Origin: Burkholderiales bacterium
Lineage (GTDB): Bacteria > Pseudomonadota > Gammaproteobacteria > Burkholderiales > Casimicrobiaceae
Assembly (NCBI GenBank): GCA_025352105.1
Contig: JANXUB010000188.1
Span: forward strand, 1-34,074
DNA length: 34,074 bases
Direction of reading: 5' to 3'
Shown: positions 1-34,074 of the stretch, one piece after another
How positions within the stretch are numbered: the first letter of the stretch is position 1
Layout: each line of letters starts with the position of its first letter
Notes under the pieces: model-generated
Told to the model about the DNA's origin: nothing
The model's database searches: none
The model's input: only the letters and a program-made list of their open reading frames with translations
Translations under genes and position numbers: made by a program

Positions 1-399
1 GCCTTTTTTCGCGAAGTGAGCCCGCGCCGTTTTGATGTATTTCGTAGCAACGCGAAGCCTGCGTCCACGCTGAACGAGCGCTTCGTAGTCCGTAGTGTCC
101 GGCACCGCGACCATCAATCGGCATTTGGCAATGTTCAGATCGAGCGGCTCGTACAAGCCCGACAAATCATCTTCCATCAAGATGTCTTTGCCGGAAATTC
201 CGATGTCCGCGCCGCCCTGCTGCACGTAGGTTGGCACATCACTCGCGCGCACCAGCACCACACGAACGTCATCGCGCTCGGTCGCGAGAATCAATTTCCG
301 CGACGATTCTGGATCTTCGAGAACATCAATGCCCGCAGTTCGCAGCAATGGGCGCGTGTCGTCGAGAATGCGGCCCTTCGACAGAGCAAACGTAATCAT
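1..399 (-). CDS. hisG: ATP phosphoribosyltransferase, short form (partial, 3' end outside window)
   Basis: First enzyme of histidine biosynthesis; it condenses ATP with PRPP in the cytoplasm. The minus-strand frame is open for 133 codons from the ATG at 399 to the window edge, so the C-terminus is missing. The start reads [19 protein letters not shown], and the segment [13 protein letters not shown] follows near residues 69-81; both are typical of HisG. The spacing fits the short HisG(S) form, which needs HisZ as regulatory partner, but the C-terminal region that would decide this is not visible. The ATG overlaps the murA TGA by 4 bases (ATGA), which indicates translational coupling. A murA-hisG order ahead of the his genes is common in Burkholderiales. 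Confidence 0.93.
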
Positions 400-1658
400 G
401 TGGAGATGCGCTCAATCGTTGCGCCGAGGCCGATCAATTTGTCTTCGATGTGCTCGTAGCCACGGTCAAGGTGATAGATGCGATCAATCATCGTGGTGCC
501 GCTGGCGCACAGCCCCGCAATCACTAAGCTCGCCGACGCACGAAGGTCGGTGGCCATGACGTTCGCGCCCTTGAGCGACGCGACGCCCTGAACCACGGCA
601 GTGTTGCCCGTGACTTCGATGTTGGCGCCGAGACGCGACAGCTCCGACACATGCATCATGCGATTTTCGAAGATGTTTTCGGTCATGACGGCGGTGCCTT
701 CGGCGACAACATTCATGGCCATCAACTGCGCCTGCATGTCGGTCGGAAACGCAGGGTAAGGCGCGGTTTTTACGCTCACGGCTTTGAGCGGACCTTTACG
801 TGCGACGGTAATCGACGTGCCACTCACGCTGATTGAGCAACCTGCATCACGCAGCTTGTCGAGGATCGCTTCCATCGCCGCAACCGGGGCGTCGAGCAAG
901 GTAATCTCACCGCCAACGGCAGCGACCGCGCAGGCGAACGTGCCCGCCTCGATACGGTCCGGCATCACGCGATAAGTGGCCGTGTGCAAATCGTCAACGC
1001 CGGTGATCGTGATGCTGTCGGTGCCCGCGCCTTTGATGTTCGCACCCATCGCGATCAGGCAGTTAGCGAGATCTACGACTTCAGGTTCGCGCGCCGCGTT
1101 CTCGATCACCGTGAAGCCATCGGCAAGCGTTGCCGCCATCATGATGTTTTCGGTGCCGGTGACGGTGACCATGTCCATCACGATGCGTGCGCCTTTCAAC
1201 CGGCCACCCGGTGCGCGTGCGTTGATATAGCCGCCGTCAAGCGTCACCTCTGCGCCCATCGCCTCTAACCCTTTCAGATGCTGGTCAACCGGGCGTTGCC
1301 CAATGGCGCAACCGCCGGGCAACGAGACACGCGCCTCGCCCCAACGCGCGACCAGCGGGCCGAGCACTAGCACCGACGCGCGCATGGTTTTCACGAGATC
1401 GTATTCAGCGACTGGTTTCGCCAGCGTGCTCGCGTCAATTTCGATGCGATGCGTTTCCGTGCGTGCAGCCGTGACGCCCATCTGATTGAGCAAGCGCACG
1501 ATGGTGCGGGTGTCGTTCAAGTTCGGCACGTTGGTGAAAGTCACCGGGGCTTTGACCAGCAACGACGAACACAAAATTGGCAGCGCTGCATTCTTTGCAC
1601 CAGACACACGAACCGCGCCGCGCAAAGGGCCGTTGCCCGTCACGCAAAGCTTATCCAT
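396..1658 (-). CDS. murA: UDP-N-acetylglucosamine 1-carboxyvinyltransferase
   Basis: First committed step of peptidoglycan synthesis: transfer of enolpyruvate from PEP to UDP-GlcNAc in the cytoplasm. At 420 residues it is the usual length. Visible family features are the N-terminal SGAKNAALP segment with the Lys22/Asn23 pair used for substrate binding, and the catalytic loop [14 protein letters not shown] with the PEP-binding, fosfomycin-target cysteine at residue 117. The repeated two-domain EPSP-synthase-like fold is consistent over the whole length. The start lies 8 bases inside the 3' end of the upstream BolA-family gene, and the stop overlaps hisG by 4 bases, so the three genes are very likely translated from one mRNA. 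Confidence 0.97.
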
Positions 1659-1902
1659 TGCTGCCTACCTTAGCCGCCCATTGCTCCGGTGAAAATGTTT
1701 TCATAGACAGGGCATGCACTTCCGCTTTCATGCGATCACCAAGCGCCGCATAAACACGCTGATGCTGCTTGATCATCGACAGACCCTGAAATTCCGCGCT
1801 GACGATCGTCGCGTAGAAATGCTGACCGTCGCCTTCGACCTCGATGTGAGTGCAGGGCAGCGCAGCGACGATGTAATTTTTTAGGGTGTCAGGTGTCAGC
1901 AT
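1651..1902 (-). CDS. ibaG: BolA/IbaG family protein
   Basis: Small 83-residue BolA-like protein. The family works with monothiol glutaredoxins in iron-sulfur trafficking, and IbaG-type members are encoded next to murA and the mla operon in many proteobacteria. The central segment [22 protein letters not shown] matches the BolA pattern of an exposed FxGxxxxxRHxxVY helix-turn-helix-like core; here the invariant His is in KQHQRVY. Cys17 and His21 in LPCTHIEV could serve as cluster ligands. It overlaps murA by 8 bases. It sits downstream of the yadGH-like ABC pair, separated from it by a palindromic repeat. The function call rests on family and context. Confidence 0.88.
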
Positions 1903-2003
1903 TTTTTTGGAGATTTAGTGCGTTTCTTGTGGGAGCGATTTCATCGCGAAAAACGGGTGCTAGTTGCAGCAATCGCGGTAGAACCGCTCCCACAAAAACC
2001 AGA
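1903..2003. repeat. REP-like palindromic element, copy 1 (core 1928-1994)
   Basis: The gap between ibaG and the ABC permease gene is filled mainly by a 67-base imperfect palindrome. It opens with TGTGGGAGCGATTTCATCGC and closes with CCGCTCCCACA. The outer arms pair over 10 bases, and inner CGCGA/TCGCG segments can also pair. A second copy with the same ends lies at 24630-24693. The form resembles the extragenic GTGGGAGC palindromes dispersed in many gamma- and betaproteobacterial genomes. It may also form a hairpin in the operon mRNA between yadH and ibaG. Confidence 0.8.
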
Positions 2004-2849
2004 TTATTGACGAAGCTTATAGCCCGTCGCAAGCATGCGCATGGCGACGATAGAGAGAAGAACCACGAAGAACATGACCACCGACAGCGACAGCCACGGG
2101 CTCACGTCTGAGAGGCCGAAGAAGCCGAAACGGAAGCCATCGATCATGTAGAAAAACGGATTGAAGTGCGACAGGCCCTGCCAAAAGGCTGGCAGTGAAT
2201 GTATCGAATAAAACACGCCCGAGAGAAACGTGAGCGGCATGATGATGAAGTTTTGAAACAGCGCAAGATGGTCAAATTTTTCCGACCATATCCCCGCGAT
2301 CAAACCGAGCGTGCCCATGATGGCGCTGCCGCCGGCTGCGAACGCAATCACCCAAAATGGATGCAATACGCTGGCCGGAATAAACGGCAAGGTGATGAGC
2401 CAAACGCCCAAGCCTACGCAGAGTCCGCGCACCATTGATCCGCCGACATACGCGCAGAAAATTTCCAGCGACGTGATCGGCGGCAACAAAATGAAGATGA
2501 GGCTTCTCATCATCTTTGATTGAATCAGCGATGAGGAGCTGTTGGCAAAGGCGTTCTGCAACACCGCCATCATGATGAGGCCAGGAATCAAAAATTCGCC
2601 GTAGCTCACGCGTCCATCGAACACTTTGGCGGTGCCCTGAAGGACATGCGAAAAAATCAGCAGATAAAGCAAGGTCGTCACGACGGGGGCGACGACCGTT
2701 TGCGCGGCGACCTTCCAGAAACGAAGACATTCCTTATAGAAAAGCGCTTGAAAGCCGGGGCCGAGAATCGGCGAGGGCTGTCGCGGGATGGGCGTTGCCA
2801 CGACCTTGGGCGCGTCGACCTGATCGGCTTCCGTTACTACTGAGTTCAT
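2004..2849 (-). CDS. ABC-2 type transporter permease (YadH/NodJ-like)
   Basis: Integral membrane permease of a two-gene ABC exporter, 281 residues. After a roughly 30-residue polar N-terminus there are six predicted hydrophobic spans, including those near LLYLLIFSHVL and FIIMPLTFLSGVFYSI. The latter is the ABC-2 signature region: PLTFLSGVFYSI followed by LPAFWQGLSHFNPFFYMIDGFRF. This pattern is characteristic of YadH and related proteins. The ATG overlaps the upstream ATPase stop by 4 bases. The substrate cannot be read from the sequence. Position downstream of mlaB suggests a link to envelope lipids or polysaccharide, as an inference only. Confidence 0.9.
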   Translation of the reverse strand: MNSVVTEADQVDAPKVVATPIPRQPSPILGPGFQALFYKECLRFWKVAAQTVVAPVVTTLLYLLIFSHVLQGTAKVFDGRVSYGEFLIPGLIMMAVLQNAFANSSSSLIQSKMMRSLIFILLPPITSLEIFCAYVGGSMVRGLCVGLGVWLITLPFIPASVLHPFWVIAFAAGGSAIMGTLGLIAGIWSEKFDHLALFQNFIIMPLTFLSGVFYSIHSLPAFWQGLSHFNPFFYMIDGFRFGFFGLSDVSPWLSLSVVMFFVVLLSIVAMRMLATGYKLRQ

Positions 2850-3760
2850 GCGGCCTCCTTCGACGTCAGGCGCAAAAAGGCCTGCTCTAGATCGGCTTCG
2901 CCCAGCTTCATTTCCTTAATGACGATATTGGCATCGCGAAACGCCGCCAGCATCGATTCGAGCTCGGCGTATCCACTGAGTGTGAAACCGACCGCGCCGC
3001 TCGCCTGCGTCTCGGCACGTTGTTGCCACGACGCTGGTAGCGACGCGGCGGACACTTGCACGGTAATCCCAGCCATTCCTCGCAACAAATTGGCTGTGGT
3101 GTCGAGCGCCACGACTTCACCTTTCTTGAGCATCGCGACGCGGGTGCACATCGCTTCGGCCTCTTCGATGTAATGCGTGGTCAAAATGATCGTGCTGCCC
3201 TCGCGGTTCAAGCGCTTGATGAACGTCCACAGGTTTTGCCGCAATTCAACATCAACGCCCGCTGTGGGCTCGTCAAGCACGATCACAGGCGGCTTGTGCA
3301 CGAGCGCCTGCCCAACAAGCACGCGACGCTTCATGCCGCCGGACAACGCGCGCATGTTGGCGTTGGCTTTCTCCGTTAAATCGAGGTGGTGCAGGATTTC
3401 GTCGATCCAAGCGTCGGCCTTGGTGACGCCGTAATACTTGGCCTGAATGGCAAGCGTTTCGCGCACTGTGAAAAAGGGGTCAAACACCAGCTCCTGCGGA
3501 ACAACGCCCAGATTTCTGCGCGCATCGCGGTAATCCGAAATCGTGTCGAAGCCCATAATTTTCGCGGTGCCACTATCGGCGCGCGTAAGTCCAGCGAGGA
3601 TGCTGATGAGCGTGGTCTTGCCCGCGCCGTTCGGGCCTAGCAACGCAAAAAATTCGCCCTGCTCGACGCGCAACGAAACATTGTTGAGCGCGCGGACACC
3701 GGGAAACGATTTGCTGACGTCGACTAAATCAACGGCTGGAACGGTAGAAGCAGAAATCAC
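2846..3760 (-). CDS. ABC transporter ATP-binding protein (YadG-like)
   Basis: ATPase partner of the adjacent ABC-2 permease, 304 residues. It carries Walker A GPNGAGKTTLI, the Q-loop region VVPQELVFDPFFTVRE, signature LSGGMKRRVLVGQAL, Walker B VIVLDEPTAGVDVE, and the switch His in TTHYIEEAE. A C-terminal extension after about residue 230 is typical of the CcmA/YadG branch. The chosen start is GTG (3758-3760). The gene follows mlaB after 62 bases that contain a weak AAAGGC/GCCTTT inverted repeat (3761-3782), so it may belong to the mla transcript or have its own promoter. Confidence 0.92.
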   Translation of the reverse strand: MISASTVPAVDLVDVSKSFPGVRALNNVSLRVEQGEFFALLGPNGAGKTTLISILAGLTRADSGTAKIMGFDTISDYRDARRNLGVVPQELVFDPFFTVRETLAIQAKYYGVTKADAWIDEILHHLDLTEKANANMRALSGGMKRRVLVGQALVHKPPVIVLDEPTAGVDVELRQNLWTFIKRLNREGSTIILTTHYIEEAEAMCTRVAMLKKGEVVALDTTANLLRGMAGITVQVSAASLPASWQQRAETQASGAVGFTLSGYAELESMLAAFRDANIVIKEMKLGEADLEQAFLRLTSKEAA

Positions 3761-3822
3761 AAAGGCCTTGGGTTAAGCCTTTTGATTTTAGGGCAGTGCG
3801 CGCCCGAGCCAAGTCCTGAGGA

Positions 3823-4059
3823 CTAGAACAGCGCTTCCACGTCGTAGGCAGAGGCTAGCGTAGCGAGTTTCGAGGTGAAACCAACGACGCGACATTGCGA
3901 TCCCGCCTGACGCTTTAGTGCCGAAATCAAGGCGAGCCCCGCCGAATCGACTTCGGTCACGGCGGAGACGTCAATGCGATCCTCCCCGGCAGCGGTTGGC
4001 GCAAACGTGTCCCACACCGTGGGTACGTTGGTGAAAGTGAGCGCGCCGGAGAGCTGCAT
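3823..4059 (-). CDS. mlaB: STAS-domain protein of the Mla lipid transporter
   Basis: Small cytoplasmic STAS-domain subunit (78 residues) that binds and activates the MlaF ATPase in the MlaFEDB inner-membrane complex for phospholipid trafficking. The core IDVSAVTEVDSAGLALI, near residues 28-45, matches the STAS loop with the conserved D-S-A/S-G-L stretch. The protein is short compared with the roughly 97-residue E. coli MlaB, but the domain is complete. It begins directly after the mlaC stop, with no intervening base. It is the last mla gene of the operon. Confidence 0.9.
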   Translation of the reverse strand: MQLSGALTFTNVPTVWDTFAPTAAGEDRIDVSAVTEVDSAGLALISALKRQAGSQCRVVGFTSKLATLASAYDVEALF

Positions 4060-4659
4060 TTACTTGTTTTTTGACTGGAGTTGTTTGACCAGCGCGTCAA
4101 CGCTCTGGTCGCGAATCACCGTATTGAACTCGTCACGATAATTGGTGACGAGGCTGACACCAGCGACGATGATGTCGTAGGCTTTCCAGCTGCCGTCTGC
4201 GCCCTTTTCCAGCGAATAGTCGATTGGAATGCCCTGGCCGTTCGCCTGATTGATTACGGTTTTGACCGTGACGTCAGTTTCGCCGGCCGCCATGCGCAGC
4301 GGCTTGTAATCAATCGTGTTGTTCTTGAAATTCGACAGCGCGCCAGAATAAGTGCGCACCAGAAGCGTCTGGAATTCTTTGGTCAATGCCGACTGCTGCT
4401 CAGGCGAGGCTTTGGCCCAGTTACGGCCCATCGCGAGCTGCGTCATGCGCGTAAAGTTGAAATTCGGGAGCAATTTGCTCTCGATCAATTCCTTGAGCTT
4501 CGCCGCGTTGCCGAGGATCGCTGGGTCGCTCTTGAGCACGGTGGTCACGGATGTTGCCGCAGTCTTGACGATTTCGTCTGGCCCGGTTTGCGCGAACGCC
4601 GATGTCGTCGCGAAGATTGCGACCGAAGCGAACATCGCGACGATTTTGTTACGTTTCAT
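4060..4659 (-). CDS. mlaC: Periplasmic phospholipid-binding protein MlaC
   Basis: Soluble periplasmic shuttle that carries phospholipid between the outer-membrane MlaA complex and the inner-membrane MlaFEDB complex. The 199-residue product starts with a Sec signal peptide: MKRNK, a hydrophobic run, then a signal peptidase I site after SAFA (about residue 23). The remainder shows the Tol_Tol_Ttg2 family pattern: an LLPNFNFTRMTQLAMGRNW segment and a later FKNNTIDYKPLR / VKTVI region. It lies between mlaA and mlaB. The beta- and gammaproteobacterial mla operons share these genes, although mlaA is elsewhere in E. coli. Confidence 0.95.
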   Translation of the reverse strand: MKRNKIVAMFASVAIFATTSAFAQTGPDEIVKTAATSVTTVLKSDPAILGNAAKLKELIESKLLPNFNFTRMTQLAMGRNWAKASPEQQSALTKEFQTLLVRTYSGALSNFKNNTIDYKPLRMAAGETDVTVKTVINQANGQGIPIDYSLEKGADGSWKAYDIIVAGVSLVTNYRDEFNTVIRDQSVDALVKQLQSKNK

Positions 4660-4675
4660 ACTGCTCTAATTCCTT

Positions 4676-5392
4676 TTATTCATCTTTGGGACGTTTGCCG
4701 TCCAGCACGAGACTCTGTCGACGCTGCAGGAACGCGGAACGCAAAAATGTGTAGCGATCCAGCGCTGCGTTGTTCATCAGCGCCTCTGCCGGGAACAGCC
4801 CGACACGTGCATCCACCGCACGCACGCCCATTAACGAGTTGCGCACCGGGACGGATGACAACCGCGAGATCGGGTCATACAAACCTTCGGGATAGCGGGC
4901 GATGGCGTCGCGCAACGACGACGGCCCGAGGAACGGGATCACCAGATAGGGCCCGGCTCCGATGCCCCAATAGCCGAGCGTCTGGCCGAGGTCTTCGTTA
5001 CCGCGCTCGATGCCCAATGCACTTGCATGGTCAAAAATGCCGCCGAAACCAAGGGTGGTGTTGATTACGACACGGCCCAAGTCGTCACCGAGCTTCGCGC
5101 CTTTAAGTTGCAGCAAATCGCTGACGACTGATTGCGCGTCGGCTGCGTTCTGAAACACGTTGCTGACGCCCGTTTTCACAAGGTTCGGCACGACGGCGTC
5201 GTAGCCTTTGGCTATGGGCTTGAACAGGTAATGATCGAACGTGTTGTTGAACGAATAAACACCACGATTGACTGGCTCCAGCGGGTCGCCAGGAGCCGCC
5301 GCGCGGAAGGATGCACAACCGGACAACGCCAGTACGCCGACGCTGGCAATCGCGCCGAAACGGACACGGGACGCGGTGAAAGTACGGCTCAT
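4676..5392 (-). CDS. mlaA: Outer-membrane lipoprotein MlaA (VacJ)
   Basis: Outer-membrane lipoprotein that removes mislocalised phospholipid from the outer leaflet and passes it to MlaC. The 238-residue protein has a lipoprotein signal with lipobox LSGC, placing the lipidated Cys at residue 26. It then has the family hallmark DPLEPVNRGVYSFNNTFDHYLFKPIAKGY, the glycine-rich helix of the mature domain (TLGFGGIFDHA), and LGYWGIGAGPYLVIPFLGPSSLRD. It overlaps mlaD by 4 bases (5389-5392). Co-location of mlaA inside the mlaFED-CB operon is usual in betaproteobacteria. Confidence 0.96.
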   Translation of the reverse strand: MSRTFTASRVRFGAIASVGVLALSGCASFRAAAPGDPLEPVNRGVYSFNNTFDHYLFKPIAKGYDAVVPNLVKTGVSNVFQNAADAQSVVSDLLQLKGAKLGDDLGRVVINTTLGFGGIFDHASALGIERGNEDLGQTLGYWGIGAGPYLVIPFLGPSSLRDAIARYPEGLYDPISRLSSVPVRNSLMGVRAVDARVGLFPAEALMNNAALDRYTFLRSAFLQRRQSLVLDGKRPKDE

Positions 5393-5913
5393 GGTTTGGC
5401 TCCGATTGTTGGGGTGGGTGCGGCGGTGGGGGCCGGAGTCACGCTGGGCGCAGGGGCTTCCTGCGCCTTGTTGAACATGAACTGCGAAATCAGCTTTTCG
5501 ATCTGCACGGCGGATTGAGTCTTCTTGATGAAGTCCTCGTCCTTGAGCATCACCGTGTCGCCACCGGCTTCAAGGCCGATGAACTGGTCGCCGAGCAGGC
5601 CTGAAGTATTGACCGTAGCAATGGTGTCGCGGCTGAACTGATATTCAGGGAACAAGTGCAAACGAACGATGGCTTCGTAGGTTTTTTTATCCAGGCGAAC
5701 GGATTCGACACGACCGACCACGACACCGGCGGTTTTGACTTGCGCGCGTGGTTTTAGCGCGCCGACGTTATCGAAACGGGCTTCAAGTTCGTAGCCTTTA
5801 CGATCTTCGTTGAAGGTCAGCAAGTTGCCGACTTTTAGCGCGAGAAACAAGAGCGCAGCGAGTCCAATCGCGACGAAAATTCCAACCCACAGATCAATTG
5901 CTTTTCTATTCAC
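5389..5913 (-). CDS. mlaD: MCE-domain substrate-binding subunit MlaD
   Basis: Inner-membrane-anchored MCE protein; hexamers form the lipid channel on the periplasmic side of MlaFEDB. One N-terminal membrane helix (about residues 8-27, VGIFVAIGLAALLFLALKVG) is followed by the MCE domain with FDNVGALKPRAQVKTAGVVVGRV and the later GLLGDQFIGLEAGG segment. The C-terminus after about residue 150 is rich in Ala, Pro and Thr and probably disordered. Length 174 is normal for MlaD. The start codon follows the mlaE stop directly. Confidence 0.95.
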   Translation of the reverse strand: MNRKAIDLWVGIFVAIGLAALLFLALKVGNLLTFNEDRKGYELEARFDNVGALKPRAQVKTAGVVVGRVESVRLDKKTYEAIVRLHLFPEYQFSRDTIATVNTSGLLGDQFIGLEAGGDTVMLKDEDFIKKTQSAVQIEKLISQFMFNKAQEAPAPSVTPAPTAAPTPTIGAKP

Positions 5914-6711
5914 TTATCCACCTCCGCCACGGAACATGAGTACCGTGAGCACAAAATCCAGGGCCAAAATTGCAAGGGCTGAGGTCACCACCGTGCGCGT
6001 CGTTGCGGCCGATACGCCCTCTGCGGTTGGGGTTGCATCATAGCCTTCGAACACCGCGATCAAACTGATGGCCACGGCAAACACCACGCTCTTAATGACG
6101 CCGTTCAGGATGTCATGGCGCCAGTCAACCGCAGCGGCCATTTGCCCCCAATACGCACCACTGTCGATGCCGATCAGACGCACACCGACGAGATAACCGC
6201 CGTAGATGCCAAGCGTTGAAAAAAGCGCGGCGAGCAGCGGTAAAGAAATCACGCCACCCCAAAAGCGTGGCGCAACAACGCGCGCGATGGGGTCAACCGC
6301 CATGACTTCCATCGCCGCTAACTGTTCGGTGGTTTTCATCAATCCGATTTCGGCGGTCATGGCGGAGCCTGCTCGACTGGCGAACAACAAGCCTGCCACC
6401 ACGGGGCCCAGTTCGCGCACCAGCGAGAGCGCCACCAGCATGCCCATCGATTCCGTCGCGCCAAAGCGCACCAGCGTTTCGTAGCCCTGCAGCGCGAGCA
6501 CCATGCCAATGAACAAGCCGCTCATCAGGATGATGATGAGCGAGAGCACGCCCGCCTGATAAATCTCCCGCAGCAGCAGCTGTGGTCGCGCAAACGTGGT
6601 GCCGCTCAGGCGCAACACCGCCATCAGGAAGCGGGCAGCGAAACCGAGACGCGCGATGCCCCCTGTAACCGATCCGCCCAGATCGGTAAGGACTCGGAGG
6701 ATGCCGTTCAA
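5914..6711 (-). CDS. mlaE: Phospholipid ABC transporter permease MlaE
   Basis: Permease subunit of the MlaFEDB complex, 265 residues, with about five membrane spans. The family pattern is clear: ELGPVVAGLLFASRAGSAMTAEIGLMKTTEQLAAMEVMAVDPI, which includes the coupling helix to the ATPase, followed by PRFWGGVISLPLLA. The region FIGMVLALQGYETL precedes it. The ATG overlaps the mlaF stop by 4 bases, and the stop abuts mlaD. The start residues MNGILRVLTDLGG fit betaproteobacterial MlaE. Confidence 0.96.
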   Translation of the reverse strand: MNGILRVLTDLGGSVTGGIARLGFAARFLMAVLRLSGTTFARPQLLLREIYQAGVLSLIIILMSGLFIGMVLALQGYETLVRFGATESMGMLVALSLVRELGPVVAGLLFASRAGSAMTAEIGLMKTTEQLAAMEVMAVDPIARVVAPRFWGGVISLPLLAALFSTLGIYGGYLVGVRLIGIDSGAYWGQMAAAVDWRHDILNGVIKSVVFAVAISLIAVFEGYDATPTAEGVSAATTRTVVTSALAILALDFVLTVLMFRGGGG

Positions 6712-7568
6712 GCGAAATCCTCAGCGAGCGCCTTGGCCGGATAGTGAAAGCCCACGGGGCCGTCTGGCTGACCGTCGACGAACTGACGCACGAACGGATC
6801 GGTGCTGGCTTTGATCGTCGCCACGTCGCCGTGAGCAACCACTTTACCCTCGGACACGAAATAAATGTAGTCAACGATTTTGAGTGATTCCGCAATGTCG
6901 TGCGTGACCAAAATGGAGGTCATGCCGAGCGCATCGTTCAAGCGGCGAATGAGCTGCCCGACGACGGACAGCGAAATCGGATCGAGCCCAGCGAACGGCT
7001 CATCGTAGAGCGCGATTTGTGGATCGAGCGCAATGGTGCGGGCGAGCGCCACGCGCCGCGCCATGCCGCCTGAAAGCTCGCTGGGCTTCAGTTTCGCCGC
7101 ACCACGTAGCCCCACGGCGTTCAATTTCATGAGCACCAGATCGTGGATGATTTCTTCGGGGAGTTCGGTGTGTTCGCGCATTGGAAATGCGACGTTTTCA
7201 AATACTGTTTGATCGGTGAACAACGCGCCGAATTGAAACAGCATGCCGAGCTTTCGGCGGTGCGCGTACATCTGGTCGTGATTCATCGCGGCCACTGATT
7301 GGCCTCCCACCAGCACTTCGCCGCTCGTGGCTTTGTGTTGTCCACACAAGAGTCGCAAAATCGTAGTTTTGCCGCAGCCTGACCCGCCCATGACGGCGAC
7401 CAGTTTGCCGCGCGGCACAACGAGACTGATCCCCGACAAAATCTGCCGTGCTTTGGTGTATCCGAAGCTAACGTTCTTCAGTTCAACCAGCGTTTCGCAA
7501 GTGGCGGCAGAGGCGCAATTGGGCGTCGAGGCGGCAGCGGTGAGAGAAGAATCGGAGTCCAGTGTCAT
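6708..7568 (-). CDS. mlaF: Phospholipid ABC transporter ATP-binding protein MlaF
   Basis: Cytoplasmic ATPase that drives the MlaFEDB phospholipid transporter. Walker A is GGSGCGKTTI, the signature is LSGGMARRVALAR, Walker B is IALYDEPFAGLD, and the switch His is in LVTHDIAES. The 286-residue reading has about 25 residues ahead of the first ABC strand (LVELKNVSFGY), which is longer than usual, so the true start could be slightly later. First gene of the mla operon; the promoter should lie in the 152 bases before it (7569-7720). Confidence 0.94.
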   Translation of the reverse strand: MTLDSDSSLTAAASTPNCASAATCETLVELKNVSFGYTKARQILSGISLVVPRGKLVAVMGGSGCGKTTILRLLCGQHKATSGEVLVGGQSVAAMNHDQMYAHRRKLGMLFQFGALFTDQTVFENVAFPMREHTELPEEIIHDLVLMKLNAVGLRGAAKLKPSELSGGMARRVALARTIALDPQIALYDEPFAGLDPISLSVVGQLIRRLNDALGMTSILVTHDIAESLKIVDYIYFVSEGKVVAHGDVATIKASTDPFVRQFVDGQPDGPVGFHYPAKALAEDFA

Positions 7569-7720
7569 AGAAAGTATTGTATCGGGGTGGTCGATTTTGC
7601 GAACAGCTTTTCTGTGAATCGACTGTTATTCATGGGCTAGATAGTGTTTATTGCCATAATCGACTTTCGAACAGAACAGCGCTCAGCCCCATTAGAATCG
7701 CAGTCTCGACAAAAAAGCTG
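7569..7720 (-). promoter_or_regulatory. Intergenic region upstream of the mla operon
   Basis: On the minus strand a TTCGCA hexamer, 16 bases and a TACAAT hexamer lie just before mlaF, but initiation there would give an almost leaderless mRNA, so this is a weak candidate. The region also contains an imperfect palindrome with TCGATT/AATCGA outer arms and ACAG/CTGT inner arms at about 7590-7621. At the far end, an AGCT-AAC-AGCT repeat plus a T-run after the rsmI stop (around 7710-7726, minus) may be a weak rsmI terminator. Confidence 0.3.
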
Positions 7721-8611
7721 TTAGCTCTCCGGCTTTAGTTTTTCAGCCAATGCGTAGAGCGCTTCTCGTGATTCCCCGGTGATTTTTGCTGCAAGTTTTG
7801 CGGCCTTGGCGGGCGGCAACTCTTCGAGCAAAGTTTTCAGCAGTTTTTGGGCATCAACGAACGTCTGTGTTGGGGCGCTTGTTGTCCCGGCCACCACGAT
7901 GACAAACTCGCCGCGCAAACGTTCCGCGTTGGCAACGCGCCATGCGTCAATCTCGCCCGCAGGCAGGGCCACGATGGTCTCGAATTTTTTGGTCAATTCG
8001 CGGGCGATGACCACGCGGCAATCGGCGGGCAGCCCGGCAGCAAGCGCCTGTAGCGTTTTGTCGGCACGATGCGGCGATTCGAAAAACACAGTGGTTTCGA
8101 CGCGCGCGGCGATGCGCTCGACAAAATTGGCTAACGACGTCGGCGTCACCGGTGCGAAGCCGACGAACGTAAACGCAGTCGATTCCAGCCCCGCCACCGA
8201 CAGCGCAGCCGTGACCGCACTCACGCCGGGGATCGGAATAATCGGAAATCCCGCCTCACGAACCGCCGCCACGAGCCGGGCGCCCGGGTCGCTGATGGCG
8301 GGCGTTCCGGCGTCGCTGGCGTAGGCGACGGCCTCTCCCGCCGCGAGCCGGGCAATCACCGAATCAGCCGCTGCGCGCTCGTTGTGTTCACGCACCGAAA
8401 ACAAAACGGGGGCCGGAATACCGAGCAGGCGCAGCAGGTCGCGTGTGACCCGTGTGTCCTCGCAGGCGATCACCGGGACGTGCGAAAAAACGGAAACGGC
8501 GCGTGCAGTGATGTCACTCAGATTCCCCAAAGGCGTCGCCACTACATACAATGCAATTTCAAATTCTGACGGTTCGGACATCGCGTTTATGAGGGTAGGT
8601 TTGGATTTCAA
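7721..8611 (-). CDS. rsmI: 16S rRNA (cytidine1402-2'-O)-methyltransferase
   Basis: SAM-dependent methyltransferase of the tetrapyrrole-methylase fold that 2'-O-methylates C1402 of 16S rRNA. Visible motifs are LYVVATPLGNLSDITARA at the N-terminus, IACEDTRVTRDLL, the SAM loop SDAGTPAISDPG, IPGVSAVTAALS, and FFESPHRADKTL. The C-terminal helical part (ELPPAKAAKLAAKITGESREALYALA) is also standard. The first possible ATG is 8611, but Met11 (8581) begins MSEPSEFEIALYVV and would remove the overlap with the divergent gene that starts at 8589; either is possible. Divergence from lpoA-yraN is a conserved arrangement. Confidence 0.95.
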   Translation of the reverse strand: MKSKPTLINAMSEPSEFEIALYVVATPLGNLSDITARAVSVFSHVPVIACEDTRVTRDLLRLLGIPAPVLFSVREHNERAAADSVIARLAAGEAVAYASDAGTPAISDPGARLVAAVREAGFPIIPIPGVSAVTAALSVAGLESTAFTFVGFAPVTPTSLANFVERIAARVETTVFFESPHRADKTLQALAAGLPADCRVVIARELTKKFETIVALPAGEIDAWRVANAERLRGEFVIVVAGTTSAPTQTFVDAQKLLKTLLEELPPAKAAKLAAKITGESREALYALAEKLKPES

Positions 8612-9692
8612 AGCATGCTCGGAGGCACGTCTGGCCGTGGCATTGCTTGCGCTGTTGATTTCGACTCTTCCGGTCGGCGCTCAACCCGTTGCGCCCGGCG
8701 TCGCAGCAGTCGACTCACCTCGCACTTTAGCGCAAGCGCCGGATTCACGGCCGCAGACCTTGCGCGTCGTCGTGTTGTTACCGCTTGAAAACGCGCAATT
8801 GCGGCGCGCTGCCAGCGTCGTACGGGATGGCGTTGGCGCGGTGTTTGCGCCGAGAAAAACCGAGATCAACGTCGTGGAATGTGCTTACGGCGTTGACGCG
8901 GTGGTGCAGGCTTACGTGCGCTGCGTGACCGCCGACACCGACTGGGTGATCGGACCGCTCGGGCGCACGGATGTCACCGCTTTGGCGCTCGCCAAATTGC
9001 AGTCCCCAAAACCGACTTTGATGTTGTCGCCGCTCGGCACCGTGCCGCCGCAACCGTTGACCGTCCTCGCCACCGATCTTGAAAGCGAAGCTGAGGCGAT
9101 TGCGCAACAAGCCTCCGACGACGCCTGCAGGAAGCCCGTACTGGCCGAGGCAGCCGGGGCGATGGCGTCGCGCGTCAGCGTGGCTATCACCGCTTATTGG
9201 CGCGAGCGATCAGTCATGCCGTTGCCGACGATCAGTCTGCCGAGCCGCGATGGATGGCGACGCGCGGCTGAAAAGTGGCGCAACGATAACGTCGATTGCG
9301 TGCTGTTCGCTGGTGGTGGCGCGGTGCTCACGGAGCTCAGGCCATACCTGCGCGGCATGGCGGTATACGTTACCAGCGCCAGTTTTGAGACCGCGCTTGA
9401 TCGCACGGTCGACTGGACCGGAATTCGCATTGCGGACTCGCCATGGCTCGTAGATGCCGAACGCGCCGAGTTTGTACCGTATGCGCCGAGCGCCGCGCTC
9501 TCGCCAACGCTCTCGCGGCTGTACGCGCTGGGCATTGACGCCGCGCGGCTGGTCGTCGCGGCAGGACGTGACCCGCTGCCAGTTTCGTACGACGGTGCCA
9601 TCGGGCAGTTGACACTCAAAGATGGGCAGTATCGGCGGCAGCCCGTCATTGGTGAATTTCGCGAACGCGCGCTGGTTAAAGTCGGCCCGTGA
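8589..9692 (+). CDS. lpoA: LpoA-like periplasmic penicillin-binding protein activator
   Basis: Probable periplasmic protein of 367 residues with the type-1 periplasmic-binding (LivJ-like) fold of the LpoA C-terminal domain. LpoA activates PBP1A in peptidoglycan synthesis. The start at 8589 gives a signal peptide (hydrophobic ALLALLISTLPVGA, then AQP). The same frame is open further upstream inside rsmI, but that part lacks a signal. Supporting features are RVVVLLPLENAQLRRAASVVRDG, DWVIGPLGRTDVTAL and LMLSPLGTVP. Unlike E. coli LpoA there is no lipobox cysteine at the cleavage site and no N-terminal TPR-like domain. The identification depends mostly on the rsmI / lpoA / yraN / dolP order. Confidence 0.72.
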   Translation: MRVGLDFKACSEARLAVALLALLISTLPVGAQPVAPGVAAVDSPRTLAQAPDSRPQTLRVVVLLPLENAQLRRAASVVRDGVGAVFAPRKTEINVVECAYGVDAVVQAYVRCVTADTDWVIGPLGRTDVTALALAKLQSPKPTLMLSPLGTVPPQPLTVLATDLESEAEAIAQQASDDACRKPVLAEAAGAMASRVSVAITAYWRERSVMPLPTISLPSRDGWRRAAEKWRNDNVDCVLFAGGGAVLTELRPYLRGMAVYVTSASFETALDRTVDWTGIRIADSPWLVDAERAEFVPYAPSAALSPTLSRLYALGIDAARLVVAAGRDPLPVSYDGAIGQLTLKDGQYRRQPVIGEFRERALVKVGP

Positions 9693-10030
9693 TTTCAGGT
9701 GATGGCGAGCTGCATGAGCGCGAAGCGGAAACGTTTTTGAAGCGCTCGGGATTGACGGTTGTCGCGCGCAATTGGCGCTGCCGACTCGGTGAAATTGACC
9801 TCATCATGAAAGACGGCACAACGCTTGTTTTCGTAGAAGTCCGCAAGCGTGGAAGCCCACGATTCGGAGGCGCAATCGCCAGCATCGGCGCGCAAAAGCA
9901 GGCCAAGCTGCAACGCGCGATTGGACTCTATCTCAGCGCTTTGCCGAATACGCCTCTCTGCCGTGTCGACGCCGTTTTGTTTGATGGAACGAGCGCGCCC
10001 GTTTGGGAAAAAAATATTCTGGGCGGGTAA
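9689..10030 (+). CDS. yraN: UPF0102 family protein YraN
   Basis: Small protein (113 residues) of the UPF0102 group with a restriction-endonuclease-like fold; its cellular role is not firmly known. Recognisable motifs are GELHEREAETFLKRSGLTVVARNWRC, the putative active-site strand GEIDLIMKDG, and VFVEVRKRG with E-x-K/R. The start is GTG overlapping the lpoA stop (GTGA), so it is translationally coupled. The gene lies in the conserved lpoA-yraN block. The diaA-type SIS gene that often follows is not present here. Confidence 0.92.
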   Translation: MISGDGELHEREAETFLKRSGLTVVARNWRCRLGEIDLIMKDGTTLVFVEVRKRGSPRFGGAIASIGAQKQAKLQRAIGLYLSALPNTPLCRVDAVLFDGTSAPVWEKNILGG

Positions 10031-10117
10031 CAGCCAAAACGCAGCGATGGAACCACCGACGCTCGCCGCACGTCTGAACCATCGCACGACGATAATTAGA
10101 TCTTTCAGGAGAGCGCT

Positions 10118-10717
10118 ATGAGCCAACGCAGCAAGAAATCATCCCCCGCCAATGCGCTCTGCATGGCGCTCGCCGCAGTGACGCTAACGGTGCTCGTCTC
10201 CGGCTGCGTTCCGCTGGTTCTCGGAGGCGCGGCTGCGGTTGTGACCGTTGCCGAAGACCGCCGTTCTCCGGGCATTTTTGTCGACGATGAAGGCATGGAA
10301 AATCAGGCGCTGCTGCGCGTGAAGTCGCGATTCGGTGGACAGGTTCATGTGAACATTACAAGCTATAACCGTCAGCTATTGCTGACCGGAGAGGCGGTGA
10401 CCGAAGAGGTGAAACGTGGCGTTGAGGAAGAGGTGGCAACGGTTAAGGGGATCAAACGCATTTTTAATGAAATGACGGTTGGGCCGCTCGCGGGTGTGAT
10501 CGGCGTGAGTAATGACACGCGGCTGACGACCGTGGTGAAAACGCGATTCCTCGACGCTAGTCGCTTTCAGACCAATCATGTGAAAGTGGTGACCGAAGCT
10601 GGCGTGGTTTACCTGCTGGGCATTGTCAAAAAAAGTGAAGCGGAAGCAGCGACACAACTGGCGAGCACCACGCGCGGAGTGGTACGTGTTGTGCGCCTGT
10701 TCGAATATCTCGACTAA
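10118..10717 (+). CDS. dolP: BON-domain outer-membrane lipoprotein (DolP/YraP-like)
   Basis: Lipoprotein with two BON domains that supports outer-membrane integrity at division sites in characterised homologues. The 199-residue product has a signal peptide ending in the lipobox VSGC (Cys about residue 30). BON1 covers roughly residues 58-118 (ALLRVKSRFGGQVHVNITSYNRQLLLTGEA) and BON2 roughly 128-197 (LTTVVKTRFLDASRFQTNHVKVVTEAGVVYLLG). An AGGAG Shine-Dalgarno precedes the ATG with good spacing. It follows yraN after 87 bases. The match in order to the E. coli yraM-yraN-diaA-yraP cluster, minus diaA, supports the name. Confidence 0.9.
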   Translation: MSQRSKKSSPANALCMALAAVTLTVLVSGCVPLVLGGAAAVVTVAEDRRSPGIFVDDEGMENQALLRVKSRFGGQVHVNITSYNRQLLLTGEAVTEEVKRGVEEEVATVKGIKRIFNEMTVGPLAGVIGVSNDTRLTTVVKTRFLDASRFQTNHVKVVTEAGVVYLLGIVKKSEAEAATQLASTTRGVVRVVRLFEYLD

Positions 10718-10766
10718 AATTCGGTCTTAGCCAAGTGATAGGCGGCCTCACCGCCGAGAAAAGACA

Positions 10767-11018
10767 ATGACCGACCTTGCCCTGACGCCTTCTGCCGCCG
10801 ACCGCGAAGTTGACGCTCGCGGCCTCAATTGCCCGTTGCCGATTTTGCGTACGAAAAAGGCGCTCAACGACATGAAGAGCGGGCAAGTGCTTAAAGTGGT
10901 GGCGACCGATCCCGCGTCGCAACGCGATTTTCAGGCGTTTTCCCGACAAACCGGCAATTCGCTGATTGATCAATCAGCGGCTAACGGTGAATTTATTTTC
11001 CTGCTGCGCCGGAAGTAA
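10767..11018 (+). CDS. TusA-family sulfurtransferase (SirA-like)
   Basis: An 83-residue sulfur-carrier protein. The family motif CPxP is present in DARGLNCPLPILRTKKAL, with the persulfide cysteine at residue 22. The rest follows the TusA pattern (GQVLKVVATDPASQRDFQAFSRQTGN). Such proteins pass sulfur from cysteine desulfurase to tRNA thiolation, molybdenum cofactor or other acceptors; the exact partner is not visible. The short gap after dolP (49 bases) permits cotranscription. Followed by a possible terminator hairpin. Confidence 0.9.
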   Translation: MTDLALTPSAADREVDARGLNCPLPILRTKKALNDMKSGQVLKVVATDPASQRDFQAFSRQTGNSLIDQSAANGEFIFLLRRK

Positions 11019-11021
11019 TTC

Positions 11022-11042
11022 GCGCTTGGAAGCGCATCTTTT
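11022..11042 (+). terminator. Possible terminator after the tusA-like gene
   Basis: GCGCTTGGAAGCGC is a perfect 6-bp hairpin with a 2-base turn, followed by TCTTTT. It stands between two convergent genes. The turn is too tight for the full stem, so the outer pairs would form with a tetraloop. The T-tract is short, so it is a weak call. Confidence 0.4.
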
Positions 11043-11051
11043 GCGGGCGAA

Positions 11052-12872
11052 CTAAGGTCGGAGAATTTTTAAAATCGCGTCCTCAACCTGCGGATCTTTT
11101 GATCCCAGTTTGAGCGACTGACGTAGCGCTGGCAGCGCATCACGACCCGCGCCGTTTTGAAATTGCGCCAGGCCCAAACAGCGCCAAGCCAGCGAATTGC
11201 CCGGCTGATCTGTGGTCCAGCTCTTGCAACTGCCTTGCAGGCCAGCGTAGTTTCCACTGCGCTGCGCGTTTTCTGCCTGCCGCTCATAGCTGTCAATGCG
11301 CAGGCGCCTAGCGTGCGCCGCACTGGACTGTTGGCTCATCTGCGCTTCCGTGGCGCTGATCTCTGAAGCAGAAACGGGGGGCTTCACCGGACGTGATTTT
11401 ATTGCATCGCTCGGCGTCGTTTCGGGGACTGGCGCTGGCGCAGCAACCGCAGTCTCAGGCAGCGGTGCGGGCGTTGGCACGGGCGCACTGACGCTGCCGG
11501 GATCAGTGGTTTGCGGCGTCGGCGACCTCGAAGCGTGCGAATCCGCGGTGGCAAGCCAGACTACCGCATAAGGCCAAATAGCACCGTAATCTCGCCGCCA
11601 CCCCGACACCAGAATCAGCGACGCAGACAGCAAAACGACTATTGCAGTGGCCACTGCCGGGGCCGTCATCGGTCGCTCCATCACCAGAGAATCGCCGCTC
11701 GCGTCCCAGTCGACTTCACTGTCACGGGCATCGCGCCAGTTTTTTACAGCACGGATGATCGCAATCGGCCAAACGCCTAGCGCCGCGCCCGCCCACGCGG
11801 CACGCATCGCGCGGGCCCAGGCAAGCTGCGCAAAGCTCGGTTTGTTGTGATCGGAGGGACGCGTGGCACCGGTCACGACAACCAGACCCATCAGCCATTT
11901 TCCAGGTGTCGTGCGCATCACGCGCATGCAAAACGCTTCCATTGGCACAGCAGCCAGCGCCACTAAAACCGGCAGAACAAAAGGCGAGCGAATCACGATG
12001 AGCCACGGGTCAACCCTGTCGATCACCTTATCGCACAACACAATCAGGGCGTAGAGAATGACTGCAATCCACGCGTAATCTACAGCCCGGGCGGCCAACC
12101 TTCGCCATAAGCTGGTAGCGGTAATAAACCCGGCCGCGCTGCGGGTCAACTCCATCAACCGCAACTTGAATATCCACGCCGTGTCGTGCTGTGGCGGCGG
12201 CACGCCGATGAAGATGGACCCTTCCCGGCGCCATTTGATGATGCCCAGCCGAGACAGGCCTGCAGCGGGGCCCATCGCCTCTACCGGTCGACTTAACCAG
12301 AAAGCGAGCGACAACGAAAACAACGCTGCGACGCACGCCACTGCCAGCGACTGCAGCGGCGAAAACTCCCCCCATTGTGGAATGAAGGCTGTGCTTGCTC
12401 CCTGCAGCACTACAACAGCAATGACCCATCCCAGCCAGACCCTGGGCGATGCCCACGCGCTGCCATCGGCCAGCGGCTCAGCGAGCGCGTCAACACCCGG
12501 AAGCGATTTCGGCAGGGTCGCCTCGGGAGAGATTTGCGACAACTCGCCACCGCCAGCCGAAAGAGCGCGCGATTGAGATGGTGTACCCGCCGCCTCCGCC
12601 GCCACATCGCGCGCACCGGCACCTGAAATCGGCAATCGCCACGGCCCGGCGCCGACGCCCGGATTGAGTGCGGCGTCGTAGTCCTTTCGGCGGATCGGAT
12701 CGACCAGAATTGACGCAGCAAGGGCGGCAAAGCGGACAGCTTCCTCAGAATCGCCAGACGCATCGCGAGGCACGGACCAGAATCGACGCACAACGGCACG
12801 CAACGCACCTGCGATTACGTCGACGGAGGCGGACGGCAAGACTTCAAGCGCGTCGTAGAGGCTATTGCGCAT
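11052..12872 (-). CDS. Membrane protein with J-like N-terminus, RDD domain and TPR-like C-terminus
   Basis: Not a recognised named gene; 606 residues. Residues 1-70 resemble a J domain in helix pattern (LYDALEVLPSASVDVIAGALR... AASILVDPIRRKDYDAAL), but the HPD tripeptide is absent (SVPRD instead), so DnaK stimulation is unlikely. Two hydrophobic spans lie near 146-163 and 173-193. An RDD-type domain begins at LWRRLAARAVDY (255-266) and includes TTPGKWLMGL (321-330), which is characteristic of RDD membrane proteins. Another span is near 405-424, then a Pro/Ala/Thr-rich linker (447-500) and a TPR-like helical pair (532-594). It stands alone between convergent tusA and the rplS terminator. Function unknown. 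Confidence 0.85.
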   Translation of the reverse strand: MRNSLYDALEVLPSASVDVIAGALRAVVRRFWSVPRDASGDSEEAVRFAALAASILVDPIRRKDYDAALNPGVGAGPWRLPISGAGARDVAAEAAGTPSQSRALSAGGGELSQISPEATLPKSLPGVDALAEPLADGSAWASPRVWLGWVIAVVVLQGASTAFIPQWGEFSPLQSLAVACVAALFSLSLAFWLSRPVEAMGPAAGLSRLGIIKWRREGSIFIGVPPPQHDTAWIFKLRLMELTRSAAGFITATSLWRRLAARAVDYAWIAVILYALIVLCDKVIDRVDPWLIVIRSPFVLPVLVALAAVPMEAFCMRVMRTTPGKWLMGLVVVTGATRPSDHNKPSFAQLAWARAMRAAWAGAALGVWPIAIIRAVKNWRDARDSEVDWDASGDSLVMERPMTAPAVATAIVVLLSASLILVSGWRRDYGAIWPYAVVWLATADSHASRSPTPQTTDPGSVSAPVPTPAPLPETAVAAPAPVPETTPSDAIKSRPVKPPVSASEISATEAQMSQQSSAAHARRLRIDSYERQAENAQRSGNYAGLQGSCKSWTTDQPGNSLAWRCLGLAQFQNGAGRDALPALRQSLKLGSKDPQVEDAILKILRP

Positions 12873-12978
12873 GCATCAAATTAGACAAAAGTTGAAGCGA
12901 TGATAGCCCGATAGCGCGAAGTCGGCACGGGTGGGCCGCACATCACTGGCGCTAACGCCAGATCGGATCGATCCCTGT

Positions 12979-13015
12979 CGTGAAAATACAAAACGGCCCT
13001 CGCGGACCGTTTTGT
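12979..13015 (-). terminator. Rho-independent terminator of the rpsP-rplS operon
   Basis: On the minus strand, ACAAAACGG and CCGTTTTGT (9 perfect pairs, 12988-12996 with 13007-13015) enclose a 10-base loop and are followed by a T-rich stretch reading ATTTTC. It lies 39 bases after the rplS stop, as expected for the end of this ribosomal-protein operon. Confidence 0.85.
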
Positions 13016-13053
13016 GTGTGGAATCACGTTGCTCTTGAGCAACGCGCTGCGCC

Positions 13054-13434
13054 TTACGCCTTGCGTGTCTTGTTGAAAGACAGCTTTTCCTTGATGCGTG
13101 CGGATTTACCCGAACGATCACGGAGGTAGTACAGCTTGGCGCGACGTACGTCACCACGGCGTTTGACTTCGATCGTTGCGATCAGCGTGGAGTACGTTTG
13201 GAACGTACGCTCGACGCCTTCTCCATTCGAGATTTTGCGAACAATGAACGAGCTATTGAGGCCCTTGTTTCGCTTGGCGATCACGGTGCCTTCGAAAGCC
13301 TGAACGCGTTTGCGCTCGCCTTCAACCACGTTCACGCTGACTACGACGGTGTCACCGGGCGCGAACGCTGGGACGACTTTGTTCAGACGGGCGATTTCTT
13401 CCGCCTCGATCTGGGCGATCAAAAATTTTGACAT
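13054..13434 (-). CDS. rplS: 50S ribosomal protein L19
   Basis: Ribosomal protein at the 30S-50S interface, 126 residues from the ATG at 13434. The sequence begins [15 protein letters not shown] and contains [47 protein letters not shown] and [16 protein letters not shown], all standard for L19. The frame is open upstream to 13497, but that extension is not L19-like; an AAGGAA Shine-Dalgarno precedes 13434. It is the last gene of rpsP-rimM-trmD-rplS. A leader of about 190 bases with a probable internal promoter separates it from trmD. Confidence 0.97.
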
Positions 13435-13657
13435 TTCAGTTCCTTGATTTGCTACGTTTGTTTTGGTGTTTTCAGAGTCTGAGCGGTGTGCGATCAAGGC
13501 CGAGGCTAAGACTACGGCTTTAATCTACGCGGGGAACGTTGCCCTGCGTTCAACACACATCAGGTTCCGTGTGGTTCAGTGCGGTGAGTACCGCTAGAAG
13601 CGATCAGGAAATTTCAGTAAGTCTTTGATTATATCCCGGTTTCGGTGAATTCGTCGA
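13435..13657 (-). promoter_or_regulatory. rplS leader and probable internal promoter
   Basis: 194 non-coding bases separate trmD from rplS, long for this operon. On the minus strand a TATAAT hexamer (13628-13633) overlaps the trmD stop codon, with TCGACG at 13652-13657, an 18-base spacer and 4 of 6 matches to TTGACA. A transcript from here would have a leader of about 185 nt. No known L19 leader motif was recognised in it. Confidence 0.5.
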
Positions 13658-14366
13658 GCATGGCGCGTTCTTCCAGCGAGAGCTTGGCGCGCGCCAGCAA
13701 ATCGGGGCGGCGCATCCAGGTTCGGATGAGCGCTTGTTTGACGCGCCAGCGGTTGACGGTGGCGTGGTCACCGTTGGCGAGCTCGGCAGGCATCTGCCGC
13801 GATTCTGTTGGGGCGAGCGCATACTGCGGCCAGTCCAGTTTGCCATCCGCGAACGATTCAAATGTCGCCGATTCGGCGTCGCCCAATGCGCCAGGCATCA
13901 GGCGCACGCAACTATCAATCACCACCGCTGCCGCCAATTCACCGCCGGAGAGAACGTAGTCACCGACCGAGACGATGGCGTCAACATTGGCGTCAATCCA
14001 GCGTTGGTCAATGCCTTCGTAGCGGCCCGCAACAAAAGTGATGTGTTGGTGCTGTGCAAATTCGCGGACTCGACTTTGCTCCAGCGGCGCGCCGTCCGGA
14101 CTCATGAAAACCACCAGTGATTTTTCGCCATGCCACGCGCGTGCTGAAGCCAGAGCCGCATCGAGCGGTGCTGGCATCAGCACCATACCTGGGCCGCCCG
14201 CAGCGGGTCGGGCATCAATGGATTTGCGCGCATCGGTCGCGAAGTCATGCAGTGCGAAGCCCTGCCAACGCCACAAACCCTGCTGCCGAGCACGACCCGT
14301 CACGCCAAAATCGAGCGCGTACTCAACCAGTTCCGGGAACGCTGCGATCACAGAGATCGACAGCAC
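13629..14366 (-). CDS. trmD: tRNA (guanine37-N1)-methyltransferase
   Basis: Methylates G37 of tRNAs with G36 to prevent frameshifting. This SPOUT enzyme, 245 residues, shows ARPAAGGPGMVLMPAPL, VVFMSPDGAPLEQ, the cofactor-knot segments FVAGRYEGIDQRWID and SVGDYVLSGGELAA, and the C-terminal RWRVKQALIRTWMRRPDLL. Two places differ from common TrmD: RPYGGGPGM is RPAAGGPGM, and the usual HYTRPE segment is QYALAPTESR, although the catalytic-region Asp in RYEGIDQR is kept. It starts 2 bases after the rimM stop. The operon position makes the identification firm. Confidence 0.95.
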   Translation of the reverse strand: MLSISVIAAFPELVEYALDFGVTGRARQQGLWRWQGFALHDFATDARKSIDARPAAGGPGMVLMPAPLDAALASARAWHGEKSLVVFMSPDGAPLEQSRVREFAQHQHITFVAGRYEGIDQRWIDANVDAIVSVGDYVLSGGELAAAVVIDSCVRLMPGALGDAESATFESFADGKLDWPQYALAPTESRQMPAELANGDHATVNRWRVKQALIRTWMRRPDLLARAKLSLEERAMLDEFTETGI

Positions 14367-14368
14367 AA

Positions 14369-14968
14369 TTACTCCAGGCCTTCCCAGTCCACGTCAACAC
14401 GACGTGCGGCAATATTCACCGAACGCACGATGGCATCGACGAAGGGGATCAATTCATCACCGGGCGTCGGATCAGTCGCGGGTCGTTTGACGCGCAAAAT
14501 CGGATGCGCGCCCGACTCAAAAATCTCGGCAATTTCGCCAAAGATGCGCTCACCGTTGGCGCAGGTGAGGCCGAGCAAATCGATCCAGTAATACTCGCCT
14601 TCGGCAAGCGGCGCAAAGTACGATTTATCAACAAAGATTTCTTTGTTGGTGAGTCGGGCAGCGGCCTCCGGTGACGTGACGCCGACGATTTCGGCCACGA
14701 TGCTTTCGCCATGACGGCGCGAGCGAGTCACGGCGTACATCGTTGTGCCGATCATCACTTCGCGCGCCTTGAGCAACGTCTGTGCGTCTTTCGAGTACGG
14801 ATACCAATGCAGAGCGCCGGTCAATCCATAGGGGCGACCGACCTTGGCGAGTGCAATGAGATTGGGCGTGGCGCTGAATGAAACCGCAGTAGTAACTGCG
14901 GCTGCGGGAGCCCTGTCTGTGACCGGCTCAACCGCGCTCATTTCTGGCTTCATCACGCTAGCTACCAT
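14369..14968 (-). CDS. rimM: Ribosome maturation factor RimM
   Basis: Assists assembly of the 30S head by binding S19. After a low-complexity start, the RimM domain is seen at LIALAKVGRPYGLTGALHWYPYS (about residues 37-59), with the PRC-barrel part at KEIFVDKSYFAPLAEGEYYWIDLLGLT and the C-terminal LIPFVDAIVRSVNIAARRVDVDWEGLE. The ORF has about 36 residues ahead of the domain, rich in Ala, Val and Thr. The start could be Met6 or Met10 rather than 14968, but even then the extension remains. Placed between rpsP and trmD as usual. Confidence 0.95.
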   Translation of the reverse strand: MVASVMKPEMSAVEPVTDRAPAAAVTTAVSFSATPNLIALAKVGRPYGLTGALHWYPYSKDAQTLLKAREVMIGTTMYAVTRSRRHGESIVAEIVGVTSPEAAARLTNKEIFVDKSYFAPLAEGEYYWIDLLGLTCANGERIFGEIAEIFESGAHPILRVKRPATDPTPGDELIPFVDAIVRSVNIAARRVDVDWEGLE

Positions 14969-15013
14969 CGCAGCGCGCGATCATCAGGATCGTCGCGCCG
15001 CGAAACAGCGAAC

Positions 15014-15295
15014 TTAAGCAGCGACAGCAGCAGGCGCGGCAGCTGTAGCAGCGCCCTTGGCTGCACCTTTCGCCAGACGCGAAACCGTGTCCGACATTTG
15101 TGCGCCCTTGCTGGTCCAGTGCGTCAGACGCTCTTGAGCGATGCGCACGTTCTCTGCGCCTTCTTTGCCGACTGGGTTGTAGAAGCCCAGACGCTCGATG
15201 TAGCGACCATCGCGACGATTACGCGAATCAGCAACAACGATGTTGAAGAATGGGGAACCCTTGGAACCACCACGAGAAAGACGAATAACGACCAT
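15014..15295 (-). CDS. rpsP: 30S ribosomal protein S16
   Basis: Small-subunit protein S16, 93 residues from the ATG at 15295, starting [30 protein letters not shown], the unmistakable S16 N-terminus. [12 protein letters not shown] and the [15 protein letters not shown] region follow. An Ala/Lys-rich tail ([18 protein letters not shown]) ends the protein, common in betaproteobacteria. The frame continues upstream to 15334, but that part is not S16-like. First gene of the operon; its promoter should lie in 15296-15485, where a TATCAT hexamer on the minus strand is a weak -10 candidate. Confidence 0.97.
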
Positions 15296-15485
15296 GACGG
15301 TATACGCAGTCAAAAAATTAAAGTTAGCCATCAATGATAGCTTGGAATCGGGCGATTTGCTGAGATTTATGCGCCGAATTGGCTAGACCGTCCAGCATTG
15401 TCGAAAACTGATCGACTTCTCGCCAAATTGGTGCTTAGCCCATATTAAACGGTCATTTCATAAAAAAGCTGTATACCGTCTACCC

Positions 15486-18341
15486 TTACGCAGCGACCAC
15501 TCCAGCCGCGACCAAAGTCCGCAATTCCGGCAAGCACGAACCACAATTGGTACCGCACTTTTTCGCCACTTGCAGCGCAGCCAATGTCCCTGACGCGTCA
15601 GCAGACGTTGCAGCGCAGAATTCAATAATCTCGCGCTCGGACACGTTGAAGCAGTTACACACCACCTTGCCACGCGCCTTGAAACCCTCAGGTGCCGTGG
15701 CGCTACCCGCGAGTAAGCGCTGACGTAGCTCAACGACGGACGCGCCGGACAGGAAAAAATCGCGCATCCACGGCTCGGCTGCAAGGTCGCCCGCGAGGCG
15801 AACGCCGACCAGCCGCCCGTCCTCAATGCGAACGCGGCGGCTCAGATTACGTCGAGCATCGTCGTACGCGAGTGTCGCGAGCCCGGTGAGGCCAAGCACG
15901 CGATCAATTTGTTCGAGGGCAGTTCGTTCCGGCGCTTTTTCAGCCGCCAATCGCAACACGACACCGGGGCGCTCGGAGCCGATCAGCGTGGTGCTGGCGA
16001 ACGTCGCGCCGCCCGCGTCCGACCAATCCCGCGCAATTTCGCGAAGCTCATCGCACACCGCGACCGGATCGCGGCCGTGTTCGGCATACGCAAATGCGAC
16101 GAGCGACCACGGCAACTCAGCGCGATCAACACGCACGGCGGCGTGTTTGAGTTCGGGCTGCTTCGACACCGGGTCGAACGTCGAAATCGTCAATGCGTTG
16201 ATACCGTGCGAGCCCGCCGCTGCCAGCGAAAGCTTACCCCAATGCATCGGCAAATAGCATTGCGCTGAGCGCACGTCGTCACTCACCGCGAGACGCAACA
16301 TCAGCTCGCCGCGACGCGACGCTACTTTCACCACTTCACCGGCAACCAGGCCACGACGCGCTGCATCGTTGGTGTTCATGGTTAGCGTCGGCTCCGGCTC
16401 GTGACCGTAAAGCTGCGGCACACGACCCGTGCGGCTCATGCCATGCCATTGATCGCGCAAACGCCCGGTGGTGAGTGCCAACGGGTAGCGCGCATCAACG
16501 GGCTCGGCAACGCCTTTGTATGGCGTGACTTTGAACTTCGCTTTGCCGCTCGTCGTCGGGAAAATTCCATCCTCGTAGAGGCGAAGTCTTCCCACCGTTT
16601 CTCCTTCGCGGAACGGCCACTGCTGCGGGCCGTCGGCGTCGAGCAGCGCGTAACTCATGCCGGTGATATCGAGATCACGACCACGCGTGCTTTCGCGATG
16701 TTCGTTGAAGATGTCTTCCGGCGACTGGTACGGGAATAATGTTTCGAGCCCCTCCCCCCCGGTGGGGGAGGGGTTGGGGAGAGGGGGACTTTGGGCTAAG
16801 TCGAACTCGGCATTCGCCACGTTCACCCTCTCCCCAACCCCTTTCCCCTCAAGGGAGATGGGCTTAAGTCGTGTCTCAAGCCGCCGTGCGAAATCAACGA
16901 CGATGTCCCAATCATGGCGTGCTTCACCGGGCGGCGGCAGCACAGCGTTCACATGGGTAACGCGACGCTCCGAATTGGTCACCGTGCCGTGCTTTTCGCC
17001 CCATGTGCTGGCGGGCAGTAGAACGTCCGCAAGCTTCGCCGATTCGGTCGTACGAAACGCTTCCTGCACGATCACGCACTCCGCCTTGTCGAACGACTCA
17101 GCGACCGCTCGCAAATCCGGCATCGATTGCGCGGGGTTTGTGCAGGCGATCCATAAAAGCTTGATCTCGCCACGCTTAACAGCGTCAAACATTTCGACAG
17201 CTGTTTTTCCAGGAACGGGCGGTAAAGATTCGACCCCCCACAGTTTCGCAATTTCGGCGCGGTGTTCGGGGTTCACGACGTCGCGATGTCCCGGCAATAA
17301 ATTGGCAAGCCCACCGACTTCGCGGCCGCCCATCGCGTTAGGTTGACCGGTCAGCGAGAATGGCCCGGCACCTGGTTTTCCGATCTGTGCCGTCGCCAGA
17401 TGCAGATTGATCAATGCCGCGTTTTTGTCAGTGCCGCTTGATGATTGATTCAGCCCCTGGCAGTACAACGAAAGCGTCGCTTTTGATTGCTTCCACCAGG
17501 TCGCGAACGCAACAATTTGCGATTCGTTTACACCGCAAATGCGCGCCGCCCATGCAGGCGTGCATTCACGCACAGCCGCTTTAAGTTCAGCAAAACCTTC
17601 CGTGTGCGCAGCGATGTAGACGCTGTCGGTTGCGTCCTCCCACATGAGCCAGTGCATGACGGCGTTAAACAGCGCAACGTCCGTTCCGGGCAGGATGGGC
17701 AAATGCATATCGGCCGCTCGCGCTGTCTCGGTGCGTCGTGGATCGATGCATACGACCTTCAGCGCGGGATTTTTTGCCTTCGCATCTTCAAGACGGCGAT
17801 ACAAAATCGGGTGCGCCCATGCCGCGTTGCTGCCAGCGATGACGATGAGTTCCGCGTGGTTCAAATCGTCATAGCAAGCCGGTGGTGCGTCGGCACCCAG
17901 CGTCGCTTTGTATCCGGCAACGGCAGACGACATGCAAAGCCGCGAATTGGTGTCGACGTTGTTCGTACCGATCAAGCCTTTGGCGAGCTTGTTGAAGACG
18001 TAATAGTCCTCAGTGAGCAGCTGGCCGGAGATGTAGAAACCGACGCTGTCAGGGCCGTGCTCCGCGATGGTTTTTGCGAACTTGTCGACCAGCGTATCGA
18101 GTACAACGTCCCAGCTCACGCGCTTGCGTGGCTCGTCGCGAGACGTTCGCATTTCGGGATGTAGCGCACGACCGTAAGGCGTCGTCGTCAGATGCAGCGT
18201 GCTGCCCTTGGTACACAGACGACCGAAATTGGCGGGATGTTCCGGATCGCCGCGAACAGCGGTGATTTTTGTGCCGTCGGTCGTTGCCAATACGCCGCAG
18301 CCAACGCCGCAGTAGGGACAGGTGGTTTTGACCTCAGACAC
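15486..18341 (-). CDS. nasA: Assimilatory nitrate reductase catalytic subunit with C-terminal BFD-type [2Fe-2S] domain
   Basis: Cytoplasmic molybdopterin enzyme that reduces nitrate to nitrite for assimilation; 951 residues. The N-terminal [4Fe-4S] ligands are Cys8, Cys11, Cys15 and Cys43. The Mo-ligand candidate is the Cys in SRLCMSSAVAGYK. The middle region GLNQSSSGTDKNAALINLHLATAQIGKPG and the molydopterin-dinucleotide domain (TTGRLRDQWHGMSRTGR) are typical of NasA/NarB. The C-terminus carries a BFD-like [2Fe-2S] domain with CNCFNVSE and CGTNCGSCLPEL. Residues about 495-531 are encoded by a palindromic repeat (16748-16858) that interrupts the family alignment in frame. It follows nirD after 33 bases, so nirB-nirD-nasA is one operon. 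Confidence 0.95.
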   Translation of the reverse strand: MSEVKTTCPYCGVGCGVLATTDGTKITAVRGDPEHPANFGRLCTKGSTLHLTTTPYGRALHPEMRTSRDEPRKRVSWDVVLDTLVDKFAKTIAEHGPDSVGFYISGQLLTEDYYVFNKLAKGLIGTNNVDTNSRLCMSSAVAGYKATLGADAPPACYDDLNHAELIVIAGSNAAWAHPILYRRLEDAKAKNPALKVVCIDPRRTETARAADMHLPILPGTDVALFNAVMHWLMWEDATDSVYIAAHTEGFAELKAAVRECTPAWAARICGVNESQIVAFATWWKQSKATLSLYCQGLNQSSSGTDKNAALINLHLATAQIGKPGAGPFSLTGQPNAMGGREVGGLANLLPGHRDVVNPEHRAEIAKLWGVESLPPVPGKTAVEMFDAVKRGEIKLLWIACTNPAQSMPDLRAVAESFDKAECVIVQEAFRTTESAKLADVLLPASTWGEKHGTVTNSERRVTHVNAVLPPPGEARHDWDIVVDFARRLETRLKPISLEGKGVGERVNVANAEFDLAQSPPLPNPSPTGGEGLETLFPYQSPEDIFNEHRESTRGRDLDITGMSYALLDADGPQQWPFREGETVGRLRLYEDGIFPTTSGKAKFKVTPYKGVAEPVDARYPLALTTGRLRDQWHGMSRTGRVPQLYGHEPEPTLTMNTNDAARRGLVAGEVVKVASRRGELMLRLAVSDDVRSAQCYLPMHWGKLSLAAAGSHGINALTISTFDPVSKQPELKHAAVRVDRAELPWSLVAFAYAEHGRDPVAVCDELREIARDWSDAGGATFASTTLIGSERPGVVLRLAAEKAPERTALEQIDRVLGLTGLATLAYDDARRNLSRRVRIEDGRLVGVRLAGDLAAEPWMRDFFLSGASVVELRQRLLAGSATAPEGFKARGKVVCNCFNVSEREIIEFCAATSADASGTLAALQVAKKCGTNCGSCLPELRTLVAAGVVAA
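16748..16858. repeat. Inverted-repeat element inside nasA (CCCTCTCCCC family)
   Basis: Two arms carry the same 17-base core CCCTCTCCCCAACCCCT in opposite orientation, at 16769-16785 (complement) and 16826-16842 (direct), each extended by G/C-rich half-palindromes. The region is read through in nasA as residues including SLEGKGVGERV and PPLPNPSPTGGEG. Related sequence lies at 33222-33262. This family is common as a dispersed intergenic element in proteobacteria. Confidence 0.85.
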
Positions 18342-18374
18342 TTGGCATCCCGCTTCGAGGGAACTCAGCCAAGC

Positions 18375-18713
18375 TTAGCGAAGATCCACGAAGACATCTT
18401 CACCATCAACCTTCACCGGAAACCGCTTCGTGCATCCGACGTCCGGGGCAACGGCCTCACCGCTCTTCAACTCAATCGACCAGTTGTGTAGCGGGCAGGC
18501 GACGCGCTCGCCAAACACGATGCCCTGAGACAACGGGCCGCCTTTGTGCGGGCATTTGTCCAGCAGCGCGAACACCACATCTTCACTGTTGCGGAACACC
18601 GCGACGTTGCCGCCCTCGGTCTCATTGCGTTCCAAAACGCGGGCTCCCAACACGGGTAAATCATCCAGTTTGCAAACGTATCGCCAGCTCATTTCCGTCT
18701 CTATCGCACTCAT
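18375..18713 (-). CDS. nirD: Assimilatory nitrite reductase small subunit (Rieske-type)
   Basis: Small subunit of NADH-dependent nitrite reductase. The Rieske fold is evident: CPHKGGPLSQG and CPLHNWSIELKSGEAV supply Cys-x-His and Cys-x2-His ligands. This is the ferredoxin-binding variant, unlike E. coli NirD, which lost the ligands. I place the start at the ATG at 18713 (112 residues). A TTG at 18728 overlaps the nirB stop, and another ATG at 18692 (MSWRYVCKL) is preceded by GAGACGG and would give 105 residues; the exact start is open. Position between nirB and nasA shows the operon. Confidence 0.93.
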   Translation of the reverse strand: MSAIETEMSWRYVCKLDDLPVLGARVLERNETEGGNVAVFRNSEDVVFALLDKCPHKGGPLSQGIVFGERVACPLHNWSIELKSGEAVAPDVGCTKRFPVKVDGEDVFVDLR

Positions 18714-18724
18714 GATTGATCGGG

Positions 18725-21202
18725 TCAAACAGTCGCAACCGTGTCGGCAGCAATCGGCTTAATCGGGATGAACTGCCGGGTATCCACCCGCGCTTTGTCA
18801 AATTCAAACCACGGATCAGGTTCGCCATCCAGCGCGAATTGCAAGCGCTCCCAAAGCGCTTTGCGATTGACTGCATCGTCCACTACCTTTTTCTTGCAGT
18901 AATCGAGCCCGACCCGCGATACGTAATGCACGGTACGCTCCAGATACCAGCCCTCTTCTCGATAGAGCTGAATAAATGCGCCGGTGTACTCCAGCACTTC
19001 GTCGGAGGTTTTCACTTTGACGAAGAACTGCGCCACTTCGGTTTTGATACCACCGTTGCCCGCAACATAGAGCTCCCAACCCGAATCTACGCCGATGATG
19101 CCGACGTCTTTGATGCCCGCTTCTGCGCAGTTTCTGGGACATCCGCTGACCGCATATTTGACTTTATGCGGCGCATACATCCGCCACATTGCGCGCTCCA
19201 AATCCTTGCCCATCTGCGTCGAATCCTGCGTGCCGAAACGACACCATTCGGAACCGACACAAGTCTTGACCGTCCGGAGAGCCTTGGCATACGCATGACC
19301 TGAAGGCATGCCGATGTCTTTCCACACGGCGGGCAAATCTTCTTTTTTCACGCCGAGCAAATCGATACGCTGTCCGCCCGTGACTTTCACGGTTGGAATT
19401 TTGTATTTGTCGACGGCATTGGCGATGCGACGCAACTCGTCAGCCGTCGTCTCTCCGCCCCACATGCGCGGGATCACGCTGAATGTGCCGTCCTTCTGGA
19501 TGTTGGCATGCGCGCGCTCGTTGATGTAGCGCGATTGCGGATCATCAACGTACTCTTTCGGCCACGTCGACAGCAGGTAATAGTTGATCGCGGGGCGGCA
19601 TGAGGAGCAGCCGTTTGGCGTGCGCCAGCCGAGCGTTTTCATTACCTCCGGAACCGACAACAACTTCTGTTCGCGAATAGCGTCGCGCGTGTGCTGATGC
19701 GTGCTGTCGGTACAGGCGCACATCGGTTTCATCTTCGGTGTCGCGCTGTAGTCGCCGCCTGCGGTGAACATGAGAAGTTGCTCGACGAGTCCCGTACAGG
19801 AGCCGCATGAGGAGGAGGCTTTGGTGTGCTTGCGCACCTCGTCGAGCGTAAACAAACCTTTTTCTTTGATCGCCTTGGTGATTGTGCCTTTGCATACGCC
19901 ATTGCAGCCGCAGACTTCGTCCGTGTCTTTCATGGTCACGGCGCGCGTGTTGCCCTCGTGGCCGACGTCACCGATATTCGATTCGCCGAACATCAACTGG
20001 TCGCGAATTTCGGCAACGTTTTTGCCTTCACGCAGCAGCTTGAAATACCACGAGCCATCGACCGTGTCGCCGTATAGACAAGCTCCGACCAGCTTGTCGT
20101 CTTTGACCACCAGTCGTTTGTAAACGCCGCCCATCGGGTCGGACAACACGATGTCCTCGAAGCCCTCGCCGCCCTGAAAGTTTCCCGCGCTAAAGAGGTC
20201 AACCCCGGTGACTTTGAGCTTGGTGGATGTCACCGAGCCGACGTAGCGGCCAATGCCGTATTCCGCCAAATGATTCGCGCAGACTTTCGCCATTTCGAAT
20301 AGCGGTGCGACCAGACCATAAGCGGTGCCACGATGATTGACGCATTCACCGACCGAATAAATACGCGGATCGGTGAGCGTCTGCATCGTGTCGTTCACGA
20401 TGATCCCGCCCGGACGTGCGCTAACTTGCAGACCCGACTTCTCAGCGAGCGCGGTATTCGGACGAATACCTACAGCCATCACCACGATGTCAGCTGGAAT
20501 CTGCTCACCCGTCTTGAAACGCAGCGCGGCCACACGACCCGATTCGCCCGCAATAAGCGCTTCAGTCTGCGCCTGCATCTTGAATGTGATGCCTTTGGCT
20601 TCGAGCGAAGCCTGCAAAAGTTTGCCAGCCTTCTCATCAAGCTGCCGCTCCATGAGCCAAGGCATGACGTGCACCACCGTCACATCCATGCCGCGCAACT
20701 TCAAGCCGTTCGCCGCTTCGAGCCCGAGCAGACCGCCGCCGATGACAACTGCGTTTTTGTAAATTTTTGCCGCATCGATCATCGCCTCGGTATCAGCAAT
20801 GTCGCGATACGAAATCACGCCGGGCAGGTTCTTGCCTTCAATCGGCAGGATGAAGGGATTGGAACCTGTCGCAATCAGCAGACGATCATAGTTGTGCTTT
20901 TCGCCGCTGGCCGTCGTTAGCTCACGTCGCGTGCGATGAATCTCGGTGATCGTCTTGCCCGTGATCAGATTGATGCCGTTATCTTTGTACCAATCCCAGT
21001 CGTTCAAGACGATGTCCTTGATCGTCTGCTCGCCCGCCAAAACCGGGGACAACAAAATGCGGTTGTAGTTGGGGTGCGGCTCGGTGCCAAACACGGTGAT
21101 TTCGTATTTGTCGGGTGCGATTTTCAGCAACTCTTCAATCGTGCGAATACCGGCCATGCCGTTGCCGATAACTGCCAACTTCTGTTTCTGTACGGTGGAC
21201 AT
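18725..21202 (-). CDS. nirB: Assimilatory nitrite reductase [NAD(P)H] large subunit
   Basis: Reduces nitrite to ammonium with six electrons from NAD(P)H. From the ATG at 21202 (SD AGGGAAG) it has 825 residues. It starts MSTVQKQKLAVIGNGMAGIRTIEELL, the FAD-binding Rossmann fold; a second dinucleotide fold is VIGGGLLGLEAANGL. Two BFD-like [2Fe-2S] segments follow (VCGCNGVCKG / SSSCGSCTG and MCACTD / NGCSSCRP), then the siroheme half-domains. The siroheme/[4Fe-4S] ligands are CVGSEWC and, 37 residues on, CPRNC. The open frame extends 40 codons further upstream, but that part is not NirB-like. Divergent from narK. Confidence 0.96.
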   Translation of the reverse strand: MSTVQKQKLAVIGNGMAGIRTIEELLKIAPDKYEITVFGTEPHPNYNRILLSPVLAGEQTIKDIVLNDWDWYKDNGINLITGKTITEIHRTRRELTTASGEKHNYDRLLIATGSNPFILPIEGKNLPGVISYRDIADTEAMIDAAKIYKNAVVIGGGLLGLEAANGLKLRGMDVTVVHVMPWLMERQLDEKAGKLLQASLEAKGITFKMQAQTEALIAGESGRVAALRFKTGEQIPADIVVMAVGIRPNTALAEKSGLQVSARPGGIIVNDTMQTLTDPRIYSVGECVNHRGTAYGLVAPLFEMAKVCANHLAEYGIGRYVGSVTSTKLKVTGVDLFSAGNFQGGEGFEDIVLSDPMGGVYKRLVVKDDKLVGACLYGDTVDGSWYFKLLREGKNVAEIRDQLMFGESNIGDVGHEGNTRAVTMKDTDEVCGCNGVCKGTITKAIKEKGLFTLDEVRKHTKASSSCGSCTGLVEQLLMFTAGGDYSATPKMKPMCACTDSTHQHTRDAIREQKLLSVPEVMKTLGWRTPNGCSSCRPAINYYLLSTWPKEYVDDPQSRYINERAHANIQKDGTFSVIPRMWGGETTADELRRIANAVDKYKIPTVKVTGGQRIDLLGVKKEDLPAVWKDIGMPSGHAYAKALRTVKTCVGSEWCRFGTQDSTQMGKDLERAMWRMYAPHKVKYAVSGCPRNCAEAGIKDVGIIGVDSGWELYVAGNGGIKTEVAQFFVKVKTSDEVLEYTGAFIQLYREEGWYLERTVHYVSRVGLDYCKKKVVDDAVNRKALWERLQFALDGEPDPWFEFDKARVDTRQFIPIKPIAADTVATV

Positions 21203-21419
21203 CAAGCTTCCCTGAGGACGTCGTTCATTTGACAGCTGTGTAGCAAACATCGCGCCAGATGCTGCACCGCAAGAGCGCGAACCCGCAGATACACGCACCA
21301 ACAATGCCCAGCGACCCGCCACCGTCGCAGCTACGCTCTCAAATCAAACGAAAGTCGCCGCACTCAGCGCACTCAATGCGCGCTTTTCGTGCCGTGACAG
21401 TGCGCCCGCCCATTGCGAC

Positions 21420-21434
21420 GCTCTATTGCGGTGC
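21420..21434 (+). promoter_or_regulatory. NtrC-like binding site upstream of narK
   Basis: GCTCTATTGCGGTGC keeps the GC-N11-GC frame and the GGTGC half of the NtrC consensus GCACCA-N3-TGGTGC. It shares 12 of 15 positions with the box upstream of nrtA (27974-27988), and it lies about 40 bases upstream of the -24 element, as that one does. The first half-site is degenerate. Confidence 0.5.
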
Positions 21435-21473
21435 AACATTTGGCAATTTATGGCCAAAGAAGCGAGAAATTGA

Positions 21474-21488
21474 TGGCACAGTGATTGC
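21474..21488 (+). promoter_or_regulatory. Sigma-54 (-24/-12) promoter of narK
   Basis: TGGCAC-AGTGA-TTGC matches the sigma-54 consensus TGGCAC-N5-TTGC at every fixed position. The predicted start of transcription is near 21500, about 39 bases before the narK ATG. Known biology: sigma-54 with NtrC drives nitrogen-scavenging genes in proteobacteria. Confidence 0.85.
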
Positions 21489-21491
21489 GAA

Positions 21492-21508
21492 GCTTGTGCA
21501 CCACAAGC
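21492..21508. promoter_or_regulatory. Perfect inverted repeat over the predicted narK transcription start
   Basis: GCTTGTG-CAC-CACAAGC is a perfect 7-bp inverted repeat with a 3-base centre. Its centre coincides with the predicted +1 of the sigma-54 promoter. It may be an operator. It is less likely to be an RNA hairpin, because only its 3' half would be transcribed. Confidence 0.5.
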
Positions 21509-21538
21509 GCACTCATCACCAACATTTAATGGATCGAT

Positions 21539-22753
21539 ATGGCCTCTAAAGGGTTTTGGCAGGCGGGACATCGTCCCACCTTATTTGCCGCATTTTTATA
21601 TTTCGACTTAGCCTTCATGGTGTGGGTCATTCTTGGACCGCTCGGCGTACAAATCGCGAAAGACTTGCAGCTTGATGCCGCACAAAAAGGTCTCATGGTG
21701 GCCGTTCCAGTGCTGTCTGGTGCACTGTTGCGCATTGTGATGGGCGTGTTGGTCGATCATTTGAAACCAAAATTGACGGGGATGATTGCGCAATTGCTGG
21801 TGATTGCCGCGCTGTCGTGGGCGTGGCTCGCGGGCATTCATTCTTACGGAGAGGTGTTGTTCCTCGGCGTGCTGCTCGGCATCGCGGGTGCATCGTTCGC
21901 GGTGGCGCTGCCGCTGGCGTCGCGCTGGTATCCACCGGAGCATCAGGGCACCGCGCTCGGCATCGCCGGTGCCGGCAATTCAGGCACTGCGTTTGCAGCG
22001 CTCATCGCACCATCGCTGGCTGCTGCATTTGGCTGGGGTAATGTGTTTGGAATCGCGTTGATTCCACTCACGCTTGTACTGATTTTCTACATGATCGTCG
22101 CAAAAGACGCGCCCGATTGCCCACCACCCAAGCCGCTGACCGCGTATCTCGCCGTCCTCAAGGATAAGGATGCGTGGTGGTTCATGTTCTTCTACAGCGT
22201 GACCTTCGGTGGCTTCGTGGGCCTCGCCGCGAGCCTGACGATTTATTTCAATTCCGAATACGGTCTTGACGCGAAAACGGCGGGCTTTTTCACAGCGGCC
22301 TGCGTGTTTGCAGGTTCGTTGATGCGCCCGATTGGGGGCAACGTGGCTGATCGCATCGGTGGTATCAAGAGCCTGTCGGTGATGTATGTGGTGGCTGCGA
22401 TAGCGCTCGCAACCGTGAGCTTTCGTTTCGACTCGGCCTATGTTTCGTTAGGTATTTTCGTCATCGGCATGCTGGCGCTCGGCATGGGCAACGGCGCGGT
22501 GTTCCAGTTGGTGCCACAACGCTTCCGCCGGGAGATTGGCGTGATGACCGGGCTCGTGGGAATGGCGGGCGGTATTGGTGGTTTTTACCTTGCATCGTCG
22601 CTTGGGTACTCGAAAAAATTAACGGGCAGCTATCAGGCGGGCTTTCTGATTTTTGCCGCGCTGGCAATCGTCGCGCTCGTTGGGCTGACGCTGGTCAAGC
22701 AACGTTGGCGCACGACGTGGGGCAGTGCTGCGATGACCACCGCGAAGATTTGA
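21539..22753 (+). CDS. narK: Nitrate/nitrite transporter, MFS (NarK/NasA family)
   Basis: Inner-membrane major-facilitator protein for nitrate uptake or nitrate/nitrite exchange, 404 residues with about 12 spans. The N-terminus WQAGHRPTLFAAFLYFDLAFMVWVILGPLG is typical of this family. The nitrate signature in TM5 is AGAGNSGTAFAALIAPSLA; the TM11 counterpart is GLVGMAGGIGGFYL. Arg residues in PVLSGALLRIVMG and AGSLMRPIGG correspond to the substrate-binding arginines. It is divergent from nirB-nirD-nasA, which supports an assimilatory role, and it has a sigma-54 promoter. With nrtABD this gives the cell two nitrate uptake routes. Confidence 0.95.
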   Translation: MASKGFWQAGHRPTLFAAFLYFDLAFMVWVILGPLGVQIAKDLQLDAAQKGLMVAVPVLSGALLRIVMGVLVDHLKPKLTGMIAQLLVIAALSWAWLAGIHSYGEVLFLGVLLGIAGASFAVALPLASRWYPPEHQGTALGIAGAGNSGTAFAALIAPSLAAAFGWGNVFGIALIPLTLVLIFYMIVAKDAPDCPPPKPLTAYLAVLKDKDAWWFMFFYSVTFGGFVGLAASLTIYFNSEYGLDAKTAGFFTAACVFAGSLMRPIGGNVADRIGGIKSLSVMYVVAAIALATVSFRFDSAYVSLGIFVIGMLALGMGNGAVFQLVPQRFRREIGVMTGLVGMAGGIGGFYLASSLGYSKKLTGSYQAGFLIFAALAIVALVGLTLVKQRWRTTWGSAAMTTAKI

Positions 22754-22772
22754 TGTATCGGTGAAAATCTGA

Positions 22773-22869
22773 GCCGTTCGGCCTGAGCCCGTCGAAGGCC
22801 ACGCGGCATACGATCCGTTGACCGTCGAGTGACTCAAGCCAGAACTTAGACGAGCTCAGTGCGAACGGC
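22773..22869. repeat. Inverted-repeat element between narK and the kinase gene (CCGTTCG family)
   Basis: A left arm at 22773-22793 (starting GCCGTTCGGCCTGAGC) pairs with a right arm at 22849-22869 (ending GCTCAGTGCGAACGGC) over 21 positions with 3 mismatches. Arms of the type CCGTTCGxxCTGAGCxxGTCGAAG are widespread dispersed repeats in beta- and gammaproteobacteria. It fills the 156-base gap between narK and the kinase gene and may form a large hairpin in their joint mRNA. Confidence 0.75.
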
Positions 22870-22909
22870 ACTCATCAGCGTTATTTCCCCATTCGCTTAA
22901 GCCTCTCCC

Positions 22910-24619
22910 ATGCCTCTTTCCGTCACCGTAGCCCACTTCAGCGCCACCGGCCCTCGCGCGCGCAACGAGGATTTCACTGGCTGCGTGACACCGCATGGCG
23001 CAGACCTCGCGAGCAAGGGCTTTGCAGCGGTTGTCGCCGACGGCGTCTCCGGCGCGGGCGGCGGTCGCGAGGCCGCCGAGCACTGCGCGCGCAACGTGCT
23101 GGCCGATTACTACGCCACGCCGGACACTTGGGAGGTGTCGCAGTCCCTCGACAAGATTTACAGCGCGCTGAACCGGTGGGTGCAAACGCAGGCCAAGGCC
23201 AGCCCCGACCTGATTGGCATGGCCACCACGCTCACCACGCTGGTGCTTCGCGGCAGCATGTATCACTTCGCCCATGTGGGGGATAGTCGAATCTATTTGT
23301 TGCGCGACGGCAATCTGCAAGCGCTCACCACGGATCACGTCTGGCAGCGCCCTGAGATGGAGCATGTGCTGACGCGTGCGGTGGGCCTCGATACATCAAT
23401 CACGGCCGATCACGGCTTTGGTTTGGCGCGCGTGGGGGATGTCTTTGCGCTGGTAAGCGACGGCGTATGGGCCGCGCTCGCAGCGCCAGACTTGCAGCGC
23501 GAGCTGGAACATGCCGCGACAGCGAAAGACTCGGTCGTTCACGTCGCGCGCAGCATCGTCGAATTGGCGCACCAGATGGGCGGCAAGGACAACGCTACGG
23601 CGCTCATCGTACGCGTGGACGATGTTGATGCCAATGCGCTGCGCGATGTGCTGCAAGCCGCGAAGGAATTGCCCGCGCTCCCGCCGCTTGAAGTGGGCCA
23701 GGCGTTCGACGGCTTCACGGTAGAAGAGCGAATTCATTTGTCACGCATCACGGTGCTGTACCGGGTTCGTGACGCACAGGGTCGCCAGCTTGCGATGAAG
23801 GCTTTGAGCCGTGAAGCCCACGCCGATGCGCATGAGCGCCTTGCGTTTGCGCATGAACGATGGCTCAACAAACGTGTCGTCGCCCGCTTTTTCGCGCAAA
23901 ACGTCGATCCGCCCGAGAACGCATCCGCCTCGTACAGCCTCAGCACTTTTCACAACGGCAAAACGCTGGCGCAACAGCAGAAGGACGGCGGACAAATCAC
24001 GATCCCTGAGGCGATCAAATACGCCGTCGAGCTGTCGCGTGCGGTCGGTGCGCTGCATCGGCGCAGCATCATTCATCGCGACATCAAGCCAGAGAACGTT
24101 CATCTGGGCGATGACGGTCAATTGCGCGTGCTCGATCTCGGTGTTGCGGTGTCCGGTTTCGAAGTGGCCGAGCTGTCCAACGCCACGCGAGCGGGCACGC
24201 CGTCCTACCTCGCACCGGAACTCTTCAACAACGCCGAACCGTCCGCACAAAGCGACATTTACGCCGTCGGCGTCACGCTCTATCACCTGCTCTCAAACAA
24301 ATATCCATACGGCGAAATCGAGCCGTTCCAGACGCCCAATTTTGGCGAGCCAACGCCACTCTCGCGCTGGCGTCCCGATTGTCCCGGCTGGTTTGAAAAC
24401 ATCATTTTGCGGGCGCTGGCGGCTGATCCGGCGGTGCGATTTGAAACGGCGGAAGAATTCTTGCTCGCAGTCGAGCAAGGCCCGTTGTCCGCCACCTCGA
24501 CACGGCAAAGTACGCTGCGGCAACCGCTCGCCACCCGCAACCGACTGCGCACATGGCAAGTGGTTGCCGTGCTGTCTATTATTTTGAATTTCGTGCTGCT
24601 TTATTTTCTAAACCGATAG
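22910..24619 (+). CDS. Bifunctional PP2C phosphatase / Ser-Thr protein kinase, membrane-anchored
   Basis: 569 residues. An N-terminal PP2C phosphatase domain (about 1-236) has all metal-binding acidic positions: RNED (Glu20/Asp21), VADGVSG (Asp44), SDGVW (Asp184) and GKDN (Asp227). A Hanks-type kinase domain (about 267-525) follows with AMK (Lys297), HRDIKPEN (Asp391, Asn396), DLG in place of DFG (Asp409) and AGTPSYLAPE. The glycine-rich loop is replaced by ERIHLSRITVLYRV, with no glycines. One C-terminal membrane helix (VVAVLSIILNFVLLYFL) anchors it. Comparable fusion genes sit in nitrate-assimilation clusters of pseudomonads and Burkholderiales; the target is not established. No good Shine-Dalgarno is seen. 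Confidence 0.93.
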   Translation: MPLSVTVAHFSATGPRARNEDFTGCVTPHGADLASKGFAAVVADGVSGAGGGREAAEHCARNVLADYYATPDTWEVSQSLDKIYSALNRWVQTQAKASPDLIGMATTLTTLVLRGSMYHFAHVGDSRIYLLRDGNLQALTTDHVWQRPEMEHVLTRAVGLDTSITADHGFGLARVGDVFALVSDGVWAALAAPDLQRELEHAATAKDSVVHVARSIVELAHQMGGKDNATALIVRVDDVDANALRDVLQAAKELPALPPLEVGQAFDGFTVEERIHLSRITVLYRVRDAQGRQLAMKALSREAHADAHERLAFAHERWLNKRVVARFFAQNVDPPENASASYSLSTFHNGKTLAQQQKDGGQITIPEAIKYAVELSRAVGALHRRSIIHRDIKPENVHLGDDGQLRVLDLGVAVSGFEVAELSNATRAGTPSYLAPELFNNAEPSAQSDIYAVGVTLYHLLSNKYPYGEIEPFQTPNFGEPTPLSRWRPDCPGWFENIILRALAADPAVRFETAEEFLLAVEQGPLSATSTRQSTLRQPLATRNRLRTWQVVAVLSIILNFVLLYFLNR

Positions 24620-24629
24620 GCCACGCTTT

Positions 24630-24693
24630 TGTGGGAGCGATTTCATCGCGAAAAGCTACTCAACAAGCTTATCGCGGTGGAACCGCTCCCACA
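24630..24693. repeat. REP-like palindromic element, copy 2
   Basis: A 64-base copy of the element at 1928-1994: the same TGTGGGAGCGATTTCATCGC opening and CCGCTCCCACA end, with a different central part. It lies 10 bases after the kinase gene stop and directly before the convergent nrtD stop, where it could act as a two-way transcript end. Confidence 0.85.
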
Positions 24694-24701
24694 GATAGAA
24701 A

Positions 24702-25496
24702 CTACGCCGCCTTCTTCTGTTTCGAATACAGAAACTCAACCACTGCCTTGCGATAGTAGTGATAGTCCGTGTCTTCAGCGAGCTCAAGGCGGTCACGCGG
24801 TCGAGCAAGTTTCACGTCAAGAATTTCGCCGATGGTGGCTGATGGCCCGTTGGTCATCATGACGATTTTGTCGGACAACAATACCGCCTCATCAACATCG
24901 TGCGTGACCATCACTACCGTTGATTTAGTGTCGGCGACGATGCGCATCAGTTCGTCCTGCAAGTGAGCACGCGTGAGGGCATCGAGTGCACCGAACGGCT
25001 CGTCGAGCAACAAAACGGCGGGCTCAATGGATAGCGCTCGTGCAATGCCAACACGCTGTTTCATGCCGCCAGAAATTTCGTTCGGATGCTTGTGCGTTGC
25101 ATGCGTGAGGCCCACCATTTTGAGCGCGGCTTCGGTGCGTGCGATGAGTTGTGGTTTCTTTTCTGTCGCCGAAAAAACGCGCTCAACGGCAAGGTAGACG
25201 TTGTCGAAGCAGGTGAGCCACGGTAATAGTGAATGATTCTGAAATACGACGCCGCGATCAGGCCCCGGCCCTGAAATTTCACGACCGGCACAAACGAGCA
25301 CGCCGTTCGTGGCGACATCAAGACCGGCAATCAGATTAAGTAGCGTTGACTTACCGCAGCCCGAATGTCCGATCAGCGCGGTGAATTCACCGCGTTGAAC
25401 ACGCAGATTGATGTCGCGAATCGCGATGAATTCGCCCTGCTTGGTGTTGAACCGTTTGTCGACGTTGTCGACGACCAGATGAAATGGGTTTGCCAT
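24702..25496 (-). CDS. nrtD: Nitrate ABC transporter ATP-binding protein
   Basis: ATPase of the nitrate importer, 264 residues. Walker A GHSGCGKSTLL, signature ISGGMKQRVGIARAL, Walker B AVLLLDEPFGALD, and switch His in VTHDVDEA. The overall pattern (VFQNHSLLPWLTCFDNV; TNGPSATIGEILDVKLARPRDR) is that of the NrtD/SsuB/TauB group. It has no fused NrtA-like regulatory domain, so it is NrtD-like rather than cyanobacterial NrtC. It starts 21 bases after nrtB and ends the nrtA-nrtB-nrtD operon. Confidence 0.93.
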   Translation of the reverse strand: MANPFHLVVDNVDKRFNTKQGEFIAIRDINLRVQRGEFTALIGHSGCGKSTLLNLIAGLDVATNGVLVCAGREISGPGPDRGVVFQNHSLLPWLTCFDNVYLAVERVFSATEKKPQLIARTEAALKMVGLTHATHKHPNEISGGMKQRVGIARALSIEPAVLLLDEPFGALDALTRAHLQDELMRIVADTKSTVVMVTHDVDEAVLLSDKIVMMTNGPSATIGEILDVKLARPRDRLELAEDTDYHYYRKAVVEFLYSKQKKAA

Positions 25497-25517
25497 GATG
25501 TTTTCCGCTCCTACGTA

Positions 25518-26459
25518 TCAGTCAAACTGGAATCGTTTAGCAATCCAGATCAGCGCCTGCTCAAGGAGGAGTCCAACGATGCCAATGGTGAAAATCGCGA
25601 TGATGATGTGCTCAACGACCAGATTGTTCCATTCGTCCCACAGCCAGAAGCCAATACCGACGCCGCCTGTGAGCATTTCTGCCGCGACGATCACGAGCCA
25701 TGCGACACCGATAGAGAGTTTCACGCCGGTCAACATATACGGCAGCACAGCGGGGAACAAAATTTTTGTAAACACTTTCCATTCGGAGAGATTCAACACT
25801 CTGGCGACGTTCAAATAATCTTGCGGAATGCGTTGCACACCGGTCGCGGTGTTGATGATCATCGGCCAGATGGAGCAGATGAAAATCACCCAGATCGCGG
25901 CGGGGTTGGCGGCCTTGAACACCATGAGTCCGATGGGCAACCAGGCGAGCGGTGACACCGGACGCAGCAAGCTGATGATCGGTGAAGTCATACGATTCAA
26001 ATACTCGAATCGTCCGATCATGAAACCCGCCGGAATGCCCACGAGCGCGGCCAGACCAAAGCCCAGACCGACACGCTGCAGCGACGCCAGAATATTCCAG
26101 CCAATGCCCTGATCGTTCGGGCCTTTTCGGTAGAAAGGATCGCTGAACAATTTCACCGCACTGTCCCACACTTTCACGGGGCCGGGAATTTGCGTAGCGA
26201 CGTGCGTGAGCCCCTGCCACAACAGCAGGAAAATCAGGATGCCGACGAGTCCGGGCACGACGCTTTGCACGAGGCCCGCGAGGCGATCACGGCGACGGCG
26301 AACGGCGAGTTGTGTTTGCGCCTCACGCTCGGCAGCGGCAGCGATCTGTTCTGCGGTCAAGGGAATAACTTCGACGGGCGCTTCCGGCGCGGGCATGGCG
26401 GGCACTGCCGCATCCCCCGAGGTGGTAAGCATCGCGTCGATGGTCAAAGATGCACTCAT
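25518..26459 (-). CDS. nrtB: Nitrate ABC transporter permease
   Basis: Inner-membrane channel subunit of the nitrate importer, 313 residues. An Ala/Glu-rich cytoplasmic N-terminus of about 65 residues precedes the first span (GLVGILIFLLLWQGL). The BPD-type permease core has the coupling motif around VARVLNLSEWKVFTKILFPAVLPYMLTGVKLSIGVAW, and SLLRPVSPLAWLPIGLMVF is typical of NrtB/TauC. It lies 29 bases after nrtA. The long charged N-terminal extension is unusual for the family but has similar composition to the neighbours. Confidence 0.93.
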   Translation of the reverse strand: MSASLTIDAMLTTSGDAAVPAMPAPEAPVEVIPLTAEQIAAAAEREAQTQLAVRRRRDRLAGLVQSVVPGLVGILIFLLLWQGLTHVATQIPGPVKVWDSAVKLFSDPFYRKGPNDQGIGWNILASLQRVGLGFGLAALVGIPAGFMIGRFEYLNRMTSPIISLLRPVSPLAWLPIGLMVFKAANPAAIWVIFICSIWPMIINTATGVQRIPQDYLNVARVLNLSEWKVFTKILFPAVLPYMLTGVKLSIGVAWLVIVAAEMLTGGVGIGFWLWDEWNNLVVEHIIIAIFTIGIVGLLLEQALIWIAKRFQFD

Positions 26460-26488
26460 TTAATTGCCTTTCGTAGCGGGTTACCCGG

Positions 26489-27784
26489 CTACACCTTGAT
26501 CTTGAAACCATCGGCGTACGCCTTGGGGTTGCTGCCGTCCCAAACCACGCCATCAATCAGTTTGGAGGAGCGCATGTCGCTCTTTGGCACATTGACCTTC
26601 GCAGCAGCAGCCGCTTTCTTGTAGATGTCGACTTTGTTGATCGACTTGGCCACGCCCATATAGTCTGGGTGCTCCTTGAGCAGGCCCCAACGCTTGTGCT
26701 GCGTGAGGAACCACATGCCATCTGACAAGTAAGGGAAGTTCGTCGCGCCGTCTTTGTGGAATTTCATCGCATTGGCGTCAGTCCATTTTTTGCCGTTACC
26801 GTTGTCGTAATTGCCTTCCCAGCGATCTTCAATCACTTCGACTGCGGTGTTGACGTAGGACTTGTCGGCGAGAATCGTTGCTGTCTTTTTCTTGTCGACT
26901 TCCTGATCGATGAAGCGCGAGGCTTCAAGAATGGCCGCCACCATCGCGCGTGCAGTATTTGGGTACTTTTTAGTGAATTCGTCGGTGGTTCCGAGGACCT
27001 TTTCGGGGTGATCGGCCCAGATGTCCTGAGTGGTCGTAGCGGTAAATCCAATCTTGTCGAAAATCGCGCGTGCGTTCCATGGCTCACCGACGCAATAGCC
27101 GTCCATATTGCCGACGCGCATGTTGGCAACCATCTGTGGCGGCGGCACCGTGATCACTTTCGCGTCCTGCATCGGGTTAATGCCATTCGCTGCGAGCCAG
27201 TAATACAGCCACATCGCGTGCGTGCCGGTCGGGAAGGTTTGCGCGAAGGTGTATTCACGCTTCTCTTTTTTCATGAGGGCGGCAAGCGATGGCCCGTCGA
27301 TGGCTCCTTTGTCTTTCAGCTGATTGCTGATGGTGATGGCCTGTCCGTTGTTGTTCAAGGTCATCAACACCGCCATGTCCTTTTTCGGCCCGCCGATGCC
27401 CAGATGCACGCCGTAAACAAGGCCGTAGAGAACGTGGGCTGCATCAAGTTCTCCGTTCACCAGTTTGTCGCGTACAGACGCCCAGCTCGATTCTTTGGTG
27501 GCGATGATTTTGATGCCGTATTTCTCGTCAAGCTTCAACACCGAGGCCATGACTACGCTCGCGCAATCGGTCAGCGGGATGAAGCCAATCTTGACTTCCT
27601 TTTTCTCCGGCGCGTCGGAGCCTTGCGCCCATGCGCCCTGGCGAACGAGCGCTGGCACCAGTGACATCAAACTGGCGGCACCTGCGGCTTGTACGAGCGT
27701 CCGACGCGCGGCTGACTCCGGTTGATCGAGGCGCGACGACTTGTCTGTTTCGGCAATGGCTGGGAACTGGGGCACAAGACGCAT
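26489..27784 (-). CDS. nrtA: Nitrate ABC transporter substrate-binding protein with Tat-like signal
   Basis: Periplasmic nitrate-binding protein, 431 residues from the ATG at 27784. A GGAG Shine-Dalgarno lies 9 bases before this ATG. The longer frame to 27832 would begin inside the leader terminator, so it is rejected. The signal has a twin-arginine motif, ARRTLVQAAG, then AASLMSLVPALV and a site near AWAQG, which suggests Tat export. Mature features are VKIGFIPLTDCASVVMA, HVLYGLVYGVHLGIGGPKKDMAVLMTLNNNGQAIT and GYCVGEPWNARAI, as in NrtA/CmpA. It could in principle also sense nitrate like the related NasS, but NasS lacks a signal peptide. Confidence 0.94.
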   Translation of the reverse strand: MRLVPQFPAIAETDKSSRLDQPESAARRTLVQAAGAASLMSLVPALVRQGAWAQGSDAPEKKEVKIGFIPLTDCASVVMASVLKLDEKYGIKIIATKESSWASVRDKLVNGELDAAHVLYGLVYGVHLGIGGPKKDMAVLMTLNNNGQAITISNQLKDKGAIDGPSLAALMKKEKREYTFAQTFPTGTHAMWLYYWLAANGINPMQDAKVITVPPPQMVANMRVGNMDGYCVGEPWNARAIFDKIGFTATTTQDIWADHPEKVLGTTDEFTKKYPNTARAMVAAILEASRFIDQEVDKKKTATILADKSYVNTAVEVIEDRWEGNYDNGNGKKWTDANAMKFHKDGATNFPYLSDGMWFLTQHKRWGLLKEHPDYMGVAKSINKVDIYKKAAAAAKVNVPKSDMRSSKLIDGVVWDGSNPKAYADGFKIKV

Positions 27785-27800
27785 AAAAATGAACTCCGCA

Positions 27801-27840
27801 AAAGAAAAAGGGGCGCGCGACCTTTCGATCACGAGCCCCT
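27801..27840 (-). terminator. Intrinsic terminator in the nrtA leader
   Basis: On the minus strand, AGGGGC/GCCCCT (6 bp) and an inner CGTGATC/GGTCGCG (7 bp with two G-T pairs), separated by a single T/C mismatch, close on a GAAA tetraloop and are followed by TTTTTCTTTT. It stands 17 bases before the nrtA ATG with no gene ending there, which marks it as a leader attenuator. Confidence 0.9.
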
Positions 27841-27908
27841 GTGCTCAAAGTAATAAAGCTAGTTGTTCGGACTGGAGAGACTGTTGCGATCGTCATTGAT
27901 CGCCACAG
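27833..27908 (-). promoter_or_regulatory. ANTAR-target leader RNA: two A1/G4 hexaloop hairpins
   Basis: Hairpin P1 (27881-27908): CTGT/ACAG, one G/A mismatch, GCGATC/GATCGC and the hexaloop AATGAC. Hairpin P2 (27833-27846): GAGC/GCTC with the hexaloop ACAGGG. Both loops have A at position 1 and G at position 4, the known recognition pattern of ANTAR proteins. P2 contains the whole 5' strand AGGGGC of the terminator (27835-27840), so P2 and the terminator cannot form together. The ANTAR protein gene nasT lies just upstream. Confidence 0.85.
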
Positions 27909-27917
27909 GGCTACTTA

Positions 27918-27932
27918 GCGAAAGTCGTGCCA
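27918..27932 (-). promoter_or_regulatory. Sigma-54 (-24/-12) promoter of nrtABD
   Basis: TGGCAC-GACTT-TCGC (minus strand) matches TGGCAC-N5-TTGC with a single change. The predicted start near 27906 falls at the 5' foot of hairpin P1, giving a leader of about 122 nt. Confidence 0.75.
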
Positions 27933-27973
27933 CCACAATTTCAGTGCAAACGCCTGCACATTTCATCGGACAA

Positions 27974-27988
27974 GCACCGCATTTGTGC
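27974..27988 (-). promoter_or_regulatory. NtrC-like binding site upstream of nrtA
   Basis: GCACAAATGCGGTGC (minus strand) has GC-N11-GC spacing with GCAC and GGTGC half-sites, matching the NtrC pattern GCACCA-N3-TGGTGC. It lies about 42 bases upstream of the -24 element. A second repeat, GTGCA-N6-TGCAC, is at 27944-27959. Confidence 0.55.
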
Positions 27989-28011
27989 GCTGGTGCCATG
28001 CAACGTACCGA

Positions 28012-28587
28012 TTACGTAGCACTGTTTGCGAGCACGCGCCCGGCCGCCTCGGCAATCGAGCAACGCGCCTGCATGGCGTGCGTTCGCAGGAGTGCGTAGG
28101 CGTCGGGCTCACTCATGCCACGGCGGCGTAGCAGCGCTTTGGCCTGCGCGATGGCACGCTCGCTGGTGACCTTTTGCTCTGCTTGCCGGCGCGCTTCCGC
28201 CAGCTGCGCAAACTCGTGCTGGTCAAGCTTGAAGCGCTCCAGCGCCACAGCAATCACCGAGCGCAATCGTTTGGTGTTCAGCCCCGCCACGACATAGGCC
28301 GACACGCGCGCCTGCATGGCCGAGCGCATGGCGATCGGGTCATCGTTTTCGGTGAAGACGACAATCGGGCGCTCGCGAAACTGCGAAACCACGCACACCT
28401 GCTCCATCACATCACGCGCTGCGTCATCTGACGCAATCAGGATCAGTTCCGGGTTCCAGCGCACGATTTCGTCCTGCAGGGTCAGCGCGTTGACCGGAAC
28501 GCTGCGCACGTTGTAGCCGTGCGCGGCGAGCACCGATTCAACGGCGGGCAAATCATGCTGAGTGTCGTGAAGAAGCAGAACTCGCAA
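28012..28587 (-). CDS. nasT: ANTAR-domain antitermination regulator NasT
   Basis: RNA-binding regulator of nitrate assimilation. The C-terminal ANTAR domain is clear: ERAIAQAKALLRRRGMSEPDAYALLRTHAMQARCSIAEAAGRVL. The N-terminal half has a receiver fold (LRVLLLHDTQ... PELILIASDD...), but the position where the phospho-acceptor Asp is expected appears to be Ala (residue 52 from this start), and the usual receiver Lys is not seen in AYVVAGLN. I chose the TTG at 28587 because LRVLLLHD is the normal family start (191 residues). The frame is open to a TTG at 28635, and no in-frame ATG exists. It lies 227 bases upstream of nrtA, with the target leader between them. Confidence 0.88.
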   Translation of the reverse strand: MRVLLLHDTQHDLPAVESVLAAHGYNVRSVPVNALTLQDEIVRWNPELILIASDDAARDVMEQVCVVSQFRERPIVVFTENDDPIAMRSAMQARVSAYVVAGLNTKRLRSVIAVALERFKLDQHEFAQLAEARRQAEQKVTSERAIAQAKALLRRRGMSEPDAYALLRTHAMQARCSIAEAAGRVLANSAT

Positions 28588-28940
28588 AGCGACGACCCAT
28601 TTTTCGCACTTAATCGGGAAGATCAAGCTGCACAAACGTACTTATGCTGCATCACAGCAAAATTCGTGCAATGGGGCGACAGGCCGGGTGTCAACGAAGC
28701 GTTTTTTAATCAGCTTTGGGTTGAGTCAGCTTTTCCACGCGGGCTATCGACCGTTAATGAGATTAGTCGACTTAGCACGTATATGCCACCTACCCCACGT
28801 TTGAAAGGGGTTTCGCAGAGAAAGTCGTTGAAACTACGTCTCCCCTGTCGCAATTCAGCGACGGCTGTGTGACGATGTTGCAACAGAGACGTAACTGATG
28901 GGATTTGCCTCGCTACGAGCTTTTTTTGCTCAATTTCCTA
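28588..28940. other. Intergenic stretch upstream of nasT
   Basis: No gene is supported here. On the minus strand TTGCAC-GAATT-TTGC (28657-28671) differs from the sigma-54 consensus by one base, but the change is in the important GG pair. It would give nasT a leader of about 60 nt, with a GCTG...CAGC hairpin near the start. The remainder (about 28690-28920) is moderately AT-rich and shows nothing recognisable. Confidence 0.35.
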
Positions 28941-28944
28941 TGGC

Positions 28945-29070
28945 TATAATCGTTCGGTCAAATCAGTGGTTATGACGTGCGAGAGACCCTCGCTCGGTAT
29001 AGTCTCTGGGGTGACTTAGTTAGAATCAACAGCAATTTGAGGCCGGGGCAAAACCCCGGCTTTTTTTTGC
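28945..29070 (+). ncRNA. Candidate small RNA with own promoter and terminator
   Basis: A perfect TATAAT hexamer (28945-28950) is followed about 90 bases later by a strong terminator: GCCGGGG-CAAAA-CCCCGGC (29042-29060) and eight T residues. No open reading frame of note lies between. The transcript would start near 28957 and be about 110 nt. An AGAGAC/GTCTCT stem (about 28983-29008) can form inside it. The -35 region is poor (T-run). It matches no RNA family I recognise (not tmRNA, SRP RNA or 6S by eye). Confidence 0.6.
29042..29068 (+). terminator. Strong Rho-independent terminator
   Basis: A 7-bp all-G/C stem with a 5-base loop, then TTTTTTTT on the plus strand only. No protein gene ends upstream on this strand, so it implies a non-coding transcript. 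Confidence 0.9.
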
Positions 29071-29115
29071 CCGAGTTTTCTAAAAACCTTAAAAATCAAC
29101 GACTTAACCGCGAAA

Positions 29116-30432
29116 TTACGCCGTAAAAAGCGCGATGGATTCGACGTGCGCCGTGTGCGGAAACATGTTTGCGACACCCGCGCCCATGAGCCGATAGCCC
29201 TTTTCATGAATGAGAATTCCAGCGTCTCGCGCGAGCGTTGATGGGCTGCAACTCACGTAAACCAGCCGTTCCAGACGCCCGCTGGCGGCCTCCGGCAGCG
29301 CTTTGACGACCTGCACCGCACCATCGCGCGGCGGGTCAATCAAGAGCTTGTTAATCGGTCGTGCGGGCGTCGAAACGGTGTCAAACCAGTCCTCCGCGAT
29401 CTCAAACAGGTTCGCCACGGCGAATTCCGTTTTGTTCGTCAGCCCGTTTAGCGCCGCGTTTTCACGCGCGCGTGCAATGAGTCCCGCCGAGCCCTCAATG
29501 CCGAACGTCAATGCCGCGCGCTGGGCAATCGGCAACGTGAAATTACCCAGCCCGCAGAACAAATCGGCGACGTGATCCGTCGGTTGCAGATCAAGCAAGC
29601 GCATCGCACGACGCACCAGCATTGCGTTGATATGCGGATTCACCTGCGTAAATTCAGTCGGCTGAAAGCTAAAACGCAGGCCAAATTCGTCTAGCTCGTA
29701 ACCCAAGGTGTGCGCCTCTCCGGGGAGCGGGTGCGCGGTATCCGGGCCTTTCGGTTGCAAATACCACTGCACATGGTGCTGCGCAGCAAACGTCCGCAGC
29801 AAGGCGAAATCGGCGTCCGATAACGGCTCCATATGCCGCAATACCAGCATCGGCAGCCCGTCGCCCTCGGCATATTCAATCTGCGGCAAGCGGTCACGAA
29901 TGCTCATGCTGCCGATCAGCTCACGGAGCGGCATTAAGAGCGCCGACACATGCGGCGGCAACACATGACATTCGCGCATGTCCGCCACAAAGCTCGACTT
30001 TTTCTCATGAAAGCCGACCAGCACCGTTTCCTTCTTGGCAACGTAGCGAATCGAGATACGCGCACGATGGCGATAGCCCCAATGCGGGCCTTCAATCGGC
30101 GAATACACCTGCTCGGGCTTCACGTTGCCGATGTGCTTTAAGTTGTCTTCCAGCACGCGCTGTTTGGCAGCGAGCTGCGCACGCGCGTCGAGGTGCTGCA
30201 TGCTGCATCCGCCACAGACGCCGAAGTGCGGGCACTGTGGCGTGACGCGCATCGCGCTTGGCTTGATGATGCGTTCAACCACGGCCTTTTCGAACGTTGG
30301 TTTGCTACGGGTGATGCGCGCTTCGACGATTTCACCGGCGAGCGCGCCCTCAACAAACACCGCTTTGCCGTCATTCCTGGCAATACCCTGGCCTTCGTGG
30401 TCAATCGATTCAATAGCGAGCGTGATGGACAT
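29116..30432 (-). CDS. rlmD: 23S rRNA (uracil1939-C5)-methyltransferase
   Basis: Methylates U1939 of 23S rRNA using SAM; 438 residues. An N-terminal TRAM domain (about 1-55) is followed by [4Fe-4S] ligands Cys67, Cys73, Cys76 (CPHFGVCGGC) and Cys155 (MRECHV). The SAM motif is VADLFCGLGNFTLPIAQR (288-305), the DPPR motif is LLIDPPRDGA, and the catalytic nucleophile is Cys395 in YVSCSPSTLARD. A Gln/Asn-rich turn, FTQVNPHIN, is also as expected. It is divergent from tsaB across 87 bases. Confidence 0.96.
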   Translation of the reverse strand: MSITLAIESIDHEGQGIARNDGKAVFVEGALAGEIVEARITRSKPTFEKAVVERIIKPSAMRVTPQCPHFGVCGGCSMQHLDARAQLAAKQRVLEDNLKHIGNVKPEQVYSPIEGPHWGYRHRARISIRYVAKKETVLVGFHEKKSSFVADMRECHVLPPHVSALLMPLRELIGSMSIRDRLPQIEYAEGDGLPMLVLRHMEPLSDADFALLRTFAAQHHVQWYLQPKGPDTAHPLPGEAHTLGYELDEFGLRFSFQPTEFTQVNPHINAMLVRRAMRLLDLQPTDHVADLFCGLGNFTLPIAQRAALTFGIEGSAGLIARARENAALNGLTNKTEFAVANLFEIAEDWFDTVSTPARPINKLLIDPPRDGAVQVVKALPEAASGRLERLVYVSCSPSTLARDAGILIHEKGYRLMGAGVANMFPHTAHVESIALFTA

Positions 30433-30519
30433 GGCGGTTAGTAGTGTGAGCGAGTTTCAGCGAAGGCGCAATTCTAGGCGGCGTACCGCTACTGGCTCTG
30501 CCGCCTACAATCGTTGTTT

Positions 30520-31215
30520 ATGCCCTGCATCCTCGCCATCGAAACCTCCGCGCACATCGGTGCCGTTGCCATTCTGCGCGGCGAACAATGTGAAGAGGTG
30601 CTCGCAGTAGCGTTTGTGCGCGACGATCAGAAGCTCTCGGCGTGGGTTTTGCCTGCGATTGAGCGAGTGTTTGCCGAGGCCCGGTTCACGCATGCGGTCA
30701 TAGACGCGATTGCCTTCGGCGCTGGGCCGGGCAGCTTCACAGGTGTGCGCACTGCCTGCGCGACGGCGCAATCGCTGGCCTACGCGTGGCAGCGACCACT
30801 TATTGCGATTGATTCGCTGGAGGCGCTGGCGGAGACGTCGTCGGCATCGTCCATTTGCGTCGTGCTGGATGCCCGAATGGGTGAGGTTTTCAGCGCTTCA
30901 TTTGTACGGCTCGCGACGGGCGAATTGCAGCGGCTCGCGGCAACGAATGTTTCTGCCCCCGATGCCGTCGTCGTAAAAGCGGGAGCTCACTTGATCGGCT
31001 CCGGCGCGCATCTTTTGCCTGCACCGCACTTCGCCGCGTTGGCTGCCACCGCACACGCAGAAGCACACTGGGCGCACGGCGTAGCTCGTGTCGCTGCGCG
31101 CAAGGTTGCATGCGGCGAAACCACCGATCCAATGCACGCGGAACCGATCTACGTACGCAATAACGTCGCACTCACCGAGGTCGAACGCAAACTGGCACGT
31201 GAGGCTGTGGCATGA
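30520..31215 (+). CDS. tsaB: tRNA threonylcarbamoyladenosine biosynthesis protein TsaB
   Basis: Partner of TsaD in forming t6A37 in tRNA. From the ATG at 30520 it has 231 residues; the frame has an earlier TTG at 30514 that is less likely. It begins MPCILAIETSAHIGAVAIL and contains AFGAGPGSFTGVRTACATAQSLAYA, the ASKHA-fold hallmark of TsaB, and VLDARMGEVFSASF. The stop overlaps rimI by 4 bases. tsaB-rimI-udg is a common betaproteobacterial order. Confidence 0.95.
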   Translation: MPCILAIETSAHIGAVAILRGEQCEEVLAVAFVRDDQKLSAWVLPAIERVFAEARFTHAVIDAIAFGAGPGSFTGVRTACATAQSLAYAWQRPLIAIDSLEALAETSSASSICVVLDARMGEVFSASFVRLATGELQRLAATNVSAPDAVVVKAGAHLIGSGAHLLPAPHFAALAATAHAEAHWAHGVARVAARKVACGETTDPMHAEPIYVRNNVALTEVERKLAREAVA

Positions 31216-31682
31216 GGAGCCTCAGCTTTTCCACCGCCACTGTTCAATTGCTAAGCGCAGCCGACATTGAAGAGGTCGTCGAAATTGAGCGCCTGTCGAA
31301 CTCACATCCGTGGACAGAGCGTAATTTTCACGACGCGCTGGTGTCCGGCTATCTCTGCCTCGTTGCGCGCGACCACGGGGCGATCACGGGCTTTGCCGTG
31401 GCACGTTTACTCGTCGACGAGGCAGAGCTGTTGTTGATCGCGGTGACGCCCGCTGTGCGGCGACAAGGCGTTGCGCTTTTGCTGTGGATCGACATGGGGG
31501 AACGCCTGCGCGCGAGCGGCGCACGAACGGTGCACCTGGAAGTCCGCGAATCAAATCATTCGGCACAGGCGTTTTACGCCTCACGCGGGTTTGCGCAGTC
31601 GGGCGTCCGGGCGAAGTACTACCCGAACGGCACCCACGATAGCGAACGGGAAGACGCTGTGTTGATGAAAGTGTCGCTATGA
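31212..31682 (+). CDS. rimI: Ribosomal protein S18-alanine N-acetyltransferase
   Basis: GNAT-fold acetyltransferase that modifies the N-terminal Ala of S18; 156 residues. Features are IERLSNSHPWTERNFHDAL, the acetyl-CoA loop VTPAVRRQGVALLL (R/Q-x-x-G-x-A form) and LEVRESNHSAQAFYASRGFAQSGVRAKYY, close to the RimI consensus. It overlaps both neighbours by 4 bases (ATGA), which indicates tight coupling in the tsaB-rimI-udg unit. Confidence 0.94.
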   Translation: MRSLSFSTATVQLLSAADIEEVVEIERLSNSHPWTERNFHDALVSGYLCLVARDHGAITGFAVARLLVDEAELLLIAVTPAVRRQGVALLLWIDMGERLRASGARTVHLEVRESNHSAQAFYASRGFAQSGVRAKYYPNGTHDSEREDAVLMKVSL

Positions 31683-32422
31683 CCAGCCGCGAAGTCATTC
31701 TGCGTGAAATCGGCTTGACGCCGATCTGGGTTAATCGTGCGCCCGTCGTCGAAGCGACCACCGCCGAAATCCACGTGTCCACAACGGCTGTCGCAGCCGC
31801 AGAATCGCCCGAGCCGCTCTCGGAGCCGAAGCAATCGACAGCTGAGCGCGAGTCCGACATCGCCAAGTTGTCGTGGGAGGCGCTGGTCGCAAGCATTGCC
31901 AGCTGCACCGCCTGCAAACTCTGCGAGACGCGCACAAACACCGTCCCCGGCGTCGGAGATCGCTCACCTGCCTGGATGGTCGTCGGCGAAGCGCCGGGCG
32001 AAAACGAGGACAAATCGGGCGAGCCGTTTGTTGGCAAAGCGGGCCAATTGCTCGATGCAATGCTCGCGGCGGTGGGCAAAAAGCGGGGCGACGGCGTCTA
32101 CATCGCAAACGTCATCAAATGCCGCCCCCCGGGTAACCGCAATCCTGAACCCGATGAAATCGCCGCCTGCGCTCCGTATCTGGATCGCCAGATTGCGCTC
32201 GCGCAGCCCAAACTAATTCTGGCTTCTGGCAAATTTGCCGCTCAGACATTACTTAAATCTGACGACACCGTCGGCGCCATGCGCGCCCTACCCGCCGCCA
32301 GCGCCCAGCGCGCGGGCCTACCGATCGTTGTCACCTATCACCCGTCGTACCTGCTGCGCAGCCCGCTCGAAAAGGCCAAAGCGTGGGATGACTTGATGAA
32401 GGCGAAGGCACTGGTGGCGTAA
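31679..32422 (+). CDS. Uracil-DNA glycosylase, family 4 ([4Fe-4S])
   Basis: Removes uracil from DNA; 247 residues. An N-terminal extension of about 70 residues, low in conservation and Ala/Ser/Glu-rich, precedes the domain. Iron-sulfur ligands are likely Cys76 and Cys79 (CTACKLC) with Cys148 and Cys164 (CRPPGNRNP...AAC). Motif A is GEAPGENEDKSGEPFVGKAGQLLD, and motif B is HPSYLLR (221-227). The extension is common in the betaproteobacterial members. It is the last gene of the tsaB unit. Confidence 0.94.
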   Translation: MTSREVILREIGLTPIWVNRAPVVEATTAEIHVSTTAVAAAESPEPLSEPKQSTAERESDIAKLSWEALVASIASCTACKLCETRTNTVPGVGDRSPAWMVVGEAPGENEDKSGEPFVGKAGQLLDAMLAAVGKKRGDGVYIANVIKCRPPGNRNPEPDEIAACAPYLDRQIALAQPKLILASGKFAAQTLLKSDDTVGAMRALPAASAQRAGLPIVVTYHPSYLLRSPLEKAKAWDDLMKAKALVA

Positions 32423-32555
32423 CCTTCACCGCTGGTCGCATAATCGCGAAAAATGCCAGCCCTTGAAAAACCGCTCCAGTGCGGGCATATTGCGATCACT
32501 TTCACAAATTGCGCTCTCCCCCAACTGCTGTGAGCGCCAGCGGAGGACTTAAATA
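32423..32555 (+). promoter_or_regulatory. Intergenic region before lemA
   Basis: A GCGCTC/GAGCGC repeat (about 32509-32535) lies just before the GCGGAGGA Shine-Dalgarno of lemA. No clear sigma-70 or sigma-54 promoter was recognised. Confidence 0.3.
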
Positions 32556-33170
32556 ATGAAACGATTTTTTTTAGCAGTTGCGGCTCTGGTCGCCACGCTC
32601 GGCCTCTCCGGCTGCGGCTACAACGACATGGCGCAGGGCGATCAGTCGATCAAGGCCGCCTGGTCTGAAGTATTGAACCAATATCAGCGGCGCTCCGACC
32701 TGATCCCAAATCTGGTGAACACGGTGAAGGGATACGCCTCGCAGGAGCAGGACACGCTGACCAAAGTCGTCGAAGCACGCGCCCGCGCCACTGGTATTCA
32801 GGCCACGCCGGAGCTCATCAACAACCCCGAGGCGTTTCAGAAATTCATCGCTGCGCAAAACCAGTTGCAAGGCGCATTGAGCCGTCTGCTTGCGGTCTCT
32901 GAAAATTATCCTAACCTAAAGAGCGACGCCCTCTTCCGCGACTTGACCGCGCAGCTCGAAGGCACCGAAAACCGCATCACCGTGGCGCGCAATCGCTACA
33001 TCAAGGCGATTCAGGGCTACAACAACACCGTTGTTTCGTTCCCGTCGAACCTGATCGCTATGGTCTTCGGCTTCAAAGAGAAGCCACAGTTCACGGTTGA
33101 AAACGAAGCCGAGATCAAGACCGCACCGAAGGTTGATTTCAACAAGCCTGCTGTTCCTGCAAAGCCGTAA
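32556..33170 (+). CDS. lemA: LemA family lipoprotein
   Basis: Predicted lipoprotein of 204 residues with the lipobox LSGCGYND (Cys about residue 20). The LemA domain is a helical bundle; the segments SEVLNQYQRRSDLIPNLVNTVKGYASQEQDTL, LSRLLAVSENYPNLKSDALFRDLTAQLEGTENRITVARNRYI and YNNTVVSFPSNLIAMVFGF are diagnostic. Family role is not well defined; it is often paired with TPM-domain proteins of the YgcG type, as here. A strong GGAGGA site precedes the ATG. Confidence 0.95.
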   Translation: MKRFFLAVAALVATLGLSGCGYNDMAQGDQSIKAAWSEVLNQYQRRSDLIPNLVNTVKGYASQEQDTLTKVVEARARATGIQATPELINNPEAFQKFIAAQNQLQGALSRLLAVSENYPNLKSDALFRDLTAQLEGTENRITVARNRYIKAIQGYNNTVVSFPSNLIAMVFGFKEKPQFTVENEAEIKTAPKVDFNKPAVPAKP

Positions 33171-33221
33171 TCGCGTGAGCGGCGTTTTGTCACTCAATCC
33201 GCTGCGCGGAGCGCCGTTTTC

Positions 33222-33262
33222 GTCCCCTCTCCCCTCGCGGGAGAGGGTTAGGGTGAGGGGGC
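33222..33262. repeat. CCCTCTCCCC-family palindrome between lemA and the TPM gene
   Basis: CCCCTCTCCCCTCGCGGGAG, then AGGGTTAGGGTGAGGGGG, a short palindrome with CTCTCCC/GGGAGAG arms around TCGC. It is related to the arms of the element inside nasA. The region is an open frame with the following gene and would read SSPLPSRERVRVRGL if translation began at the GTG at 33175. Confidence 0.75.
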
Positions 33263-33264
33263 TG

Positions 33265-34074
33265 ATGGATAAGGTAGCCCCGTTTGCGGCGATTTTTTTC
33301 GCGTTGCTCGTCAGTACCTTCGCGCTCGCCCAGGACAACGCGCCCATCCCGCCACTCGCCTCGCGCTTCACTGACGCAGCTGGCATTCTCGGCGCCGACG
33401 GCAAACAATCGCTTGAGGCAAAACTCGCCACCTTCGAGCAAACCACAGGCGGACAGCTCGCGGTCCTGATCGTCAAAACCGCCGAGCCGGAAACAATCGA
33501 TCAATACGGCATTCGCGTGGGCGAAGCGTGGAAGATCGGCAAAAAAGGCAAAGATACCGGCGCGATCCTCGTCATCGCGATGAAGGAGAAAAAGCTCCGC
33601 ATCGAAGTCGGCTACGGCTGGGAGGGCGCGCTGCCGGACGTTGAAGCCAAACGCATCATCAGCGAAACCATCACGCCGTTTTTCAAAAAGAGCCAGTTTG
33701 CGCAAGGCATTGACGCTGGCATCGACAAAATTCAGCTCGCGGTCTCCAAAGAAAACAAGGCCGCTGCAACCACTGTCAACGACAAGGGCCAGTGGGAACA
33801 AAGCCACAACGCGAGTGCGACGGACAGCACGATTGAGTCACTTGCAGGTATGGCACCGGTGTTGCTCGGCGTGGTTGCGGTGCTCTCGTTTATCTTGCCG
33901 GCGCTGGTGGTCGGCGTGATTGCCGGGATTGGCACATTTTTCTTCACCAGTGCGCTGCCCGCTGCGGGCATTGCTGCGTTCGTGGGGTTCGTTGGCGCGA
34001 TGATTTTGAAGGGTATTTTCGGCTCGCTCGGCCACTCGCCGCTGGGTGGACGCGGCGTGTATCGCGGTGGCGGT
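33265..34074 (+). CDS. TPM-domain (YgcG-like) exported membrane protein (partial, 3' end outside window)
   Basis: From the ATG at 33265 the frame is open for 270 codons to the window end. A Sec signal peptide (MDKVAPFAAIFFALLVSTFALAQ) supports this start over the in-frame GTG at 33175, whose extra part is repeat sequence. The TPM domain spans about residues 33-160: RFTDAAGILGADGKQSLEAKL, GAILVIAMKEKKLRIEVGYGWEGALPDVEAKRIISETITPFFK. Two or more membrane spans follow (VLLGVVAVLSFILPALVVGVIAGIG), then a Gly-rich tail begins (GGRGVYRGGG). It is paired with lemA. Confidence 0.92.
   Translation, partial: MDKVAPFAAIFFALLVSTFALAQDNAPIPPLASRFTDAAGILGADGKQSLEAKLATFEQTTGGQLAVLIVKTAEPETIDQYGIRVGEAWKIGKKGKDTGAILVIAMKEKKLRIEVGYGWEGALPDVEAKRIISETITPFFKKSQFAQGIDAGIDKIQLAVSKENKAAATTVNDKGQWEQSHNASATDSTIESLAGMAPVLLGVVAVLSFILPALVVGVIAGIGTFFFTSALPAAGIAAFVGFVGAMILKGIFGSLGHSPLGGRGVYRGGG

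Follow-up and report, generated by a model that had tools for sequence, protein, structure and literature searches.

For the ANTAR proteins EutV and NasR, A1/G4 hexaloops with C:G closing pairs are the determinants reported in the accessible parts of two studies (PMC3369931, PMC7496416). In the model put forward for EutV, NasR and AmiR, as outlined in the available excerpts, a second hairpin held by the protein competes with a terminator that forms by default (PMC3369931, PMC8934654, PMC7496416, PMC3369936). The linkers of the E. faecalis eut leaders are given there as 5–12 nt (PMC3369931). Induction by EutV reportedly dropped sharply in vivo at a linker of 14 nt and was abolished in vitro by an additional 20 nt (excerpts of PMC3369931 and PMC8934654). 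The definition of an ANTAR leader names a "variable linker" between the stems and, in the portion of the paper at hand, gives no limit (PMC3369931). An actinobacterial ANTAR survey accepted linkers of 2–25 nt according to its accessible text (PMC8164766), and Ramesh et al. reported ANTAR RNA matches in Burkholderia (excerpt of PMC3369931). Here, we describe a candidate leader of this type between nasT and nrtA in a member of the Burkholderiales.

Structure of the leader and its locus

The window analyzed here is a stretch of 34,074 nucleotides from the draft genome of a Burkholderiales bacterium (G000; 4.5 Mb, 231 contigs, 92.6% complete). The nasT gene (28012–28635, minus strand) encodes a protein with a receiver-like domain and a C-terminal ANTAR domain (Pfam ANTAR, 41 bits; cut-off, 27.3). 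Its real start codon is probably 3' of the listed TTG (28635) because the alignments of most relatives begin at approximately residues 8–17. The original prediction placed NasT directly upstream of the leader, and the adjacent gene is indeed the only ANTAR match in a profile search of G000. The nrtABD genes were also correctly placed behind the leader. On the minus strand, nrtA (26489–27784, ATG at 27784; Pfam NMT1_2 family, 343–344.8 bits; Tat-like RR signal) is followed by the ntrB-type permease gene nrtB (25518–26459; TIGR01183, above the cut-off) and the ntrCD-type ATPase gene nrtD (24702–25496; TIGR01184, above the cut-off) of a nitrate ABC transporter. Beyond nrtABD, nirB (above the cut-off) is located farther along the window. 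A NarK-family transporter gene (21539–22753; 295 bits against a cut-off of 311.7) is on the plus strand, and between narK and nrtD is a plus-strand gene (22910–24619) encoding PP2C phosphatase and Ser/Thr kinase domains. A sigma54-like sequence, TGGCACAGTGATTGCG (21474–21489, plus strand), is located 5' of the NarK-family gene and is followed by a small hairpin, GCTTGTG-CAC-CACAAGC (21492–21508); no hexaloop leader was found 5' of this gene.

From nasT to nrtA, the minus strand carries an NtrC-like palindrome, a sigma54-type box, a hairpin (P1), a linker, a second hairpin (P2) overlapping a terminator, and a U-tract. The palindrome GCAC-N7-GTGC (27974–27988) is NtrC-like in form and, putatively, in function. 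Similarly, TGGCACGACTTTCGCT (GG-N10-GC, 27917–27932) is presumably a sigma54-type promoter, assigned by its consensus. P1, GCGATC[AATGAC]GATCGC (27886–27903), is a 6-bp hairpin that begins 13 nt past the promoter box. The linker (27885–27847), predicted to be about 39 nt long, is exactly 39 nt and has the conserved core GTCTCTCCAGTCCGAACAA. P2, GAGC[ACAGGG]GCTC (27833–27846), is a 4-bp hairpin, and a fifth T.G pair is possible. The hexaloops AATGAC and ACAGGG were read directly and placed by script; each has the A1 and G4 originally described, and each is closed by a C:G pair. The predicted intrinsic terminator, AGGGGC.T.CGTGATC-GAAA-GGTCGCG.C.GCCCCT (27840–27809), has the expected 6+7 bp with one T.C mismatch and a GAAA loop, and it is followed by the U-tract TTTTTCTTTT (27809–27800). 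The U-tract ends 15 nt before the nrtA ATG, not 17 as first stated. P2 and the terminator overlap and are mutually exclusive structures, as proposed. However, P2 does not include the entire 5' strand of the terminator: 8 of the 14 nt are inside P2 (9 counting the T.G pair), and the 5' arm of P2, GAGC, is outside the terminator. Compared with the dual-hexaloop definition of PMC3369931, both hairpins have at least 3 bp and A1/G4 hexaloops, P2 overlaps the terminator, and an ANTAR protein is encoded in the genome.

Both strands of the window were scanned for the full geometry, namely, an A1/G4 hexaloop overlapping a terminator of at least 9 bp with TTTT and a second A1/G4 hairpin of at least 5 bp up to 60 nt upstream. 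The only site was this leader, and 3 sites were found in 60 dinucleotide-shuffled windows. Folding of a 135-nt stretch containing the leader gave a z value of −2.68, and 3 of 200 shuffles were at least as stable. No Rfam family reached its gathering score in the window; the only three matches at E ≤ 5 were all far below it, and none was credible for the leader. The leader covariance model R1 matched G000 once, at the leader under study; a differently built leader could escape it. A second leader was not found with R1 at E ≤ 1 among the 150 of 2372 first-look candidates scored.

Conservation of the leader within the genus

The family search was run on 64 genomes, including 17 from the genus of the window. 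A NasT match at E ≤ 0.001 was obtained in 15 of the 64 genomes, including 13 of the 17 genus members. Rows were dropped where the leader reads N (L025), where the NasT match is partial or at a contig end (L026, L029), or where the match is weak (L027). Leaders were readable at 13 loci in 12 genomes of the genus. G017 contributed two nasT-leader-nrtA copies (L014, L028), whose NasT proteins are 92–93% identical to that of the window. P1, P2, the terminator and the sigma54-type box were present in all 13 leaders, with P1 beginning 8–16 nt after the box; P2 was located by script through its GAGC, which all 13 contain. A1/G4 was retained in both loops of 12 of the 13 leaders; the exception is L021, whose P2 loop, GCCGGG, lacks A1. 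In L020, the contig ends before nrtA is recognizable, and this locus is therefore shown as a nasT leader, not as a nasT-nrtA leader.

Twelve leaders were included in the alignment (A2), from which L019 was omitted with its 86-nt linker. In the alignment, 96% of the cells pair, and at most 53% do so once the partners are slid by 1–3 columns. Compensatory changes were found in the relatives: both partners had changed in 4 of 6 pairs of P1 (12 cells) and in 7 of 13 pairs of the terminator. The covariation score and the count of double-change cells were equalled by none of 500 shuffles, as was the number of pairs with double changes in P1 plus the terminator, while the four such pairs in P1 plus P2 were equalled by 57 of 500; the relatedness of the rows is a caveat to each of these comparisons. 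The four core pairs of P2 are invariant; therefore, P2 is without covariation support. Its 5' arm is identical in 12 of 12 aligned leaders, and the T of its GCTC is kept, although it is opposite a C in the terminator of the window. The computed stability across the genus leaders is −3.9 to −4.9 kcal/mol for P2 and −16.1 to −27.9 kcal/mol for the terminator stretch. The hairpins, loops, terminator and promoter are thus kept in close relatives, and the coordinates, the loops and the interpretation of the original prediction, an ANTAR-type antitermination leader, are supported.

Linker, NasT and NasS in the genus and in other Burkholderiales

The linker is 28–49 nt long in 12 genus leaders and 86 nt long in L019. 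The 39 nt of the window, and the genus range of 28–86 nt, exceed the 2–25 nt curation rule used for Actinobacteria (PMC8164766). For P. denitrificans, an excerpt of PMC5424462 places the leader hairpins HI and HII 137 and 91 bp, respectively, before nasA. The distance between them is thus 46 bp, and a widely spaced pair may therefore be less unusual for NasT. In L018, the added length is a self-contained hairpin. The mean pairwise identity of the linker is 82% among seven close loci, compared with 52–60% in three flanking stretches, and 61% among all 13 leaders, compared with 49–52% in the flanks. The motif CTCTCYA is present in 12 of 13 genus leaders (absent from L019) and in none of 51 other Burkholderiales leaders, which were picked by a different P2 type. 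In most constrained folds, the linker is wholly or mostly unpaired, with L019 and L022 as exceptions.

Several candidate pairings were rejected. Pairing of the linker GTCTCT with the P2 loop region is wobble-feasible in several leaders and approximately at chance level by a rough estimate. Pairing of the linker CTCC with the ribosome site lacks its GGAG partner in L020 and L021 (by eye). CCCTGT, just 5' of P1, can pair with the P2 loop ACAGGG in the window, but this is not kept in L014 and L028 (by eye) and was attributed to chance.

NasT aligns along its receiver and ANTAR parts to Rv1626 and EutV, and its C-terminal half aligns to AmiR. No receiver family was matched in Pfam at E ≤ 0.001, and the receiver-like part was recognized by alignment to Rv1626 and other receivers. 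Thus, of the two parts required of NasT in a NasS-NasT system, the ANTAR domain was identified by Pfam and the receiver by alignment only. By alignment, with the EutV chain numbering offset by 2 to match PMC8934654, Y164, R168, M172 and R175 of EutV correspond to Y, R, M and R in NasT, and N173, R177, K143 and residue 147 correspond to Q, S, R and Q. The receiver aspartate position is occupied by A in 13 of 13 genus loci and by D in most fetched Burkholderiales NasT proteins. A is likewise found in L092, L112, L139, L141 and L155, and some others have G, E, Q or R at this position; therefore, loss of D also occurs outside the genus. All 13 genus proteins, and 2 of the 64 others that could be read, have one residue fewer in the ANTAR segment from AK to SE..AY; 16 of the 80 proteins were unreadable by this pattern and left out, and in four genus rows, in which the pattern began at an earlier A-R, 8 was counted from AK.

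A NasT match was found in 143 of 399 genomes of the order, and R1 matched 7 of the 399: six genus members and one further genome with a weak, partial match. Because R1 is nearly genus-bound, the wider survey relied on a pattern scan with looser rules, applied to 80 loci taken from NasT-bearing Burkholderiales genomes. The scan accepted a P2 only if its 3' arm was GTCC, GTCT or GTTC, and it therefore passed over the genus type GCTC. A P2/terminator of these types was present in 51 loci, and no leader was recognized in 29. Hexaloop hairpins both near (≤21 nt from P2) and far were found in 18 of the 51 leaders, near only in 15, far only in 12 and none in 6; these classes are approximate, as some "far only" or "none" leaders hold a weaker near hexaloop (L154, L099). 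A near hexaloop hairpin is thus present in 33 of the 51, and the 18 leaders of the first class (e.g., L083, L094, L138, L139 and L151) have three A1/G4 hexaloop hairpins, including P2. A1/G4 hairpins were located within 14 nt of P2 in 25 leaders, at 25–44 nt in 15 and at 45–69 nt in 14; the background of such hairpins (≥5 bp) elsewhere in these loci is 0.43 per kb, or 0.01 per 25 nt. In L104, the near hairpin about 10 nt upstream of P2 seemingly has a pentaloop, CCGACC-ATGAT-GGTCGG, as if one hexaloop base were lost. In other orders of the class, 24 of 40 loci yielded a leader, with a near hairpin alone in 13, a far one alone in 5 and both in 6; the 16 loci where none was recognized were dropped. 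The same scan found no near hexaloop hairpin in the genus leaders, where the far and terminator hairpins were seen; L021 fails the A1 rule of the scan and was read by eye.

The signal-less cytoplasmic NasS of the NasS-NasT system was not found in G000, where NMT1_2 scored NrtA at 344.8 bits and the next proteins at 49.7, 35.9 and 34.8. Since G000 is a draft of 92.6% completeness, a gap could hide NasS. Of the 11 genus genomes in which NasT occurs together with a close NrtA, 8 showed no second homologue in a search with NrtA at E ≤ 0.001. The exceptions are G017, where two close NrtA copies each have a neighboring nasT of their own, and G015, with a weak second homologue; G010 has a second homologue of 34% with RR near the N-terminus. 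In 12 of the 80 fetched loci, a NasS-type gene (296–435 bits to NrtA) is directly behind nasT, and by eye 10 of the 12 products are signal-less and two (L101, L120) are ambiguous. An NrtA-type gene (≥577 bits, same strand, 123–896 nt behind) is found in 39 of the 80 loci. By eye, its product has a Tat-like RR signal in 33 and KR in 4; no signal was seen in L082, and it is not visible in L146. By hand count, a second homologue at E ≤ 1e-40 is absent from 28 and present in 11 of these 39 genomes, but at most four candidates were scored per genome, so NasS could be missed. In L089 and L099, a seemingly signal-less NrtA/NasS-like gene is located behind the leader, in the controlled operon and not directly beside nasT. 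Both nasS and nasT are described in Acidovorax citrulli, a member of the Burkholderiales, in an excerpt of PMC10052978, and the accessible part of PMC3795266 warns that nasS may be misannotated; both points argue against a simple rule. As NasS was not found, the published NasS-NasT circuit is not simply transferable to this locus.

Proposed mechanism and comparison with known systems

NasT-dependent antitermination of nrtABD is the best reading of the sequence, with a probability of approximately 0.9. A sigma54 promoter, probably activated by NtrC, would start a short leader RNA at about the base of P1. At sigma54 promoters, RNA starts approximately 12 nt after the −12 element; with the spacing of 8–16 nt from the box, P1 should therefore be about the first thing transcribed. 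By default, P1 would form, P2 would be too weak to hold, the terminator would form and transcription would end at about 27800. P2 is much weaker than the terminator by the computed energies; therefore, termination is the expected outcome by default, and P2 is expected to depend on a protein. Active NasT would bind the A1/G4 hexaloops of P1 and P2 and hold P2 closed. The closed P2 would remove the first 8 nt of the terminator 5' strand, and polymerase would read through into nrtABD. Nitrate is the probable signal. At the sequence level, the hairpins, their loops and overlap, their conservation, the promoter box and the neighboring ANTAR gene are all in place. Against this reading stand the 39-nt linker in view of the EutV linker limits, the invariance of P2, the lack of A1 in L021, the altered EutV-equivalent residues, the ANTAR segment shortened by one residue, the failure to find NasS and the nearly genus-bound R1.

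The terminator is downstream of nasT on the same strand and might simply end the nasT transcript, with the hexaloops being incidental. However, all 13 loci have a sigma54-type box separating nasT from the leader, the P1 pairs and loop bases are kept, and the P2 5' arm, which is of no use to a terminator, does not vary among the 12 aligned leaders. We therefore regard an ordinary intrinsic terminator as very improbable. Even less credit is given to an RNA that senses a small molecule or translation itself, as a riboswitch or leader peptide would, without NasT. The linker sequence is conserved as a ligand pocket would be, and an ATG lies inside the P1 loop of the window, but no Rfam family was matched at its gathering score, and the linker is mostly unpaired in the constrained folds apart from L019 and L022. 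A leader peptide starting in the P1 loop was rejected: the ATG is absent where this loop is AAAGGC or AACGGC (L015, L018, L019, L023), not every linker length is divisible by three, and the relevant frame contains a TGA in L018 (by eye).

A variant within NasT-dependent antitermination, and not exclusive of it, is that a third recognition element in the linker replaces the missing near hairpin. The linker identity among the seven close loci (82% against 52–60%), the distribution of CTCTCYA (12 of 13 against 0 of 51) and the shortened ANTAR segment (13 of 13 against 2 of 64) point to such an element. However, L019 lacks the motif, the identity over all 13 leaders is 61% against 49–52%, no structure or partner of the linker was found, common ancestry inflates conservation, and the 51 comparison leaders had been selected for another type of P2. 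This variant is possible but doubtful. More speculative and rather unlikely is a combined proposal, in which the NrtA precursor, Tat-exported and hence folded in the cytoplasm, would be a nitrate-sensitive antagonist of NasT, forming a feedback loop by the operon's own binding protein, and in which the near hexaloop would have been exchanged in the genus for a sequence-specific linker element read by the altered ANTAR domain.

Hexaloop spacing is part of the argument on how ANTAR dimers act, by simultaneous or successive binding; longer linkers hurt EutV. A natural family with linkers of 28–49 nt (86 nt in one), together with relatives with two or three differently spaced hexaloops, provides ready substrates for this question. 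In the genus, as in many of the sampled Burkholderiales that carry nasT and nrtA, no NasS was found, and how NasT learns of nitrate there is a directly testable question. In the open-licence literature, no description of a NasS-less NasT or of a three-hexaloop leader was found among the matches listed, as judged from titles and abstract openings.

Compared with the other Burkholderiales nasT leaders (L077–L156), the leader of the window shares the hexaloop hairpins, the P2 overlapping the terminator, the sigma54-type box present in most and, often, an nrtA with a Tat-like signal behind. It differs in P2, which is mostly GGAC[AANGGC]GTCC in those leaders and GAGC[ACAGGG]GCTC in the window, and many of them have a near hexaloop hairpin, whereas none was found in the genus. 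As in the NasS-NasT systems of Paracoccus, Bradyrhizobium, Azotobacter and Pseudomonas, a NasT-type regulator is encoded next to an operon for nitrate assimilation that has a leader; in the window, however, NasS was not found, the receiver aspartate is replaced by alanine, and the target is nrtABD. The eutP, nasF and amiE leaders, controlled by EutV, NasR and AmiR, likewise have two A1/G4 hexaloop hairpins, the second overlapping a terminator, and an ANTAR partner. The 39-nt linker of the window is conserved and longer than the 5–12 nt given for E. faecalis eut in the accessible text. With its long conserved linker, its lack of a near hairpin, its altered NasT and no NasS found, this leader is an uncommon form of a known mechanism.
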